Shown here: positions 1 to 64,000 of the stretch, one piece after another | Layout of the letters: each line of letters opens with the position of its first letter | Position numbering within the stretch: the stretch's first letter is position 1 | Assembly: GCF_001044255.1 (NCBI RefSeq) | Contig: NZ_JYNX01000035.1 | Span: 38,575-102,574 of the forward strand | DNA from: Mycolicibacterium chubuense | Lineage (GTDB): Bacteria > Actinomycetota > Actinomycetes > Mycobacteriales > Mycobacteriaceae | DNA length: 64,000 nt | Direction: 5' to 3' | The notes under the pieces: model-generated | Databases searched by the model: none | What the model saw: only the letters and a program-made list of their open reading frames with translations | Told to the model about the DNA's origin: nothing | Translations under genes and position numbers: made by a program

Positions 1-11
1 TACTCGATGCC

Positions 12-1004
12 GTGACCACCAGCCAAAGCAGTCCGGTGCAGATCGACCCGCATGAGCCGCCGCTGTCAGCGCCGTTGAGGCTCGCTTTCGACTACACCCG
101 TTCAGTCGGACCACTCCTCGGCGAGTTCTTCACCGCTCTGCGCGAGCGACGCATCGTCGGGGTGCGCGGATCCGACGGCCGGGTGCACGTTCCGCCGGCC
201 GAGTACGACCCCGTCACCTACGAACAATTGACCGAGATCGTACCGGTGGCGAGCGTCGGCACGGTGCTGTCGTGGACGTGGCAGCCCGAGCCGCTGGAGG
301 GGCAGCCGCTGGACCGGCCGTTCGCGTGGGCGCTGATCCGCCTCGACGGCGCCGACACCCCCCTGCTGCACGCCGTCGCGGCCGACGGCCCCGAGGCCGT
401 GAGCACCGGCGCGCGGGTGCACGCCCACTGGGTCGAGGAGACCGTCGGCGCGATCACCGACATCGCCTACTTCGCCCTCGGCGACGAGGCCGAAGAGGTG
501 CCGCCGCCGGCCGAAGGACTCGACCCCGTCACGACACTCGTCGTGCCGACCTCACTCGAAGTTCTGCACACCGCGTCGATGCCCGAGAGCACGTTCCTGC
601 GCGCGCTGGAGAAGGGCACGCTGCTGGGCGCCCGTTCCGGCGATGACGGGAAGGTGTACTTCCCGCCCCGCGAGGCGAACCCGGCCACCGGTCAAACGCT
701 CGACCAGTTCATCGAGCTGGCCGACACGGGCACGGTCACGACGTTCGCGATCATCAACATCCCGTTTGCGGGGCAACGCATCAAGCCGCCCTATGTCGCG
801 GCCTATGTGCTGCTCGACGGCGCGGACATCCCGGTGCTGCACCTGGTGTCCGACATCGACGCCAACGAGGTCCGGATGGGCATGCGCGTCAAGGCGGTCT
901 GGAAGCCCCGCGAGGAGTGGGGGCTGGGCATCGACAACATCGAGTACTTCCGGCCGTCGGGCGAACCCGACGCCGAGTACGACACCTACAAGCATCACCT
1001 CTGA
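12..1004 (+). CDS. Tandem DUF35 (OB-fold) protein, Rv3521-type
   Basis: 330-residue protein made of two DUF35-like modules, about residues 18-150 and 180-315. Each has an N-terminal helix (GEFFTALRER, then FLRALEKGTL), a conserved PP segment (HVPPAEYDP, then YFPPREANP) and an OB-fold ending in VHAHW or VKAVW. Neither half keeps the cysteines of a zinc ribbon. DUF35 proteins partner thiolase-fold Ltp enzymes, as ChsH2 does with Ltp2, and this gene lies 15 bp before ltp4, so it is probably the accessory subunit of Ltp4 and/or Ltp3. The GTG start is chosen because the ATG at 7 is followed at once by a stop. The upstream region is outside the window. Confidence 0.8.
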   Translation: MTTSQSSPVQIDPHEPPLSAPLRLAFDYTRSVGPLLGEFFTALRERRIVGVRGSDGRVHVPPAEYDPVTYEQLTEIVPVASVGTVLSWTWQPEPLEGQPLDRPFAWALIRLDGADTPLLHAVAADGPEAVSTGARVHAHWVEETVGAITDIAYFALGDEAEEVPPPAEGLDPVTTLVVPTSLEVLHTASMPESTFLRALEKGTLLGARSGDDGKVYFPPREANPATGQTLDQFIELADTGTVTTFAIINIPFAGQRIKPPYVAAYVLLDGADIPVLHLVSDIDANEVRMGMRVKAVWKPREEWGLGIDNIEYFRPSGEPDAEYDTYKHHL

Positions 1005-1019
1005 GGAGGGGCCACACCC

Positions 1020-2078
1020 ATGACTGACGTAGCAGTGGTCGGCTTCGCGCACGCACCGCATGTTCGCCGTACCGAAGGCACCACCAACGGCGTGGAGATG
1101 CTGATGCCGTGCTTCGCCGAGATCTACGCCGAGTTGGGCATCGGTGTTCCCGACATCGGGTTCTGGTGCTCGGGCTCCTCGGATTACCTTGCCGGCCGGG
1201 CATTCTCGTTCATCTCCGCGATCGACTCCATCGGGGCGGTGCCGCCGATCAACGAGTCGCACGTCGAGATGGACGCCGCCTGGGCGCTCTACGAGGCCTA
1301 CATCAAGATCCTCACCGGCGAGGTGGAGACCGCGCTGGTATACGGGTTCGGCAAGTCCAGCGCCGGCACGCTGCGGCGCGTGCTCGCGCTGCAGACCGAT
1401 CCGTACACCGTCGCGCCGCTGTGGCCTGATTCGGTCAGCATGGCCGGGCTGCAGGCCCGGTTCGGGCTGGACGCGGGCACGTGGACCGCCGAGCAGATGG
1501 CCCAGGTGGCGCTCGAATCGCTGAACGCTGCCCCTCGCGTAGACCGCATCGAGGGCGGCAGCATCGAGGAGCTGCTGGAGCGTCCGTACTTCGCAGAACC
1601 GTTGCGCCGCCACGACATCGCGCCGATCACCGACGGCGCGTCCGCGATCGTGCTGGCCGCCGGTGACCGCGCCCGCGAACTGCGTGAGCGGCCCGCCTGG
1701 ATCACCGGTTTCGAGCATCGCATCGAGACGCCGGTGCTCGGCGCCCGCGACCTGACCACCTCGCCGTCGACGGCGGCGTCGGCGCAGGCGGCCACCGGCG
1801 GGGACACCTCCTCCATCGAGGTCGCCGAGCTCTACGCACCGTTCAGCCACCAGCAGCTGATCCTCAAGGAGGCCATCGGCCTCGATGATGCGACGAGGAT
1901 CAATCCGTCCGGCGGCGCGCTCGCCGCCAACCCGATGTTCTCTGCCGGCCTGGAGCGGATCGGCTTCGCCGCCCGGCACATCTTCGAGGGCAACGCCTCC
2001 CGCGTGCTGGCGCACGCCACGAGCGGCCCTGCGCTGCAACAGAATCTGGTCGCGGTTTTGGAGGGTGACTTGCGATGA
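1020..2078 (+). CDS. ltp4: Thiolase-fold lipid-transfer/aldolase-type protein Ltp4
   Basis: 352 residues, thiolase superfamily, SCP-x/Ltp branch. Visible features are a CSGSSD segment near residue 50 at the position of the thiolase nucleophile loop, INPSGGALAANP in the C-terminal half, and the terminal HATSGPALQQN loop. Ltp3 and Ltp4 are associated in rhodococci with degradation of C24-branched sterol side chains, and the related Ltp2 is a retro-aldolase. A carbon-carbon lyase role acting with the neighbouring DUF35 protein is therefore inferred. An AGGAGGGG ribosome-binding site lies 5-10 nt before the ATG. The stop overlaps a 10-codon open frame leading to ltp3, suggesting translational coupling. 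Confidence 0.8.
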   Translation: MTDVAVVGFAHAPHVRRTEGTTNGVEMLMPCFAEIYAELGIGVPDIGFWCSGSSDYLAGRAFSFISAIDSIGAVPPINESHVEMDAAWALYEAYIKILTGEVETALVYGFGKSSAGTLRRVLALQTDPYTVAPLWPDSVSMAGLQARFGLDAGTWTAEQMAQVALESLNAAPRVDRIEGGSIEELLERPYFAEPLRRHDIAPITDGASAIVLAAGDRARELRERPAWITGFEHRIETPVLGARDLTTSPSTAASAQAATGGDTSSIEVAELYAPFSHQQLILKEAIGLDDATRINPSGGALAANPMFSAGLERIGFAARHIFEGNASRVLAHATSGPALQQNLVAVLEGDLR

Positions 2079-2107
2079 GCCGCTCGCGCGAAGAGGAGAT
2101 GATGTAG
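2075..2107 (+). other. Ten-codon open frame linking ltp4 and ltp3
   Basis: An ATG overlapping the ltp4 stop (ATGA) opens a short frame reading MSRSREEEMM, with its stop 2 nt before the ltp3 ATG. It contains the AAGAGGAG ribosome-binding site of ltp3. It may act as a translational coupler, or it may be a chance open frame over a GCGCGAAGAGGAG leader. No independent product is claimed. Confidence 0.35.
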
Positions 2108-2109
2108 TC

Positions 2110-3285
2110 ATGGCCAAGAATCTCGCCGCCGTCCTGGGCACCGGCCAGACCAAGTACGTCGCCAAGCGCAAGGACGTCTCGATGAACGGCCTGGTGCGTG
2201 AGGCGATCGACCGCGCGCTGGTCGACGCGGGCGTGACGATGGCCGACATCGACGCGGTCGTCGTCGGTAAGGCGCCGGACTTCTTCGAGGGCGTCATGAT
2301 GCCCGAACTGTTCATGGCCGACGCGACCGGGGCGACGAACAAGCCGCTGATCCGCGTGCACACCGCCGGCTCGGTGGGCGGGTCGACGGCGATCGTGGCG
2401 GCCAGCCTGGTGCAGTCGGGCAAGTACCGCCGGGTGCTGACGATGGCGTGGGAGAAGCAGTCCGAGTCGAACGCCATGTGGGCGTTGAGCATTCCGGTGC
2501 CGTTCACCAAGCCGGTCGGTGCGGGTGCGGGCGGCTACTTCGCCCCGCACATCCGCGCCTACATCCGGCGCTCCGGCGCACCGACGCACATCGGCGCGAT
2601 GGTCGCGGTGAAGGACCGGCTCAACGGGACCAGGAATCCCCTGGCGCACTTGCATCAGCCCGACATCACGCTGGAGAAGGTGATGGAGTCCCCGATGCTG
2701 TGGGATCCGATCCGCTACGACGAGACGTGCCCGTCCTCGGACGGCGCGGCCGCGCTGGTGATCGGGGACGAGGCCAGCGCCGACGCGCGTGTCGCCGACG
2801 GGCATCAGGTCGCGTGGATCCACGCCACCGCGCTGCGCACCGAACCGCTGGCCTACGCGGGCCGCGATCAGGTCAATCCGCGGGCCAGCCGGGACGCCGC
2901 GGCGGCGCTGTGGAAGGCCGCCGGGATCACCAGTCCGATCGACGAGATCGACGTCGCGGAGGTGTACGTGCCGTTCTCGTGGTACGAGCCGATGTGGCTG
3001 GAGAGCTTGGGTTTCGCCCCCGAGGGCGAGGGCTGGAAGCTGACCGAGGCCGGCGAGACGGCGATGGACGGCCGTATCCCGTTCAACCCGTCGGGCGGAG
3101 TGCTGTCGTCCAATCCGATCGGTGCCTCCGGCATGATCCGATTCGCCGAATCGGCCATCCAGGTGATGGGCAAGGGCGGCGAGCACCAGGTGCCGGGTGC
3201 GCGCAAGGCCCTTGGCCACGCGTACGGCGGTGGCGCACAGTACTACTCGATGTGGGTGGTCTCCAGCGACAAGCCCGGCGCGTGA
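2110..3285 (+). CDS. ltp3: Thiolase-fold lipid-transfer/aldolase-type protein Ltp3
   Basis: 391 residues, close to the family length. The ATG at 2110 is preceded by AAGAGGAG, while the frame open further upstream overlaps ltp4 and is not coding. The protein has the Ltp thiolase layout: an N-terminal half with HTAGSVGGSTAI near residue 80, a C-terminal half with FNPSGGVLSSNPIG, and a terminal HAYGGGAQYYSMW loop. Ltp3 is reported in actinobacteria as required with Ltp4 for C24-branched sterol side chains. The exact reaction is inferred from Ltp2. The stop overlaps the next gene by one base (TGATG), so ltp4, ltp3 and the F420 oxidoreductase probably form one transcript. Confidence 0.8.
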   Translation: MAKNLAAVLGTGQTKYVAKRKDVSMNGLVREAIDRALVDAGVTMADIDAVVVGKAPDFFEGVMMPELFMADATGATNKPLIRVHTAGSVGGSTAIVAASLVQSGKYRRVLTMAWEKQSESNAMWALSIPVPFTKPVGAGAGGYFAPHIRAYIRRSGAPTHIGAMVAVKDRLNGTRNPLAHLHQPDITLEKVMESPMLWDPIRYDETCPSSDGAAALVIGDEASADARVADGHQVAWIHATALRTEPLAYAGRDQVNPRASRDAAAALWKAAGITSPIDEIDVAEVYVPFSWYEPMWLESLGFAPEGEGWKLTEAGETAMDGRIPFNPSGGVLSSNPIGASGMIRFAESAIQVMGKGGEHQVPGARKALGHAYGGGAQYYSMWVVSSDKPGA

Positions 3286-4166
3286 TGCAGTACACCTGCA
3301 GCGTGGCGATGGGACCCATCGACCAACTGCTCGAGATCGCCCGCACCGCCGAGGAGGTGGGCTTCGACTCGATCGCGCTGCCAGACTCGCTGTTCTACAT
3401 GGAGAAGCAGTCGGCGGACTACCCGTACACCCCCGACGGCTCGCGGATGTGGAACGAGGACACCCCGTGGGTCGACCCGCTGATCGCCGCGGGCGCGATG
3501 GGGGCGGTGACCTCGACGCTGCGCTTCTACACCAACGTGATGAAGCTGGGCTCCCGCAATCCGCTGCTGCTGGCCCGGCAGGTCGGCTCGGTGGCGAACC
3601 TGACGGGTGACCGGTTCGGATTCGGGGTCGGGATCGGCTGGGCGCCGGAGGAATTCGAGTGGTGCGGGGTGCCCTACGCCAAGCGTGGCAAGCGCGTCGA
3701 CGAGATGATCGAGGTGATCAAGCTGGTGCTCGGCGGCGGCATGGTCGAATTCCACGGCGAGTTCTACGATTTCGATCGACTGCAGATGAGCCCCGCTCCG
3801 AGTGCACCGGTGCCGTTCTACGTCGGCGGCCACACCGACGTCGCGCTCAAGCGCGCCGCCCGCGTCGGCGACGGATGGACGAGTGCGATGATGACCGGCG
3901 AGCAGCTCGCCGAGACCATCGGCAAGATCAACGCGCTGCGCGCCGAATACGGCCGGGCCGACCAGCCGTTCGAGTTCCAGGCCGTCTGCATCGACAAGTT
4001 CGGCGTCGACGGCCATCGTGAGCTCGCCGAAGCGGGCGTCACCGACAACATCGTGATCCCCTGGGTGTTCGACGGACTCGGCTTCGACGCGCCGATCGAG
4101 CAGAAGAAGGACTCGCTGAAGCGCTTCGCCGACACCTACATCCACTCCGGCTGGCAAGACCGCTAG
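3285..4166 (+). CDS. LLM-class F420-dependent oxidoreductase
   Basis: 293-residue luciferase-like TIM-barrel protein. It shows VGFDSIALPDS near the N-terminus, a GDRFGFGVGIGWAPEEFEW block with the glycine-rich F420 pocket typical of Rv2161c-type enzymes, and PVPFYVGGHTDVALKRAAR in the phosphate-binding region. The substrate is unknown. Its place after ltp3, sharing the TGATG junction, suggests a redox step on a sterol intermediate. Its 3' end overlaps the convergent tetR-type gene by 4 bp. Confidence 0.8.
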   Translation: MQYTCSVAMGPIDQLLEIARTAEEVGFDSIALPDSLFYMEKQSADYPYTPDGSRMWNEDTPWVDPLIAAGAMGAVTSTLRFYTNVMKLGSRNPLLLARQVGSVANLTGDRFGFGVGIGWAPEEFEWCGVPYAKRGKRVDEMIEVIKLVLGGGMVEFHGEFYDFDRLQMSPAPSAPVPFYVGGHTDVALKRAARVGDGWTSAMMTGEQLAETIGKINALRAEYGRADQPFEFQAVCIDKFGVDGHRELAEAGVTDNIVIPWVFDGLGFDAPIEQKKDSLKRFADTYIHSGWQDR

Positions 4167-4738
4167 ACACAGCCGCGCCACACGGTGTCGACCAGGGCGG
4201 TGACCGCCTCGTCGGACAGCGGCGGCATGCCGAACACGAGCCGGTAGTAGGGAGGCGACACCAGCGCGTCGACCACCACCTCGATGTCGGCGCCGGCGTC
4301 GAGTTCCCCGGCGGCGACGGCGTCGCGCAGCGCTGTCACCACCGCGGCGCGCCGCGGCTCGATCCATTTCTCGAGCAGCGCCGACTGGATCGCCGGATCC
4401 CCTGCCGCGGCGGACATCACGTTGCGCAGCAGCGGCCCCACGGTCGGGTCGGCCAGGATGGCGTTGAGCGCCCCGACGTGATGGATCAGCGCCTGCGCGG
4501 TCGTGCTTCCGGGTGGGCGCACGATCGATTCGCGCACCGAGTCGAGCAGACCCTCGAGCACGATCGCCGCCGCCGACGGCCACCACTTGTAGATGGTCGT
4601 CCGGCTGACTTCCGCGCGCCGGGCGATCGCGTCGATCGTCGCCGCGCCGGGGCCGCCGTGGCGTGCCAAGTCTGCCGCGGCGGCGAGTACGGCACTACGT
4701 ACGGCTTCGCTGCGGGGACGTCCGCGGCGGGTGGCCAT
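4163..4738 (-). CDS. TetR-family transcriptional regulator
   Basis: 191 residues. The N-terminal TetR HTH covers about residues 9-55 (ATIDAIARRAEVSRTTIYKWW). The C-terminal ligand domain is followed by a GCV end. The gene begins 9 bp after the stop of the MFS gene on the same strand, so it is probably the local repressor of that exporter operon. It is not KstR: that gene lies elsewhere in known genomes and its sequence differs. A 12-bp palindrome upstream of the MFS gene is a candidate operator. The ligand is unknown. Confidence 0.85.
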   Translation of the reverse strand: MATRRGRPRSEAVRSAVLAAAADLARHGGPGAATIDAIARRAEVSRTTIYKWWPSAAAIVLEGLLDSVRESIVRPPGSTTAQALIHHVGALNAILADPTVGPLLRNVMSAAAGDPAIQSALLEKWIEPRRAAVVTALRDAVAAGELDAGADIEVVVDALVSPPYYRLVFGMPPLSDEAVTALVDTVWRGCV

Positions 4739-4747
4739 CCGCCAACC

Positions 4748-5965
4748 CTAGAACCGACGTGCCCCGGCCAGCGTGACAACCAGGCAGCCCAGTGCGACGA
4801 CCGCCCCCACGCCGAACATCACCGGGTAGCCCACCCCCGACGCGAAGCCGTACGCCAGCACGGCAGGCACTCCGAAGCCCAGATAGCTGAGGCTGTAGAA
4901 CAGCGCGGTCATCCCGGCCAGGTCGTCGGGACCGGCGAGGCGCTGGATCTCCTGCAGCCCGGCCAGCAGCGCCATCCCGTACCCCGCGCCGAGCACTGCG
5001 GCCGCCACGAGCGCCGCGGGCACCGTCAACGTCGCGGCCGCCCACGCCGCGCAGCCCATCCCGGCAGCGATCAGCAGCAGCGCGATCGCCACCCCGCGGG
5101 GTCCGTCGGCGCCCAGCGTCCGTCCGGCCCGCTGCACCGCGAAACCCACGCCCAGCGCCACGACGCACAGCAGCGCCGAGAACGCGATCGGGGTGCCGCC
5201 TGCGCGGTCGGCCATCAGCGCGGGCAGCACCGCGTAGGCCGAGCCCGCCGCACCGAACACCCAGGGCGCGACCGGCAGCACGACGAGCAGGAAGCGCCGC
5301 CGCACCGGCGCCGGGACGGCCAGGTCCGTCCACCACGGGCGGCCGGACTCGTGGCGCTGCCGGGTCTCGGGTGCGACGGTGAGCACGGCCGCGGCCGCCA
5401 GCGCCATGGCGGCGTTGCAGGCGTAGGACAGTACCGCGGGTGCCGGACCCCACTGGGCGAGTATGCCCGCCGCACCCGCGCCGAGGCCGAAACCCGCCGT
5501 CAGGCTCATGGCAGCGCGCCGGGCGCCGGCCGTCCCGTCGCCCCACGGCGGGGCCGACAGCTCCTTGAGCCAGCTGCCGCCCACGGCCATCGCCAGGCCG
5601 AGCGCCAGCCCACTGAACACGCGGCCCGCGGCGAGCACCGTTGCCGACTGGGCACCCGCCGCCAGGATCAGCGAGCCTGCCGCGGCCAGCAGCGGAGCCG
5701 GCAGCATCAGGGGGCGGCGGCCGAAGCGGTCCGACAGCGGTCCACCGACGAGCAGCGCGGGCACGATGCCCAGGACGTACGCGAACAGCAGCAGGTCGAC
5801 CGTCAGCGCGGAGAAGCGCTCGCCCTCGCGGTACATGACCAGCAGCGGGGTGAACTCGTTGCCGCCCCACGCGACCGCGAACGTCGCCGCGGCGACGGCG
5901 AGCCAGCGTCGCGACGCCACCACCGCGCGGTTCGGGGTCTCCGTAATAGTGGACACGCTGTGCAC
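4748..5965 (-). CDS. MFS transporter
   Basis: 405 residues with about 12 hydrophobic segments and the MFS loop motif GGPLSDRFGRRPLM between TM2 and TM3. The GTG start at 5965 is chosen because a GGAG lies 6 nt before it; a second GTG lies 9 nt further in. Residues encoded upstream of it are not protein-like. It is a drug or metabolite exporter of unknown substrate, in an operon with the TetR gene downstream. It diverges from kshA across 166 bp. Confidence 0.8.
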   Translation of the reverse strand: MHSVSTITETPNRAVVASRRWLAVAAATFAVAWGGNEFTPLLVMYREGERFSALTVDLLLFAYVLGIVPALLVGGPLSDRFGRRPLMLPAPLLAAAGSLILAAGAQSATVLAAGRVFSGLALGLAMAVGGSWLKELSAPPWGDGTAGARRAAMSLTAGFGLGAGAAGILAQWGPAPAVLSYACNAAMALAAAAVLTVAPETRQRHESGRPWWTDLAVPAPVRRRFLLVVLPVAPWVFGAAGSAYAVLPALMADRAGGTPIAFSALLCVVALGVGFAVQRAGRTLGADGPRGVAIALLLIAAGMGCAAWAAATLTVPAALVAAAVLGAGYGMALLAGLQEIQRLAGPDDLAGMTALFYSLSYLGFGVPAVLAYGFASGVGYPVMFGVGAVVALGCLVVTLAGARRF

Positions 5966-5994
5966 TATATCTCCGTCGGTAGGTCCACGACGAC

Positions 5995-6006
5995 GCGGGT
6001 ACCCGC
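5995..6006. promoter_or_regulatory. 12-bp palindrome, candidate TetR operator
   Basis: GCGGGTACCCGC is a perfect palindrome 30 bp upstream of the MFS GTG start, between the MFS and kshA promoters. It could be the operator of the adjacent TetR regulator. Only the symmetry and position support this; it could be chance in GC-rich DNA. Confidence 0.3.
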
Positions 6007-6088
6007 TGCCCGACAATGGTTCGGGGTGGGATAGGCAACATTTTCCGCAGGTGAACGTCCATTGGATTGCGCGACAGAGGCCAAAAAC

Positions 6089-6102
6089 TGTAACGTGTTC
6101 TA
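6089..6102. promoter_or_regulatory. KstR box upstream of kshA
   Basis: TGTAACGTGTTCTA matches the published KstR consensus TNNAACNNGTTNNA at every fixed position. It sits 29 bp before the kshA GTG, so repression of kshA in the absence of sterol CoA-esters is expected. It could also affect the divergent MFS gene. Confidence 0.85.
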
Positions 6103-6131
6103 ATTCGAGAGATGAAATGGGGAGGCCCGAG

Positions 6132-7283
6132 GTGAGCACCGATACTGCGGGGACCGCGAGCATTCGTGAGATCGACACGGGCACGCTGCCCGACCGCTTC
6201 GCGCGCGGCTGGCACTGCCTGGGGCCGGTCAAGGACTACCTCGACGGCCAGCCACACGGCATCGAGATCTTCGGCACCATGCTCGTCGTCTTCGCCGACT
6301 CGGCGGGCGAGCTGAAGGTGCTGGACGGTTACTGCCGACACATGGGCGGAAACCTGGCGCAGGGCACCATCAAGGGCGACGAGGTCGCCTGCCCGTTCCA
6401 CGACTGGCGGTGGGGCGGGGACGGCAAGTGCAAGCTCGTCCCCTACGCCAAGCGCCCCCCCCGGTTGGCGCGCACCCGCGCCTGGCACACCGACGTGCGC
6501 GGCGGGCTGCTGTTCGTGTGGCACGACCACGAGGGCAACCCCCCGCAAGAAGAGGTCCGCATCCCCGAGATCCCCGAGTGGGCCAGCGGCGAGTGGACCG
6601 ACTGGAAATGGAACACGATGCTCATCGAGGGCAGCAACTGCCGCGAGATCATCGACAACGTCACCGATATGGCGCACTTCTTCTACATCCACTTCGGGCT
6701 GCCGACGTACTTCAAGAACGTCTTCGAGGGGCACATCGCCTCGCAGTACCTGCACAACGTGGGCCGACCCGACATCAACGACATGGGCACCGCCTACGGC
6801 GAGGCCAAGCTCGACTCCGAGGCCAGCTACTTCGGGCCGTCGTTCATGATCAACTGGCTGCACAACACCTACGGCGACTTCAAGGCCGAGTCGATCCTGA
6901 TCAACTGCCATTACCCGGTGACCCAGGATTCGTTCGTCCTGCAGTGGGGCGTCATCGTCGAAAAGCCCAAGGGCCTGGACGACAAGACCACCGAGAAGCT
7001 CGCCGACGCGTTCACCGACGGGGTCAGCAAGGGCTTCCTGCAGGACGTCGAGATCTGGAAGCACAAGACCCGCATCGACAATCCGCTCCTGGTCGAGGAG
7101 GACGGCGCCGTCTACCAGATGCGCCGCTGGTACCAGCAGTTCTACGTCGACGTCGCCGACGTGACACCGGACATGACCGACCGCTTCGAGATGGAGGTCG
7201 ACACGACGGTGGCCAACCAGAAGTGGCATGTCGAGGTCGAGGAGAACCTCAAGGCCCGGGAAGCCGAGAAGCAGGCCACGTGA
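6132..7283 (+). CDS. kshA: 3-ketosteroid 9-alpha-hydroxylase, oxygenase component KshA
   Basis: 383 residues, matching KshA length. The N-terminal Rieske domain has ligands C68/H70 and C87/H90 (CRHMGG and CPFHDW). The mononuclear iron site has H182 and H187 in NVTDMAHFFYIHFG. The enzyme 9-alpha-hydroxylates 4-androstenedione or its 1,4-diene, which causes ring B opening, and needs the reductase KshB, which is not in this window. The GTG at 6132 gives the expected N-terminus (VSTDTAG) and follows GGGGAGG. The stop overlaps the next gene by 4 bp (GTGA). Confidence 0.95.
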   Translation: MSTDTAGTASIREIDTGTLPDRFARGWHCLGPVKDYLDGQPHGIEIFGTMLVVFADSAGELKVLDGYCRHMGGNLAQGTIKGDEVACPFHDWRWGGDGKCKLVPYAKRPPRLARTRAWHTDVRGGLLFVWHDHEGNPPQEEVRIPEIPEWASGEWTDWKWNTMLIEGSNCREIIDNVTDMAHFFYIHFGLPTYFKNVFEGHIASQYLHNVGRPDINDMGTAYGEAKLDSEASYFGPSFMINWLHNTYGDFKAESILINCHYPVTQDSFVLQWGVIVEKPKGLDDKTTEKLADAFTDGVSKGFLQDVEIWKHKTRIDNPLLVEEDGAVYQMRRWYQQFYVDVADVTPDMTDRFEMEVDTTVANQKWHVEVEENLKAREAEKQAT

Positions 7284-7744
7284 ACGACACCCCGGATGTG
7301 GACCGGCTCGCACGGTCGATGCTGCTGCTGCACGGGCATGACGACGAGGAGCACGAGCACGGCCACCATCCGGCCCCCGACGGCGCAACGCCCGGATCAT
7401 GGCGCAAGGCACCGGATTTCGCCGCCGATCCGGACCGCGCCGCCGCTGTGCGGGAGAGCACGCAGCGCGATCGCGAACGGTACCTGACCTCGGGCCTGGC
7501 GTCGGTGGACTGCCGCTTCTGCCACGTCGCGGTGCGCGTCAAGAAGCTCGGGCCGACGCACACGTCCGTGCAGTGGACCTCCGAGGCAACCACACGGTGC
7601 GCGCACTTCGCCGAGATTCGCGCGGCCGGCGGCGATCCCGCGCGGGAGCGGTCGTGCCCGCGCCTGGCGGACAGCATCCGCCACGCCGTCGCGGAGGGCT
7701 GCCTGGAGGAGTACTCCAGCGCGCCCTCCCCCGGTGACGGCTGA
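7280..7744 (+). CDS. Conserved small protein, Rv3527-type, histidine-rich N-terminus
   Basis: 154 residues, translationally coupled to kshA by a GTGA overlap. The N-terminal third is rich in His, Asp and Glu (HGHDDEEHEHGHH, residues 18-30), which could bind metal. The core has a CRFCHVAVRVKKLG segment, a later Cys in TRCAHF and another in RSCPRL. The position equals Rv3527 after kshA. The Cys/His content would suit a metal-cluster or electron-transfer accessory of KshA, but this is inference. No domain is recognised with confidence. Confidence 0.75.
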   Translation: MNDTPDVDRLARSMLLLHGHDDEEHEHGHHPAPDGATPGSWRKAPDFAADPDRAAAVRESTQRDRERYLTSGLASVDCRFCHVAVRVKKLGPTHTSVQWTSEATTRCAHFAEIRAAGGDPARERSCPRLADSIRHAVAEGCLEEYSSAPSPGDG

Positions 7745-7756
7745 CCTTCCCGCCGC

Positions 7757-8971
7757 TCAGGCGGTCAACCGGACCGGGATGCGCTTGAACGAGTTGACCA
7801 GGTTCGACCGCACCCGCACCGGCTCGCCGGTGAGTTCGATGACCGGGAACGTCTCGAGAAGCGCCTGGAGGAACAGCCGCGCCTCCAGTCGGGCCAGATG
7901 GGCACCGAGGCAGAAGTGCGCTCCCATCCCGAACGACACATGCGGGTTGGGACGCCTCCGGATGTCGAACGTCTGCGCGTCGGGGAAGACGTCCTCGTCC
8001 CGGTTCGCCGAGGTGTAGTACATCGCCACCTTGTCGCCGGCGGCGATGTGCGTGCCGCCGAGTTCCGTGTCGACGAGCGCGGTACGCCGGAAGTAGTGCA
8101 GAGGATTGTCGTAGCGCAAGATCTCCTCCACGGCGCCGGCCATCAGTGTCGGGTCCGCGCGCAGTTCGGCGAGTTGCTCCGGGTGCCGTAGCAGCGTCAC
8201 GAGTCCCGAGGACAGCAGGCTCTTGGTGGTGTCGTTACCGGCGGTGACCAGCTGCACGAAGAACCCACCGAAGTCGGCGTCGCTCATGGGCTGACCCCCG
8301 AAATCGGCCGACAGGATCACACTCGTCATGTCGTCGGCAAGTCCGCGCCTGCGTCGATCGGCAGCGAATTCCACTGCATAGCAGGCCATCTCGAGGCCCC
8401 CGGTACCGTCAGCCGCGTCCGGACCGGCCAGGTCGGGATCCTGGGCGGACGTGATGCGCTCTGCCAGTTCCTGGATGTGGCGCCAGTCGCTGCGCGGCAG
8501 GCCGAAGAGCTCGCCGATCACCTGCGTCGGCAACGGGGCGACGACCTCGTGGACGAATTCCACGTCCACGCGTTCGCGCGCCTCGGCCATGACGGCGCGG
8601 CACAGGTCGCGGACCCGGTGCTCGAGCCGCGCGATCATCCGCGGCCGGAAATGCACCGAGACCGGCGAGCGGTAGTGGCCGTGGCGGGGCGGGTCCATGG
8701 CCAGCAGCATGGTGCGCATCCGGGCGAGCGTCTCGGGCGAAAGCGTCTCGATGACGACGCCCCCTTCACTGGACGAGTAGACGTCGTGGCGGCGGGCCAC
8801 CTCGACCACGTCGGCGTGCCGCAGCACGGCCCAGAACCCCTGCTCGCCGCGCATCGGCTGCCAGAGCACCGGATCGGTGCGCCGCACCGCCGCCAACGCC
8901 TCGTGGGGGGCGCCGTTGCGGAACGTGTCCGGGTCGGCGAGGTCGACCACGGCGGTGTCCGTGCCGGTCAC
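7757..8971 (-). CDS. Cytochrome P450 (subfamily not assigned)
   Basis: 404 residues, soluble class I bacterial P450. The I-helix motif is AGNDTT at residues 244-249, the ExxR is EEILR near 283, and the haem loop FGMGAHFCLG has Cys354. The sequence is neither CYP125 nor CYP142 as I know them. It lies 3 bp after the cupin gene on the same strand and its 3' end faces the kshA operon. It is a monooxygenase of unknown substrate. Its place inside the steroid locus makes a steroid or terpenoid plausible, but no KstR box precedes the pair. Confidence 0.85.
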   Translation of the reverse strand: MTGTDTAVVDLADPDTFRNGAPHEALAAVRRTDPVLWQPMRGEQGFWAVLRHADVVEVARRHDVYSSSEGGVVIETLSPETLARMRTMLLAMDPPRHGHYRSPVSVHFRPRMIARLEHRVRDLCRAVMAEARERVDVEFVHEVVAPLPTQVIGELFGLPRSDWRHIQELAERITSAQDPDLAGPDAADGTGGLEMACYAVEFAADRRRRGLADDMTSVILSADFGGQPMSDADFGGFFVQLVTAGNDTTKSLLSSGLVTLLRHPEQLAELRADPTLMAGAVEEILRYDNPLHYFRRTALVDTELGGTHIAAGDKVAMYYTSANRDEDVFPDAQTFDIRRRPNPHVSFGMGAHFCLGAHLARLEARLFLQALLETFPVIELTGEPVRVRSNLVNSFKRIPVRLTA

Positions 8972-8974
8972 GGC

Positions 8975-9430
8975 TCAGCCGATCAGCACGTGGGGGCGCG
9001 GATGACCGGCTGCCTCGCACAACGACAGGTAGACCGCGAGCGCGCTCGTCCCGTCGGTGACGCTCTCGACGTTGCCGTCCTCGTCGAGGTTGAGGTTGGC
9101 TCCGTAGATCTGGAACCACACGTGGGTGTCGTCCTCGAGGACCTGCAGCGTGTGCACGGAATTGGCCGGTTCGTAGAGGAACGATCCGGCGCGGTTGACG
9201 TCGTCGTACTCCTTGTACCGCCACGCCCCCGACGTCGTGTAGGCGTACACCGGGCCGGTGTGTTTGTGGCGTTGCACCTCGTAGCCGGCGCGGAAGACGT
9301 TCTCCACGATCCACAGGCCCTCGGCGTGCTTGACCTGGATCACCTTGAGTTTCGAGCCGTCCGGCAGGTCGACGAAGGGTAACTCGTCGACTCCCACGTG
9401 CACCGCGGTCGGAATGTCGGTCATCGTCAT
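8975..9430 (-). CDS. ChrR-like cupin, dihydroxyacetophenone-dioxygenase-like
   Basis: 151 residues, a single cupin barrel. The metal-binding His cluster is visible as RHKHTGPVY (about residues 54-62) and NSVHTL (about 90-95). The pattern resembles the 2,4'-dihydroxyacetophenone dioxygenase group of cupins, so it may be a C-C cleaving dioxygenase or an isomerase. It is preceded by GAAGGGATC about 7 nt before the ATG. It forms a two-gene operon with the P450 downstream, suggesting sequential action on one substrate. The upstream 86 bp is strikingly AT-rich for this genome. Confidence 0.7.
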   Translation of the reverse strand: MTMTDIPTAVHVGVDELPFVDLPDGSKLKVIQVKHAEGLWIVENVFRAGYEVQRHKHTGPVYAYTTSGAWRYKEYDDVNRAGSFLYEPANSVHTLQVLEDDTHVWFQIYGANLNLDEDGNVESVTDGTSALAVYLSLCEAAGHPRPHVLIG

Positions 9431-9469
9431 CTGCAGATCCCTTCGCTCGGGAACGTCACACCCACGAAG

Positions 9470-9516
9470 AGATTAGCACGTATTTAAAAACATGTAATAT
9501 AGTTCGTATATACCTG
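9470..9516 (-). promoter_or_regulatory. AT-rich promoter region of the cupin/P450 pair
   Basis: The gap between the sulfotransferase-like stop and the cupin start carries a strongly AT-rich run (TATTTAAAAACATGTAATAT and neighbours) in an otherwise GC-rich sequence. This is typical of a promoter or regulator site. I cannot place -35/-10 with confidence, and no clean KstR box is present. Confidence 0.4.
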
Positions 9517-10665
9517 TCAGAGTCCGTCGAACTGCTTCTTGACCTGCTCCTCGGTCAGCCCGTAGTCCGCGAGCGAGTAGCTGTGTTTGGGCGCCCGCGG
9601 TCCCTGCCGGCTCTCCTCGTGGGTCTTCTCCATCGCCACACGCGCCTCGTCGGTGAAGTCGATGCCGAACGCCCGGTAGATGTCCTCGACGGCGCCGATC
9701 GGATTCTTGATCAGTGCAAAGTAGTCCAGGTCGTAGAACTGCGCCGGATCGTGCTTGGCACGTTCGGCGTTGAACAACCGCAGACCACGCGACCAGGTCT
9801 CCAGGGAGTCCTCGCCGATCACGCTGCCCACGAAGGTGTTCGACCACCCCTCGGTGGTGTGCTGGGCCAACGAGCACATCGAGGCCATGATCGTCTCCGC
9901 CGGCCGATGACACTGGATCACCAAGGCGTCCGGATAGGTGGCGAACAACGCGTCGAGGGCGAACAGGTGGCTCGGGTTCTTCAGCACCCAGCGCTTGCCG
10001 ACATCGTTGAGCCCGATCAGCTGCAGGTTCTTGCGATGCCGCCGATAGGGCTTCGTCCAGTCCTGTCGGGACAGCCATTGCGAGTACGTGGGCAGATGCG
10101 CCAACGTCTCGTAGCTCACCGAGTGCAGCGACTGCCGCAGTAGCTGCCAGCACTCCTCGACCTCGTCGGCCGTCATGTAGTGCAGCCCCGTGTAGTCCGG
10201 GTTCTCCGCGTGCGCCTTGCTGAACTGCGCATCGAGCTGCTGGAAAACCGGGTTCTGGGACCAGGTTTCACGAGGCGGCCGGGGCTGGGGAAATTCCGCG
10301 AGCCACAACTCCAGCCCCTGGTGGCGCGGATCTGCGGCGAGCAATCGGTGCACAGCCGTGGTGCCGGTGCGCGGCAGACCGGTGACGAAGATCGGCCGCT
10401 CGATCGGCACGTCGACATGCTGCGGGTATTGCTTGAACGCCGCCTCCGACACCAGCCTGGCCACCAGAGCGTTGCGCACGAAGAAGCGCTGCATCTTGCT
10501 GCCGAACTCGGTGAGGTCGGCGTCGCGCTGGTAGGACTCGAGCAGGACGCCCAGAGCCTCCCGGTAGTTGTCGTCGTCGCTGCCGAAATCATCGAGGCCG
10601 CAGGCCTTCACCGCCGACGCGTGCAGATCCTCGACGGTGCCGACGTTTGTGCGGGAGGAGCTCAC
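9517..10665 (-). CDS. Sulfotransferase-family protein, Rv3529c-type
   Basis: 382 residues, the length of Rv3529c. The 5'-phosphosulfate-binding P-loop TGLPRTGTTAVHR lies near residues 94-106, and the 3'-phosphate region (RWVLKNPSHLFALDAL, then CHRPAETIMASM) is in the middle. These are PAPS-type sulfotransferase signatures. The substrate is unknown; as third gene of a KstR-controlled operon it may modify a sterol-derived or lipid acceptor. The GTG start overlaps the preceding SDR stop by 4 bp (GTGA). Confidence 0.8.
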   Translation of the reverse strand: MSSSRTNVGTVEDLHASAVKACGLDDFGSDDDNYREALGVLLESYQRDADLTEFGSKMQRFFVRNALVARLVSEAAFKQYPQHVDVPIERPIFVTGLPRTGTTAVHRLLAADPRHQGLELWLAEFPQPRPPRETWSQNPVFQQLDAQFSKAHAENPDYTGLHYMTADEVEECWQLLRQSLHSVSYETLAHLPTYSQWLSRQDWTKPYRRHRKNLQLIGLNDVGKRWVLKNPSHLFALDALFATYPDALVIQCHRPAETIMASMCSLAQHTTEGWSNTFVGSVIGEDSLETWSRGLRLFNAERAKHDPAQFYDLDYFALIKNPIGAVEDIYRAFGIDFTDEARVAMEKTHEESRQGPRAPKHSYSLADYGLTEEQVKKQFDGL

Positions 10666-11441
10666 GCCTTGTACTCCCCGCAGTTGACGTCGAGCGCCTG
10701 ACCGGTGATCCCACTGGACAGGTCGCTGGCCATGAACAGAATCGCCGAGGCCACCTCGTCCTCGGTGGGCAGCCGCTTGAGGTCGCTGTTGACCGCAGCC
10801 GCCTTGTAGATCTCCTCGACCGTGGTGCCGTACTTGCCGGCCTGATGCTCGAAGTAGCCCTGCAGTGTGCCACCCCAGATATAGCCCGGCAAAACGGAAT
10901 TCACCCGGATGCCCTGGGTGCCCAGTTCACTGGCCAGCGACTGCGACATCGCCAGCAGCGCCGACTTGGCCATCTTGTAGGCGCCCTGCTTGGGATCGGA
11001 GTGCCGCACCACCATCGAGTTCACATTGACCACCGAGCCTTTGGTCTCGGTCAGCGCCGGGGTCAGCCCCTGGATCAGGCGCAGCGCGCCGAGCACCGTG
11101 AGCTCGAACGTCTCACGGATGTGCTCGAAGCTGGTCTTGGCCAACGGCTTCATCGACGGCACCTTGAACGCGTTGTTGATCAGGACGTCGACCTTGCCGT
11201 ACGCCTCGAGGCTCTTCTCGACGAGATTGGTCACCTGGGCCTCGTCGGTGATGTCGGTGCCCACCGACACCGCTCGCCGGCCGATGCGGTCGATCTCGGC
11301 GGCGACGCCCTCGAGCCTCTCGACGGTGCGCGCGGCCAGCACCAGGTCCGCCCCCTCCAGGGCGCAGCGGCGCGCCAGCGTCGTCCCGAGCGCCGGTCCC
11401 ACGCCACTGATCACGACGACCTTGTTCTCGAGCATGCCCAT
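10662..11441 (-). CDS. Short-chain dehydrogenase/reductase, Rv3530c-type
   Basis: 259 residues with a Rossmann fold. The nucleotide-binding glycine region is GVGPALGTT near residue 13, the NNA motif is in LINNAFK, and the catalytic pair is YKMAK (Tyr, Lys) with Ser in VNSMV. The cofactor loop AARTVERL suits NAD(P). It is probably an oxidoreductase for a hydroxy- or oxo-steroid intermediate. It starts 1 bp after the preceding stop and overlaps the sulfotransferase-like gene, so all three genes form one KstR-regulated operon. Confidence 0.85.
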   Translation of the reverse strand: MGMLENKVVVISGVGPALGTTLARRCALEGADLVLAARTVERLEGVAAEIDRIGRRAVSVGTDITDEAQVTNLVEKSLEAYGKVDVLINNAFKVPSMKPLAKTSFEHIRETFELTVLGALRLIQGLTPALTETKGSVVNVNSMVVRHSDPKQGAYKMAKSALLAMSQSLASELGTQGIRVNSVLPGYIWGGTLQGYFEHQAGKYGTTVEEIYKAAAVNSDLKRLPTEDEVASAILFMASDLSSGITGQALDVNCGEYKA

Positions 11442-11442
11442 C

Positions 11443-12570
11443 TCAGCCCACCATCCTGTAGCCGATCAGCTGCTGGCGCAACGCGATCCGCGCCCGCCAG
11501 TCCTCGTCGGAGATCTTGTTGTCCTGGTAGTACGGCAGCGCGCCGGCGACCTCGTCGACGCCCATCACGGCCACCTCCGGTCCGTCGGCCTCCGTCAGCT
11601 GCCGGGACACCCGCTGCCAGCGGAACTGCAGATAACCCTTACGGTGCCCGAGGGTCTCCACCCAGTTGGTCACGCCGGGGTTGGCATCGGAGACGACGAT
11701 GCGGATCTTGCCATCCGGATCGGCCTGCGCCTGAGTCCCGTTCAACGACGTCTGGTGGTTGATGTAGTCCAGCGAGATGTACCAGAGGCTGCCCAGCTGG
11801 AAGCCCATGTACGGTGCGTCCGACACGGGCACCGTGATGACCATCGCCTGATCGGGCGCCAGGTCGAAGTGCCCGACCGACGAGTACTGCGTGGCCAGCC
11901 CGCCCGGGGTGAGCCGCGGTGCGACCATCGTGTTCACCGGCAGCGTGTTGTAGAACCACTGCGGGAACTGCAGCCAGGTCTTGACCCGCTGCACCAGTTG
12001 CTTTCCGGCGACGGCGTAGCGCTTCTCGATCAGCTCCGTCGTCAGCGGTGGCGGTGCAGTGCCCGCGGTGTCGGTGCGGGAGATCGCCAGCGTGCCGCGC
12101 TGCGCCGACCAGTCGTTGTACACCTCGCGAATCACCAATTGGGCCGGCGATTTCGGCACTACCCGCCACTCGAAGGAGCCGTCAACGGCGATGTCGAGTT
12201 CGCGGTCGTCGAAGGCTGTCTCGCTGTCGGGGACGTTGTCGTCGGTGTACTCGCCGCCGAGCATCTGGAAGCTCAGATCCGTGGTGCTGCCCCGGCGGCC
12301 GGTGACGACGTACTCGTGCCCCGGGACCACCCTGGTGCCGAAGTACAGCGTGTCGGGATTGTCCAGACCCATCTTGGTGAACGGGCCGGTGCCGCTGTGC
12401 AGGAACGGATGGTCGCGGTCGTAGTCGAACGCGACGTGCGTGCAGGCTGCGACGCACCCGGCGAAGTACTGGAGCCCCTCGAGGAGGTCGGCTTCGGTCT
12501 CGATGAACGGGGCGGCGGCGACGAGCGCCTCCGCCTCGGCGATCGCGTCGATCAGCGGCTGGGAGTACAC
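11443..12570 (-). CDS. Conserved protein of the KstR regulon, Rv3531c-type (DUF1214-like)
   Basis: 375 residues, exactly the length of Rv3531c. The C-terminal part (YMGFQLGSLWYISLDY and the region around GVTNWVETLGHRKGYL) resembles DUF1214. There is no signal peptide and no known catalytic motif. The GTG at 12570 is chosen because the KstR-containing promoter sits just before it and the codons further upstream do not look coding. The predicted -10 places transcription start at or next to this GTG, so the mRNA is probably leaderless. It is the first gene of a three-gene operon. Function unknown. Confidence 0.8.
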   Translation of the reverse strand: MYSQPLIDAIAEAEALVAAAPFIETEADLLEGLQYFAGCVAACTHVAFDYDRDHPFLHSGTGPFTKMGLDNPDTLYFGTRVVPGHEYVVTGRRGSTTDLSFQMLGGEYTDDNVPDSETAFDDRELDIAVDGSFEWRVVPKSPAQLVIREVYNDWSAQRGTLAISRTDTAGTAPPPLTTELIEKRYAVAGKQLVQRVKTWLQFPQWFYNTLPVNTMVAPRLTPGGLATQYSSVGHFDLAPDQAMVITVPVSDAPYMGFQLGSLWYISLDYINHQTSLNGTQAQADPDGKIRIVVSDANPGVTNWVETLGHRKGYLQFRWQRVSRQLTEADGPEVAVMGVDEVAGALPYYQDNKISDEDWRARIALRQQLIGYRMVG

Positions 12571-12577
12571 GCCCCTG

Positions 12578-12606
12578 AAACTAGAACGCGTTCTAGCAGT
12601 AGTCAA
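12578..12606 (-). promoter_or_regulatory. Promoter of the Rv3531c-type operon
   Basis: On the minus strand a -35 TTGACT (12601-12606) and a -10 TAGTTT (12578-12583) are separated by 17 bp. The -10 ends 7 nt before the GTG. The KstR box fills the spacer, so KstR binding would directly block RNA polymerase. Confidence 0.7.
12582..12595. promoter_or_regulatory. Perfect palindromic KstR box
   Basis: TAGAACGCGTTCTA, extendable to CTAGAACGCGTTCTAG, is a perfect palindrome and a full match to TNNAACNNGTTNNA. It lies in the spacer of the minus-strand promoter and 61 bp before the IclR-type gene on the plus strand. Confidence 0.9.
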
Positions 12607-12655
12607 TATTTCGACCGCGCTGTTCCATATGTGTACCGAGCCGTATGCTGCTTCC

Positions 12656-13555
12656 GTGGCCGAGACCTCCCGCCGCATGTCGCCCCCGACTGACCGCGTC
12701 GTTGCCGTGCTGGACTTCCTCGCCGCGCGGCCGGCCGAACGCTTCGGGGTCTCGGAGCTGGCCCGCCGGCTCGGCCTGAGCAAGCCGACCTGCCTGGGCA
12801 TCGTCACCTCGCTGGCCGACGCCGGCTACCTCGTCCGTGACGGCGTCGACAAGACCTACCGGCTGGGGCCCTCGCTGATCACGCTTGGCCACCGGGCACA
12901 GGAGTCGATGCGGGTCAGTCCGACCGCCCGGGAGGCACTGCGCCGGCTCTCAGCGAAGTTCGGGATCACCGCCGCGCTGTCGGGCGTGATCGACGACCGC
13001 ATCACGCTGCTGGACATCGTGGCGCCGCCGGGGGCCCGCCCCGGTGTGGAGGTCGGGCAGAGCTATCCGTTCGCGCCGCCGGTGGGGCTGATGTTCGTGC
13101 TGTGGGACGACGATGCCGTGCGGGAGTGGCTGGCCAGGGAACCGACGATCCCGCTGCGCACCGACACCGACCGGCTCGACCGGGTGATCGCCGGGTGCCG
13201 CGCCGATGGCTATCTGGTGGAGCGGCTGACGCCCGGTGGCCGCCGGTTGTACAGCCTGATGGCCGGCATGTCGGCCACGCTGCCCGACGAATTACGGGCG
13301 CTGCTGGGCGAATTGGTGTCCGACATCGGCGAGCGGGTGTCCCTGCGGGAGGACAGGTCGGCACGGAAGCGCCATGACATCAGCGTGATCTCCGCGCCCG
13401 TGTACGACCACTACCGGCGGCAGGCGATGGTCGCCTCCATGCACGTCGGAGCCTCGTTGAGTGAGCGCGAGATCATCGAACGGGCCCGCGCGGTGGTGAC
13501 GAGCGCCGACGAGGTCACCGCGCAGCTGGGCGGTAGCAAGCCGCGGTGGGGCTGA
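12656..13555 (+). CDS. IclR-family transcriptional regulator
   Basis: 299 residues. The winged-helix domain covers about residues 15-75 (FGVSELARRLGLSKPTCLGI). The effector domain follows, with ITAALSGVIDDRITLLD and a C-terminal GASLSEREIIERAR. IclR regulators typically control a neighbouring catabolic operon, so the divergent Rv3531c-type operon or the gene itself are likely targets. The start is uncertain: GTG 12656 is used, and ATG 12629 and 12677 are in frame. It diverges from a KstR-controlled promoter and converges with the helicase gene, leaving 2 bp. I do not recall an IclR gene at this place in M. tuberculosis. Confidence 0.8.
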   Translation: MAETSRRMSPPTDRVVAVLDFLAARPAERFGVSELARRLGLSKPTCLGIVTSLADAGYLVRDGVDKTYRLGPSLITLGHRAQESMRVSPTAREALRRLSAKFGITAALSGVIDDRITLLDIVAPPGARPGVEVGQSYPFAPPVGLMFVLWDDDAVREWLAREPTIPLRTDTDRLDRVIAGCRADGYLVERLTPGGRRLYSLMAGMSATLPDELRALLGELVSDIGERVSLREDRSARKRHDISVISAPVYDHYRRQAMVASMHVGASLSEREIIERARAVVTSADEVTAQLGGSKPRWG

Positions 13556-13557
13556 CG

Positions 13558-15639
13558 TCAGCTGGTGCCGGCCAGTGCGAACGGCAGCACCTCGGCGGCG
13601 CCCGCCGCGCGCAGGACCCGGGCGGCCATCGTCAGCGTCCATCCGGTGTCGGCGAGGTCGTCGACGAGAAGGACCGGACCGGCGTCGGCAGGCACCGGCT
13701 CGGGTGGTGACCACGCCCCGCTGAGCGCCGCGACGCGATACGCCGAGTTCGCCGCCGTCGCCGGACGGCGCCCGGGGGCGTAGCGGAGCGTACCGAGATC
13801 GGTCAACCGGCCCAGCTCGGCCAGCCGGGACCTCAACGAGGTGATCAGCACCGGGTGCGTCGCGGAATCGAGCGACATCACCGCGGTGGGCCGGACCGCC
13901 CAGTCCCACGCGGCGAGCACCTTCACCGCCGCGGCCACCACGTCATCGGGCACCTCGCCGTCCGGCCCGTCGAGCAGCGCGCGCAGCCGCGCTCCCCAGC
14001 CCAGATCCGTCAGCCTGCCGATCACACGGCCCGGCTGCGGTCCATCGGTGATCCGGCCCGACAGTTCGATGCCGAGCTTGGCGAGGCCGGTCGGCCACTG
14101 TTTGCGCGGTGACAGTTCCACCCCGGGTCGCATCAGGGTCCGCCGGGTGTCCTCGGCGGCCGCCGCGTCGACGTCGGCGCTGTACCGCTCACCCGTGCAG
14201 TTGTCGCACCGGCCGCACCGCTCGTCCGCGCCGAGTTCGGGATCGTCGAGCTGGGCACGCAGGAACGCCATCCGGCAGCCCTGCGTCGCCTGGTAGTCGA
14301 GCATCGCCTGCTGTTCGCGCCTGCGGGCCTCGTCGAGGGTGCGGTAGCGCGCCTCGTCGTACTCCCACGGCGCCCCGGTGCCGATCCAGCCGCCCTTCAC
14401 GCGGCGGACCGCGCCGTCGACGTCGAGCACCTTCAGCACCATCTCCAGCCGCGACCGATTCAGGTCGACCAGCGGTTCGAGCGCGGCCGTCGACAGCGGG
14501 CGCTCGGTGTCGAGCTCGCGAATCACCTTGCGCACCAGCGATTCCGCCGGGAACGCCACCGACGCGAAATAGCGCCATACATCGGCGTCCTCACGTCCCG
14601 GCAGCAGGATCACCTCCGCGCGTTCCGTCGCGCGACCGGCACGGCCGACCTGCTGGTAGTAGGCGATCGGCGAGGACGGCGCACCCAGGTGCACGACGAA
14701 TCCGAGATCGGGCTTGTCGAAACCCATGCCGAGCGCCGACGTGGCGATCAGGGCCTTGACCCGGTCGGCGAGCAGGTCCGCCTCGAGCTGCTCGCGCTCG
14801 GCGGTCTCCGTGGCGCCGGTGTACGCGGCGACCGGGTGTCCCCGCTCGCGCAGCAGAGCCGCCACGTCATGGGCCTGCGCCACTGTCAGCGTGTAGACGA
14901 TGCCCGATCCCGGCAGCGACCCGATGTGGTCGGCGAGCCACGCGGCACGCTGGGCGGGATTGCCTGCCTGCACCACCGACAACCGCAGCGATTCGCGGTC
15001 GAGGCCACCGCGCAGCACGAGGGTGTCGCGACCACCCACTCCCAGTTGCGCGGCGACGTCCTCGACGACGCGATCGTTTGCGGTGGCGGTGGTCGCCAGC
15101 ACCGGGACGTCGCTGCCCAGTTCGGCGATCAGCGAGCGGATCCGGCGGTAGTCGGGCCGGAAGTCGTGGCCCCAGTCCGAGACGCAGTGCGCCTCATCGA
15201 CGACCACCAGCCCGGCGTCGCGCGCGAGCGCCGGCAGCACGGCGTCCCGGAAATCGGGGTTGTTGAGCCGCTCGGGGCTGACCAGCAGCACGTCCAGATC
15301 GGCGTCGCGCACCCGTCGGTGGATGTCGTCCCATTCGGCGACGTTGCTCGAGTTGATCGTGGCCGCGTGCACGCCGGCTCGTTCGGCGGCGGCCACCTGG
15401 TTGCGCATCAGGGCCAGCAGCGGGGAGACGATGACCGTCGCGCCGTGCCCGGTGCCGCGCAGCAGTTTCGCGGCGATGAAATAGACGGCCGATTTGCCCC
15501 ACCCCGTGCGCTGGACGACCAGCGCACGGCGCCGCTGCACCACAAGGGCCTCGATCGCGGTCCATTGATCGTCGCGCAGCAGCGCCCCCGGTCCGGCCAG
15601 TTGTTCGAGGATGGCCTGCGCGTCGTCTCGGGTCACCAT
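13558..15639 (-). CDS. RecQ-family DNA helicase with phosphoribosyltransferase-like C-terminus
   Basis: 693 residues. Helicase domain 1 has Walker A TGWGKSA near residue 45 and DEAHCVSDWGHDFRPDYR near 148, the RecQ aromatic-rich loop. Domain 2 ends in QQVGRAGRATERAEVIL. A zinc-binding cluster (GCRMAF, then CGRCDNC) follows near residue 460. The last 45 residues carry VLLVDDLADTGWTLTMAA, which resembles the PRPP-binding loop of phosphoribosyltransferases. It is probably an ATP-dependent 3'-5' helicase in DNA repair. Start uncertain: ATG 15639 is used to avoid overlap with the next gene; ATG 15648 and TTG 15669 are in frame. It is unrelated to steroid metabolism. Confidence 0.85.
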   Translation of the reverse strand: MVTRDDAQAILEQLAGPGALLRDDQWTAIEALVVQRRRALVVQRTGWGKSAVYFIAAKLLRGTGHGATVIVSPLLALMRNQVAAAERAGVHAATINSSNVAEWDDIHRRVRDADLDVLLVSPERLNNPDFRDAVLPALARDAGLVVVDEAHCVSDWGHDFRPDYRRIRSLIAELGSDVPVLATTATANDRVVEDVAAQLGVGGRDTLVLRGGLDRESLRLSVVQAGNPAQRAAWLADHIGSLPGSGIVYTLTVAQAHDVAALLRERGHPVAAYTGATETAEREQLEADLLADRVKALIATSALGMGFDKPDLGFVVHLGAPSSPIAYYQQVGRAGRATERAEVILLPGREDADVWRYFASVAFPAESLVRKVIRELDTERPLSTAALEPLVDLNRSRLEMVLKVLDVDGAVRRVKGGWIGTGAPWEYDEARYRTLDEARRREQQAMLDYQATQGCRMAFLRAQLDDPELGADERCGRCDNCTGERYSADVDAAAAEDTRRTLMRPGVELSPRKQWPTGLAKLGIELSGRITDGPQPGRVIGRLTDLGWGARLRALLDGPDGEVPDDVVAAAVKVLAAWDWAVRPTAVMSLDSATHPVLITSLRSRLAELGRLTDLGTLRYAPGRRPATAANSAYRVAALSGAWSPPEPVPADAGPVLLVDDLADTGWTLTMAARVLRAAGAAEVLPFALAGTS

Positions 15640-15655
15640 GGCCCCCATCGTGCCG

Positions 15656-16249
15656 TCAGCGGACGACAAGCCAAATGGCGGCGAAGTGGCACGCTGCCGC
15701 GGCGGCGGTGAACGCGTGGAAGAACTCGTGATGCCCGAACGTGGCGGGCCAGGGGTTGGGCCAGCGGGCGCCGTAGAGGATCGCGCCGATGTTGTACAGC
15801 ACGCCTCCGGCGACCAGCAGGGCGACCACCGTCGCCCCCGCGCCGTCGAGCAGCACCTCGGCGAACGCGATGGCGACGTACCCGAGCAAAAGATACGGCG
15901 GCACCCCGACCCAGCGCGGGGCCGACGGCCAGCACATCTTCAGCGCGACCCCGGCGGCCGCGCCCGTCCAGACGATGACGAGCACGTCCGCGCCGACGTC
16001 GGGCGGCATCGCCAGGAGCGCGAACGGGGTGTAACTCGCCGCGATGAACACGAAGATCACCGAGTGGTCGAGCCGCATCATCCACTTCTCGGCAGCTTCG
16101 GACCCCCACTGCACCCGGTGGTAGGTCGCGCTGACCGTGAACATCGCGACGACGGCGGTCACGTACACCACCACCGCCCCGAGCGCTCCTGGCGACGTGG
16201 CGATCCACGCGGCCTTCAGCAGGGCGACCCCGGCGACGACGGCGAGCAC
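15656..16249 (-). CDS. Hemolysin III/PAQR-family membrane protein, start unclear
   Basis: 197 residues from GTG 16249, with about six hydrophobic segments. Family motifs are SATYHRVQW, LDHSVIFVFIAASYTP and GHHEFFHAF near the C-terminus; their His, Ser and Asp residues form the zinc site of the PAQR/CREST superfamily. The frame stays open upstream and encodes RARGWIHLCCAVLA, which looks like the expected first membrane segment. However, I find no in-frame ATG, GTG or TTG there, and GTG 16249 has no ribosome-binding site. The true start may be non-canonical or the 5' end altered. Function unknown. Confidence 0.7.
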   Translation of the reverse strand: MLAVVAGVALLKAAWIATSPGALGAVVVYVTAVVAMFTVSATYHRVQWGSEAAEKWMMRLDHSVIFVFIAASYTPFALLAMPPDVGADVLVIVWTGAAAGVALKMCWPSAPRWVGVPPYLLLGYVAIAFAEVLLDGAGATVVALLVAGGVLYNIGAILYGARWPNPWPATFGHHEFFHAFTAAAAACHFAAIWLVVR

Positions 16250-16404
16250 CGCGCAGCACAGGTGGATCCAGCCGCGGGCGCGGGGCGCGCGGGCGAGGAG
16301 AAGGCCGTCGGTCAGAAGGACTCCGATGTCGCGGACGGGCCGAACCCTCCGGCAGGCCGACGCAAATCGCGCCGGCGCAGCATGAGCGTACCGGCCACGA
16401 ACGA

Positions 16405-16438
16405 ACTCACCGCGCCTGCCGGGGCAGACGCGGTGAGT
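16405..16438 (-). terminator. Hairpin after the haemophore-like gene
   Basis: A 10-bp stem (ACTCACCGCG with CGCGGTGAGT) encloses an inner CTGCC/GGCAG stem. It lies 20 bp downstream of the stop of the secreted haemophore-like gene on the minus strand. There is no U tract, as is common in mycobacterial terminators. Confidence 0.6.
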
Positions 16439-16457
16439 GTCGTCGAATCGTCAGAGA

Positions 16458-16946
16458 CTATGCCGTGGGCGTCTCCGGCATCTCGGGCTCCATCGGAGCG
16501 CCGGGCGCCGGGGTCACCGGAACCTCGGGAGCCTGGTCGTCGGTGCTGAACACCGCCTGAGCCACCGGGGTCGGCGAGACGGTCAGGCCGCACCGATCCT
16601 GCAGCGCGCTGACCGGTTCATGGATGGTCTTGAGCTGCTGCTCGACCTGCGGGTTCTCGGCGAAGTACGCCATGTAGGCCTGCTTGGCCTGCGGCTGGGG
16701 CTGGGCCGAGATCTGCGTCAGCGCCTCGTTGGTCTGCGGGTTGGCCGTCAGGTAGGCGCCCTCAGACGCGGCCGCCGTGCTGACGGTGCCTGCAACACTG
16801 CTGGCCGAGCAATCGGGGGCGGGCGCCGGACCGGGCGCCGGCTGAGCGCTGGCCACTGGGGCGATGATCGCCGCCGAGCCGAAGGCGAGCAGGCCGCCGG
16901 CGAACATGCCGAACAGTCCACGTCGAACGGTCGTAGCGGTAGTCAC
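16458..16946 (-). CDS. Secreted haemophore-like (MHB-type) protein
   Basis: 162 residues with a signal peptide (FGMFAGGLLAFGSAAIIA, cut after ASA near residue 34). The mature domain is mostly helical, with two cysteines (PDCSAS and QDRCGL) that bracket the core, as in Rv0203-like mycobacterial haem-binding proteins. A Pro/Glu-rich tail follows. Haem binding is inferred from this fold. The GTG start follows AAAGGAGTG at ideal spacing. A hairpin follows the gene. Confidence 0.75.
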   Translation of the reverse strand: MTTATTVRRGLFGMFAGGLLAFGSAAIIAPVASAQPAPGPAPAPDCSASSVAGTVSTAAASEGAYLTANPQTNEALTQISAQPQPQAKQAYMAYFAENPQVEQQLKTIHEPVSALQDRCGLTVSPTPVAQAVFSTDDQAPEVPVTPAPGAPMEPEMPETPTA

Positions 16947-17100
16947 GAGAAATCACTCCTTTGGGTCTGCGATCAGTTGGTCGCACCCCAAGGCCTAGCC
17001 GATCGGCGCCGATGCCAAACACCGGGCACCGTCGGACAGCTCACATCGAGCGGTATCTTCGCTGGTCAGAGGCCCGGAGAAATTTTCGGCGTCACCGCGC

Positions 17101-18150
17101 TCACCCGGCCGGTGCGGCGTCCATTTCGCGTTTGATTTCCAGGGCGATGTCGATCAGCTGGTCTTCCTGGCCGCCGATGAGTTTGCGTTGCCCGGCGCGG
17201 TGCAGCAGTTTGTGCGCGGGCACGCCGTAGCGCTCGGACTGCCGGATGGCGTGCTTGAGGAAGCTCGAATACACCCCGGAGTAGCCCATGATCAGCGCGT
17301 TGCGGTCCAGCAGACATTCGGCCGGCATCGCGGGCGCGACGACCTCTTCGGCGGCGTCGGCGATGTCGAAGAAATCGATACCGGTCTTGACCCCGATCTT
17401 GTCGAACACCCCGATCAGCGCCTCGACCGGTGCGTTGCCCGCCCCGGCGCCGAACCGGCGGCACGACCCGTCGATCTGCTTGGCCCCCGCACGCACGGCC
17501 TCGATCGAGTTGGCCACCCCCAACCCGAGGTTCTCGTGCCCGTGGAAACCCACCTGCGCGTCGTCGCCGAGTTCGGCCACCAACGCCGCCACCCGGTCGG
17601 CCACCCCTTCGAGCACCAGCGCACCCGCCGAATCCACCACATACACGCACTGACAGCCCGCATCAGCCATGATCCGGGCCTGCGCGGCAAGTTTCTCCGG
17701 GGGGATGGTGTGGCTCATCATCAGAAACCCGACGGTCTCCAAGCCCAGTTCGCGGGCGAGCCCGAAGTGCTGGATCGAGACGTCGGCCTCGGTGCAGTGG
17801 GTGGCGATCCGGCAGATCGACCCGCCGTTGTTCTGCGCCTCCTTGATGTCCTCCTTGGTGCCCACCCCGGGCAGCATCAGGAACGCGATCTTCGATTCCT
17901 TCGCGGTCTCGGCCGCGAGCTTGATCAGCTCCTGCTCCGGGGTTTTGGAGAACCCGTAGTTGAAGCTCGACCCGCCCAGCCCGTCGCCGTGGGTCACCTC
18001 GATGACCGGCACCCCGGCCGCATCCAGGGCCGCCACGATCGCGCCGACCTCGTCGGTGGTGAACTGGTGGCGCTTGTGATGGGAGCCGTCGCGCAGCGAC
18101 GTGTCGGTCATCCGCACGTCCCACATCGGGTTGAAGTAGATGTCGCTCAT
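17101..18150 (-). CDS. hsaF: 4-hydroxy-2-oxovalerate/hexanoate aldolase HsaF
   Basis: 349-residue class II pyruvate aldolase (HMGL-like TIM barrel) with a C-terminal communication domain. The catalytic motif [12 protein letters not shown] (residues 18-29) gives Arg20, Asp21 and His24, and the metal-binding FHGHENLG lies in the barrel. It cleaves 4-hydroxy-2-oxohexanoate from steroid ring A into pyruvate and propanal, which is channelled to HsaG. The start overlaps the hsaG stop by 4 bp (ATGA). Last gene of hsaE-hsaG-hsaF. Confidence 0.93.
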
Positions 18151-19067
18151 GCGTGACCTCCGGTCGTCGCGGCCAGGACTTCCTTCGCGATCTCCTCGCC
18201 GACCTTCGTCGCCGCGGCGGTCATGATGTCCAGATTTCCAGCGTAGGGCGGCAGGTAGTCCCCCGCACCCTCCACTTCGATGAACGTGGTGACGACGTGG
18301 TTGCCGCCGTTGACCACCGACGGCTCGTCGAACTGCGGCTCGTTGAGCAACCGGTAGCCCGGCACGTAGGTCTGCACCTCGGCCACCACATCCTTGATCG
18401 ACTGCGTGATCGCCGCGTGGTCGGCGTCCTCAGGGATCGCGCAGAAGATGGTGTCGCGCATGATCATCGGCGGATCCGCCGGGTTGAGGATGATGATCGC
18501 CTTACCCCGCGCCGCGCCGCCGATGTGCTGCACACCCGCGCTGGTCGTCTTGGTGAACTCGTCGATGTTGGCCCGCGTGCCCGGCCCGGCCGACGCCGAG
18601 GACACCGACGCCACGATCTCGGCATACGGCACCCCGACCACCCGGCTGACCGCATACACGATCGGGATGGTCGCCTGCCCACCGCAGGTCACCATGTTCA
18701 CGTTCGGGGCATCGAGGTGCTCGCGCAGATTCGCCGGCGGGATCACCCCCGGCCCGACCGCCGCCGGAGTCAGATCGACCGCCCGGATCCCCGCCTCGGC
18801 GTAGCGCGGTGCGGCGTCCCGGTGCACATAGGCGCTGGTGGCCTCGAACACCATGTCGGGCATCTCATCGCGCGCCAACAACCAGTCCACACCTTCATGG
18901 CTGGTCTCCAACCCCAGCTTGCGCGCCCGCGCCAGACCCTCACTGTCCGGATCGATACCGATCATCCAGCGCGGCTCCAACCACTCCGAACGCAGAAGCT
19001 TGTACAACAGATCGGTACTGATGTTGCCCGACCCGACGATCGCCACAGTCGCTTTGTTGCCGGCCAT
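18147..19067 (-). CDS. hsaG: Acylating acetaldehyde/propanal dehydrogenase HsaG
   Basis: 306 residues. The N-terminal Rossmann motif is [11 protein letters not shown] (residues 8-18). The nucleophile is Cys128 in [10 protein letters not shown]. It converts the propanal released by HsaF to propionyl-CoA with NAD and CoA, in a complex with HsaF. The ATG at 19067 follows AGGAGCC, and the longer open frame upstream is not used because it enters hsaE. It lies 8 bp after hsaE and overlaps hsaF by 4 bp. Confidence 0.93.
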
Positions 19068-19075
19068 TGAGGCTC

Positions 19076-19861
19076 CTATTCGAAATCCAGTCGTACTGAA
19101 CCTAACCCGCTGAAGTCGGCGACGAAATGGCTGCCCGGGGGTGCATCTATCGCACGCGTGCACGACCCCGGCAGCACGATGTCGCCGGCCCGGAGGCGGA
19201 CGCCGAAACTCTCGACCTTGCGGGCCAGCCAGGCCACCGCGGTCACCGGATTGCCCAGCACCGCATCGCTGCGCCCCTCGGCGACGACATCACCGTTGTT
19301 GGTGAGTACCGCGTCGATCGCACGGATATCGATGTCCTTGGGCGACACCCGAGCCTCACCGAGCACCCACCCCGCCGACGACGCGTTGTCGGCGATGGTG
19401 TCGCACAACTTGATCTGCCAGTTGGTGATCCGGGTGTCGATCAACTCGATCGCGGGCGCGAAGGCCGCTGTCGCCGCCAGCACATCGTCCTCGGTGCACC
19501 CCGCCCCGGGAAGGTCGTCGGACAGGATGAACCCGACCTCGACCTCGACCCGCGGATAGAGGTATTTCGCCGACTCGACCGGGCGATTCTCGAAGACCTC
19601 CATGTCGTCGAGCAGATGCCCGTAGTCCGGCTCGTCGACGTTCATCATCTTCTGCATGGCCTCCGAGGAGAGGCCCACCTTGTGGCCGATCACCCGGGCA
19701 CCGTCGGCGATCTTCGCCCGGATGTTGATCAGCTGGATCTCGTAGGCGTCGACGACATCGATGTCGGCGTGCCGCTCGGTCAGCGGGGAGATCGGCTCGC
19801 GGGTCCGCTCGGCCTCGGCCAGCTCGGCGGCGAGCTTCTCGCGCACCTCGGTGGGCAACAT
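19076..19861 (-). CDS. hsaE: 2-hydroxyhexa/penta-2,4-dienoate hydratase HsaE
   Basis: 261 residues, the size of HsaE, FAH-like fold. Metal-binding acidic residues lie in [11 protein letters not shown] (near 104), and AIELIDTRI and [10 protein letters not shown] are family blocks. It hydrates 2-hydroxyhexa-2,4-dienoate from ring A cleavage to 4-hydroxy-2-oxohexanoate, the HsaF substrate. First gene of the operon: ATG 19861 follows GAGGGGAC, and the KstR box shared with kstD lies 58 bp upstream. Confidence 0.92.
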
Positions 19862-19918
19862 TTGGTGAAGTCCCCTCGTTTCGTCGACCGGCACAGTTGT
19901 TAGTCGGCCGGGCAATTC

Positions 19919-19932
19919 TATAACGTGTTCTA
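19919..19932. promoter_or_regulatory. KstR box between hsaE and kstD
   Basis: TATAACGTGTTCTA fully matches TNNAACNNGTTNNA. It ends one base before the kstD ATG and is 58 bp from the hsaE start. It probably controls both divergent operons and covers the kstD transcription start, which is likely leaderless. Confidence 0.87.
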
Positions 19933-19933
19933 C

Positions 19934-21616
19934 ATGACGGAGCAGGAGTATGACGTCGTCGTGGTGGGCAGCGGCGCCGCGGGCATGGTCGCCGCCCTCA
20001 CCGCCGCTCACCAGGGCCTCTCGACGATAGTCGTCGAGAAGGCCCCGCACTACGGTGGTTCCACCGCCCGTTCGGGCGGCGGAGTGTGGATTCCGAACAA
20101 CGAGATCCTGAAGCGGGACGGGGTGACCGACACTCGCGAGGCCGCGCGCACCTACCTGCACGCGATCATCGGTGACGTGGTGCCGCCCGAGAAGATCGAC
20201 ACCTATCTCGACCGGGGCCCGGAGATGTTGTCGTTCGTGCTGAAGCACTCGCCGTTGAAGCTGTGCTGGGTGCCGAACTACTCCGACTACTACCCCGAGT
20301 CCCCGGGCGGAAAGTCCACCGGACGATCGGTGGAACCCAAACCCTTCGACGCCAAGAAGCTCGGAGCCGACATGAAAGGCCTCGAGCCGCCGTACGGCAA
20401 GGTGCCGCTCAACGTGGTCGTCATGCAGCAGGACTATGTGCGGCTCAACCAGCTCAAGCGGCATCCGCGCGGAGTGCTGCGCAGCCTCAAGGTCGGCGCC
20501 CGCACGATGTGGGCGCAGGCGACGGGAAAGAACCTCGTCGGTATGGGCCGCGCGCTCATCGCGCCGCTGCGCATCGGCCTCAAGGAGGCCGGCGTGCCGG
20601 TGCGGCTGAACACGGCGATGACCGACCTGTATGTCGAGGACGGTGTGGTACGCGGCATCTACATCCGCAACACCGATGATCCGGAAAGCGCTGAGCCGCA
20701 ATTGATCCGGGCCCGGCGAGGGGTGATCCTGGGCAGCGGCGGATTCGAGCACAACGAGCAGATGCGGGTCAAGTACCAGCGCGCGCCCATCACCACCGAG
20801 TGGACGGTCGGCGCGGTGGCCAACACCGGCGACGGCATCGTCGCCGCCGAGAAGCTGGGCGCCGCACTCGACGTCATGGAGGACGCGTGGTGGGGCCCGA
20901 CGGTGCCGCTGGTCGGGGCGCCGTGGTTCGCACTGTCGGAGCGCAACTCCCCGGGCTCGATCATCGTCAACATGAACGGCAAGCGGTTCATGAACGAGTC
21001 GATGCCCTACGTCGAGGCGTGCCACCACATGTATGGCGGCCAGTACGGACAGGGCCAGGGCCCCGGCGAGAACATCCCGGCCTGGCTGGTGTTCGACCAG
21101 CAGTATCGGGACCGCTACATCTTCGCTGGACTTCAACCGGGACAACGGATTCCGAACAAGTGGATGGAATCCGGAGTCATCGTCAAGGCCGACACCCTCG
21201 CCGAGCTGGCCGCCAAGACCGGCCTGCCCGCCGATACGTTCACCGCCACCGTCGAGCGCTTCAACGGATTCGCCCGCACCGGGGTCGACGAGGACTTCAA
21301 GCGTGGGCAGAGCGCGTACGACCGCTACTACGGCGATCCGACGAACAAGCCGAATCCGAACCTCGGCGAGATCAGCCACGGCCCGTTCTACGCCGCCAAG
21401 ATGGTACCCGGCGACCTGGGCACCAAGGGCGGCATCGTCACCGACACCCACGGCCGCGCGCTGCGCGACGACGGCTCCGTCATCGAGGGCCTCTACGCCG
21501 CGGGTAACGTCAGCGCACCGGTGATGGGCCACACCTATCCCGGTCCGGGCGGCACCATCGGCCCGGCCATGACGTTCGGTTATCTGGCGGCACTTCACCT
21601 GGCCGGCAAGGAGTAA
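19934..21616 (+). CDS. kstD: 3-ketosteroid delta-1-dehydrogenase KstD
   Basis: 560 residues. The N-terminal FAD-binding motif is VVVVGSGAAGMVAAL (residues 8-22), and the C-terminal FAD loop is GLYAAGNVSAPVMGHTYPG. It is an almost line-for-line match to mycobacterial KstD. The flavoenzyme introduces the 1,2-double bond in 3-keto-4-ene steroids and, with KshA, opens ring B. ATG 19934 is preferred to the in-frame GTG 19925, which lies inside the KstR box. The next gene follows 3 bp after the stop. Confidence 0.95.
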   Translation: MTEQEYDVVVVGSGAAGMVAALTAAHQGLSTIVVEKAPHYGGSTARSGGGVWIPNNEILKRDGVTDTREAARTYLHAIIGDVVPPEKIDTYLDRGPEMLSFVLKHSPLKLCWVPNYSDYYPESPGGKSTGRSVEPKPFDAKKLGADMKGLEPPYGKVPLNVVVMQQDYVRLNQLKRHPRGVLRSLKVGARTMWAQATGKNLVGMGRALIAPLRIGLKEAGVPVRLNTAMTDLYVEDGVVRGIYIRNTDDPESAEPQLIRARRGVILGSGGFEHNEQMRVKYQRAPITTEWTVGAVANTGDGIVAAEKLGAALDVMEDAWWGPTVPLVGAPWFALSERNSPGSIIVNMNGKRFMNESMPYVEACHHMYGGQYGQGQGPGENIPAWLVFDQQYRDRYIFAGLQPGQRIPNKWMESGVIVKADTLAELAAKTGLPADTFTATVERFNGFARTGVDEDFKRGQSAYDRYYGDPTNKPNPNLGEISHGPFYAAKMVPGDLGTKGGIVTDTHGRALRDDGSVIEGLYAAGNVSAPVMGHTYPGPGGTIGPAMTFGYLAALHLAGKE

Positions 21617-21619
21617 CGC

Positions 21620-22492
21620 GTGCCCATCAACCTCGACGAGGCCATCGGCGCCGAACTCGCCCCGGTCGAGTTCTCGTGGAGCAGCAGCGACATTCAGCTC
21701 TACCACCTCGGCCTCGGCGCGGGCGCCGACCCGATGGACAAGCGGGAGCTGCGCTATCTGACCGACGGCACACCTCAGGTGCTGCCGACATTCGGCAATG
21801 TGGCACAGAGCTTCCACATGACCGAGCCGCCGGCGGTGAGGTTCCCCGGCATCGACATCGAGTTGAGCAGGGTGCTGCACGCCAGCGAGGCCGTCACTGT
21901 CCCCGGCCCGATCCCCCCTGCGGGCACCGGCATCGCCGTCACCCGCTTTACCGAGATCTGGGACAAGGGCAAGGCCGCGGTCATCTGGTCCGAGACGGAG
22001 GTCAAGGATCCCGACGGCACGCTGCTGTGGACCCAGAAGCGATCGATCTTCGCCCGCGGCGAGGGCGGTTTCGGCGGCGACCGCGGCCCGTCCGGGTCGT
22101 CTGCGGCGCCGGAGCGAGCGCCCGATATCGAGCTCTCGCTGCCGACGTCACCGCAGCAGGCGCTGCTCTACCGGATGTGCGGAGACCGCAATCCGCTGCA
22201 CTCCGATCCGGATTTCGCTGCGGCAGCAGGTTTTCCGCGCCCCATCCTGCACGGGCTGTGCACCTACGGCATGACGTGCAAGGTGCTAGTGGACAACCTG
22301 CTCGACGGCGACGTGCGCGGCGTGAAGTCCTACGGCGCACGGATGGCCGGCGTGGTGTTCCCCGGCGAGACGCTGCGCATCAGCGTCTGGAAGAACTCCG
22401 GCGACGACCGGGCCGGATACTCCGCGGTGGTCACCGCACCGGAGCGGGATGACGCGGTGGCTCTGGCCGGTATCGAGTTCGTCCCCGTCTGA
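21620..22492 (+). CDS. chsH3: MaoC-type double hot-dog enoyl-CoA hydratase, Rv3538-type
   Basis: 290 residues, two hot-dog repeats. The active-site motif of R-specific hydratase 2 is in the C-terminal half (CGDRNPLHSDPDFA then PRPILHGLCTYG), giving Asp and His. Rv3538 (ChsH3) is reported to hydrate the 22-ene steroid-24-oyl-CoA during side-chain beta-oxidation. The assignment rests on position after kstD and on sequence pattern. The GTG start follows AAGGAG. It is probably co-transcribed with kstD. A strong hairpin follows. Confidence 0.85.
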   Translation: MPINLDEAIGAELAPVEFSWSSSDIQLYHLGLGAGADPMDKRELRYLTDGTPQVLPTFGNVAQSFHMTEPPAVRFPGIDIELSRVLHASEAVTVPGPIPPAGTGIAVTRFTEIWDKGKAAVIWSETEVKDPDGTLLWTQKRSIFARGEGGFGGDRGPSGSSAAPERAPDIELSLPTSPQQALLYRMCGDRNPLHSDPDFAAAAGFPRPILHGLCTYGMTCKVLVDNLLDGDVRGVKSYGARMAGVVFPGETLRISVWKNSGDDRAGYSAVVTAPERDDAVALAGIEFVPV

Positions 22493-22519
22493 TCCCGATC
22501 GCCCGCACCGTCGTGTGGC

Positions 22520-22555
22520 GACGGTACGGGCGCCGATGCCGACGCCCGTACCGTC
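22520..22555. terminator. Bidirectional hairpin terminator
   Basis: A perfect 13-bp stem (GACGGTACGGGCG with CGCCCGTACCGTC) with a 10-nt loop lies in the 80-bp gap between the convergent chsH3 and PGRS-type genes. Position and stability suggest termination from both sides. Confidence 0.8.
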
Positions 22556-22572
22556 CTTGCCGTGCTGACCCT

Positions 22573-23796
22573 TTAGTCGTCGCTGCTGGTCTTGGCGCTC
22601 TGCGAGGCGCTCGGGGAGCCTGCCTTCCCGTCGGCCCCGTCGCTTCCGAACGTTCCGCCGGCACCGCCGCTGCCTGCCGAACCGCCCTTGGCCGTGCCGG
22701 TCGTGACCGCGTCGCCGCCGTCGCCGCCGTCGCCGCCGTTGCCGGTGAAGCCGGTGGAGTCGCCACCGTTGCCACCCGCGCCGCCGGTGGCCTTGCCGCT
22801 ACCGCTGGTCGCCTTCCCGCCGTTTCCGGCCGAGCCGCCGGTACCCGAACCTCCGGCGCCACCACCGTTTCCGCCCTTGCCGCCCGTGGCCGCCGAGCCG
22901 CCGCCGGCCGTGGCGGAACCGCCGTTGCCGGCCTCGCCCCCGGTGCCGCCGACCGACGACTCGCCGCCGGCGCCACCGGCTCCACCGGTCGCCGAGCCAC
23001 CCGTGCCGCTCGTCGCGTTACCGCCGTCGCCGCCCTTGCCGGCCACGCCGCTGGCGTCGTGGTTCAGGCCGCCCCGTCCACCGCTTCCACCCTTGGCGCT
23101 GCCGTTCACCGACGTCGCGTTGCCGCCCTTGCCGCCGTCACCGGACTGCCCGCCGAAGGTGCCGCCCTCACCACCGGCGCCACCGGCGCCACCGACCGCG
23201 TCGCCTTCGTTGACGGTTGTCGTCGCGGGATTGTCGGCAGTGGAGTTCGTGATGTCGGCACCGGCACCACCCTTGCCGCCGTTGCCGAACAGTCCGGCAC
23301 TGCCGCCTGCGCCGCCGGCACCGCCGTTGACTCCTGCCTTGCCGGCGCCGCCGTCACCGCCGTTACCGAAATACAGACCGGCCTTGCCGCCCGATCCGCC
23401 GTTGGCTCCGTCGCCGCCGTTGCCTCCGAGGAGTCCGCCGTTCTGACCGTTGCACGCTCTACCCGTGCAGTCCGCGGCGGCATCGGCGCCGTCACCGATC
23501 AGCCAGCCGTTCGGCCCGATGATCGGACGCAGCGCCGCGGCGGCCGAAGGAGTGGCCGCAGCGACGGCGGGGCCGTCAGCGCCGGTCACGCAATCCGCGC
23601 CCGCGACCGTGCAGTCCTGGCCGGTGGACGCCAACAGCACGTCGTAGGAGACGGGCGCCGTCGAGTCATGCGGTACCAGAGACAGCGCTCCGGCGTAGGC
23701 GAGCGCCGCTCCACCGACACCGGCTGCAGTCACGCCGGCTTTCAGGTAGGTACGGACCGGCGCTGAGCGAGCGCTGTTGCGGGCATGTTTGGCCAT
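22573..23796 (-). CDS. PGRS-type glycine-rich protein without PE domain
   Basis: 407 residues. Residues 1-45 have a basic start and a hydrophobic stretch (GVTAAGVGGAALAYAGAL), a possible signal anchor. Residues 46-115 contain two cysteine pairs (QDCTVAGADC and DCTGRAC) and GPNGWLIGDGADA, similar to the linker that follows the PE domain in PE_PGRS proteins. Residues 117-390 are GGXGGX repeats with GNGG, GKGG and GAGG units. No PE domain is present. ATG 23796 follows GGGGGAG. It is likely envelope-associated, function unknown. Long open frames on the opposite strand here are composition shadows. Confidence 0.8.
   Translation of the reverse strand: MAKHARNSARSAPVRTYLKAGVTAAGVGGAALAYAGALSLVPHDSTAPVSYDVLLASTGQDCTVAGADCVTGADGPAVAAATPSAAAALRPIIGPNGWLIGDGADAAADCTGRACNGQNGGLLGGNGGDGANGGSGGKAGLYFGNGGDGGAGKAGVNGGAGGAGGSAGLFGNGGKGGAGADITNSTADNPATTTVNEGDAVGGAGGAGGEGGTFGGQSGDGGKGGNATSVNGSAKGGSGGRGGLNHDASGVAGKGGDGGNATSGTGGSATGGAGGAGGESSVGGTGGEAGNGGSATAGGGSAATGGKGGNGGGAGGSGTGGSAGNGGKATSGSGKATGGAGGNGGDSTGFTGNGGDGGDGGDAVTTGTAKGGSAGSGGAGGTFGSDGADGKAGSPSASQSAKTSSDD
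22610..23448. repeat. PGRS-like GC-rich codon repeat tract
   Basis: About 840 bp of imperfect GGC/GGN-based repeats encode the Gly-Gly-X tract. Such tracts recombine and are prone to assembly error. Confidence 0.8.
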
Positions 23797-24170
23797 GCGA
23801 GGACTCCCCCTTTTGGTTTGTTGGTAATTGGATCCCCTGTAGCAGCCGTCACACTAGCCAATTGACACCGGCGAAACGACCGAATTAGCGATTTGCTGGC
23901 CACCGTGTCTGTGCCGCCGACGCCCGGCGGGCGCCGAAGGCGGCATGCCCGCCACCGGCTGTGCGGGCGCACAACCTGCACCGATGTCCCCGCGTCGTCG
24001 ACCGGCACATCGCCGGGCACGAGCGTCGGTGAAGACGATGTGCCACAACGCCTCTCGATGCAAGGCGCACGCCGGCTCGGCGCGATCGGGCAGATTCCCA
24101 CATAACTTCACTTACATCGCGGCGAGGCGCCGTGCCGCCGCGGCCAGTGGCAATCGTTCGCCGGCGAGGC
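23797..24170. other. 374-bp region with no supported gene
   Basis: The left 80 bp carry the leader of the PGRS-type gene, including its ribosome-binding site and a possible -10 TAGTGT (minus strand, 23851-23856). The remainder has short open frames in several frames with no start context or protein-like composition. I see no RNA gene or clear hairpin. Confidence 0.5.
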
Positions 24171-24680
24171 CTATCGGCAGAGCGTGTCGATCTTCGCCGC
24201 GGTCGCCTGCGCAGTCTTCTCCCGGTTGGACTGCGCGGGATCGTCTGCCGGTGCCCCGGCGAGCTGACCCATGCCGATGTAGGTCAGATCGTCTGCGAAG
24301 GACCGCACCGCGTCGGCGAGATCCCCGGGCACCGACGAGTTGAGGCGGGACAGGAGGAACTCTCCCCCGCCCAGCGTCGCCAGCCTGGCGTTGGCGGCGA
24401 CTGCCTGCTGAGCTACTCGATCATTGCCGAGGTCGGCATTGGTCTGCAGGGACACCGCGTTGCGCACCATCGTGAATGCATCGCAGACCTGCGTTTTCTG
24501 GTCGCCGGACTGCACACCACCGCCCGAGGCGACCTCGCCGGAACCCGACGGGCGGAGAAGACCCCATGCCGCGAGGGCGATGGCGACGACTCCGACCGCG
24601 AGGGCGACAGGGGCGATCCAGGCCGCGCGGGTGCTGCTAGCCGACGATTGCGGCCTCGTGTCCGACATGGGCGCGATCAT
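24171..24680 (-). CDS. Conserved membrane-anchored protein of unknown function
   Basis: 169 residues. One N-terminal transmembrane segment (WIAPVALAVGVVAIALAAW, about residues 21-39) is followed by an extracellular domain with two cysteines (TQVCDAF and the penultimate Cys in TLCR) that could pair. It resembles many mycobacterial secreted or envelope proteins without assigned function. ATG 24680 or 24668 could be the start. It diverges from the MPT63-like gene. Confidence 0.7.
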   Translation of the reverse strand: MIAPMSDTRPQSSASSTRAAWIAPVALAVGVVAIALAAWGLLRPSGSGEVASGGGVQSGDQKTQVCDAFTMVRNAVSLQTNADLGNDRVAQQAVAANARLATLGGGEFLLSRLNSSVPGDLADAVRSFADDLTYIGMGQLAGAPADDPAQSNREKTAQATAAKIDTLCR

Positions 24681-24846
24681 AGCTGCAAACGCTTTGCCTG
24701 CTAATGGATCTCGCTGCGACGCGCCGCACTGGGTGATGAGGCGGTGGCCTGTCGGGATATTGGTGCACGGAGCAGGGGTGGTGACCTGTTAGGTTGCTCG
24801 GGGGGTCAACCTCGCTGCTCGCTCAACGAAACAGGAGGACATCGTC

Positions 24847-25773
24847 GTGCACATCAAGCCCGCTCTGGTCGCCGTCACCGCCGCGGCCGCCGTCGGCGTG
24901 GCCGGCGCGCCGTTTGCTTCGGCCGATCCGGAGGTCAAGTACCTCGGACAGCCCGGAGAACTCGTCAACGGCGCCGTCGTCCAGCACTGGACCGTCACCG
25001 GCCTGAAGCCGAGCAACGACACGATCCCCTATCAGCCCGTCGGCACGTTGTGGGAGGCCACCGCCACCGACGAGGCCATCGCCGGCTCGGTAGCCCCCAT
25101 CGTCTCCAACCTGAATGCACGCGCCCGCAACGGCGACACCTATCGCGTGCTGTTCGGCGTCGCGACACCGCAGGGCGTGAATCCGTCGACCTTGTCACAG
25201 GGCGAGAAGACCACCGGGAAGATCTACTTCGACGTCACCGGCGAGAAGCCCGACAGCGTCTTCTACGCCACCGGCGGCCCTGACCCGGTGCTGCTGTGGG
25301 TGGAGGCGCCGCCCGCCCCGCCGAGCGCATCGGGCGGGGCCCGCACCCCGGCGTACACCGGTTCGTCGCCGGCCTCGTCGGGCGCGGCCGAGACGTCTCC
25401 GGAGGCTCCGGAGACGTCGACGACACCTACGCCCGGTGCCGCGCCGGCTTCGGCAACCCCCGCGCCGACGGCCACCCCGGTGCCCGCGGGCAGCGCGGGC
25501 ACCCCGCTGCCGCAGGGCAGCTCGGGCACCCCGCTTCCCGCCGGTAGTGCGGGCACGCCGCTCCCCGAGGGCGCCGCAGCGAGTCCGACCCCGGTGCCGG
25601 CCGCCGTCAGCCCGGCCCCGGCGCCTGCCGCGGTCGCCCCGGCTCCAGCCGGCAGTGCGGGAACGCCGCTGCCCGCGGGCAGCGCCGGCACTCCGATCCA
25701 GGATGCGACCGCTCCGGCGACCGGCCAGGCCCCCGGCCCCGCGACGACCGTCGTCGTTCCGCCCCCGGCCTGA
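24847..25773 (+). CDS. Secreted MPT63-like (DUF1942) protein with Pro/Ala repeat tail
   Basis: 308 residues. The signal peptide (LVAVTAAAAVGVAGAPFASA) is cleaved near residue 26. The MPT63-type immunoglobulin-like domain covers about 27-152, with VGTLWEATATDEAIAGSV and GEKTTGKIYFDVTG as close matches to MPT63. About 155 residues of low-complexity Pro/Ala/Thr/Ser follow, including five copies of a P-x-G-S-x-G-T-P unit; MPT63 itself ends after the domain. The GTG start follows ACAGGAGG at good spacing. It is a probable secreted or wall-associated antigen-like protein, function unknown. Confidence 0.8.
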   Translation: MHIKPALVAVTAAAAVGVAGAPFASADPEVKYLGQPGELVNGAVVQHWTVTGLKPSNDTIPYQPVGTLWEATATDEAIAGSVAPIVSNLNARARNGDTYRVLFGVATPQGVNPSTLSQGEKTTGKIYFDVTGEKPDSVFYATGGPDPVLLWVEAPPAPPSASGGARTPAYTGSSPASSGAAETSPEAPETSTTPTPGAAPASATPAPTATPVPAGSAGTPLPQGSSGTPLPAGSAGTPLPEGAAASPTPVPAAVSPAPAPAAVAPAPAGSAGTPLPAGSAGTPIQDATAPATGQAPGPATTVVVPPPA

Positions 25774-25794
25774 CATCCGCCGGGTCGGCGCGCG

Positions 25795-26502
25795 CTAGGA
25801 GTGCGAAGCCCACCAGGTGTACAGCTGAACCATGTTGGGGCCCTGCGGTCCCGACTGCACCGCACTGACCATCAGATCGGCGTCCGTGGTCCACGCGACG
25901 GTCGGCTTGCTCTGCTGAAAGCCGCACACCAGCGTCCCGGCGGTCTGCTGCGGGGTGGCGTTGCGCCGCCAGGGTCCCGGTGACTGGATGTTGCCGGGAC
26001 AGTCTACGACCGACGACGTGTTGACCACGTCGTCGAACAGACCCTTGAGCGCGTCCTTGTCCTCGGCCAGCGTGTACGTGGCGGACAGTGGACCCCCGGT
26101 ATCGGCGTTGGGGGCACAACTGAGTTGTGCCAGCGCCCCTTTGGCGGGCACGACCGCTTCGCAGGAGTCCGCGGCATAACCTCTCGGCAACATCCCGCGC
26201 AGGCGCGCTTCCGCCTGCTCCGGCGATTCGGTCTGCGTGGTGGCGCCCGCATCGCCGGACGGCGCATCGGCGTCTTGCGAGGAGGGCCAGAACGACCAGG
26301 CGAGAACCCCGAGGGCCACGACGGCGACGGTGGCGGCCGCAACGAGCACGACGGGCCGGTTGTCCCGCCGGACCGGGCGGGGGTTCACCGACAGCGGCGC
26401 GTCGAATCGGCGGTCCGCGGCGGCCGCCGCCGGCGGCCGCGCGTCGCGCACGGGCAGCGGTCCGGTATCCGCGTCATCGGGTTCGGGCTCGTGCGAGCTC
26501 AT
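25795..26502 (-). CDS. Membrane-anchored protein with extracellular Cys-containing domain
   Basis: 235 residues. A Pro/Asp-rich cytosolic part (1-48), one transmembrane helix (VVLVAAATVAVVALGVLAWSF, about 51-71) and an extracellular domain with four cysteines (DSCEAV, LSCAPN, VDCPG, LVCGFQ) suggest two disulfides. The domain resembles conserved mycobacterial sensor-like proteins with a kinase-type extracellular module, but no kinase domain is present. Function unknown. Its 3' end converges with the MPT63-like gene. Confidence 0.7.
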   Translation of the reverse strand: MSSHEPEPDDADTGPLPVRDARPPAAAAADRRFDAPLSVNPRPVRRDNRPVVLVAAATVAVVALGVLAWSFWPSSQDADAPSGDAGATTQTESPEQAEARLRGMLPRGYAADSCEAVVPAKGALAQLSCAPNADTGGPLSATYTLAEDKDALKGLFDDVVNTSSVVDCPGNIQSPGPWRRNATPQQTAGTLVCGFQQSKPTVAWTTDADLMVSAVQSGPQGPNMVQLYTWWASHS

Positions 26503-26571
26503 TCCGACAAGGGTAGTGGGCGCCGCGTCGTGGTCCTGTGAGGCGCACCCCGGAGATGCGGTCCGCCGCGG

Positions 26572-27774
26572 TCACCCACCATCGCTTCCCGAATCGCCCG
26601 ACGACCCGCCACCGGAGGGTCCGTTGTCCGGACCCGACGCGCCGCCCGAACCCTGACCTCCGTCAGATCCGGCATCGCTGCCGCGGGACGTGTCGCTACC
26701 CGCATCGGCACCTTCCTGGGTACCGGAACCGCCACCCTGGCCGCCGCTGGGCGGATCCTCGCCCGGCCCCGAATCGCCGCCGGTGCCCGCGTTCCCGGTG
26801 TCGTCGGTGCCCGCGTTTCCGACGTCGTCGTCAGCCTCCGGTACGGGAGCGTCGGGCGTGACCTCGGGCGTGACCTCGGGCGTGACCGAAGGTGGTGCGG
26901 GCGTCGAGATCTCGACGGTGGGCGGGGCCGGCACGTCCACCGGCGGCGGCGCCACGACGACCGGTGTCGGGGGCGGAGGCGGTGGGGTCGGCGTGGCGAC
27001 CGGCGGTGGTGGTGGCGGGGGCGCGCTGATCACGCTCGGCGGCGCGATGGGCGGTGCCGCAGGGGCGGGAGGTGCCGCGGGTGCGGGCGGTGCGGGCGCT
27101 GCGGCAACGGACAGCACCTGCACCGCATGCTGAACCTGCGCCGCGCCGGCCGAGGCCGGGATGAACGCGGCGACGACGTCGGTCAGTCCCTGGATCAGCG
27201 CCGCCGGCAGCTGCTGCATGAGGTACTGCCACAGCAACTCCAGATCCGCCATCCCGATCGGCGATCCCGCCGAACCGGCTCCGCCGCCCCCGCCACCGCC
27301 GCTGAACAGCAGCGCGGATGCCGGCATCGCGAAGCCCGCGGACGCCAACACCTCGAGGGTTCTGACGATCTGCGGTAACCCGTGCTTCTCCACGGCGCTC
27401 AGGAAGACCTCGGCGCGCACGCTGGGGAAGTTGTTCTGCAGGATGTCCGCGAGGTGGGCAAGGGTCGGCAACGCAGCGGTGGTGAAGTCGATCAGCTGGG
27501 TGGTCGCCACGTCTCCGAGCCGATCGGGCAGCGTCGACAAGGATCCGTGGTCCTCCTCCCCGAGGACCACCCCCGTCCGGTCGCCCGGAAGGTGATACAG
27601 CGAGACGCTGAACACGAGCCCCACCGCGACGACGGCCGCACCCGCGATACGCCCGATCGAGCGGTCGTCGGGGTCGCGACACACCTGTCGGCTGACCCCC
27701 GCACGCCTGGCTCTACCGCCTATGACATCCGTCAATGACCTCGCCCCCTCGATGACCGACCGGGCAGCTGGCAC
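26572..27774 (-). CDS. Proline-rich membrane protein with acidic Gly/Ser tail
   Basis: 400 residues. A transmembrane helix lies at about 44-62 (IAGAAVVAVGLVFSVSLYHL). An apparently folded region follows (about 63-225, with helices such as LELLWQYLMQQLPAALIQGL). Then come a long Pro/Ala/Val segment with poly-Pro runs, a TPEV repeat and an acidic GSD/GGS tail. This looks like a wall-spanning or surface protein; poly-Pro runs often span the envelope. Start GTG 27774. No domain recognised, function unknown. Confidence 0.65.
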   Translation of the reverse strand: MPAARSVIEGARSLTDVIGGRARRAGVSRQVCRDPDDRSIGRIAGAAVVAVGLVFSVSLYHLPGDRTGVVLGEEDHGSLSTLPDRLGDVATTQLIDFTTAALPTLAHLADILQNNFPSVRAEVFLSAVEKHGLPQIVRTLEVLASAGFAMPASALLFSGGGGGGGAGSAGSPIGMADLELLWQYLMQQLPAALIQGLTDVVAAFIPASAGAAQVQHAVQVLSVAAAPAPPAPAAPPAPAAPPIAPPSVISAPPPPPPPVATPTPPPPPPTPVVVAPPPVDVPAPPTVEISTPAPPSVTPEVTPEVTPDAPVPEADDDVGNAGTDDTGNAGTGGDSGPGEDPPSGGQGGGSGTQEGADAGSDTSRGSDAGSDGGQGSGGASGPDNGPSGGGSSGDSGSDGG

Positions 27775-28063
27775 CAGTCCCGTCGGATTCAGTATGGGGA
27801 TTTGCTGAAAATGCGGTCAAGATGACTTTTCGCCGTCAGACCCTCATTGCTTCCGATCTCAACGAAACCATGGCCAAGGGTCGCACGAATCTGTCCACTT
27901 ACGGCTGATCGAACGCTTTCCACACGCCAGCGTGATCTTGACTGGTCCGTCGATTCGACGCGCAACCGGCGAACGCATTCGGGAACGCGGCAGGTCGTTG
28001 CCCGTCACCGTGTCGTCGCCGACCGCGCCTACGACGCCATCCGAGTTTGCTGAACGACGTCGA

Positions 28064-29230
28064 TCAGCCGAGGATGAGTCCCGATGTCGGCACGCCCGTG
28101 CCCGCGGTGACGAGCACGTGCTCGACGTCGGGCACCGGGTTGACCGAGGTTCCGCGGAGTTGGCGTACCCCCTCGGCGATGCCGTTCATGCCGTGGATGT
28201 AGGCCTCGCCGAGCTGCCCGCCGTGGGTGTTGATGGGCAGTCTGCCGCCGATCTCGATCGCGCCGTCGGCCACGAAATCCTTGGCCTCACCCTGGCCGCA
28301 GAACCCGAGCTCTTCGAGCTGGATCAGCGTGAAGGGCGTGAAGTGGTCGTAGAGGATCGCGGTCTGGATGTCCGCGGGCGTCAGGCCCGACTGCTCCCAG
28401 AGCTGTCGGCCGACCAATCCCATCTCCGGCAGCCCCAGCTCGGGACGGTAGTAGCTCACCATCGAGTACTGGTCGGGGCTCGAGCCCTGCGAGGCGGCCT
28501 CGATGACCGCGGGCCGGTGCTTGAGATCCTTCGCCCGCTCCGGCGTCGTCACGACGAGCGCAACGCCGCCATCGGTCTCCTGACAGCAGTCCAGCAGCCG
28601 CAACGGTTCGGCGATCCACCGCGAATTCTGGTGGTCGTCGATGGTGATCGGCTTACCGTAGAAATAGGCCTTCGGATTGTTGGCCGCGTGCTTGCGGTCG
28701 GCCACCGACACCGCGCCGAAGTCGCGGCTCGTCGCCCCGGACAGATGCATGTAGCGCCGCGCGATCATCGCCACCTGCGCCGCGGGGGTCGACAGGCCGT
28801 GCGGATAGGAGAACGAATTGTCCACCCCGGTGGAGTCGGCGTTCTCGACCAGCCGCATCTGCACCTGACCGAAGCGCATCCCCGAACGTTCGTTGAAAGC
28901 ACGATAGGCGACAACGCATTCCGCCACGCCCGTGGCGACGGCCAAGGCCGCCTGCTGAATCGTGGCGCAGGCCGCGCCGCCGCCGTGGTGGATCTTGGAG
29001 AAGAACTTCAGCTCACCGATGCCGGTGGCGCGGGCCACCGCGACCTCGGTGTTGGAGTCCATCGTGAAGGTCACCATGCCGTCGACGTCGGCGGGGGTCA
29101 GCCCGGCGTCGTCGAGCGCGTCGAGTACCGCCTCGGCGGCCAACCGCAACTCGCTGCGTCCGGAGTTCTTGGAGAAATCGGTGGCGCCGATCCCGACGAT
29201 CGCCGCCTTGCCGGACAGACCGTCGCTCAC
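28064..29230 (-). CDS. ltp2: Steroid side-chain retro-aldolase Ltp2
   Basis: 388 residues, thiolase-fold Ltp2. Features are SKIHHGGGAACATIQQA near residue 80, the central DHFTPFTLIQLEELG, and the terminal NTHGGQLGEAYIHGMNG loop. With the DUF35 domain of ChsH2 it cleaves the 17-hydroxy pregnenoyl-CoA thioester to androstenedione (or its diene) and propionyl-CoA, ending side-chain removal. GTG overlaps the chsH1 stop by 4 bp. It is the last gene of the igr operon. Confidence 0.93.
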   Translation of the reverse strand: MSDGLSGKAAIVGIGATDFSKNSGRSELRLAAEAVLDALDDAGLTPADVDGMVTFTMDSNTEVAVARATGIGELKFFSKIHHGGGAACATIQQAALAVATGVAECVVAYRAFNERSGMRFGQVQMRLVENADSTGVDNSFSYPHGLSTPAAQVAMIARRYMHLSGATSRDFGAVSVADRKHAANNPKAYFYGKPITIDDHQNSRWIAEPLRLLDCCQETDGGVALVVTTPERAKDLKHRPAVIEAASQGSSPDQYSMVSYYRPELGLPEMGLVGRQLWEQSGLTPADIQTAILYDHFTPFTLIQLEELGFCGQGEAKDFVADGAIEIGGRLPINTHGGQLGEAYIHGMNGIAEGVRQLRGTSVNPVPDVEHVLVTAGTGVPTSGLILG

Positions 29231-29631
29231 GCGGCACCTCCTAAGACCAGCGTGGCGGTCGCGATGACATGGTCGCCGAGGCTGTTGCGGCCCACGATCT
29301 TCAGCGTGACGAGGTCGTCGACGATGTCGGTCACCTCACCGCTGAACGTCACCGTGTCGTAGGCGTACCACGGCACACCGAGGCGCAGAGAGATCGTCTT
29401 GATCACCGCCGCGGGCCCCGCCCAGTCGGTGATGAACCGCTGCACCAGGCCGGTGTCGGTGAGGATGTTGACGAAGATGTCCTTGGAACCCTTGGCCTGC
29501 GCCTTGTCCCGGTCGTGGTGGACGTCCTGGTAGTCACGGGTGGCGATCGCGGTCGACACGATGAACGTGGGATCACCGTAGAGCGCGAGTTCGGGGAGCT
29601 TGGTGCCGACCTCGACGGCAGGGGCGCTCAT
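29227..29631 (-). CDS. chsH1: Steroid enoyl-CoA hydratase subunit ChsH1
   Basis: 134-residue MaoC-like hot-dog protein. HHDRDKAQAKGSKDIFVNIL carries the hydratase helix and the catalytic His/Asp region. It forms a heterotetramer with the N-terminal domain of ChsH2 to hydrate the 17(20)-ene pregnenoyl-CoA. ATG 29631 overlaps the chsH2 stop (ATGA); the frame open upstream of it lies within chsH2. Confidence 0.9.
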   Translation of the reverse strand: MSAPAVEVGTKLPELALYGDPTFIVSTAIATRDYQDVHHDRDKAQAKGSKDIFVNILTDTGLVQRFITDWAGPAAVIKTISLRLGVPWYAYDTVTFSGEVTDIVDDLVTLKIVGRNSLGDHVIATATLVLGGAA

Positions 29632-30596
29632 GCGTCGGGCTCCCAGGCGTACAGCGTCCACGCGGGCCCGGAACTGCTGTCCGGGAAATCGATATACGTT
29701 GCGCGCACAGGCATTCCGATCTTCACGGCGGCAGGATCGACGTCGCGGAGCTCACCGAGCATGCGCACCCCTTCTTCGAGTTCGACGAGCGCGATGACGA
29801 ACGGCAGCGTCCGGCCCGGCACCTTCGGGGCGTGGTGCACCACGTAGCTGAACACGGTGCCCCTGCCTGACGCGACGAGATAATCTGACGGCGCCACTTC
29901 ATCTTTGGGGTCGGCCCACAGGGCGGGCACCGGCGGGTGCTGCAGCGTGCCGTCGGGACGCTTCTGGATCCGCAGTTCGTGGGCGTTGACGCCGTCCCAG
30001 AAGAACTTGGTGTCCTTCGACGACGCCGGCCGCATCATCGACTCGACATCGAGGTCCTCGGGGACTTCCGAGGCGGGCACGTCCTGGTCCGCGGGGCGGA
30101 ACTTCATGATGCGCCAGAGCATTTCGGCGACGGGTTCGTCGTCGACGGTCCATGTGATCGTCTGCGTGATGAAGAAGCCCTCGCCCAGCGCGGTGCGCTT
30201 GGGGCCGACGACGTCGGTCAACTCGGCGGTGACGCTGACCTGTTCACCCGGCCGCAGGTAGCGGTGATAGGTCTGCTCGCAGTTGGTGGCGACGACGCCG
30301 ACATACCCTGCCTCGTCGAACAATTCGAGGATCTTGCCCAGTGGATCGTCGTCGGGGCGGACGCCGCCCAGCCCCATCATCGTCCACACCTGGATCATGG
30401 CCGGCGGTGCCACCACACCGGGGTGCCCGGCGGCCTTCGCGGCCTCCTCGTCGACGTAGATGGGGTTCTGATCGCCCATGGCGTCGAGCCAGTGGTCGAC
30501 CATCGGCTGGTTCACCGGGTGCCGCGCTTGCCGCGGCGCGCTCTTGCCCTCGGCCTTGACGCGTTCCGCCGCGGCCCGGATGTCGTCGACGGTCAC
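29628..30596 (-). CDS. chsH2: ChsH2, MaoC-like plus DUF35 fusion
   Basis: 322 residues. The N-terminal MaoC-like hot-dog domain (about 1-165) has DQNPIYVDEEAAKAAGHPG. The C-terminal DUF35 domain (about 190-322) has HELRIQKRPDGTLQHPPVPA. The N-domain pairs with ChsH1 for hydration; the DUF35 part pairs with Ltp2 for aldol cleavage, so one protein bridges two consecutive steps. The GTG start overlaps the chsE2 stop by 4 bp. Confidence 0.92.
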   Translation of the reverse strand: MTVDDIRAAAERVKAEGKSAPRQARHPVNQPMVDHWLDAMGDQNPIYVDEEAAKAAGHPGVVAPPAMIQVWTMMGLGGVRPDDDPLGKILELFDEAGYVGVVATNCEQTYHRYLRPGEQVSVTAELTDVVGPKRTALGEGFFITQTITWTVDDEPVAEMLWRIMKFRPADQDVPASEVPEDLDVESMMRPASSKDTKFFWDGVNAHELRIQKRPDGTLQHPPVPALWADPKDEVAPSDYLVASGRGTVFSYVVHHAPKVPGRTLPFVIALVELEEGVRMLGELRDVDPAAVKIGMPVRATYIDFPDSSSGPAWTLYAWEPDA

Positions 30597-31756
30597 CTGG
30601 GGACCCTCGGAACCTTCAGCCCCGACGCCGCGATCATCTCGCGCATCACCTCGTTGACACCCCCGCCGAACGTGATGACGAGGTTGCGCTTGGTCATCTT
30701 GTCCAGCCAGTCGAGCAGCTCGCCGGTCTGCGGATCCGCCGGGTTGCCGTACGTGCCGACGATCTCCTCGGCGAGCCGGCCGACCTCCTGGATGCGTTCG
30801 GTCGAGAAGACCTTGGTGGCCGCGGCATCGGCGACGGCAATGGTCTCCCCCGACGCGGCCACCTGCCAGTTCAACAGCTCGTTGACCCGCCAGATCGCCT
30901 TGATCTGCCCCAGCAGCCGCTTCACGTCGGGCTGCTCGATCGGCGTGACGCCGTCAGAGCCGGGCTTGGACGCCCACGCGTGCACCTGGTCGTAGATGCC
31001 GGCGACGCGCCCGGCCGGGCCGAGGCCCACCCGCTCGTGGTTGAGCTGGGTGGTGATCAGCTTCCAGCCGCCGTTCTCCTCGCCGACGAGCATGTCGGCC
31101 GGCACCCGCACGTCGTTGTAGTACGACGCGTTGGTGTGGTGCGCCCCGTCGGACAGGATGATCGGCGTCCAGGAGAAGCCCGGATCCTTGGTGTCGACGA
31201 TCAGGATCGAGATGCCCTTGTGCTTGGCGGCTTCGGGATCGGTGCGGCACGCCAGCCAGATGTAGTCGGCGTCATGCGCGCCGGTCGTCCACATCTTCTG
31301 CCCGTTGACGATGTATTCGTCGCCGTGGCGGACAGCTGTCGTTCGCAGCGAGGCCAGGTCGGTACCCGCGTCGGGTTCGGAGTAACCGATCGCGAAATGA
31401 ATGTCGCCCGAGAGGATTCCGGGGAGAAACTTCTTCTTCTGCTCCTCGGTGCCGTACACCTGCAGCGTGGGGCCGACGGTCTGCAGCGTCACCAGCGGCA
31501 GCGGGACGTCGGCACGGTTGGCCTCGTTGACGAAGATCTGCTGTTCGATCGGGCCGAAACCGAGGCCGCCGTACTCCTTCGGCCAGCCCATGCCGAGCTT
31601 GCCGTCCGAACCCATCCGCTTGATCACCGCGCGGTAGGCCTCGTTGTGCCGGTTCGACTCCATCGCCTCGGCCTCTTCGGGCGTGATGAGCGTCGAGAAG
31701 TACTGTCGCAGTTCGGCTTGCAGAGCCCGCTGCTCGGGGGTCAGTTCGATGTACAT
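30593..31756 (-). CDS. fadE29: Acyl-CoA dehydrogenase ChsE2 (FadE29)
   Basis: 387 residues, full-length acyl-CoA dehydrogenase. Flavin-binding blocks are FAIGYSEPDAGTDLASL (near 123) and MWTTGAHDADYIWL; LNHERVGLGPAGR near 245 probably holds the catalytic Glu. With FadE28 it forms the alpha2beta2 enzyme dehydrogenating 3-oxo-4-pregnene-20-carboxyl-CoA. ATG directly abuts the fadE28 stop (TAAATG). Confidence 0.93.
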   Translation of the reverse strand: MYIELTPEQRALQAELRQYFSTLITPEEAEAMESNRHNEAYRAVIKRMGSDGKLGMGWPKEYGGLGFGPIEQQIFVNEANRADVPLPLVTLQTVGPTLQVYGTEEQKKKFLPGILSGDIHFAIGYSEPDAGTDLASLRTTAVRHGDEYIVNGQKMWTTGAHDADYIWLACRTDPEAAKHKGISILIVDTKDPGFSWTPIILSDGAHHTNASYYNDVRVPADMLVGEENGGWKLITTQLNHERVGLGPAGRVAGIYDQVHAWASKPGSDGVTPIEQPDVKRLLGQIKAIWRVNELLNWQVAASGETIAVADAAATKVFSTERIQEVGRLAEEIVGTYGNPADPQTGELLDWLDKMTKRNLVITFGGGVNEVMREMIAASGLKVPRVPR

Positions 31757-32770
31757 TTACGCTCCCACCAGATCGAGACGGTGTGTCGGACCGCCCAGCA
31801 CCCGGGTCAGATCCTTGATCGACGAGAAGTAGCGGTTCATCGGGTAGGTGATGTCCATACCCATACCGCCGTGCAGGTGGTGGCACAGCCGCATCGCCGG
31901 TGGCGCCTGCGAGGTGAGCCAGTATCCCAGGAGCGCCAGTTCGCCTTCGACATCCGAGCCGGCGTCACGACCTTTCGCGAGCGACCACACCGCCGACGTG
32001 GCCACCAGCGAGACGGTCCGGGAGGCGATGTAGACCTCGGACAGTTGCGCCGCGACGGTCTGGAACGTCGACAGCGGCCGGCCGAACTGCTCCCGGGTCG
32101 CGACGTAGTCAGCGGTCAACCGGAGCGCTCCGGCGACCAGGCCGGCGGCAAAGGCACCGAAGGCGGCCAGCGCCAGCTGATTCACGCGGAGGGGGGTGGC
32201 CCCGGCGAGCACATCACCGTCGTCGACGGCGACGTCGGCGAACGTGACCACGAACTCGTCGGCGCCGGTCGACGTCGGCGTCTTCGTCGCCGAGATCCCG
32301 TCGGCGTCGCCGCGCACCACGACCACGCCGTTGTCGGTGGTGACGACCAGCCACTCCGCCTGACCGGCGTAGCCGACGGCGAGCTTGGTGCCGTTGAGCC
32401 GGCCGGCCGCGAAGGTGGTCGCCGGCCGGTCGGGCTGTGAGACGCCGGGCTCGTTGAGCGCCAGGCTGAGCACCGCCCCCTTGGCCAGACCCGCGAGGTA
32501 GCGGTCCTGCTGGGGTTCGGAGGCCAGCTCGCCCAGCACCGCCGCCGCAGCGAGGGTGACCGGCGCCGGGCTGATCGTCCCGTGCCTGCCGATCTCGGTC
32601 AGCGCGGTCGCGACCTCGGCGAGGCCGAGCCCGTCACCGCCCAGCCGTTCCGGGGCGGCCAGCGCCGGTACACCGCCGGAAACCAAAGCCTCCCAGCTGT
32701 TGTCGCGTTCCAGCACGGACGTCACCACATCGGCGACCGCCTGCTGACCCTCGTCTGGACTGAAGTCCAC
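31757..32770 (-). CDS. fadE28: Acyl-CoA dehydrogenase ChsE1 (FadE28)
   Basis: 337 residues, the shorter subunit of the FadE28-FadE29 heterotetramer. The N-terminal half is divergent, lacking the standard SEPxAGSD block. The C-terminal half keeps TREQFGRPLSTFQTVAAQLS and HHLHGGMGMDITYPM. The GTG start follows GAGGAGGTG. It lies 26 bp after cyp125 in the igr operon. Confidence 0.92.
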   Translation of the reverse strand: MDFSPDEGQQAVADVVTSVLERDNSWEALVSGGVPALAAPERLGGDGLGLAEVATALTEIGRHGTISPAPVTLAAAAVLGELASEPQQDRYLAGLAKGAVLSLALNEPGVSQPDRPATTFAAGRLNGTKLAVGYAGQAEWLVVTTDNGVVVVRGDADGISATKTPTSTGADEFVVTFADVAVDDGDVLAGATPLRVNQLALAAFGAFAAGLVAGALRLTADYVATREQFGRPLSTFQTVAAQLSEVYIASRTVSLVATSAVWSLAKGRDAGSDVEGELALLGYWLTSQAPPAMRLCHHLHGGMGMDITYPMNRYFSSIKDLTRVLGGPTHRLDLVGA

Positions 32771-32796
32771 CCGACACCTCCTCGAGTCTCGATGTG

Positions 32797-34059
32797 TCAG
32801 TGGCTGACCGGGCAGCCCTTGCCGGTGTAGTCCACCTGCCAGTGTTTGATGCCGTTGAGCCAGCCCGACTTTAACCGCTCCGGATCACCGATCGGCTTGA
32901 GTTCCGGCATGTTGTCGGCGACGGCGTTGAAGATCAGGTTGATCGTCATCTTCGCCAGGTTCGCCCCGATGCAATAGTGCGCTCCGGTGCCGCCGAAACC
33001 GACGTGCGGGTTCGGGCTACGCGTGATGTCGAACCGGTCCGGGTTCTCGAAGACCTCTTCGTCGAAGTTGGCCGAGCGGTAGGACATCACGACGCGCTCG
33101 CCCTTCTTGATGGTCACCCCGCCGAGTTCGGTGTCCTCCAGCGCGGTGCGCTGGAAGGCCGACACCGGCGTGGCCCAGCGGACGATCTCGTCGGCGGCGG
33201 TCTCCGGCCGTTCCTTCTTGTAGAGCTCCCACTGCTCGGGGTTCTGCGAGAACGCGATCATGCCGTGGGTGATCGAATTGCGGGTGGTCTCGTTGCCGGC
33301 CACCGCCAGCATCACCACGAAGAAGCCGAACTCGTCGTCGGAGAGCTTCTCGCCCTCGATGTCGGCTTCGATGAGCTTGGTGACGATGTCCTCGGTCGGG
33401 TTGTTCTTGCGCTCCTCGGCCATCTTCATCGCGTAGGTGATGAGCTCGAAGGACGACATCGCCGGGTCGACGTCGGCGTACTCGGGGTCCTCACCGGCGG
33501 TCATCTCGTTCGACCACCGGAACAGCTTGTCGCGATCCTCCTGCGGGACTCCGAGGAGACCGGCGATGGCCTGCAGCGGCAGCTCACACGACACCTGCTC
33601 GACGAAGTCGCCCGAGCCCTCGGCGGCGGCGGTGCGGGCGATCTGCTGCGCGCGGTCGCGCAACTCTGCCTCGAGCCGTCCCACGGCGCGCGGCGTGAAC
33701 CCGCGGGAGATGATCTTGCGCAGCCGGGTGTGCTGGGGCGCATCCATGTTCAGCAGCACGGCCTTCTGCAGGTCGATCGCGTCGCGGGTCATACCCTGCG
33801 GCCACGTCGGGATCGCGCCGTCGGGCGAGCTGCCGAACAGGTCGTTGCGCTTGGACACCTCCTTGACGTCGGCGTGCTTGGTCACCAGCCAGTAACCCTT
33901 GTCGCCGAAGCCTCCCGTGCCGCCCGGCACGTCCACCCAGTGGACGGGCTCGGAATGCCGGAGTTCCGCCAACTCTTCTACGGGCAGACGCTCGAGATTC
34001 AGGCTCGCGTCGAGGAAGTCGAAGTCGGGGCTGATCGGGCAAGAGTTCGGGCTAGGCAT
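32797..34059 (-). CDS. cyp125: Steroid C26(27)-monooxygenase CYP125
   Basis: 420 residues. I-helix motif AGNETT at 254-259, EIVR at 291-294 as the ExxR, and haem loop FGGTGAHYCIGANLA with Cys363. CYP125 oxidises the terminal side-chain carbon of cholest-4-en-3-one, starting side-chain degradation. ATG 34059 follows GAGGAGTG. First gene of the igr operon; the KstR box lies 18 bp upstream. Confidence 0.95.
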   Translation of the reverse strand: MPSPNSCPISPDFDFLDASLNLERLPVEELAELRHSEPVHWVDVPGGTGGFGDKGYWLVTKHADVKEVSKRNDLFGSSPDGAIPTWPQGMTRDAIDLQKAVLLNMDAPQHTRLRKIISRGFTPRAVGRLEAELRDRAQQIARTAAAEGSGDFVEQVSCELPLQAIAGLLGVPQEDRDKLFRWSNEMTAGEDPEYADVDPAMSSFELITYAMKMAEERKNNPTEDIVTKLIEADIEGEKLSDDEFGFFVVMLAVAGNETTRNSITHGMIAFSQNPEQWELYKKERPETAADEIVRWATPVSAFQRTALEDTELGGVTIKKGERVVMSYRSANFDEEVFENPDRFDITRSPNPHVGFGGTGAHYCIGANLAKMTINLIFNAVADNMPELKPIGDPERLKSGWLNGIKHWQVDYTGKGCPVSH

Positions 34060-34077
34060 AGGGAAGCACTCCTCAAT

Positions 34078-34091
34078 TGCAACGTGTTCTA
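34078..34091. promoter_or_regulatory. KstR box upstream of cyp125
   Basis: TGCAACGTGTTCTA matches TNNAACNNGTTNNA fully. It lies 18 bp before the cyp125 start and probably controls the six-gene igr operon. A second box 66 bp away serves fadA5. Confidence 0.88.
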
Positions 34092-34144
34092 GTGCCAGTA
34101 AAACATGCCTCCACCGCAGATAAAAGGCACGGCGGCATCGCCGC

Positions 34145-35344
<1,200 letters not shown>

Positions 35345-35354
35345 GGGATTGCCC

Positions 35355-35738
35355 GTGATTCCGGACGCGGACCGCATCGCCGCGGCGCAGGCCTACATCA
35401 GCGCGCTGGCGAGCCACGACGCCGACGGTGTCCCGTTCGCGCCGGGGTGCACCCGTGTCGAGGTCGGCGTCAAGACGGGCTTTTCGGGAAACCACCTGCG
35501 GCGCAGCCTGAACGGCGGCCTGCAGTACCGGGTGATCGACGCGGTCAACACCCCGGAGTTCACCGTCGACGGCGACACGGTCCGGGCTCGCTTCGACCTG
35601 GTGACCAAGCCGCGACTGGCCGGCCGCCGGGTGGGCGCTCACATCGACGAGACGTTCCTGATCCCCGCCGACGACCCCTCCGGCCGGGCCCAGATCCACC
35701 ACATCAACGCTTCCATTCGCCCGTTCCTGACGCGATAA
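35355..35738 (+). CDS. Small conserved protein, NTF2/SnoaL-like fold suspected
   Basis: 127 residues from GTG 35355, preceded by AAGGGA at 6-nt spacing; TTG 35349 is too close to that site. The pattern (AAQAYISALASHDADGVPFA, then VDGDTVRARFDL and DETFLI) resembles small NTF2-like proteins that bind hydrophobic ligands. It starts 10 bp after fadA5 and is probably co-transcribed. A steroid-binding or isomerase role would fit but is not shown by the sequence. Confidence 0.65.
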   Translation: MIPDADRIAAAQAYISALASHDADGVPFAPGCTRVEVGVKTGFSGNHLRRSLNGGLQYRVIDAVNTPEFTVDGDTVRARFDLVTKPRLAGRRVGAHIDETFLIPADDPSGRAQIHHINASIRPFLTR

Positions 35739-35748
35739 GGTGCACGCC

Positions 35749-36228
35749 GTGGCCGAACCCTCCCGTCCGCTGTCGGACAAGCAGATCAAGAGTCTGAACT
35801 CCAAGCCCGTCGCCATCGCCATCAAGTGGATGTCGCGCGGGCAGACCTGGCTGTTCAAGAAGACCAACGGCCGGTTCGGCGACAAGTTCCTGCGCGGGTC
35901 TGAGGTCGGCATCCTGACCACGAAGGGCCGCAAGACGGGCGAACCCCGTGAGGTGCCACTTCTGTTCCTGCAGGAGGACCAGCGGATCGTGCTCGTCGCT
36001 TCCCAGGGCGGCCGCGACACCCACCCCATGTGGTACCTGAACATCAAGACACACGCGACCGTGTCTTTCCAGACCAAGCGCGAGACGCTGTCCCTCATCG
36101 CGCGCGAGGCCGATGACGCTGAGCGCGAGCACTACTGGCCCAAGCTCGACGCGATGTACCCCGACTACGCCAACTACCGGTCCTACACCACGCGCAAGAT
36201 CCCGATCATCATCTGCGACCCAGCCTGA
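35749..36228 (+). CDS. Deazaflavin (F420)-dependent nitroreductase-like protein, Ddn/Rv3547-type
   Basis: 159 residues from GTG 35749 (GTG 35740 is the alternative). The Ddn pattern is clear: LTTKGRKTGEPREVPLLFL, GRDTHPMWYLNIK and the terminal IPIIICDP, close to the pretomanid-activating Ddn of M. tuberculosis, which lies at the same place after fadA5. Ddn-family proteins reduce menaquinone or other substrates with F420H2. It ends 1 bp from the convergent SDR stop. Confidence 0.88.
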   Translation: MAEPSRPLSDKQIKSLNSKPVAIAIKWMSRGQTWLFKKTNGRFGDKFLRGSEVGILTTKGRKTGEPREVPLLFLQEDQRIVLVASQGGRDTHPMWYLNIKTHATVSFQTKRETLSLIAREADDAEREHYWPKLDAMYPDYANYRSYTTRKIPIIICDPA

Positions 36229-36229
36229 A

Positions 36230-37135
36230 TCACGCCCCGTAGACGGGCACCGCGGGGCGCGCCTTGGACAGCAGGTCGGCGACGACGGGGCCGAGTTCGG
36301 CCGGATCCCACTTCGCGCCCTTGTCGATCTCCGGTCCGTGCGCCCATCCCTCGGCGACGCGGATCTTGCCGCCCTCGACCTCGAACATCTTGCCGGTGAC
36401 GTCCCTCGATTCGACGCTGCCCAGCCACACCACCAGCGGCGAGATGTTCTCCGGCGCCATCGCGTCGAAATCCTGGTCCTGCGTGGACATCATGTCCGCG
36501 AAGACGGTCTCGGTCATCCGGGTGCGCGCCGACGGCGCGATCGCGTTGACCGACACCCCGTAGCGGCCCATCTCAGCGGCGGCGACGAGCGTCAGCGCCG
36601 CGATGCCCGCCTTGGCGGCGCTGTAGTTGGCCTGCCCGACGCTGCCCTGCAGTCCCGCACCGGAACTGGTGTTGATGATGCGGGCGTCCACCTGTTCGCC
36701 GGCCTTGGACTTGGCCCGCCAGTACGCGGCCGCGTGCTTCATCGTCGCGAAGTGCCCCTTGAGGTGCACCGCCGTGACCGCGTCGAACTCCTCTTCACTG
36801 GTGTTCGCGAACATCCGGTCCCGCACGATGCCGGCGTTGTTGACCAGGACATCGAGCCCGCCGAAAGCGTCGACGGCCGTCTGGATGAGGCCCTCGGCCT
36901 GCGCCCAGTCCGCGACGTTGGCGCCACTGGTGACGGCTTCGCCTCCGGCGGAGACGATCTCGTCGACGACGCTCTGCGCGGCGCTGCCGCCGCCGGCCGG
37001 CGATCCATCCAGGCCCACACCGATGTCGTTGACCACCACCCGCGCACCTTCGGCGGCGAAGGCCAGGGCGTGCGCCCGGCCGATTCCGCCGCCCGCACCC
37101 GTCACGATGACCACACGGCCGTCGAGCAATCCCAT
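36230..37135 (-). CDS. Short-chain dehydrogenase, Rv3548c-type
   Basis: 301 residues. The Rossmann motif TGAGGGIGRAHA lies near residue 12, with NNAG and catalytic YSAAK. The insertion after the second strand (DIGVGLDGSPAGGGSAAQ) and extended C-terminus resemble the dehydrogenase domain of 17-beta-HSD4-type proteins, suggesting a 3-hydroxyacyl-CoA dehydrogenase in the KstR2 pathway. ATG follows GGAGAC. It lies 14 bp after the next SDR. Confidence 0.85.
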   Translation of the reverse strand: MGLLDGRVVIVTGAGGGIGRAHALAFAAEGARVVVNDIGVGLDGSPAGGGSAAQSVVDEIVSAGGEAVTSGANVADWAQAEGLIQTAVDAFGGLDVLVNNAGIVRDRMFANTSEEEFDAVTAVHLKGHFATMKHAAAYWRAKSKAGEQVDARIINTSSGAGLQGSVGQANYSAAKAGIAALTLVAAAEMGRYGVSVNAIAPSARTRMTETVFADMMSTQDQDFDAMAPENISPLVVWLGSVESRDVTGKMFEVEGGKIRVAEGWAHGPEIDKGAKWDPAELGPVVADLLSKARPAVPVYGA

Positions 37136-37149
37136 GTGTGTTGTCTCCT

Positions 37150-37932
37150 TCAGTGTTTGATGTCCGCAGTGGTGGTCGACAGGTAGTGCGGCGGCTCACC
37201 GCCGCCGTGCACCTCGAGCGACGCCCCACTGATGTAGGACGCCGCCGGGGATGCCAGGAACGCGGTGGCCCAGCCGATGTCCTCCGGTCGGGCGAGCCGG
37301 CCGAGTGGCACGTTGCGCGAGATCGCGGCGATCGAGTCGGCGTCGCCGTAGAACAGTTCGGACTGCTCGGTCTCGACCATGCCGACGACCACCGAGTTCA
37401 CTCGCACCTTGGGCGCCCACTCGACGGCGAGCGTGGCCGTCATGTTCTCGATGCCGGCCTTCGCCGCGCCGTAGGCGACCGTGCCGGGGGTGGGCCGCCG
37501 GCCGCTGACACTGGAGATGTTCACGATCGACCCACCCGAATCCTGCTGCTGCATCACCGCATTGGCGTGTGTCGACACCGACAGCGCGCCGAGCAGGTTG
37601 AGCTCGACGATCTTGCGGCTGAACTTCGCGGACGCCTCGGCGGCCGGGACGTAGGGCGAGCCGCCGGCGTTGTTCACCACGACGTCGAGGCGGCCGTGGT
37701 CGGCGGCGATGCCGTCGACGAGCGCGGCGACCGCGTCGTCGTCGCGGATGTCGCAGGCCCGGAACTCGAACGGGGATCCGTCGACGGGACGGCGCGCACA
37801 CGTCACGACGGTGGCGCCCTGCTCGGCGAAGACCCTGCTGATACCGGCGCCGACACCGCGCACACCGCCGGTCACGAGCACGACGCGGCCGCTGAGGGCG
37901 AGGCGGATGGCGCTGTCGACGGCGTCAGTCAC
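37150..37932 (-). CDS. Short-chain dehydrogenase, Rv3549c-type
   Basis: 260 residues, classical SDR. The cofactor motif is TGGVRGVGAG near residue 20, with NNAGG, Ser in ISSVSG and catalytic YGAAK. GTG 37932 is the first gene after a KstR2 box, so it belongs to the ring C/D regulon with the SDR downstream. The substrate is unknown. Confidence 0.85.
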   Translation of the reverse strand: MTDAVDSAIRLALSGRVVLVTGGVRGVGAGISRVFAEQGATVVTCARRPVDGSPFEFRACDIRDDDAVAALVDGIAADHGRLDVVVNNAGGSPYVPAAEASAKFSRKIVELNLLGALSVSTHANAVMQQQDSGGSIVNISSVSGRRPTPGTVAYGAAKAGIENMTATLAVEWAPKVRVNSVVVGMVETEQSELFYGDADSIAAISRNVPLGRLARPEDIGWATAFLASPAASYISGASLEVHGGGEPPHYLSTTTADIKH

Positions 37933-37947
37933 TGTGCTAGCGTACCA

Positions 37948-37961
37948 AGCAAGTGCTTGCT
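37948..37961. promoter_or_regulatory. KstR2 box between SDR and echA20
   Basis: AGCAAGTGCTTGCT matches the published KstR2 consensus ANCAAGNNCTTGNT. It lies 16 bp from the SDR start and 25 bp from echA20, so it probably controls both divergent operons. Confidence 0.88.
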
Positions 37962-37985
37962 TAGGTAGCCACCCAGGAGTTGCGC

Positions 37986-38741
37986 ATGCCGATCACCACC
38001 GCGACGGTGGAACCGGGAATCGTCTCGGTCACCGTCGACTACCCACCCGTCAACGCGATCCCGTCGCGCGGCTGGTTCGAACTCGCCGACGCGATCACCG
38101 CCGCGGGGCGTGACCTCAGCACACATGTCGTGATCCTGCGCGCCGAGGGTCGCGGCTTCAACGCCGGTGTCGACATCAAGGAGATGCAGAAGACCGAGGG
38201 CTTCACCGCGCTGATCGACGCCAACCGCGGCTGCTTCGAGGCGTTCCGCGCGGTGTACGAGTGCGCGGTGCCGGTGGTGGCCGCGGTCAACGGATTCTGC
38301 GTGGGCGGCGGCATCGGGCTCGTCGGCAACGCCGACGTCATCGTCGCCTCCGACGACGCGAAGTTCGGGCTGCCCGAGGTCGAGCGCGGCGCGCTCGGCG
38401 CGGCGACGCACCTGTCTCGCCTTGTGCCGCAACACATGATGCGTCGGCTGTTCTTCACGGCGGCCACCGTCGACGCCGCGACGCTGCACCACTTCGGATC
38501 GGTGCACGAGGTCGTCCCGCGCGCGGAGCTCGACGACGCCGCGCTGCGGGTGGCGCGTGACATCGCGTCCAAGGACACCCGGGTGATCCGCGCTGCCAAG
38601 GAGGCGCTGAACTTCATCGACATCCAGCCGGTCAACGCGCGCTACCGCATGGAGCAGGGCTTCACGTTCGAACTCAACCTCGCCGGCGTGTCCGACGAGC
38701 ACCGGGACGCGTTCGCGGGGACGGACAAGGGATCGAAGTGA
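37986..38741 (+). CDS. echA20: Crotonase-family hydrolase EchA20
   Basis: 251 residues, crotonase fold. The oxyanion regions are RGFNAGVDIKEM and NGFCVGGGIGLVGN; LPEVERGALG follows. EchA20 is reported to hydrolyse the last steroid ring of the indene-carboxyl-CoA intermediate before IpdAB acts. ATG 37986 follows AGGAG; the TTG two codons earlier is unlikely. Confidence 0.92.
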   Translation: MPITTATVEPGIVSVTVDYPPVNAIPSRGWFELADAITAAGRDLSTHVVILRAEGRGFNAGVDIKEMQKTEGFTALIDANRGCFEAFRAVYECAVPVVAAVNGFCVGGGIGLVGNADVIVASDDAKFGLPEVERGALGAATHLSRLVPQHMMRRLFFTAATVDAATLHHFGSVHEVVPRAELDDAALRVARDIASKDTRVIRAAKEALNFIDIQPVNARYRMEQGFTFELNLAGVSDEHRDAFAGTDKGSK

Positions 38742-38751
38742 TTCGGCGGGC

Positions 38752-38771
38752 ACGAGCGAAGCGAGCGGGGA
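38752..38771. repeat. GAGCGAAGCGAGCG-type intergenic element
   Basis: The 34-bp gap between echA20 and ipdA contains a GAGCGAAGCGAGCGGGG string of the kind often found before start codons in actinobacteria. It includes the GGGGAAG ribosome-binding site of ipdA. Confidence 0.4.
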
Positions 38772-38775
38772 AGTA

Positions 38776-39702
38776 GTGACCGACAAGAGAACGACTCTCG
38801 ACGAGGCGGTCGCCGGGATCGAGAGCGGCATGACGATCGGCATCGGCGGATGGGGATCGCGGCGCAAGCCGATGGCGTTCATGCGGGCGCTGCTGCGCAC
38901 TGACGTCACCGACCTGACCGTGGTGAGCTACGGCGGACCCGACATCGGCCTGCTGTGCTCGGCCGGCAAGATCAAGCGGGTCTACTACGGCTTCGTTTCG
39001 CTGGACTCACCGCCGTTCTACGATCCGTGGTTCGCCAAGGCGCGCACGTCCGGAAGCATCGAGGCGCGCGAGATGGACGAGGGCATGCTGCGCTGCGGAC
39101 TGCAGGCCGCCGCGCAGCGGCTGCCGTTCCTGCCGATCCGCGCCGGACTGGGCAGCGACGTCCGCGCGTTCTGGGGAGACGAGCTCAAGACCGTGCGCTC
39201 GCCCTACCCCGTACCGAATCCCGGGTCGCTGCGCTCCTGCCCTCCGGAAGGCGAAGGCTTCGAGGAACTCATCGCGATGCCCGCGCTGAACCTCGACGCC
39301 GCGTTCGTGCACATGAACGTCGGTGACGCGCGAGGCAACGCGGCCTACACGGGTATCGACCCGTACTTCGACGACCTGTTCCTGATGTCGGCCGAGAAGC
39401 GCTATCTGTCGGTCGAGAAGGTGGTGCCGACCGAGGAACTGGTGAAATCGGTTCCGCCGCAGGCCCTACTGATCAACCGGATGATGGTCGACACCGTCGT
39501 CGAGGCGCCGGGCGGTGCGCACTTCACCACCGCCGAGCCCGACTATCGGCGCGACGAGAAGTTCCAACGGCACTACGCCGAGGCCGCCGGATCCGACGAG
39601 ACGTGGTCGACGTTCGTCCAGACGTACCTGTCCGGCAGCGAGGCCGACTACCAGGCGGCCGTGCGCACGTTCAAGGAGTCCACCGAGGGGGACCGAGCAT
39701 GA
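38776..39702 (+). CDS. ipdA: Steroid ring-opening CoA-ester hydrolase, IpdA subunit
   Basis: 308 residues, class I CoA-transferase fold. Features are GMTIGIGGWGSRRKPMAF near the N-terminus, VVSYGGPDIGLLCSAGKI and the DARGNAAYTGIDPYFDDLF block. IpdA-IpdB hydrolyses a CoA-ester ring intermediate from steroid ring C without acting as a transferase. GTG start. The stop overlaps ipdB by 4 bp. Confidence 0.92.
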   Translation: MTDKRTTLDEAVAGIESGMTIGIGGWGSRRKPMAFMRALLRTDVTDLTVVSYGGPDIGLLCSAGKIKRVYYGFVSLDSPPFYDPWFAKARTSGSIEAREMDEGMLRCGLQAAAQRLPFLPIRAGLGSDVRAFWGDELKTVRSPYPVPNPGSLRSCPPEGEGFEELIAMPALNLDAAFVHMNVGDARGNAAYTGIDPYFDDLFLMSAEKRYLSVEKVVPTEELVKSVPPQALLINRMMVDTVVEAPGGAHFTTAEPDYRRDEKFQRHYAEAAGSDETWSTFVQTYLSGSEADYQAAVRTFKESTEGDRA

Positions 39703-40448
39703 TCTCCGCAACCCGCGCCGATGTGTGCGCCGTCGCCTGCGCCGAATTGTTCCGTGACGCAGGCGAGATCATGGTCAGCCCGATGACCACGATCGTCTCG
39801 ATCGGCGCCCGGCTGGCGCGGCTGACCTTCTCCCCCGACATCCTGCTCACCGACGGCGAGGCCCGGCTGATCGCCGACACCCCCGCCATCGGCGCGGCCG
39901 CGGCGATCGAGGGCTGGATGCCGTTCGGCCGGGTGTTCGAGACGCTGGCCTGGGGCCGTCGTCATGTCGTGATGGGCGCCAACCAGATCGACCGCTACGG
40001 CAACCAGAACCTGTCGGCGTTCGGGCCTCTGCAGCACCCGACCCGGCAGATGTTCGGCGTGCGCGGCGCACCGGGCAACACGATCAACCACGCCACCAGC
40101 TACTGGGTGGGCAACCACTCCACCCGGGTGTTCGGCGACTCTGTCGACGTGGTCTCCGGAATCGGCTGGGACAAGGTCGATCCGGACAATCCCGCCTACC
40201 GGTTCGTCAACGTCTTCCGGGTCGTGACCAACCTGGGCGTGTTCGACTTCAACGGACCGGACCACCAGATGCGGGCGGTGTCCCTGCATCCCGGGATCGA
40301 GCCCGAGCAGGTCGCCGAGAACACGTCGTTCGAGGTGCACGGACTCGGTGAGGCCGACACCACCCGGCTGCCGACCTCCGACGAGCTGACGATCCTGCGC
40401 GAGGTGATCGACCCGAAGGCGCTGCGCGACAAAGAGGTGAGGGTATGA
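39699..40448 (+). CDS. ipdB: Steroid ring-opening CoA-ester hydrolase, IpdB subunit
   Basis: 249 residues, beta subunit of the CoA-transferase fold, partner of IpdA. Key blocks are ADTPAIGAAAAIEGWMPF, MGANQIDRYGNQNLSAFG and RGAPGNTINHATSYW. ATG is in ATGA overlap with ipdA, and its stop overlaps ipdC the same way, so the three are translationally coupled. Confidence 0.92.
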   Translation: MISATRADVCAVACAELFRDAGEIMVSPMTTIVSIGARLARLTFSPDILLTDGEARLIADTPAIGAAAAIEGWMPFGRVFETLAWGRRHVVMGANQIDRYGNQNLSAFGPLQHPTRQMFGVRGAPGNTINHATSYWVGNHSTRVFGDSVDVVSGIGWDKVDPDNPAYRFVNVFRVVTNLGVFDFNGPDHQMRAVSLHPGIEPEQVAENTSFEVHGLGEADTTRLPTSDELTILREVIDPKALRDKEVRV

Positions 40449-41518
40449 GCCGCCTGCGGACTCCGCTCACCGAGCTTGTGGGCATCGAACATCCCGTCGT
40501 GCAGACCGGGATGGGGTGGGTGGCCGGCGCCCGGCTGGTGGCGGCGACCTCGAACGCGGGCGGCCTCGGCATCCTCGCCTCGGCGACCATGACGCTCGAG
40601 GAGCTGACGACCGCCGTGGCCAAGGTCAAGGCCGCGACCGACAAACCCTTCGGCATCAACATCCGCGCCGACGCCGGCGACGCGAACGACCGCGTCGACC
40701 TCCTGATCCGCGAAGGAGTCAAAGTCGCCTCCTTCGCCCTGGCTCCCAAGCCCGATCTGATCGCACGGCTCAAAGAGGCCGGTGTGGTGGTGATCCCGTC
40801 CGTGGGGCTGGCCAAGCACGCGAAGAAGGTCGCCGGCTGGGGCGCCGACGCCGTCATCGTGCAGGGCGGCGAGGGCGGCGGGCACACCGGTCCGATCGCG
40901 ACCACGCTGCTGCTGCCGTCGGTGCTCGACGCGGTGGCCGACACCGGGATGCCGGTGATCGCCGCAGGCGGCTTCTTCGACGGGCGGGGACTCGCGGCCG
41001 CGCTGTCCTACGGCGCCGCAGGCGTCGCCATGGGCACCCGCTTCCTGCTGACCTCCGACTCGACCGTGCCCGACGCGGTGAAGCAGCGCTACCTGCAGGC
41101 GGCACTGGACGGCACCGTCGTCTCCACCCGGGTGGACGGCATGCCGCACCGGGTCCTACGCACCGGCCTGGTGGAGAAGCTGGAGAGCGGATCCCCGGTG
41201 CGCGGCCTCGCCGCGGCGGTGACCAATGCACAGAAGTTCAAGAAGATGACCGGCATGACGTGGCGGTCGATGATCCGCGACGGCATGGCGATGCGGCACG
41301 GCAAGGACCTGAGCTGGTCGCAGGTGGTGATGGCCGCCAACACCCCGATGCTGCTGAAAGCCGGCCTGGTGGAGGGCAATACCGACGCCGGCGTGCTCGC
41401 CTCCGGTCAGGTCGCCGGCATCATCTCCGACCTGCCGTCGTGCGCCGAGCTGATCGAGAGCATCGTGAGCGAGGCGATCGAGCACGTGGAAGCCGCCACC
41501 GCCTACATCACGAAGTGA
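40445..41518 (+). CDS. ipdC: NPD-family flavoprotein IpdC
   Basis: 357-residue TIM-barrel flavoprotein of the nitronate monooxygenase/NPD family. FMN contacts are TGMGWVAGARLVAATSNAGG near residue 22, VQGGEGGGHTGP and AAGGFFDGRGLAAALSYGA. It works in ring C/D degradation with IpdF upstream of the EchA20 and IpdAB steps. The stop codon is the first base group of a TGAAG-N7-CTTCA palindrome that belongs to the next gene's control region. Confidence 0.9.
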   Translation: MSRLRTPLTELVGIEHPVVQTGMGWVAGARLVAATSNAGGLGILASATMTLEELTTAVAKVKAATDKPFGINIRADAGDANDRVDLLIREGVKVASFALAPKPDLIARLKEAGVVVIPSVGLAKHAKKVAGWGADAVIVQGGEGGGHTGPIATTLLLPSVLDAVADTGMPVIAAGGFFDGRGLAAALSYGAAGVAMGTRFLLTSDSTVPDAVKQRYLQAALDGTVVSTRVDGMPHRVLRTGLVEKLESGSPVRGLAAAVTNAQKFKKMTGMTWRSMIRDGMAMRHGKDLSWSQVVMAANTPMLLKAGLVEGNTDAGVLASGQVAGIISDLPSCAELIESIVSEAIEHVEAATAYITK

Positions 41519-41588
41519 AGCAATCAGCTTCATAGATACAAAATGAAGCTATAGTCTTCATATGGCTCGAATGAAGCGCCTGGCTTCA
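41516..41588. promoter_or_regulatory. Three tandem TGAAG-N7-CTTCA palindromes, 28-bp period
   Basis: Copies lie at 41516-41532, 41544-41560 and 41572-41588. Each has perfect 5-bp arms around a 7-nt spacer, and starts are exactly 28 bp apart with 11 bp between copies. Copy 1 covers the ipdC stop, copy 2 contains the predicted -10 in its spacer, and copy 3 lies inside the first codons of the SatD-type gene. This is the layout of a cooperative repressor operator array; the regulator is not identified. Confidence 0.75.
41527..41555 (+). promoter_or_regulatory. Promoter of the SatD-type gene
   Basis: -10 TATAGT at 41550-41555 ends 6 nt before ATG 41562, so the mRNA is probably leaderless. A weak -35 GCTTCA (41527-41532) is 17 bp upstream. 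The promoter is embedded in the operator array. Confidence 0.6.
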
Positions 41589-42209
41589 ATGTTGTGCGCG
41601 ACGGTCATCGGAGACGTCGTGGGCTCCCGCGAGTTCGCCGACCGGCGCGGGCTGCACCGACGGCTGACCGCGGCGTTGGCGGCCGTCGCCGACGGCGCCG
41701 CCGATCCGCCCGCCATCACGGTCGGCGACGAATTCCAGGGCGCGTACCCCACCGTGGGGCATGCGATCGACGCGGCGTGGGCGCTGCGGCTGACCCTGGC
41801 GCCCGACGTCGACGTCCGGTTCGGCATCGGCTGGGGTGCGGTCACCGCACTCGACGAGACGGGCGTGCAGGACGGGCCGGGATGGTGGGCGGCCCGCGAG
41901 GCCATCGAGTGGACGGCAGCCGCCCAGCGGCAGCCCGGACTGGCGCACGTACGCACCGCGTTCCGCAACGGCACCGGCGAGGGAGCCGACCCGCACGCCG
42001 TCAACGCCGCCCTGATGTGTCGGGACCATCTGCTTGGATCGCTGGACGAGCGGGCCCTGCGGATTCTGGCCGGGATGCGGGCGGGACGTTCCAAGAAGGA
42101 GGTGGCGATGGCGGAGGGCATCAGCGCCTCGGCGGTGTCCCAGCGCGCCGGACGGGCCGGGCTGGACCTGCTCCTCGTCGCCGCCGAGGAACTCCGGGAC
42201 ATCCGATGA
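41562..42209 (+). CDS. SatD-family protein with C-terminal HTH
   Basis: 215 residues. The N-terminal block CATVIGDVVGSREFADR and the middle VRFGIGWGAVTALDE match SatD-family proteins, whose role is not established. Residues about 168-205 (RSKKEVAMAEGISASAVSQR) form a convincing helix-turn-helix of a sigma-70 region 4/LuxR type. It could bind the palindrome array at its own start. ATG 41562 fits the leaderless promoter; ATG 41571 and 41589 are also in frame. The stop overlaps the membrane gene (ATGA). Confidence 0.75.
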   Translation: MARMKRLASMLCATVIGDVVGSREFADRRGLHRRLTAALAAVADGAADPPAITVGDEFQGAYPTVGHAIDAAWALRLTLAPDVDVRFGIGWGAVTALDETGVQDGPGWWAAREAIEWTAAAQRQPGLAHVRTAFRNGTGEGADPHAVNAALMCRDHLLGSLDERALRILAGMRAGRSKKEVAMAEGISASAVSQRAGRAGLDLLLVAAEELRDIR

Positions 42210-42952
42210 GCGCCCTGGCCGTGTTCCTGATCGCCGTCGGCATCGCCGACATCTGCCGCAAACTCAGCACGCACCGGTGGCCGGGCCTGGTCGCCGGCCC
42301 GCTGGCCGTCATCGCGTGCGCGGCCTCGGCCGGGCTGTGGCACCGCGGGGACATCGCGCTGCTCGTCGTCGCCGCCGCGGTGTCGGTCGCGTGGGTGGTC
42401 CTCGGCGGTGCGTCCGAGCGCACCGGGACCCGGCACGGCCGGGCGCTGACCGTGTTCGGGGTCGGCGCTGCGCTCATGGTCGCGTTCGGCGGCTGGGCGT
42501 CGGAGGTGGCCGGGCCGCTGGGCCGGTGGCTGCCCTGGGTCGGGCTGGACGAGGTGGAGCCGGGCCGAGCACTGATGATCCTCGCGATCGTCCTGCTGCA
42601 GTTGGTCACCGCAAATCAATTGGTGCGCTTGATCCTGGGTGCGGTCGGCGCGGTCCGCCCCGCCGGTGTGCCGCAACCCTCGGACCGCCTCAAGGGCGGC
42701 CGGCTGCTCGGACCGATGGAGCGGCTGCTGATCGTCGGGCTCGGCCTGGGCGGTCAGTTCGGCGCGGCCTCGGCGGTGATCGCGGCCAAGGGCATCATCC
42801 GTTTCCCCGAGCTCAACGCCGCACGCAAGGAGTCGGCGGACAGCGGCGACTCCGCCGGCTCCGGCATCGATGAAGTAACCGAGTACTTTCTGGTCGGCAG
42901 CTTCGCGAGCTGGCTGATCGCGCTGGCCGGCCTCGCCCTCACTGCGGCCTGA
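42206..42952 (+). CDS. Membrane protein paired with SatD, DUF3307-like C-terminus
   Basis: 248 residues with about seven hydrophobic segments. The C-terminal part (GPMERLLIVGLGLGGQFGAA, then VIAAKGIIRFPEL and YFLVGSFASWL) resembles the DUF3307 membrane proteins found beside SatD genes in other bacteria. It is translationally coupled to the SatD-type gene (ATGA). Function unknown. As far as I recall the pair has no counterpart at this place in M. tuberculosis. Confidence 0.7.
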   Translation: MSALAVFLIAVGIADICRKLSTHRWPGLVAGPLAVIACAASAGLWHRGDIALLVVAAAVSVAWVVLGGASERTGTRHGRALTVFGVGAALMVAFGGWASEVAGPLGRWLPWVGLDEVEPGRALMILAIVLLQLVTANQLVRLILGAVGAVRPAGVPQPSDRLKGGRLLGPMERLLIVGLGLGGQFGAASAVIAAKGIIRFPELNAARKESADSGDSAGSGIDEVTEYFLVGSFASWLIALAGLALTAA

Positions 42953-42997
42953 CCGAATCCGCCGCGGCGGCCGAGCCGCCTTCCTAGACTCGGCCCG

Positions 42998-44110
42998 ATG
43001 AAGACCAACGCGGCCATCCTCTGGGAGTACGGGTCCGACTGGACCGTCGAAGAGATCGATCTCGACCCGCCGGGCGACGGCGAGGTGCTGGTGTCGTGGG
43101 AGGCGACCGGGCTGTGCCACTCCGACGAGCACATCCGCACCGGCGACCTGCCGGTGCCGCTGCCGATGATCGGCGGTCACGAAGGCGCCGGGATCGTGCG
43201 CGAAGTGGGCGCCGGCGTCACCGGTCTTGCGCCAGGCGACCATGTCGTCGCCTCGTTCCTGCCCGCCTGCGGCCGATGCCGGTGGTGCTCGACCGGTCAC
43301 CAGAACCTGTGCGACCTCGGCGCGATCATCATGGCCGGCACGCAGTTGGACGGCACCTACCGGCGCCGCGCCCGCGGGCAGAACATCGGTGTGATGGCGC
43401 TCGTCGGCACGTTCTCCCAGTACGGCACTGTTCCGGAGGCGTCGATCGTCAAGATCGACGACGACCTTCCGCTGTCCCGGGCGTGCCTGCTCGGCTGCGG
43501 CGTCACCACCGGGTGGGGGTCGGCGGTCAACACCGCCGACGTGCAACCGGGCGACACGGTGGTGGTGATCGGGTTCGGCGGGATCGGCAGCGGCGCGGTC
43601 CAGGGCGCGCGGATCGCCGGCGCGGAGAGGATCGTGGTCGTCGAGCCCGTCGAGGACAAGCGGGCCAAGGCGATGCAGCTGGGCGCAACACATTTCGTCA
43701 CGTCCCTGCCCGAAGCGACAGCGCTGGTCGCGGAGCTGACCCGCGGGGTGATGGCCGACTCGGCGATCCTGACGGTCGGGCTGCTGGAAGGGTCGATGCT
43801 CGACGACGCGGTCAACATCATCCGCAAGGGCGGCGCCGTGGTGATGACGGCCCTGTCCTCGATGACCGACAACCAGGCGACGCTGGGCATGATGATGTTC
43901 ACGCTGTTCCAGAAGCGGCTATTGGGAAGCCTTTACGGCGAGGCCAACCCGCGCGCGGACATCCCGCGGCTGCTGTCGCTGTACCGCGAGGGCAAGCTGC
44001 TGCTCGACGAGACCGTCACCCACGAGTACAAACTGGCCGAGGTCAACGAGGGCTACGAGGACATGCGCGCCGGCCGCAACATCCGCGGGGTCATCCTGCA
44101 CGACCACTGA
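42998..44110 (+). CDS. Zinc-dependent alcohol dehydrogenase, NDMA-dependent type
   Basis: 370 residues, MDR superfamily. The catalytic zinc site is at CHSDEH (near residue 40) and GGHEGAG, the structural zinc at CGRCRWCSTGHQNLC, and the NAD-binding motif is GFGGIGSGAVQGAR. The sequence resembles mycobacterial NDMA-dependent dehydrogenases that keep NAD(H) tightly bound. The substrate is an alcohol of unknown identity; a steroid role is only suggested by location. It converges with fadA6, leaving 15 bp. Confidence 0.85.
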   Translation: MKTNAAILWEYGSDWTVEEIDLDPPGDGEVLVSWEATGLCHSDEHIRTGDLPVPLPMIGGHEGAGIVREVGAGVTGLAPGDHVVASFLPACGRCRWCSTGHQNLCDLGAIIMAGTQLDGTYRRRARGQNIGVMALVGTFSQYGTVPEASIVKIDDDLPLSRACLLGCGVTTGWGSAVNTADVQPGDTVVVIGFGGIGSGAVQGARIAGAERIVVVEPVEDKRAKAMQLGATHFVTSLPEATALVAELTRGVMADSAILTVGLLEGSMLDDAVNIIRKGGAVVMTALSSMTDNQATLGMMMFTLFQKRLLGSLYGEANPRADIPRLLSLYREGKLLLDETVTHEYKLAEVNEGYEDMRAGRNIRGVILHDH

Positions 44111-44125
44111 GCATCGGCGGGAGAA

Positions 44126-45274
44126 CTACAGCCGCTCGATGATCGTGACGTTGGCCGTGCCGCCGCCTTCGCACATCGTCTGCAGGCCGTAGCGCCCGCC
44201 GGTGCGCTCCAGCGTGTTCAGCATCGTCGCGAAAAGCTTTGCGCCCGTGGCACCGAGCGGATGGCCGAGCGCGATCGCGCCACCGCTGGGGTTGACCTTC
44301 TCGGGATCGGCCTTGGTCTCCTTGAGCCAGGCCTGCACCACCGGCGCGAACGCCTCGTTGATCTCCACGGTGTCGATGTCGTCGATCGACAGCCCTGTCT
44401 TGTCCAGCGCATAGCGGGTGGCGGGGATGGGACCGGTGAGCATGAACACCGGGTCGGCGCCGCGGGCGCTGATGTGGTGGATGCGGGCGCGTGGTTTCAG
44501 GCCGTGGTCCTTGACCGCCTGCTCGGAGGCCAGCAGCACCGCGCTCGCGCCGTCGGAGATCTGGCTGGCCATCGCCGCGGTCAGCCGGCCACCGTCGACG
44601 AGGGTCTTCAGCGTCGCCATCTTCTCCAGCGACGTGTCGCGGGGTCCCTCGTCGACCCGGAACCCGTCCACCTCGAGGATCTCGTTGTCGAAGTGGCCGG
44701 CGCGGATCGCGGCCTGGGCGCGCTGATGGCTGGTCAGCGCGTACTGCTCCATCTCCTCCCGGGAGATGCCCCACTTCTCGGCGATCAGTTCCGCGCCGCG
44801 GAACTGCGAGATCTCCTGGTCGCCGTAGCGGTGCAGCCAGCTCTTGGATTCGTTGGTAGGCGAGGTGAATCCGAACTGCTCGCCGACGATCATCGCCGAA
44901 CTGATCGGGATCTGGCTCATGTTCTGCATGCCGCCGGCCACGATCAGGTCGGCGGTACCCGACATGATCGCCTGCGCGCCGAACGACACCGCCTGCTGGC
45001 TCGACCCGCACTGCCGGTCGACGGTCACGCCCGGCACTTCTTCGGGGAAGCCGGCGGCCAGCCACGACAGCCGCGCGATGTTGCCGGCCTGCGGGCCGAT
45101 CGCATCGACGCATCCGGCGATCACATCGTCGACGGCTCCCGGGTCGACGTCGTTGCGGTCGAACAGGCCGCGCCACCCGGCCGCCCCGAGGTCGACCGGG
45201 TGCACACCGGCCAGCGATCCGTTGCGCTTGCCGATGGCGGTGCGGACGGCGTCGATGACGTATGCCTCACTCAT
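44126..45274 (-). CDS. fadA6: Thiolase FadA6
   Basis: 382 residues. Nucleophile Cys89 in DRQCGSSQQ, His in ALGHPLGATGAK and Cys in TMCEGGGTAN. FadA6 is the thiolase of the KstR2 regulon, acting late in ring C/D breakdown. ATG 45274 follows GAAGGAG; the longer frame upstream is in kstR2. It overlaps kstR2 by 8 bp. Confidence 0.92.
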   Translation of the reverse strand: MSEAYVIDAVRTAIGKRNGSLAGVHPVDLGAAGWRGLFDRNDVDPGAVDDVIAGCVDAIGPQAGNIARLSWLAAGFPEEVPGVTVDRQCGSSQQAVSFGAQAIMSGTADLIVAGGMQNMSQIPISSAMIVGEQFGFTSPTNESKSWLHRYGDQEISQFRGAELIAEKWGISREEMEQYALTSHQRAQAAIRAGHFDNEILEVDGFRVDEGPRDTSLEKMATLKTLVDGGRLTAAMASQISDGASAVLLASEQAVKDHGLKPRARIHHISARGADPVFMLTGPIPATRYALDKTGLSIDDIDTVEINEAFAPVVQAWLKETKADPEKVNPSGGAIALGHPLGATGAKLFATMLNTLERTGGRYGLQTMCEGGGTANVTIIERL

Positions 45275-45875
45275 GAGGAGCTCCTTCTGTGGTGGTGATA
45301 CCGCCGAGGACGATCGAAAGATACTGCCGTCCAACCTCTTCGGCGGTCAGCGGCCCGCCCGGTTGGAACCAGCGAACCGACACCCAGGTGGTGTCGCGGA
45401 TGAACCGGTAGACGAGATCGACGTCGACGTCGGGGCGGAAGTAGCCCTCCTCGATGCCCTGGGTGAGGACGTCGACCCACATCTTGCGCTGCTCTTTGTT
45501 GCGCTCCTCGACGTAGGAGAACCGCTCCTGCGCCGACAACCGCTTGGCCTCGTCCTGGTAGATCACGACCTCGGCGTGCCGGGTGGCGATCGCCTCGAAG
45601 GACGCCATGAACAGACCCTTGAGGCGCTCCAACGGATTCGGCTCGGTCTCCACGATCTGGCGGTAGCGCTCGAAGAGCCAGTCGAGGAACCCGCGCAGCA
45701 CCTCGTCGACCATCTCCTCCTTCGACGAGAAGTGGTGGTACAGGCTGCCGGAGAGGATTCCGGCGGAGTCGGCGATGTCGCGGACCGTGGTGGCCCGCAG
45801 CCCGCGCTCGGCGAACATCGTCGCGGCGAGCGAGAGAAGCTCGTCACGACGGGTGTTGGCGGGTCCGGCGCTCAT
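45267..45875 (-). CDS. kstR2: TetR-family repressor KstR2
   Basis: 202 residues. The HTH is TTVRDIADSAGILSGSLYHHF (about 29-49), and the ligand domain matches KstR2 almost residue for residue (VIYQDEAKRLSAQERFSY, YRFIRDTTWVSVRW). KstR2 binds ANCAAGNNCTTGNT and releases with HIP-CoA. ATG 45875 overlaps the ipdF stop (ATGA). Two boxes are in this window; the operon containing kstR2 is itself under the box at 47825, so it should be autoregulated. Confidence 0.94.
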   Translation of the reverse strand: MSAGPANTRRDELLSLAATMFAERGLRATTVRDIADSAGILSGSLYHHFSSKEEMVDEVLRGFLDWLFERYRQIVETEPNPLERLKGLFMASFEAIATRHAEVVIYQDEAKRLSAQERFSYVEERNKEQRKMWVDVLTQGIEEGYFRPDVDVDLVYRFIRDTTWVSVRWFQPGGPLTAEEVGRQYLSIVLGGITTTEGAPHE

Positions 45876-46663
45876 GGGTGCTGACTCGACACCGAGATCA
45901 CCTCGCCGGTCAGGTAACTGGAGTAGTCGCTGGCCAGGAACGCGATGGTGGCCGCGACCTCCCACGGTTCGGCGGCGCGGCCGAACGCCTCGCCCTGGGA
46001 CAGCCGGTCGAGCAGCTCACTGCTCGAGGTCTTCTCCAGGAACTTGTGCCGCGCGATGCTGGGTGACACCGCGTTGATCCGCACGCCGAACTCGACGGCC
46101 TCGATCGCGCTGCATCGCGTCAGCGCCATCACACCGGCTTTGGCTGCGGCGTAATGGGATTGGGAGTGCTGCGCGCGCCAGCCGAGGACGCTGGCGTTGT
46201 TGACGATCACGCCGCCGTGGCCGGTGTCGCGGAAGTACCGCAGCGCGGCGCGCGTCGCCCGCATCACCGAGGTCAGCGTCACGTTGAGCACCCGGTCCCA
46301 CTCGTCGTCGGTCATGTCGACCACCGGGGTCTGGCCGCCGAGCCCGGCGTTGTTCACCAGGACGTCGAGCCGGCCGGCCTGTTCCACGGTCGAGGTGATC
46401 AACGCGTCGACGGCCTCGGTGGAGGTGACGTCGCACACGACGGCGTGCACGGCGCCCAGACCGAGGGCCGCGAGTTCGTCGCGCGTCTCACCCAACCGGC
46501 GTTCGTGGTAGTCGGAGACGACGACGTCGGCGCCCTCGGCCAGGGCGCGGCGAGCGGTCGTCGACCCGATGCCGGTACCGGCGGCGGCGGTGACGAGGAC
46601 GACCTTGCCGGCCAGCAGGTTGTGGCCCTCGATCTCGGCGGGGGCGACGGACAGATCGGTCAC
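45872..46663 (-). CDS. ipdF: Short-chain dehydrogenase IpdF (Rv3559c-type)
   Basis: 263 residues. Cofactor motif TAAAGTGIGSTTAR, NNAG in LVNNAGLGG, and catalytic YAAAK with Ser in NNASVLG. It oxidises a hydroxyl of the indane carboxyl-CoA intermediate in the IpdC/EchA20 section. GTG 46663 overlaps the fadE30 stop (GTGA). Second gene of fadE30-ipdF-kstR2-fadA6. Confidence 0.9.
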   Translation of the reverse strand: MTDLSVAPAEIEGHNLLAGKVVLVTAAAGTGIGSTTARRALAEGADVVVSDYHERRLGETRDELAALGLGAVHAVVCDVTSTEAVDALITSTVEQAGRLDVLVNNAGLGGQTPVVDMTDDEWDRVLNVTLTSVMRATRAALRYFRDTGHGGVIVNNASVLGWRAQHSQSHYAAAKAGVMALTRCSAIEAVEFGVRINAVSPSIARHKFLEKTSSSELLDRLSQGEAFGRAAEPWEVAATIAFLASDYSSYLTGEVISVSSQHP

Positions 46664-47808
46664 GGGCGCGCCTCTCTGGGCAGGCCGAGCACCCGCTCGG
46701 CGATGATGTTGCGCTGCACCTCGTTCGAGCCGCCGTAGATCGTGTCGGCGCGCGAGAACAGGTACAGCCGTTGCCACTCGCTGAACTCACCGTCCGGCAG
46801 CGTCAGCCCCGACATCCCGATCACGTCCATCGCGATCTCCCCCAGCTCGCGATGCCAGTTGGCCCACAACAACTTCGACACGCAGTCGGCCCCCGGCCGG
46901 TCTTCGTCCATCGTGGCCAGCGCGTAGGACCGCATCGCGTTCAGACCCGCCCACGACCGGACCAGCCGTTCCCGGATCAACGGGTCGTCGGCGGCGCCGG
47001 TGCGCTTGGCCACCTCCACGAGGTTCGAATGCTCACGTGCATAACGGATCTGCTGGCCCAGCGTGGACACGCCACGCTCGAACGTCAGCAGTCCCATCGC
47101 CACGCGCCACCCGTCGCCGGGCTCGCCGACCACGAGGTCGGCATCGGTGCGGGCGTCGTCGAAGAACACCTCGTTGAACTCGGAGTCGCCGGTCAACTGG
47201 ATGATCGGGCGGATCTCGACGCCGGGCTGGTCGAGCGGCACCAGGAGGAACGACAGGCCGGCGTGGCGCTTGGAGCCCTTCTCTGTGCGGGCCACCACGA
47301 AACACCACTGCGCCCAGTGCGCCAGCGACGTCCACACCTTCTGGCCATTGAGACGCCACTGCTCACCATCGAGCACGGCGGTGGTGGCGACGTTGGCCAG
47401 ATCGCTGCCCGCTCCCGGTTCCGAGTAGCCCTGAGACCACAGCTCGGTGACGTCGAGGATCTTCGGTAGGAAGCGCTTCTGCTGTTCGGGGGTGCCGTAG
47501 GCGATCAGCGTCGGGCCGAGTAGCTCCTCACCCAGGTGGTTGACCTTGTCGGGGGCGTCGGCCTTCGCGTACTCCTCGTAGAACGCGACGCGGTGCGCCA
47601 CCGAGAGCCCGCGGCCGCCGTGCTCGGTCGGCCAGCCCAGGCAGGTGAGGCCGGCCGCCGCCAGGTGGCGGTTCCACTCCAGCCGTTCCTCGAAGGCTTC
47701 GTGCTCGCGGCCGGGACCGCCGAGACCCTTGAGCGCGGCGAACTCGCCGACGAGGTTCTCGGCGAGCCAGTCGCGCACCTGCGCCCTGAACTCCTGGACC
47801 TCTATCAC
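46660..47808 (-). CDS. fadE30: HIP-CoA dehydrogenase FadE30
   Basis: 382 residues, acyl-CoA dehydrogenase. Flavin blocks are QGYSEPGAGSDLANV and WTSLAHWAQWCFVVAR; the C-terminus has YGGSNEVQRNIIAERVLGL. FadE30 dehydrogenates HIP-CoA after FadD3. GTG 47808. The KstR2 box lies 16 bp upstream. Confidence 0.92.
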   Translation of the reverse strand: MIEVQEFRAQVRDWLAENLVGEFAALKGLGGPGREHEAFEERLEWNRHLAAAGLTCLGWPTEHGGRGLSVAHRVAFYEEYAKADAPDKVNHLGEELLGPTLIAYGTPEQQKRFLPKILDVTELWSQGYSEPGAGSDLANVATTAVLDGEQWRLNGQKVWTSLAHWAQWCFVVARTEKGSKRHAGLSFLLVPLDQPGVEIRPIIQLTGDSEFNEVFFDDARTDADLVVGEPGDGWRVAMGLLTFERGVSTLGQQIRYAREHSNLVEVAKRTGAADDPLIRERLVRSWAGLNAMRSYALATMDEDRPGADCVSKLLWANWHRELGEIAMDVIGMSGLTLPDGEFSEWQRLYLFSRADTIYGGSNEVQRNIIAERVLGLPREARP

Positions 47809-47824
47809 CCCTGTAGGCTAACCT

Positions 47825-47838
47825 ACCAAGCACTTGCT
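47825..47838. promoter_or_regulatory. KstR2 box between fadE30 and fadD3
   Basis: ACCAAGCACTTGCT matches ANCAAGNNCTTGNT fully. It lies 16 bp from fadE30 and 29 bp from fadD3 and serves both divergent operons. Confidence 0.9.
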
Positions 47839-47867
47839 TTGTTAGAGGGACAGAGGACGACCCGGGA

Positions 47868-49394
47868 ATGTCACCACAGCGGACCACTCCCGCGGTTCTG
47901 GACCGGATCGCGCGCGAGCTCCCCGACCACCCCGCGGTGGTCACGCCCACCAGGACACTTTCGTTCGCCGGGCTGCGCGCCGAGGTTCGCCAGGCCGCCG
48001 CGGCGATCATCGAGGCCGGCGTCGCACCCGGCGACCGGGTCGCGATCTGGTCGCCGAACACCTGGCACTGGGTGGTGGCCTGCCTGGCCATTCACCACGC
48101 CGGCGGGGTGCTCGTCCCGCTCAACACCCGTTACACCGCCAGTGAGGCCACCGACATCCTGGCCCGTACCGCGGCGCCGCTGCTGTTCGCCTCGGGCGAG
48201 TTCCTCGGCGCCGACAAGGCGGCGAGCGTCGAACGGTCGTCGCTGCCCGCACTCCGTCAAGTCGTGCGCATCCCGGTCGAGCAGGACGACGGGACGTGGG
48301 ACGAGTTCGTGGCGACGGGCAGGGGTGACTCCGCCCTCGCCGCGGTGGACGCGCGCGCCGCGGCCGTCGGCCCCGATGACGTCTCCGACATCCTGTTCAC
48401 CTCCGGCACCACCGGTCGCAGCAAGGGGGTGCGCTGCGCGCAGCGGCAGTCCCTCGACGCGTCGGCGGCGTGGGCGGCCTGCGGGCAGGTCACCAGCGCC
48501 GACCGCTATCTGTGCATCAACCCGTTCTTCCACAACTTCGGCTACAAGGCCGGCATCCTGGCATGCCTGCAGACCGGCGCGACGCTGTTTCCGGAGCTGA
48601 CCTTCGACCCGGAGAAGACGATGCGGGCCGTGCAGGAGCACCGCATCACGGTGCTGCCCGGGCCGCCGACGATCTACCAGACCCTGCTCGACCACCCGAA
48701 GCGCGCCGAATTCGACCTCAGCTCATTGCGATTCGCGGTCACCGGGGCCGCCACGATCCCGGTGGTGCTGATCGAACGGATGCAGAACGAGCTCGACATC
48801 GACATCGTGCTGACCGCCTACGGTCTGACCGAGGCCGCCGGGTTCGGCACGATGTGCCGTGCCGACGACGACGCGGTGACCGTTGCGACGACGTCGGGCC
48901 GCCCGATCGCCGACTTCGAGTTGCGCATCGGTGACGCCGGCGAGGTGCTGCTCCGCGGACCCAACGTGATGCTGGGCTACCTCGACGACCCGGAGGCCAC
49001 GGCCGCGGCGATCGACGCCGACGGCTGGCTGCACACCGGCGACGTCGGCGAGCTCGACGAGGCCGGCAATCTGAAGATCACCGACCGCCTCAAGGACATG
49101 TACATCTGCGGCGGCTTCAACGTCTACCCGGCCGAGATCGAACAGGTGCTCGCGCGGCTGCCCGGAGTCGCCGAAGCGGCGGTGATCGGGGTGCCCGACG
49201 ACCGGCTCGGCGAGGTCGGCAAGGCGTTCGTCGTCACCCTGCCCGGCGCCGATCTCGACGAGAAGACCGTCATCGAGCACGCGCGCGCCCACCTGGCCAA
49301 CTTCAAGACCCCGCGCTCGGTCGAGTTCCTCGACGCGCTGCCGCGCAACCCCGGCGGCAAGGTGGTCAAGCCCCAACTGCGAGGGAGAAGCTGA
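47868..49394 (+). CDS. fadD3: HIP-CoA synthetase FadD3
   Basis: 508 residues, acyl-CoA synthetase of the ANL family. The AMP-binding motif is LFTSGTTGRSKGV near residue 180, then TAYGLTEAAGFG, TGDVGELDEAGNLKITDRLKD, and the catalytic Lys in PGGKVVK near the end. FadD3 activates 3aH-4-propanoate-7a-methylhexahydro-1,5-indanedione (HIP), the entry to ring C/D breakdown. It overlaps fadE31 by one base (TGATG). Confidence 0.93.
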   Translation: MSPQRTTPAVLDRIARELPDHPAVVTPTRTLSFAGLRAEVRQAAAAIIEAGVAPGDRVAIWSPNTWHWVVACLAIHHAGGVLVPLNTRYTASEATDILARTAAPLLFASGEFLGADKAASVERSSLPALRQVVRIPVEQDDGTWDEFVATGRGDSALAAVDARAAAVGPDDVSDILFTSGTTGRSKGVRCAQRQSLDASAAWAACGQVTSADRYLCINPFFHNFGYKAGILACLQTGATLFPELTFDPEKTMRAVQEHRITVLPGPPTIYQTLLDHPKRAEFDLSSLRFAVTGAATIPVVLIERMQNELDIDIVLTAYGLTEAAGFGTMCRADDDAVTVATTSGRPIADFELRIGDAGEVLLRGPNVMLGYLDDPEATAAAIDADGWLHTGDVGELDEAGNLKITDRLKDMYICGGFNVYPAEIEQVLARLPGVAEAAVIGVPDDRLGEVGKAFVVTLPGADLDEKTVIEHARAHLANFKTPRSVEFLDALPRNPGGKVVKPQLRGRS

Positions 49395-50518
49395 TGGACC
49401 TGACCTTCGACGAGGCCACCGAGGAGTTCCGCACCGAGGTGCGCGAGTTCCTCGCCGCCCACACCGACGACTTCCCCACCGAGTCCTACGACACCGCAGA
49501 GGGTTTCGAACAGCACCGCCGCTGGGACAAGGTGCTCTTCGACGCCGGGCTGTCGGTGATCACCTGGCCGGAACAGTACGGCGGGCGTGACGCGTCGCTG
49601 CTGCAGTGGATCGTCTACGAGGAGGAGTACTTCCGCGCCGGCGCCCCGGGACGGGCGAGCGCCAACGGCACGTCGATGCTCGCGCCCACCCTGTTCGCCC
49701 ACGGCACCGAGGAGCAACGCGACCGCGTACTGCCGAAGATGGCCAGCGGCGAGGAGATCTGGGCCCAGGCCTGGTCGGAACCGGAATCCGGTAGCGATCT
49801 GGCGTCGCTGCGCTCGACGGCCACCAGGACCGACGGCGGCTGGCTGCTCAACGGCCAGAAGATCTGGAGCTCGCGAGCGGTGTTCGGTGAGCGCGCCTTC
49901 GGCCTGTTCCGCTCCGACCCCGAGGCGCAGCGGCACAAGGGCCTCACCTACGTGATGTTCGACCTGAAGGCCGACGGGGTGACGGTGCGGCCGATCGCGC
50001 AGCTCGGCGGCGCCACCGGGTTCGGGGAGATCTTCCTCGACGACGTTTTCGTGCCCGACGAAGACGTGATCGGCGGGGTGCACGACGGGTGGCGGGCGGC
50101 GATGAGCACGTCGAGCAACGAGCGGGGCATGTCGTTGCGCAGCCCGGCGCGTTTCCTGGCGCCGGCGGAACGTCTTGTTGCGCAATGGAAGAACGATCCC
50201 GACCCGGCCTTCACCGACCGCGTCGCCGACGCGTGGATCAAGGCGCAGGCCTACCGCCTGCACACGTTCGGCACCGTGACGCGGGTGAGCAACGGCGGCG
50301 AACTGGGCGCCGAATCCTCGATCACCAAGGTGTTCTGGTCCGAGCTCGACGTGGCCCTGCACCAGACCGCGCTGGATCTGCGCGGCGCCGACGGGGAACT
50401 GATGGACTCGGTCACCGAGGGCCTGCTGTTCGCGCTCGGCGGCCCGATCTATGCCGGAACCAACGAGATCCAGCGCAACATCATCGCCGAGCGGCTGCTG
50501 GGCCTGCCCCGAAAGTAG
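49394..50518 (+). CDS. fadE31: Acyl-CoA dehydrogenase FadE31
   Basis: 374 residues, full-length acyl-CoA dehydrogenase. QAWSEPESGSDLASL and WSSRAVFGERAFGLFR are flavin-binding blocks; the C-terminus has YAGTNEIQRNIIAERLLGL. It is the large subunit in heteromeric dehydrogenases proposed with FadE32 and/or FadE33. Second gene of the fadD3 operon. Confidence 0.9.
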   Translation: MDLTFDEATEEFRTEVREFLAAHTDDFPTESYDTAEGFEQHRRWDKVLFDAGLSVITWPEQYGGRDASLLQWIVYEEEYFRAGAPGRASANGTSMLAPTLFAHGTEEQRDRVLPKMASGEEIWAQAWSEPESGSDLASLRSTATRTDGGWLLNGQKIWSSRAVFGERAFGLFRSDPEAQRHKGLTYVMFDLKADGVTVRPIAQLGGATGFGEIFLDDVFVPDEDVIGGVHDGWRAAMSTSSNERGMSLRSPARFLAPAERLVAQWKNDPDPAFTDRVADAWIKAQAYRLHTFGTVTRVSNGGELGAESSITKVFWSELDVALHQTALDLRGADGELMDSVTEGLLFALGGPIYAGTNEIQRNIIAERLLGLPRK

Positions 50519-50523
50519 ATGAC

Positions 50524-51477
50524 GTGAACTTCGAGATCGACGATCAGCAGCGGGATTTCGCGGCGAGTATCGATGCCGCCCTGAGTGCTGCGAACCTGCC
50601 CGACGCCGTGCGGGCCTGGGCCGCCGGCGACGCCGCGCCTGGACGCAAGGTGTGGGCGCAGCTGTCCGACCTGGGCGTGACCGCCCTGCTGGTGCCCGAG
50701 CGTTTCGACGGCATCGACGCCCATCCCGTCGACCTGGTGGTGGCGTTGGAGCGGCTGGGCCGCTGGAATGTGCCGGGGCCCGTGACGGAATCGATCGCGG
50801 TGGCCCCGATCCTGCTGGCCGACGACGAGCGCGCGGGTGCGCTGGCGTCCGGGGAACTCGTCGTCACCGTGGCCGCCCCGCCTTTGGTCGCCCGCGCGGT
50901 CGACGCCGACACCGCCGGGCTGGTGCTGCTCGCCGCCGACGGCGAGGTCAGTGACGCCGCGCCCGCCGCGCGGCAGGAATCGGTCGATCCGAGCCGGCAC
51001 CTGTTCGACGTCACCGCCGCCGGCGACGGCCGGCCCGCCGACGTGGCGCGGGCGTTCGAATTCGGCGCCATGGCCACCGCGGCACAGCTGATCGGCGCCG
51101 CACAGGCGATGCTCGACGCCTCGGTCGACTACGCCAAGCAGCGCAGCCAGTTCGGCACCATCATCGGCACCTACCAGGCGATCAAGCACAAGCTCGCCGA
51201 CGTGCTGATCGCGGTCGAGATGGCGCGGCCGCTGGTGTACGGAGCCGCGCTGTCCCTGGCGGACGGCTCCGGCGACACCGCCCGCGACGTCAGCGCCGCC
51301 AAGGTCGCCGCGGCCGACGCCGCGCTGCTCGCCGCCCGTTCGGCACTGCAGACCCACGGCGCGATCGGCTACACCCAGGAGCACGACCTGTCGCTGATGC
51401 TGTTGCGGGTGCAGGCGCTGCGCCCCGCATGGGGCGACCCGACGTGGCACCGTCGACGAGTGTTGGAGGCACTGTGA
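50524..51477 (+). CDS. fadE32: Acyl-CoA dehydrogenase subunit FadE32
   Basis: 317 residues from GTG 50524, 5 bp after fadE31. A short-type dehydrogenase subunit: the front half is degenerate, while KQRSQFGTIIGTYQAIKHKL and LQTHGAIGYTQEHDL in the second half are conserved. The stop overlaps fadE33 (GTGA). It works in the later ring C/D beta-oxidation, probably paired with FadE31. Confidence 0.9.
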   Translation: MNFEIDDQQRDFAASIDAALSAANLPDAVRAWAAGDAAPGRKVWAQLSDLGVTALLVPERFDGIDAHPVDLVVALERLGRWNVPGPVTESIAVAPILLADDERAGALASGELVVTVAAPPLVARAVDADTAGLVLLAADGEVSDAAPAARQESVDPSRHLFDVTAAGDGRPADVARAFEFGAMATAAQLIGAAQAMLDASVDYAKQRSQFGTIIGTYQAIKHKLADVLIAVEMARPLVYGAALSLADGSGDTARDVSAAKVAAADAALLAARSALQTHGAIGYTQEHDLSLMLLRVQALRPAWGDPTWHRRRVLEAL

Positions 51478-52421
51478 GTTCAAGCGAAGAACGGGAGTTG
51501 TTGCGCGACACCGTCGCTGCGCTGGTCGACAAACACGCCTCCTCCGAGGCCGTGCGCGCGGCGGCGGCGTCGGAACGCGGTTACGACGAGGCGCTGTGGA
51601 CGATGCTGTGCGAACAGGTCGGCGCCGCCGCGCTGGTGGTGCCCGAGGAACTCGGCGGCGCGGGCGGCGAACTCGCCGACGCCGCGGTGGTGCTCGAGGA
51701 ACTGGGCAAGGCGTTGGTGCCGACGCCGCTGCTCGGCACGATCCTGGCCCAACTGGCCCTGCTGTCGCTCGACGACCCCGACACGGATCTGTTGGAGGCG
51801 CTGGCCGAGGGCAGCGCCATCGGCACCGTCGTGTTCGACCCGGGCTACGTCGTCAACGGCAACGTGGCCGACGTGGTGATCGCCGCCGACGGCGAATCCC
51901 TCACGCAGTGGCGCTCTTTCGCCATGACACCGGCCGTCGCGATGGACATCACCCGCCCATTGGCCGCGCTGGAACCCACCGAGACCGCGACGCTCGGTCG
52001 GGACCCCGGGCTGGCCGACACCGCGGCGCTCCTGCTGGCGGCAGAGCAGGTCGGCGCGGCGTCACGATGCCTGGACCGCACGGTCGCCTACACCAAGGAC
52101 CGCGTGCAGTTCGGCCGCCCGATCGGCAGCTTCCAGGCGCTCAAGCACCGGATGGCCGACATGCACGTCGCCGTCGAATCGGCCAGGGCTGTCGTCGACG
52201 GGGCGATCGCCGAACCCTCGGCAGCCTCCGCGGCGCTGGCCCGGCTGGCCGCCAGTGAGGCCCTGTCGCTGGTGGCCGCCGAGGCGGTGCAGCTGCACGG
52301 CGGCATCGCGATCACCTGGGAGAGCGATATCCAGCTCTACTTCAAGCGCGCGCACGGCAGCGCGCAGCTGCTCGGTCCGCCGCGCGAGCAGCTGCGCCGC
52401 CTCGAATCCGAGGTGTTCTAG
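51474..52421 (+). CDS. fadE33: Acyl-CoA dehydrogenase subunit FadE33
   Basis: 315 residues. GTG 51474 is coupled to the fadE32 stop. The C-terminal half keeps DRVQFGRPIGSFQALKHRM and QLHGGIAITWESDIQ. Its last codons (GTG TTC TAG) are part of a 16-nt string also found before fadA5, which here supplies a possible -10 for aspB. Confidence 0.9.
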   Translation: MSSSEERELLRDTVAALVDKHASSEAVRAAAASERGYDEALWTMLCEQVGAAALVVPEELGGAGGELADAAVVLEELGKALVPTPLLGTILAQLALLSLDDPDTDLLEALAEGSAIGTVVFDPGYVVNGNVADVVIAADGESLTQWRSFAMTPAVAMDITRPLAALEPTETATLGRDPGLADTAALLLAAEQVGAASRCLDRTVAYTKDRVQFGRPIGSFQALKHRMADMHVAVESARAVVDGAIAEPSAASAALARLAASEALSLVAAEAVQLHGGIAITWESDIQLYFKRAHGSAQLLGPPREQLRRLESEVF

Positions 52422-52430
52422 CCTGGCGGG

Positions 52431-53585
52431 ATGAGCGTCTCGCTGCGGGCCGGCATCCCCCCGTTCTATGTGATGGACGTGTGGCTGGCCGCCGCGGAGC
52501 GGGCGCGCACGCACGGCGACCTGGTCAACCTGTCCGCCGGACAGCCGAGCGCCGGTGCGCCGGCGGCGGTCCGGGACGCTGCCGTCACCGCCCTGCAGCA
52601 CGACCGGCTCGGCTACACCGTCGCCCTCGGCATCCCAGAGCTGCGCGCCGCGATCGCCGGGGCGTACGAACACCGCCACGGACTCACCGTCGACCCCGAC
52701 GACGTCGTGATCACGACGGGCTCCTCCGGGGGCTTCCTGCTGGCGTTCCTGGCCTGTTTCGACGCCGGCGACCGGGTGGCGATCGCCAGCCCCGGATATC
52801 CCTGCTATCGCAACATCCTGACGGCCCTCGGCTGCGAGGTCGTCGAGTTGCCGTGCGGCCCCGACACCCGGTTCCAGCCGGCGCTGGCGATGCTCACCGA
52901 ACTGGATCCGCCGGTCGCCGGGGTGATCGTCGCGAGTCCGGCCAATCCGACCGGCACCGTGATCCCGCCCGACGAGCTCGCCGCGATCGCCGGCTGGTGC
53001 GCATCGTCGGGGGTGCGCCTGATCAGCGACGAGGTCTACCACGGGCTGGTGTATCCCGGAGCCCCGGCGACCAGCTGCGCCTGGGAGACCTCCCGGGAAT
53101 CCGTTGTGATGAACAGTTTCTCGAAGTACTTCGCGATGACGGGCTGGCGGCTGGGATGGATGCTGGTACCCCGGGAGCTCAGGCGCGCCGTCGATCGCCT
53201 GACGGGCAACTTCACCATCTGTCCGCCGGTGCTGCCGCAGCTGGCCGCCGTCGCCGCGTTCACGCCGGAGTCGATCGCCGAGGCGGAGTCCCTGCTCGAC
53301 GGGTACGCGGCCAACCGCACGCTGCTGCTCGACGGCCTGCGCGCGATCGGGGTCGATCGGCTCGCACCCACCGACGGGGCGTTCTACGTCTACGCCGACG
53401 TGTCGCAGTGGACCACCGACTCGCTGAGCTTCTGTTCGAAGCTGTTGAGTGACACCGGGGTTGCGATCGCTCCGGGCGTCGACTTCGACACCGTGCGCGG
53501 CGGCGCGTACGTCCGGCTGTCCTTCGCCGGGCCGACCGCCGACATCGAGGAGGCGCTGCGCCGCATCGGCGGCTGGCTGAGCTGA
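52431..53585 (+). CDS. aspB: PLP-dependent aminotransferase, AspB/Rv3565-type
   Basis: 384 residues, class I/II aminotransferase. PLP Lys232 is in NSFSKYFAMTGWRLGW; ASPANPTGTV and SDEVYHGL give the Asn and Asp/Tyr contacts. It lies 9 bp after fadE33 at the place of Rv3565. The link to steroid breakdown is only positional; it may use 2-oxo acids produced by the pathway. A TAGCCT 6 nt before the ATG suggests an extra leaderless promoter. Confidence 0.85.
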   Translation: MSVSLRAGIPPFYVMDVWLAAAERARTHGDLVNLSAGQPSAGAPAAVRDAAVTALQHDRLGYTVALGIPELRAAIAGAYEHRHGLTVDPDDVVITTGSSGGFLLAFLACFDAGDRVAIASPGYPCYRNILTALGCEVVELPCGPDTRFQPALAMLTELDPPVAGVIVASPANPTGTVIPPDELAAIAGWCASSGVRLISDEVYHGLVYPGAPATSCAWETSRESVVMNSFSKYFAMTGWRLGWMLVPRELRRAVDRLTGNFTICPPVLPQLAAVAAFTPESIAEAESLLDGYAANRTLLLDGLRAIGVDRLAPTDGAFYVYADVSQWTTDSLSFCSKLLSDTGVAIAPGVDFDTVRGGAYVRLSFAGPTADIEEALRRIGGWLS

Positions 53586-53589
53586 GCGC

Positions 53590-54867
53590 TCACCCCAGCC
53601 CGGTCGACGAGCGACGGCGCCGCGAGATCGCGTCCACGCTCGCGGCGAGCAGCAGCACGCCGCCGGTCACCAGGAAGTTGATGTACGACGACTGGTTGAG
53701 CAGCCCGAGCCCGTTGGCGATCGTTGCCACGACGACGCCGCCGATCACCGCGTCGACCGCGCGGCCGCGGCCACCGAACAGGCTGGTGCCGCCGATCACC
53801 GCCGCACCGACCGCGTACAGCAGCGTGTTGCCCGCCCCCGACGACGCGGACACCTTCCCGGCGTAGGACGCGGCGATGATCCCGCTCAGCGCGGCCAGCG
53901 ACGAGCAGGCGATGAACACCGAAACCCGGATACGGTTGACCGAGATGCCGGCCCGGCGGGCAGCCTCGGCGTTACCGCCGACGGCGTAGATGTGCCGTCC
54001 GTACGCAGTCCGCTTGAGCAGCAGCGTCATCGCGATCAGCAGCACCAGGATCAGTGGCAGCACATAGGGCACCCCGCGGATCTGCACGTTCGGGTTGACG
54101 CTGCGATTCACGCTCAGCACGAACGTGACACCGAGAACCACGGCGGCGACGGCGACCACACGCGCGATGACCACGCCGAGCGGGGCGTGCGCCAACTGCA
54201 GGGACCGCTTGCGCTGGTACTGCCAGACCTCGAGCGCGCCGAACCCGACGACCACCGCGAACGCGATCGCCCATCCGACCGTCACGGGCAGGTTGCTCAC
54301 CGTCAGACCGCGGATGACCGGGTTGTCCACGCGCACCGAGCCGCCCTCCCCGATGAGCTTGAGGGTGACGCCCTGCAACCCGAGGAAGAACGCCAACGTC
54401 ACGACGAACGACGGGATTCCGAGCTTGGCTCGCAGCACGCCGATGGCCAGACCGATCGCCGCGCCGCACGCGATGCCGGCCAGCACCGCCGCCCACCACG
54501 GCCACTGCGCCTCCACGATGGTCAGTGCCATCACGCACGCCGACACCCCGCCCGCCACGCCGGCGGACAGGTCGATGTCGCCGAGCAGCAGCACGAACAC
54601 CAGGCCCATCGCCAGCACACAGATCGAGCCGGCCTGCGTGATCAGGTTGGCCAAGTTCAGCGCCGACATGAAGCGGTCGTTCGCGAGACCGAACACCACG
54701 AACAGCACGATGAGCCCCAGCACCGCGGGAAGTGACCCCATGTCACCGCCGCGGACCCGGCGGACGTACGCCCGCACCGCGTCACCGAACCCGGCGTCCG
54801 AGTGCGTGTCCGCGGCGAAATCGGACGCGGCCACCGCACCGCCGGCGGGCGAACCGAGTGTGGTCAT
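53590..54867 (-). CDS. xylH: Sugar ABC transporter permease, XylH-type
   Basis: 425 residues with about ten transmembrane segments. VFVLLLGDIDLSAGVAGG and the EAARRAGISVNRIRV cytosolic loop are characteristic of ribose/xylose permeases. It converges with aspB. The assignment to xylose rests on the adjacent xylose isomerase and binding protein. ATG 54867 lies 13 bp after the ATPase gene. Confidence 0.85.
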   Translation of the reverse strand: MTTLGSPAGGAVAASDFAADTHSDAGFGDAVRAYVRRVRGGDMGSLPAVLGLIVLFVVFGLANDRFMSALNLANLITQAGSICVLAMGLVFVLLLGDIDLSAGVAGGVSACVMALTIVEAQWPWWAAVLAGIACGAAIGLAIGVLRAKLGIPSFVVTLAFFLGLQGVTLKLIGEGGSVRVDNPVIRGLTVSNLPVTVGWAIAFAVVVGFGALEVWQYQRKRSLQLAHAPLGVVIARVVAVAAVVLGVTFVLSVNRSVNPNVQIRGVPYVLPLILVLLIAMTLLLKRTAYGRHIYAVGGNAEAARRAGISVNRIRVSVFIACSSLAALSGIIAASYAGKVSASSGAGNTLLYAVGAAVIGGTSLFGGRGRAVDAVIGGVVVATIANGLGLLNQSSYINFLVTGGVLLLAASVDAISRRRRSSTGLG

Positions 54868-54880
54868 TGCGTGTCCTTCA

Positions 54881-55684
54881 CTACATCGACTCCGCGGCCT
54901 CGGCCGGCGCCAGCCCGAGGCTGCCGGAGCGCCCGGCGGTGATCAGTTCGACGACCTGGCTGTGGGTCACGTCGGTGGTCTTGACATCCGCAGCCACCCG
55001 GCCCAGATACAGCGCACAGATCCGGTCGGCCACCTCGAAGACGTCGGCCAGGTTGTGCGAGATCAGCACGACGCCCACCCCCTGGTCGGCCAGCCGGCGC
55101 ACCAGATCGATGACCTGTTTGGTCTGTGCGACGCCGAGCGCGGCCGTGGGCTCGTCCAGCAGAACAACTTTCGAGTTCCACAGCACCGACTTCGCGATCG
55201 CTACAGTCTGGCGCTGCCCGCCCGACAGGCTCGACACCGTCTGGCGCACCGAGGTGACGGTGCGCACCGACAGCGACTTCAGCGCGTCGCGCGCCATCGT
55301 CTCCATGCGGGCCTCGTCGAGCACGCCGCGGTGGGTCAGTTCCCTTCCCAGGAACATGTTCTCGACGATGTCGAGGTTGTCGCACAGCGCCAGATCCTGA
55401 TAGACGACCTCGACGCCGAGCGCCGCGACGTCGTTGGGACCGTGCACGGTGACCGGCTGCCCCTCGAAGAGGTAGGTGCCGGTGTCGATGGGATGGATCC
55501 CCGCGATCGCCTTGACCAGAGTGGACTTTCCCGCGCCGTTGTCACCGACCAGCGCGGTGACCTGTCCGGGATAGACCCGGAAGTCGATGTCGTGCAGCAC
55601 GTGCACGACGCCGAAACTCTTGTTGACAGAGCGCAGTTCGAGGATGGGCTCGCTGGCCGAGACCGTGCCGACCCTATCGACCAT
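54881..55684 (-). CDS. xylG: Sugar ABC transporter ATPase, single domain (XylG/FrcA-type)
   Basis: 267 residues with one ABC domain: Walker A GDNGAGKSTL, signature LSGGQRQTVAIA, Walker B VVLLDEPTAALG. Many sugar ATPases of this class carry two fused domains; this one resembles the single-domain FrcA type and would act as a homodimer. It lies between binding-protein and permease genes. Confidence 0.85.
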   Translation of the reverse strand: MVDRVGTVSASEPILELRSVNKSFGVVHVLHDIDFRVYPGQVTALVGDNGAGKSTLVKAIAGIHPIDTGTYLFEGQPVTVHGPNDVAALGVEVVYQDLALCDNLDIVENMFLGRELTHRGVLDEARMETMARDALKSLSVRTVTSVRQTVSSLSGGQRQTVAIAKSVLWNSKVVLLDEPTAALGVAQTKQVIDLVRRLADQGVGVVLISHNLADVFEVADRICALYLGRVAADVKTTDVTHSQVVELITAGRSGSLGLAPAEAAESM

Positions 55685-55691
55685 GTCGGCT

Positions 55692-56771
55692 CTACAGTCC
55701 CGCCGCCGAGCACATCGCCGCGAACTGGCCGGCGCACACCTCGTCCTTGGACTGGCCGCCGTCAGTGAACACGACGTCGACGTTGTCCTTGGTGATCGAC
55801 TTCGGCGTCAGGAGCACCGACGGCACGTCGCGGTTGCCCTGATCGTCACGGGAGGTGCTGTTGGTCTCGGGCGTCTGACCGTTGGCCAACGCGATCGCGG
55901 CCTTGGCCAGCGCGCCCGCCTCCTCGGTGGCGGACTTGTACACGGTCATGCACTGGGTGCCGGCGAGGATGTTCTGCAGGCCCTCGACGGTGGCGTCCTG
56001 CCCGGTGACCGGCACCTGGCCGGCGCGCTTGTTCTTGTCCAGGATCGAGATCACCGAGCCGGCCAGCCCGTCGTTGGCGGCGTAGACGCCGTCGACCTTT
56101 CCGCCTGCCGCGGTGTAGAGCTGCTCGAAGATGGTGACCGCCTTGTCGTTGTCCCAATCCGGCACGGCCTGCTCCCCCACGTTCTTGATGCTCGGGGTCG
56201 CGTCGATCACCGAGTGTGCGCCGGTGGAGAACAGGGTGGCGTTGTTGTCGGTGGGCGAGCCGTTGAGGAACACCACATTGGCGGGCTTACCGCCGAGGCA
56301 GTCCACGAGGCCCTGGCCCTGCAGCTCACCGACTTTGGTGTTGTCGAACGAGACGTAGGCATCGGCCGAACCGCCGAGGGTGAGCCGGTCGTAGTCGATG
56401 GTCTTGACCCCTTGTGATGCGGCCTTCTGCTGGATGGAGGCGCCGCTGTCGGAATCCAGGTTGACGATCGCCAGCACCGTGACGCCATCGGCGATCATGC
56501 CGTCGGCGATGGTCGCCATCTGGTCGGCCGAACCCTCGGCGTTCTGGATGTTGTACTCCACCCCCGCCTCCTTGAAGGCGGCCTCGAGCGCGGGACGGTC
56601 CTTGGTCTCCCACCGCACCGACGATTTCGTGTCGGGCAGGATGACGCCGATCTTGCCTTTACCGCTCTGGCTGCTTCCGCCGCCGGAATCGGAACTGCTG
56701 CAGCCGCTGAGGCTGACCGCCACGACGGTGGTCGTGAGCAGGGCGGTGAGCAGGGTGCGCGTACGTTTCAC
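55692..56771 (-). CDS. xylF: Sugar-binding lipoprotein, XylF-type
   Basis: 359 residues. A lipoprotein signal with lipobox LSGC gives Cys24. The periplasmic-binding fold is of the ribose/xylose type (KIGVILPDTKSSVRWETKDR, VYAANDGLAGSVISIL and VTGQDATVEGLQNILAG). It captures xylose or a similar sugar for XylG/XylH. GTG 56771 follows GGAGG. Its promoter carries a ROK operator and a CRP-like site. Confidence 0.85.
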   Translation of the reverse strand: MKRTRTLLTALLTTTVVAVSLSGCSSSDSGGGSSQSGKGKIGVILPDTKSSVRWETKDRPALEAAFKEAGVEYNIQNAEGSADQMATIADGMIADGVTVLAIVNLDSDSGASIQQKAASQGVKTIDYDRLTLGGSADAYVSFDNTKVGELQGQGLVDCLGGKPANVVFLNGSPTDNNATLFSTGAHSVIDATPSIKNVGEQAVPDWDNDKAVTIFEQLYTAAGGKVDGVYAANDGLAGSVISILDKNKRAGQVPVTGQDATVEGLQNILAGTQCMTVYKSATEEAGALAKAAIALANGQTPETNSTSRDDQGNRDVPSVLLTPKSITKDNVDVVFTDGGQSKDEVCAGQFAAMCSAAGL

Positions 56772-56791
56772 GGGACTGGCCTCCGAACGAG

Positions 56792-56816
56792 TTTTGTTAT
56801 CTGGGGCAACTTATAA
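56792..56816. promoter_or_regulatory. ROK operator at xylF
   Basis: TTTTGTT-N9-AAC followed by TTATAA on the plus strand. It aligns with the xylA operator: on the minus strand the two share GTTNNNNCAGANAACAAAA. It overlaps the probable xylF -10 TATAAG (56810-56815). Confidence 0.65.
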
Positions 56817-56832
56817 CGTGATACACGTCACG
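56817..56832. promoter_or_regulatory. CRP-like palindrome at xylF
   Basis: CGTGATACACGTCACG matches the GTGA-N6-TCAC core of the CRP/cAMP receptor consensus. It is adjacent to the ROK operator and overlaps the -35 region, so whether it would activate or repress is unclear. Confidence 0.55.
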
Positions 56833-56841
56833 TCCAGCGGC

Positions 56842-58065
56842 TCACCGCGCGCCCATCAGGTGCTCGAGCGCCAGCTGGTTGAGCGCGACGAAGCCGAATC
56901 CCTTTGCGCCGAAGTAGGAATCGGTGTCGAAATCCTCGTAGGCGGACCGGTCGGCGAGCAGGTCGGCATAGGTTTCGCCAGGATCGAGCGTCGGCGCCCG
57001 CAGATCGGCGACCTTAGCCTGGGTCATTGCCTCGACGACGGCGGGATCGGCGCGGAACGCGGCGGCACGTTCGCGCAGAAGCAGATACATCCGCATGTTC
57101 GCCGCCGCCGACGCCCACACCCCCGCCATGTCTTCGGTGCGACTGGGCTTGTAGTCGAAGTGCCGCGGCCCGGTGTAGGCAGGGCCGCCCTCCGGTCCGC
57201 CGTGTTCGAGCAGATCGACCAGTGCGAACGCGTTGGCCAGATCGCCGTGGCCGAACACGAGGTCCTGGTCGAACTTGATGCCGCGCTGACCGTTGAGGTC
57301 GATGTGGAAGAGCTTGCCGCTGTAGAGCGCCTGGCTGATGCCGTGCATGAAATTCAAACCGGCCATCTGCTCGTGGCCCGTCTCGGGATTGACGCCGACC
57401 ATCTCGGGGTGGGCGAGGGTGTCGATGAACGCCAGCGCGTGCCCGACGGTCGGCAGCAGGATGTCGCCGCGGGGTTCGTTGGGCTTGGGCTCGATGGCGA
57501 ACCGCAGTCCGCTGCCCTGGTCGATCACATACTGGCACAACAGATCCAGCGCCTCGCGGTAGCGCTCGAAGGCGGCCTGCACGTCCTTGGCCGAATCGTA
57601 TTCACTGCCCTCGCGCCCGCCCCACAGCACGAACGTCTCGGCGCCGAGTTCCATGGCGAGGTCGAGGTTGCGCAGGACCTTGCGCAACGCGAAACGACGC
57701 ACCCCGCGGTCGTTGCTGGTGAACCCGCCGTCTTTGAACACCGGCTGGGTGAACAGGTTGGTGGTCACCATCGGCACCACCAGCCCGGTGGCCGACAGCG
57801 CGGCACTCAGCCTGTCGATCATCCGCCGCCGCTCGGCCTCGGAGCTGCCGAACGGGAAGAGGTCGTCGTCGTGGAAGGTCAGCCCGTAGGCACCCAGTTC
57901 GGCGAGCCGCTCGACGGCCTCCACCACGTCGAGCGCGGGCCGGGTGGCGACGCCGAACGGGTCGTTCGCCGGCCAGCCGATGGTCCACAGACCGAAGGAG
58001 AATTTGTCGGACGGGGTCGGCGACAGCGCATCCGAGGCGGCGGTGCCGGATTCCAGAACGGTCAT
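56842..58065 (-). CDS. xylA: Xylose isomerase
   Basis: 407 residues, actinobacterial class I xylose isomerase. Catalytic and metal motifs are [10 protein letters not shown] (His), [21 protein letters not shown], the [15 protein letters not shown] block and [11 protein letters not shown]. It interconverts xylose and xylulose. ATG 58065 follows GGAG; the frame open further upstream is in the promoter. No xylulokinase gene is in the window. Confidence 0.92.
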
Positions 58066-58086
58066 GAGAAAGCTCCAGGATGTGTA

Positions 58087-58109
58087 TTTTGTTCTCTGCG
58101 CGAACATAA
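58087..58109. promoter_or_regulatory. ROK operator at xylA
   Basis: TTTTGTTCTCTGCGCGAACA with inverted repeat TGTTC-N7-GAACA. It overlaps the xylA -10 and shares its core with the site upstream of xylF. It is the probable binding site of the divergent ROK regulator. Confidence 0.7.
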
Positions 58110-58132
58110 GATGTGGCCTGCACCACTGTCAA
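58103..58132 (-). promoter_or_regulatory. xylA promoter
   Basis: Perfect -35 TTGACA (58127-58132), 18-bp spacer and -10 TATGTT (58103-58108) on the minus strand, 37 bp before the xylA ATG. Confidence 0.75.
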
Positions 58133-58152
58133 GGCCGAAGGCGAGGGCATGC

Positions 58153-59331
58153 ATGGAACCGAGCGAGGGTCGCCGGGGCGCCCGCATGGGCACCAGCGCC
58201 GATGACGTCAGGCGGCGCAACCTGTCCAGCGTCCTGACCCTCGTCCACCGCAATCGCGCTCTCAGCCGCGCCGAGCTGACCCGTCGCACCGGGTTGTCCC
58301 GTTCCACCACAAAGGATCTCGTCGAGGAGTTGACGGCGCGGGGTCTGGTCGAGGAATCGCCTGCCCCATCGATCTCGCAAGTCGGCAGGCCGAGTCCCAT
58401 CGTGCGTCCCGCCCGTCGAATCCTGGCCGCCACCGTCACCCCGGAGGTCGACGCTGTCAGTATCGGAGTGGTCGCGATGGGCGGGGCGGTACTCGAGATC
58501 GTCCGCCGCCCCACCGACCGCGTGCCGACGCCGGCGGACACGGTGGTGGTGGCGACGGACGTCATCGACCGCATCCGTCGCGATCTGCCCGACGGGGCGG
58601 CGCTGACGGCCGTCGGTGTCGCGGTGCCCGGGCTGGTGCACGGCCCCGAGTCGGTGGTTCAGCTGGCGCCCAATCTCGACTGGCACGATGTCGCGATCGG
58701 CGAGATGCTCTGTGCAGCAACGGGATTGCTGGTCTATGCCGCCAACGACGCCAACGTCGGAGCCACCGCAGAGCATCTGTTCGGCGACCATCACGACGCC
58801 GGTCACCTGATCTACGTCAACGGCGGACCGAGCGGCATCGGGGCGGGTTTCGTCGTCGCCGGCGGATTGCTCGAGGGGGTCGCCGGTTATGCGGGCGAGT
58901 TGGGGCACACCTATGTGGGCGGGAGCGAACCGTGCCACTGCGGCAGCGTCGGCTGCCTGGAGACCGAGGTGACCCAGGCGCCTCTGGCGCGGCTGATCGC
59001 CGAACTGGACCGTGCCGATCCGTCGGCGCCACCGCCCTGCCCCACCGACGCCGAGCGCGACGTGCTCCACCGGCAGGCCCGCGCCCTTGCCGTCGCTCTG
59101 GGTAACGCGATCAACATGCTGAACCCGCGCCTGATCGTCCTCGGCGGATTCCTGCGGGCCTTCCCCGCCTACGCAGGTGGCGTGCTCCGGGAGGAACTGT
59201 CCCGCCGCAGCATGGGCGGGCCGAGGGACCTGGTCCGCGTCGTCGCCGCCACGCTCGGAGCCGAGACATTGATGATCGGCGCGGCCGAGCTCGCGTTCGC
59301 ACCGGTGCTCGCCGACCCGGCGAGAGCGTGA
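58153..59331 (+). CDS. ROK-family transcriptional regulator, XylR-type
   Basis: 392 residues. The N-terminal winged helix (LSRAELTRRTGLSRSTTKDL) is followed by a ROK sugar-kinase-like domain with NDANVGATAEH, the HTYVGGSEPCHCGSVGCLE zinc/ROK signature and GGFLRAF near the end. It probably represses xylA and xylFGH and is released by xylose. ATG 58153 is chosen; ATG 58186 is an alternative. The last codons are inside a 27-nt direct repeat. Confidence 0.87.
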   Translation: MEPSEGRRGARMGTSADDVRRRNLSSVLTLVHRNRALSRAELTRRTGLSRSTTKDLVEELTARGLVEESPAPSISQVGRPSPIVRPARRILAATVTPEVDAVSIGVVAMGGAVLEIVRRPTDRVPTPADTVVVATDVIDRIRRDLPDGAALTAVGVAVPGLVHGPESVVQLAPNLDWHDVAIGEMLCAATGLLVYAANDANVGATAEHLFGDHHDAGHLIYVNGGPSGIGAGFVVAGGLLEGVAGYAGELGHTYVGGSEPCHCGSVGCLETEVTQAPLARLIAELDRADPSAPPPCPTDAERDVLHRQARALAVALGNAINMLNPRLIVLGGFLRAFPAYAGGVLREELSRRSMGGPRDLVRVVAATLGAETLMIGAAELAFAPVLADPARA

Positions 59332-59337
59332 CTTGTC
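59311..59337 (+). repeat. 27-nt direct repeat, left copy
   Basis: Covers the last codons and stop of the ROK gene (core CCGGCGAGAGCGTGACTTGT). The right copy at 63545-63571 differs at one position. Together they bracket the two cyclase-domain genes. Confidence 0.75.
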
Positions 59338-59431
59338 CGGCCTCTGCACCAGATCGATCCAGTGCGGTACTCCCGCCGTGAATACCAGGAGGACGGGCAC
59401 AGAGTGCTGATGGGAGTGACACCATGTCGAG

Positions 59432-60049
59432 GTGATCGACGGTCCTGCCGGCGACGATTCGCTCGCCCCCCTCGGGCGCGGCGAGATCGTTGCAGTCACG
59501 ATGTTCTTCGCCGACCTGGTGGATTCGACGGCGTTGTCCGCCCGAATGGAACCCGAGACGTATCGGATGGTGGTGGGGCGCTACCGCGAGCAGGTGCTGC
59601 ATGCGGTCGAACGGCACCAGGGACGTATCGGTTCCACCAAGGGCGACGGACTGTTGGCCGTATTCGGTCATCCGATCTCTAGGTCCGACGATGCGCATCG
59701 TGCGATCCGGGCGGGACTGGAGATCGTGCGTGAGGTTTCCAGGCTCAGTGAACAAGTCGAGCGTCGCTGGGGTTTCCGCGTCGAAGTCCGGGTGGGTGTG
59801 CATTCGGGTCCTGCCTATCTCGCCGCCGATCTCGACGGAGCTCAACCGGATTTCGCCGGATCGACCGCCAATCAGGCGACCCGGATCTCCGGGCTCGCAT
59901 CACCGGGTGCTGTCGTGATCACGCCGGAACTGCTTGCTACGGTCGGCGACGACTTCGACCTGCAAGCGCAGTCCTCACCGCAGGCCGGGGATCCCGAAGA
60001 GAAGGTGATCTACCTTCGAGTGCTGAGTGAGCGCCTTCCGAGCCGGTGA
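59432..60049 (+). CDS. Stand-alone class III nucleotide cyclase domain
   Basis: 205 residues, one cyclase homology domain. Metal-binding Asp28 (FFADLVDST) and Asp72 (KGDGLLAVFG) are present, as are the Asn147/Arg151 pair of the transition-state site (STANQATRIS). This suggests an active or recently active adenylate or guanylate cyclase. GTG 59432 has a weak ribosome-binding site. It converges with a larger cyclase-ATPase gene, leaving 33 bp. Confidence 0.8.
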   Translation: MIDGPAGDDSLAPLGRGEIVAVTMFFADLVDSTALSARMEPETYRMVVGRYREQVLHAVERHQGRIGSTKGDGLLAVFGHPISRSDDAHRAIRAGLEIVREVSRLSEQVERRWGFRVEVRVGVHSGPAYLAADLDGAQPDFAGSTANQATRISGLASPGAVVITPELLATVGDDFDLQAQSSPQAGDPEEKVIYLRVLSERLPSR

Positions 60050-60082
60050 CATCCAACGCCCAGCGGACTGCGCGCCGTTCCA

Positions 60083-63000
60083 TCACTGTGCCTCCGGAGT
60101 GGCTGCCGCCAGGACAGCCAGGCAACGGGTTCGCTCCGGGAGCGGGTTGTCGATGGCGAACCGACCGTTCACGGCCGACAGGGCACCCCGGGCGGGTTCC
60201 CCGCGTAGCGCGAAATCGTCGAGTGCGGAACGCAATTCGTACAGATGGGCACGCTGATCGCGGGCTATGTCGAGGGCTGCCGCCAGATCTGCCCGGCCGG
60301 AGTCGAGATCGGTGTGGGTGTGCGCCCGAAGACGGAGCAATTCGGCCTCGTAGAAGCGCATACCGATGTCGCTGCCCAGCGCGAGTGCTCTGTCGAGGCG
60401 GACGCGGGCGTCCTCCCTCCGACCACCGGCGGTCAGTACCTTCGCCAGAGCGCCGTCGAACAACGTAATGAACACGTTCAGTCCGACTCGGCGGACCGAC
60501 TCGATGATGGCGGTCGCGCGGTCTGTGCGCTCAGAAAGAACCTCGGCGTCACCGCCGATGGCACTCAGAGCGTCGACAACAGCGCGTTGAGCGTCGCCCC
60601 ACAATGCCCACACCTCGAAGCCGTATCGATCGGCGTGCTTGATCAACCCGTCGGCCAGCGCAGCGGCTTGCCCGAATTGGCCTGCCTCGATGCAGATCCA
60701 GGTCTCGAAAAAGCGAGTGAAAGCCCAACTGAACGGGCCTTGCGGGAAGCTCAAGAGTGCAGCGCGGCGCGCGGCCAGCGCGATCTGTGCCTCCGCCGCC
60801 GCGAGGTCGCCGCCGGCAATCCGATCCAGACCGAGGACCCCGTGCGCCATGACGATCGGGTCGGTCGGGGCGAACCACAGCGATTCCAGGCTGCGGTGAC
60901 CCGCGGCGGCGAACGCGGCCGTCGCCTCGGCCATCTGCTCGCGTGCCACCGCGAAGGCGCCGTTCATCCACTCCTCGACACCGAGGCAGGCGTCGACAAC
61001 TGTTCGGAAGTACGCCCGCTCGTCGGTCATGCCCGCGCGTAGGGAGCCAAGTACCGCCGTGGATCGAAACAGATCTCCGACGGCGAAGTAGTAGCCGCCC
61101 AGGGCAAGCAGTGTGCCGACCACGTCGTCGTCGTGCACGTCCGCGCCGCCCAACCGCAGGCACTCCTCGAAGTCCCTCGATGTCGCGGGATTCATCGGAC
61201 CCTCGGCGGCGCTCGCCAGGAAGCCCCGTTCCAGACGTACCGCCAGCTCGCGCTTGTCACGGCCCCGACCTGGTGGCTGAGCGTCGACCTGAGCCAGTGC
61301 GCGGGAGAGGTGCCCGCGTGCCTCCGCGAGTGCACCGCGCCGACGCGCGCCCACCGATGCCCGCTGATACGCCGACACCGCCTCACCGTGGTTCTCGGCC
61401 TGCTCGTAGTGCGTGGCCACCAGTTGCCAGTCGAGCTCTGCTCCCACGCCACCGACGAGAGCGGCGGCGATCTTGGCATGCAGGGTGCGGCGCAGACTCG
61501 GCGGCGCCAACTCCGTAGCGAGCTCGCGAAGCAGTTCATGGCGGAAACGCCACGCGCTCGGTCCCGCCGGCTCGAGCACCCGCGCGTCCGCGAGCTCGTC
61601 GAGGATCCGGTCGAGCGCGTCGTCGCTCAGGTCGACCACGGAGCGCAACACGTCGGCGTCAAGCCTGCGGCCGATCAATGCCGCTGCCTCCACGACCGGG
61701 ACCACGCCGGCGCTCGCGCGCAGCCGGGCGAGCAAGGGCTCGTAGAGTCCTTCCGGAACGCCGGTCTGGGTGAGCCCGCTCGCGACCTGCTCGATGTAGA
61801 ACGGGATCCCGTCGCAGCGCTCGACCACCGCTGCCCGGACATCCGCCGACACGTCCGGGGCGAGGACGCTGATCAGGGCCTCGGCCTCATCACGGGTCAA
61901 CGGGTGCAGATCGAGCACGGTCACGGGCCAATCGGCCGGCAGCCACGCGCCGGGGCGGCCCGTTACCACCACGAGCAGTCGGCCGTCGGCAGCCACCAGA
62001 AGTGAGCCGATCGTCTCGACGGTGGTCCGATCGAGGACGTGTCCGTCCTCGATCAGCATCAGTGCCGGATCAGGGCCGAGACACGCCGACAGATAGCGCT
62101 GAACCGCCTCTCCGACAAGGCGATAGAGCCGTCCTCCTTCCGCGGCGGCGGGCTCGTAACCGTGCTCGGGCCCGATGCCCAGCACCGGCGCCAGCAACGG
62201 AACATCACACGCTGGATCTCGCCCCAGCCCTACCAACTCTGCCTCGAGCAACTCCAGACAGTCGGATGGGGACGTGATTCTGGTTATGTTGCAACGAGTT
62301 GCCATAAGGCGACGGATCGGATGCAGACCGGTTTCAGTGTGCATCGCCGACCCGCCCAAGGTCAGCACCACCGCGCCGGAGTCCTGCGCACGTCGCACCG
62401 CGGCGGCCGCCAGCGATGACTTGCCGATACCCGCCTCGCCGCGCAATACCACGCCCGGAGTGGTCAAGGCGGCGGACTGCGCCTGCGCCCAGAAACGTCG
62501 TAACTGCGCCAGTTCGCGGTCGCGTCCCACGAGCGGAATGCAGACGGTCTGGGTCATTCGTTCACCCAGCACGCGGTGGTGGGTGACCAACTCGGCGACT
62601 CCTTTGACCGTGGCCGGTTCGCACGCAGCCAAGTCGAAGACGTTTCCGATCAACCGGGCGATCGACGCGGACACCACCACGGTTCCCGGAGATGCCAGGC
62701 CGGCCACTCGGGCCGCTAGATTGGCGCCCAGACCGTAGACGTCGTTCTGCGCGGTGTCGAGGTAGACGAGTCCTCGGTGAACGCCCGCCCGCACCGCGAT
62801 CCGCATGCCGAAACGGTGCTCAAACGACCGGCCCACCCCTTCCGCCTCATCGGTGATCTCCAGAGCCGCAAGCACCGCGCGCCGCGCATCGTCTTCATGG
62901 GCGACCGGGTGACCGAAGACCGCGAGGATTGTCTCGCCGGTCGGGCAGTCGACGTAGCCGTCGTAGTGAAGGACGGTGCCCACCACCACGTCGTGATAGC

Positions 63001-63361
63001 GGCGGATCAAGTCTCCGTACGCGTCGAGGCCGCCTTGGTCCGCCAGCACCGCTGAATCCACAAGATCGACATAAAGAATGGTCAATCGCCGGATCTCGCC
63101 GCCTTCGGGGGCGGTGAGCAGATCCTCGGCTTCGGCGTTCCCATGGTCGACCGACAACACATTGTCTGCCAGCGCGGTGGCGGTGACGCGATCGCCGCGA
63201 TTGATCGCCGCCACTGCCTGATCCATCAGATCGTCGATAGACGGGTTGACGCCTGGGCGATCCCCACCGATCGGGCCCCTACCGCCGCTCATCACGCGGT
63301 CACGTCGCGCTCCGTCGACGGCTGCTACCCACGCCGTTCCTACCGGGTAAGCGGTATCCAT
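60083..63361 (-). CDS. Cyclase-AAA ATPase-TPR regulatory protein
   Basis: 1092 residues. Cyclase-like domain about 85-265: Asp99 is kept in YVDLVDS, but the second metal position reads TGETILAVFG, with Glu143 in place of Asp, so catalysis is doubtful. Walker A GEAGIGKSS (about 308-316) begins an AAA/STAND ATPase domain to about 600. Helical TPR-like repeats fill the rest. Mycobacteria have several such Rv0891c/Rv1358-like proteins; many end in a LuxR HTH, but none is visible here. ATG 63361 is used; ATG 63292 is possible. Likely a signal-transduction ATPase. Confidence 0.8.
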   Translation of the reverse strand: MDTAYPVGTAWVAAVDGARRDRVMSGGRGPIGGDRPGVNPSIDDLMDQAVAAINRGDRVTATALADNVLSVDHGNAEAEDLLTAPEGGEIRRLTILYVDLVDSAVLADQGGLDAYGDLIRRYHDVVVGTVLHYDGYVDCPTGETILAVFGHPVAHEDDARRAVLAALEITDEAEGVGRSFEHRFGMRIAVRAGVHRGLVYLDTAQNDVYGLGANLAARVAGLASPGTVVVSASIARLIGNVFDLAACEPATVKGVAELVTHHRVLGERMTQTVCIPLVGRDRELAQLRRFWAQAQSAALTTPGVVLRGEAGIGKSSLAAAAVRRAQDSGAVVLTLGGSAMHTETGLHPIRRLMATRCNITRITSPSDCLELLEAELVGLGRDPACDVPLLAPVLGIGPEHGYEPAAAEGGRLYRLVGEAVQRYLSACLGPDPALMLIEDGHVLDRTTVETIGSLLVAADGRLLVVVTGRPGAWLPADWPVTVLDLHPLTRDEAEALISVLAPDVSADVRAAVVERCDGIPFYIEQVASGLTQTGVPEGLYEPLLARLRASAGVVPVVEAAALIGRRLDADVLRSVVDLSDDALDRILDELADARVLEPAGPSAWRFRHELLRELATELAPPSLRRTLHAKIAAALVGGVGAELDWQLVATHYEQAENHGEAVSAYQRASVGARRRGALAEARGHLSRALAQVDAQPPGRGRDKRELAVRLERGFLASAAEGPMNPATSRDFEECLRLGGADVHDDDVVGTLLALGGYYFAVGDLFRSTAVLGSLRAGMTDERAYFRTVVDACLGVEEWMNGAFAVAREQMAEATAAFAAAGHRSLESLWFAPTDPIVMAHGVLGLDRIAGGDLAAAEAQIALAARRAALLSFPQGPFSWAFTRFFETWICIEAGQFGQAAALADGLIKHADRYGFEVWALWGDAQRAVVDALSAIGGDAEVLSERTDRATAIIESVRRVGLNVFITLFDGALAKVLTAGGRREDARVRLDRALALGSDIGMRFYEAELLRLRAHTHTDLDSGRADLAAALDIARDQRAHLYELRSALDDFALRGEPARGALSAVNGRFAIDNPLPERTRCLAVLAAATPEAQ

Positions 63362-63544
63362 CAGTGTCGGACAACGTCACGAGGTCGGCCTCGGCGGGCC
63401 TGACGGCGCCTGCTGGCGCGCCGGATCGGTCATAACGATCACCCCCGTCTGCGCTCGGCGCCACCGCAGGCCAGCATGCGCCGCCACGAACGTCCACGGG
63501 CTGTATCGCGCGGATCAGGGCCGTACTTCGACAGCGTGTCCGGC

Positions 63545-63571
63545 GCCGAGCCGGCGAGAGCGTGACTTGTC
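63545..63571 (+). repeat. 27-nt direct repeat, right copy
   Basis: 26 of 27 positions match the ROK-gene end at 59311-59337. It lies 25 bp before the DUF222/13E12-type start. Confidence 0.75.
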
Positions 63572-63596
63572 GGTGGGGCGAGGTAGAGTCGGGGCC

Positions 63597-64000
63597 ATGT
63601 TCGAACACATGTTCGATTTCGATGCGACGGCCTCCGAGGCCGAGCTGCGCGACCTCGTGACGCGCTGCGAGCGGCTGAAGGCTGCCGCGGCGGCGGCGCA
63701 GGCGCGGGCGACGGCATTGTGGGCGGCGCAGCGCCGCGCGGCCGAGGACGCCGCCGGGGTGCCGGCGCGGAAGCGGGGGCGGGGGTTGGCAACGGAGATC
63801 GCGCTGGCCCGCCTCGACGCCCCGGTCACCGGCAACACCCACCTCGGGATGGCGAATGCGCTGGTGCACGAGATGCCGCACACCCTGGCGGCGTTGGAGG
63901 CGGGGGTGCTCACCGAGTACCGGGCCACCCTGATCGTCAAAGCCTCGGCCTGCCTGACCGTGGAAGACCGCCGGGTGTTGGATGCCGAACTGTGCGCCGA
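63597..64000 (+). CDS. DUF222/13E12-repeat HNH endonuclease-type protein, cut by window end
   Basis: Begins ATG TTC GAA CAC ATG TTC GAT and remains open to the window end. The N-terminal sequence (FDATASEAELRDLVTRCERL, then RGLATEIALARLDAPVTGN and AGVLTEYRATLIVKA) is typical of DUF222 proteins of the 13E12 repeat family, most of which end in an HNH nuclease domain not visible here. These are multicopy genes in mycobacteria linked to mobile elements. A TAGAGT 7 nt before the ATG suggests a leaderless start. A minus-strand open frame over the same bases is a shadow. Confidence 0.75.
   Translation, partial: MFEHMFDFDATASEAELRDLVTRCERLKAAAAAAQARATALWAAQRRAAEDAAGVPARKRGRGLATEIALARLDAPVTGNTHLGMANALVHEMPHTLAALEAGVLTEYRATLIVKASACLTVEDRRVLDAELCA

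Follow-up and report, generated by a model that had tools for sequence, protein, structure and literature searches.

A tandem array of palindromes associated with satD in Mycolicibacterium chubuense and its relatives: a candidate autoregulatory operator for the SatD family

The window analyzed in this work, a stretch of 64,000 nucleotides from Mycolicibacterium chubuense, contains three copies of the palindrome TGAAG-N7-CTTCA repeated with an exact period of 28 bp around the start of a gene encoding a member of the SatD family (PF16264). We find it highly probable that this array is a private tandem operator of SatD, bound by SatD dimers via their C-terminal helix-turn-helix (HTH) domain, and that it serves the negative autoregulation of satD together with the gene of a membrane protein located immediately downstream.

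Geometry and uniqueness of the array

The first-pass annotation of this region reported three palindromes with an exact 28-bp period, and both their coordinates and their perfect arms were confirmed in the window: site 1 at 41516-41532 (TGAAGCAATCAGCTTCA), site 2 at 41544-41560 (TGAAGCTATAGTCTTCA) and site 3 at 41572-41588 (TGAAGCGCCTGGCTTCA), each regarded here as a candidate operator site. Their positions relative to the genes also agree with the initial description, according to which the array covers the ipdC stop codon, the hexamer TATAGT and the first codons of satD. Site 1 overlaps the TGA stop codon (41516-41518) of the upstream gene (40445-41518, forward strand), which was called ipdC at first pass and encodes a member of the nitronate monooxygenase family of Pfam; site 2 holds the predicted -10 element TATAGT (41550-41555, forward strand); and site 3 falls within codons 4-9 of satD (41562-42209, forward strand, with the ATG start predicted at 41562).

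The window contains four matches to the palindrome with at most one mismatch, compared to a mean of 0.69 and a maximum of 3 in 100 dinucleotide shuffles. In the 5.95-Mb genome the exact palindrome occurs in four copies (being palindromes, they are each counted on both strands), namely the three sites of the array and one elsewhere, while the reversed-pattern control yields one. The satD array is also the only place in the genome where two sites with up to 3 mismatches are spaced by 28 bp (reversed control: 0). With only four exact copies and no other pair of this spacing, the array is not a common repeat; thus the genome, which had been proposed at the outset as the place to look for many unrelated copies, holds no second array.

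Conservation at satD loci of the genus

SatD matches were found in 75 out of 198 genomes of the genus; two of them are fragments, and 73 loci are intact. Conservation upstream of satD orthologs had been suggested earlier as a check, and two sites at a distance of 28 bp (score of at least 17 out of 20) are present at 72 of the 73 intact loci, while three sites, each scoring at least 7 out of 10, are present at 68. In 69 genus loci aligned on site 2, which were picked by a pattern so that site 2 itself is partly fixed, most arm positions carry 1.5-2 bits of information (a few carry 0.5-1.2 bits); in sites 1 and 3 the spacer mostly stays below 0.5 bits, and that of site 2 shows conservation at the -10 element. 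Site 2 ranks as the most conserved of the three, with the loci having been aligned on this very site. That the arms are preserved and the spacers in sites 1 and 3 are not bears out the early assessment that a chance arrangement is unlikely.

A site-2 pattern was built from the satD loci of the genus and used to scan that set of 198 genomes. It matched exactly once in each of 67 genomes, always within about 60 bp of one end of the SatD match, and the reversed control gave no hit. The pattern is absent from 8 of the 75 genomes with SatD and from all 123 genomes without a SatD match. Within the genus, the array is thus linked privately to satD.

A few loci depart from the common arrangement. One intact satD (L073) lacks the array and retains a single site (9/10) just before the gene. 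In three loci (L017, L020 and L027) the array is offset by one repeat unit, with the -10 site as the last of the three, the start codon directly after it, and no site within the coding region of satD. Finally, the SatD match of L078 (from genome G097) comprises only 46 residues, the site-2 pattern is missing from that genome, and the gene is probably a decayed copy.

SatD loci beyond the genus

The geometry of the array was analyzed by scanning 261 pairings of inner spacer length with period in two sets of loci. The combination of a 7-nt spacer and a 28-bp period ranks first of 261 among 124 loci (those of the genus plus named records, which include a few other genera), and again among 105 further loci from other genera. 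An array score of at least 17, which less than 1% of single-base shuffles attain, is reached by 72 of 73 genus loci, by 28 of 28 named mycobacteria and by 72 of 128 loci from other genera; the remaining 56 of these 128 fall below the cut-off. A group of distant SatD-like loci (L122, L124, L127-L129, L258-L269) reaches it in only 1 case of 17, with a different half-site, and some of its members have other palindromes near the gene start. Another locus (L190), which combines a satD of 55% identity with a TGAAG array, resides on a contig filed as a metagenome-assembled genome (MAG) of Chloroflexi, possibly as a result of mis-binning.

Constraint on the coding sequence and the predicted promoter

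Codon usage and start distances were counted for 110 loci overall. Of 94 loci with a serine encoded by the right arm of site 3, 92 use TCA, compared to 9.0% of 1408 serine codons in the part of satD that encodes the domain; where the preceding residue is alanine, GCT is used in 56 of 57, compared to 4.4% of 4154 alanine codons in the same part of the gene. Both rare codons are thus kept at site 3. This coincidence of site 3 with rare codons indicates that the constraint acts on the DNA, and we infer that these codons are needed by the DNA and not by the protein.

The predicted -10 element is of the TANNNT type and lies six bases ahead of the satD start codon, at a conserved distance; the start codon itself is positioned 1 nt past site 2 in 102 of the 110 loci. 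In M. tuberculosis, 73% of primary transcription starts are preceded by a TANNNT centered at a distance of 7-12 bp, and leaderless genes make up 26% of those with a primary start (PMC3898074). The position of TANNNT and of the start codon gives satD what appears to be the layout of leaderless mycobacterial promoters, so that a leaderless start is predicted, as had been proposed at first pass; the regular placement of the start codon strengthens that prediction.

Domain architecture of SatD

The SatD protein of the window matches PF16264 over residues 14-205, i.e. over nearly its full length, HTH included (51.6 bits, with a cut-off of 29). The structural model, which is confident, reveals a nucleotidyl-cyclase-like fold in residues 1-160 followed by an HTH region with helices within residues 163-198. 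The presence of an HTH in SatD itself, on which the first-pass annotation relied, is further supported by similarity to Sigma70_r4, detected for 16 of 23 SatD sequences (best E-value 2.1e-6); the window's own sequence matches the SatD family alone, which spans the HTH part.

Two acidic residues of the cyclase-like domain, Asp18 and Asp56, are invariant (23 of 23 and 42 of 42 SatD sequences), and hhalign aligns them with the metal-binding Asp motifs of cyclases, with a probability of only 14.8 and a match limited to residues 11-97. As regards the substrate-binding Lys and the transition-state Asn-Arg pair of class III cyclases, visual inspection indicates that there is no Lys at residues 52-53, that Trp108 replaces Asn, and that Arg112 is invariant. 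As the fold is cyclase-like and the acidic residues are invariant, a nucleotide may be the signal perceived by SatD. A sequence search of the M. chubuense genome yields 22 matches to PF00211 (guanylate cyclase family), none of which is SatD.

Residue 189 and the outer base of the half-site

A scan that presumes only an AG-N7-CT core identified sites in 189 of 229 loci, compared to 7% of shuffled stretches. Among 203 columns of the SatD alignment (172 loci with arrays), residue 189 is the most informative about the first base of the operator (mutual information: 0.78 of the entropy), followed by residues 172 (0.73) and 85 (0.67), neither of which is located in the recognition helix; residue 189 is the first residue of the recognition helix predicted from the model (189-198). 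Gln189 is associated with a half-site beginning with A in 22 of 24 loci with a site, and Ala or Pro at this position with a half-site beginning with T in 160 of 162. The exceptions are two related Gln loci with T (L120, L121), one Ala/Pro locus with C (L266) and one with a tie (L293). These counts leave out the loci in which the scan detected no site, namely 13 of 37 with Gln and 22 of 184 with Ala/Pro; of the uncounted Gln loci, two (L218 and L219, score 16) combine TTCAG with ATAAG halves, and four (L080, L087, L098 and L100) have other half-sites. Glutamine commonly contacts adenine.

On a tree of the SatD N-terminal domain, residue 189 and the half-site each change 6 times, and the number of independent pairs (1 if only well-supported branches are considered, 6 with every branch included) is too small for significance. 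Ancestry confounds the association, as related sequences share both traits. TTAAG is found at a Pro locus placed among the Gln loci (L249), and ATCAG in a Gln clade that stands apart with good support (L117, L118, L286). The association of the outer base with a residue of the predicted recognition helix points to SatD itself as the reader of the array. Together with the conservation of the array at satD, it lends support to the earlier nomination of SatD as its own regulator, and on these comparisons we predict that SatD is very probably an autoregulator.

Genomic neighborhood

The stop codon of satD overlaps, by ATGA, the start of a gene (42206-42952, forward strand) whose product is predicted to be a membrane protein with several long helices (pLDDT of the model: 90.6). 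A profile search with this protein and eight relatives detected no Pfam family above the cut-off. The search for relatives of the membrane protein was positive at 209 of the 226 satD loci that span at least 3300 bases, and among 80 named loci none was found on the strand opposite to satD. The upstream gene is outside this module: an ipdC-like gene precedes satD in 51 of the 73 genus loci and was not found upstream in the other 22, all of which (22/22) keep the array, which argues that the array belongs to satD. Inspection of the region 40445-46000 by eye places the satD pair between the ipdC-like gene and genes resembling those of an alcohol dehydrogenase, a thiolase and a TetR-type regulator.

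Proposed mechanism and alternative explanations

To judge from the layout described above, SatD is most likely a repressor of a leaderless operon comprising satD and the membrane protein gene. One SatD dimer would bind each 17-bp palindrome through the C-terminal HTH; the centers of the half-sites are 12 bp apart, about one helical turn, a spacing that would suit a dimer on one face of the DNA. Since site 2 holds the -10 element, its occupancy would block RNA polymerase, and the blocked promoter would keep the expression of satD and of the overlapping membrane protein gene low. Binding of a nucleotide and a metal by the N-terminal domain could alter the DNA binding. The 28-bp period corresponds to 2.67 turns (at 10.5 bp per turn), i.e. 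240 degrees, so neighboring sites lie on different faces of the helix, which argues against simple cooperativity on the same face; three dimers would instead be distributed around the helix.

A more elaborate version of this proposal, which we put forward tentatively and regard as less likely than not, is that SatD is a one-component nucleotide sensor. The cyclase-like domain would be degenerate and would bind a nucleotide and a metal, and it would be joined to the HTH; the dimers would form a spiral on the DNA, each rotated by 240 degrees from the previous one, and the nucleotide would release or tighten them, thereby controlling the membrane effector. Such a design, with a switchable recognition code, could be distributed across several families of Actinomycetes.

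SatD could also bind the array and activate transcription, or switch it in both directions depending on a nucleotide, instead of acting as a plain repressor. The invariance of Asp18 and Asp56 in the cyclase-like domain suggests control by a ligand, and site 1 is located upstream of the -10 element, where activators can sit; but the most conserved site covers the -10 element itself and another lies in the coding region, where bound protein is expected to hinder the polymerase, and we regard this possibility as unlikely. It is still less probable that the array is bound by a regulator encoded elsewhere and not by SatD, given that the site-2 pattern is confined to genomes with SatD (0 of 123 others in the genus), that M. 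chubuense has no second array, and that the alignment column of SatD which tells most about the operator belongs to the recognition helix.

We consider it very improbable that the palindromes function as RNA hairpins, either as an attenuator or by sequestration of the start codon. The 93-nt region does fold better than its shuffles (z = -2.9 for the forward and -2.06 for the reverse strand), as inverted repeats would, but transcription from the predicted start at 41562 would include only site 3, the initial 79 nt of this transcript show no more folding than shuffled sequences (z = 0.21), and the sites within a locus tend to share a half-site consensus that follows a residue of the protein. The genus loci are related, but chance or shared ancestry without function is a negligible explanation, contradicted by arms that are conserved while the spacers in sites 1 and 3 are not, by the rare codons kept in site 3, and by the same geometry ranking first among other genera.

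Relation to known systems and significance

The arrangement of the proposed SatD system resembles that of NrdR, a nucleotide-sensing repressor with a nucleotide-binding regulatory domain that acts on paired, evenly spaced palindromic boxes, in the way proposed here for SatD. The domains of the two proteins are unrelated, and the NrdR boxes are separated by an integral number of turns, unlike the 2.67 turns of the SatD array. The HTH of SatD resembles that of the plasmid repressor TrfB/KorA (the KORA family is matched weakly by 14 of 23 SatD sequences, best E-value 0.0098), which is an autoregulator acting on palindromes. The sequence and spacing of its operator differ from those of the SatD array, and to our knowledge it has no cyclase-like domain.

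The cyclase fold of the SatD model is shared with class III nucleotidyl cyclases (e.g. Rv1900c, Rv1625c and Ma1120). A mycobacterial subfamily with the CHD+LuxR architecture (PMC3466318) likewise combines a cyclase-like domain with an HTH. SatD differs from it in its size of about 215 aa and in the type of HTH, for which the top family among its relatives is sigma region 4, with the LuxR-type GerE matched in 5 of 23.

PF16264 takes its name from a role in secretion and acid tolerance of Streptococcus mutans and is annotated as an acid-tolerance protein. The accessible portions of SatD papers on streptococci and Fusobacterium likewise deal with acid tolerance and do not describe DNA binding; in the latter organism satD is annotated as an acid resistance gene (PMC10326533). 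Our literature search, with most subscription journals outside its coverage, found no description of SatD in a regulatory role among the matches listed. A study of S. pyogenes reports that satD is accessory and yet essential (PMC11323703), a status that would fit a repressor or an antidote of a harmful partner.

For a family hitherto named only for acid tolerance, these results propose a function as a transcription factor that is open to testing, along with an operator, a recognition residue and a target operon. It would offer a class of regulators in which a cyclase-like domain is combined with an HTH whose recognition code varies naturally (Ala/Pro or Gln at position 189). The loss of a repressor of a harmful neighbor may also be the reason why satD is essential and yet accessory in a streptococcus.
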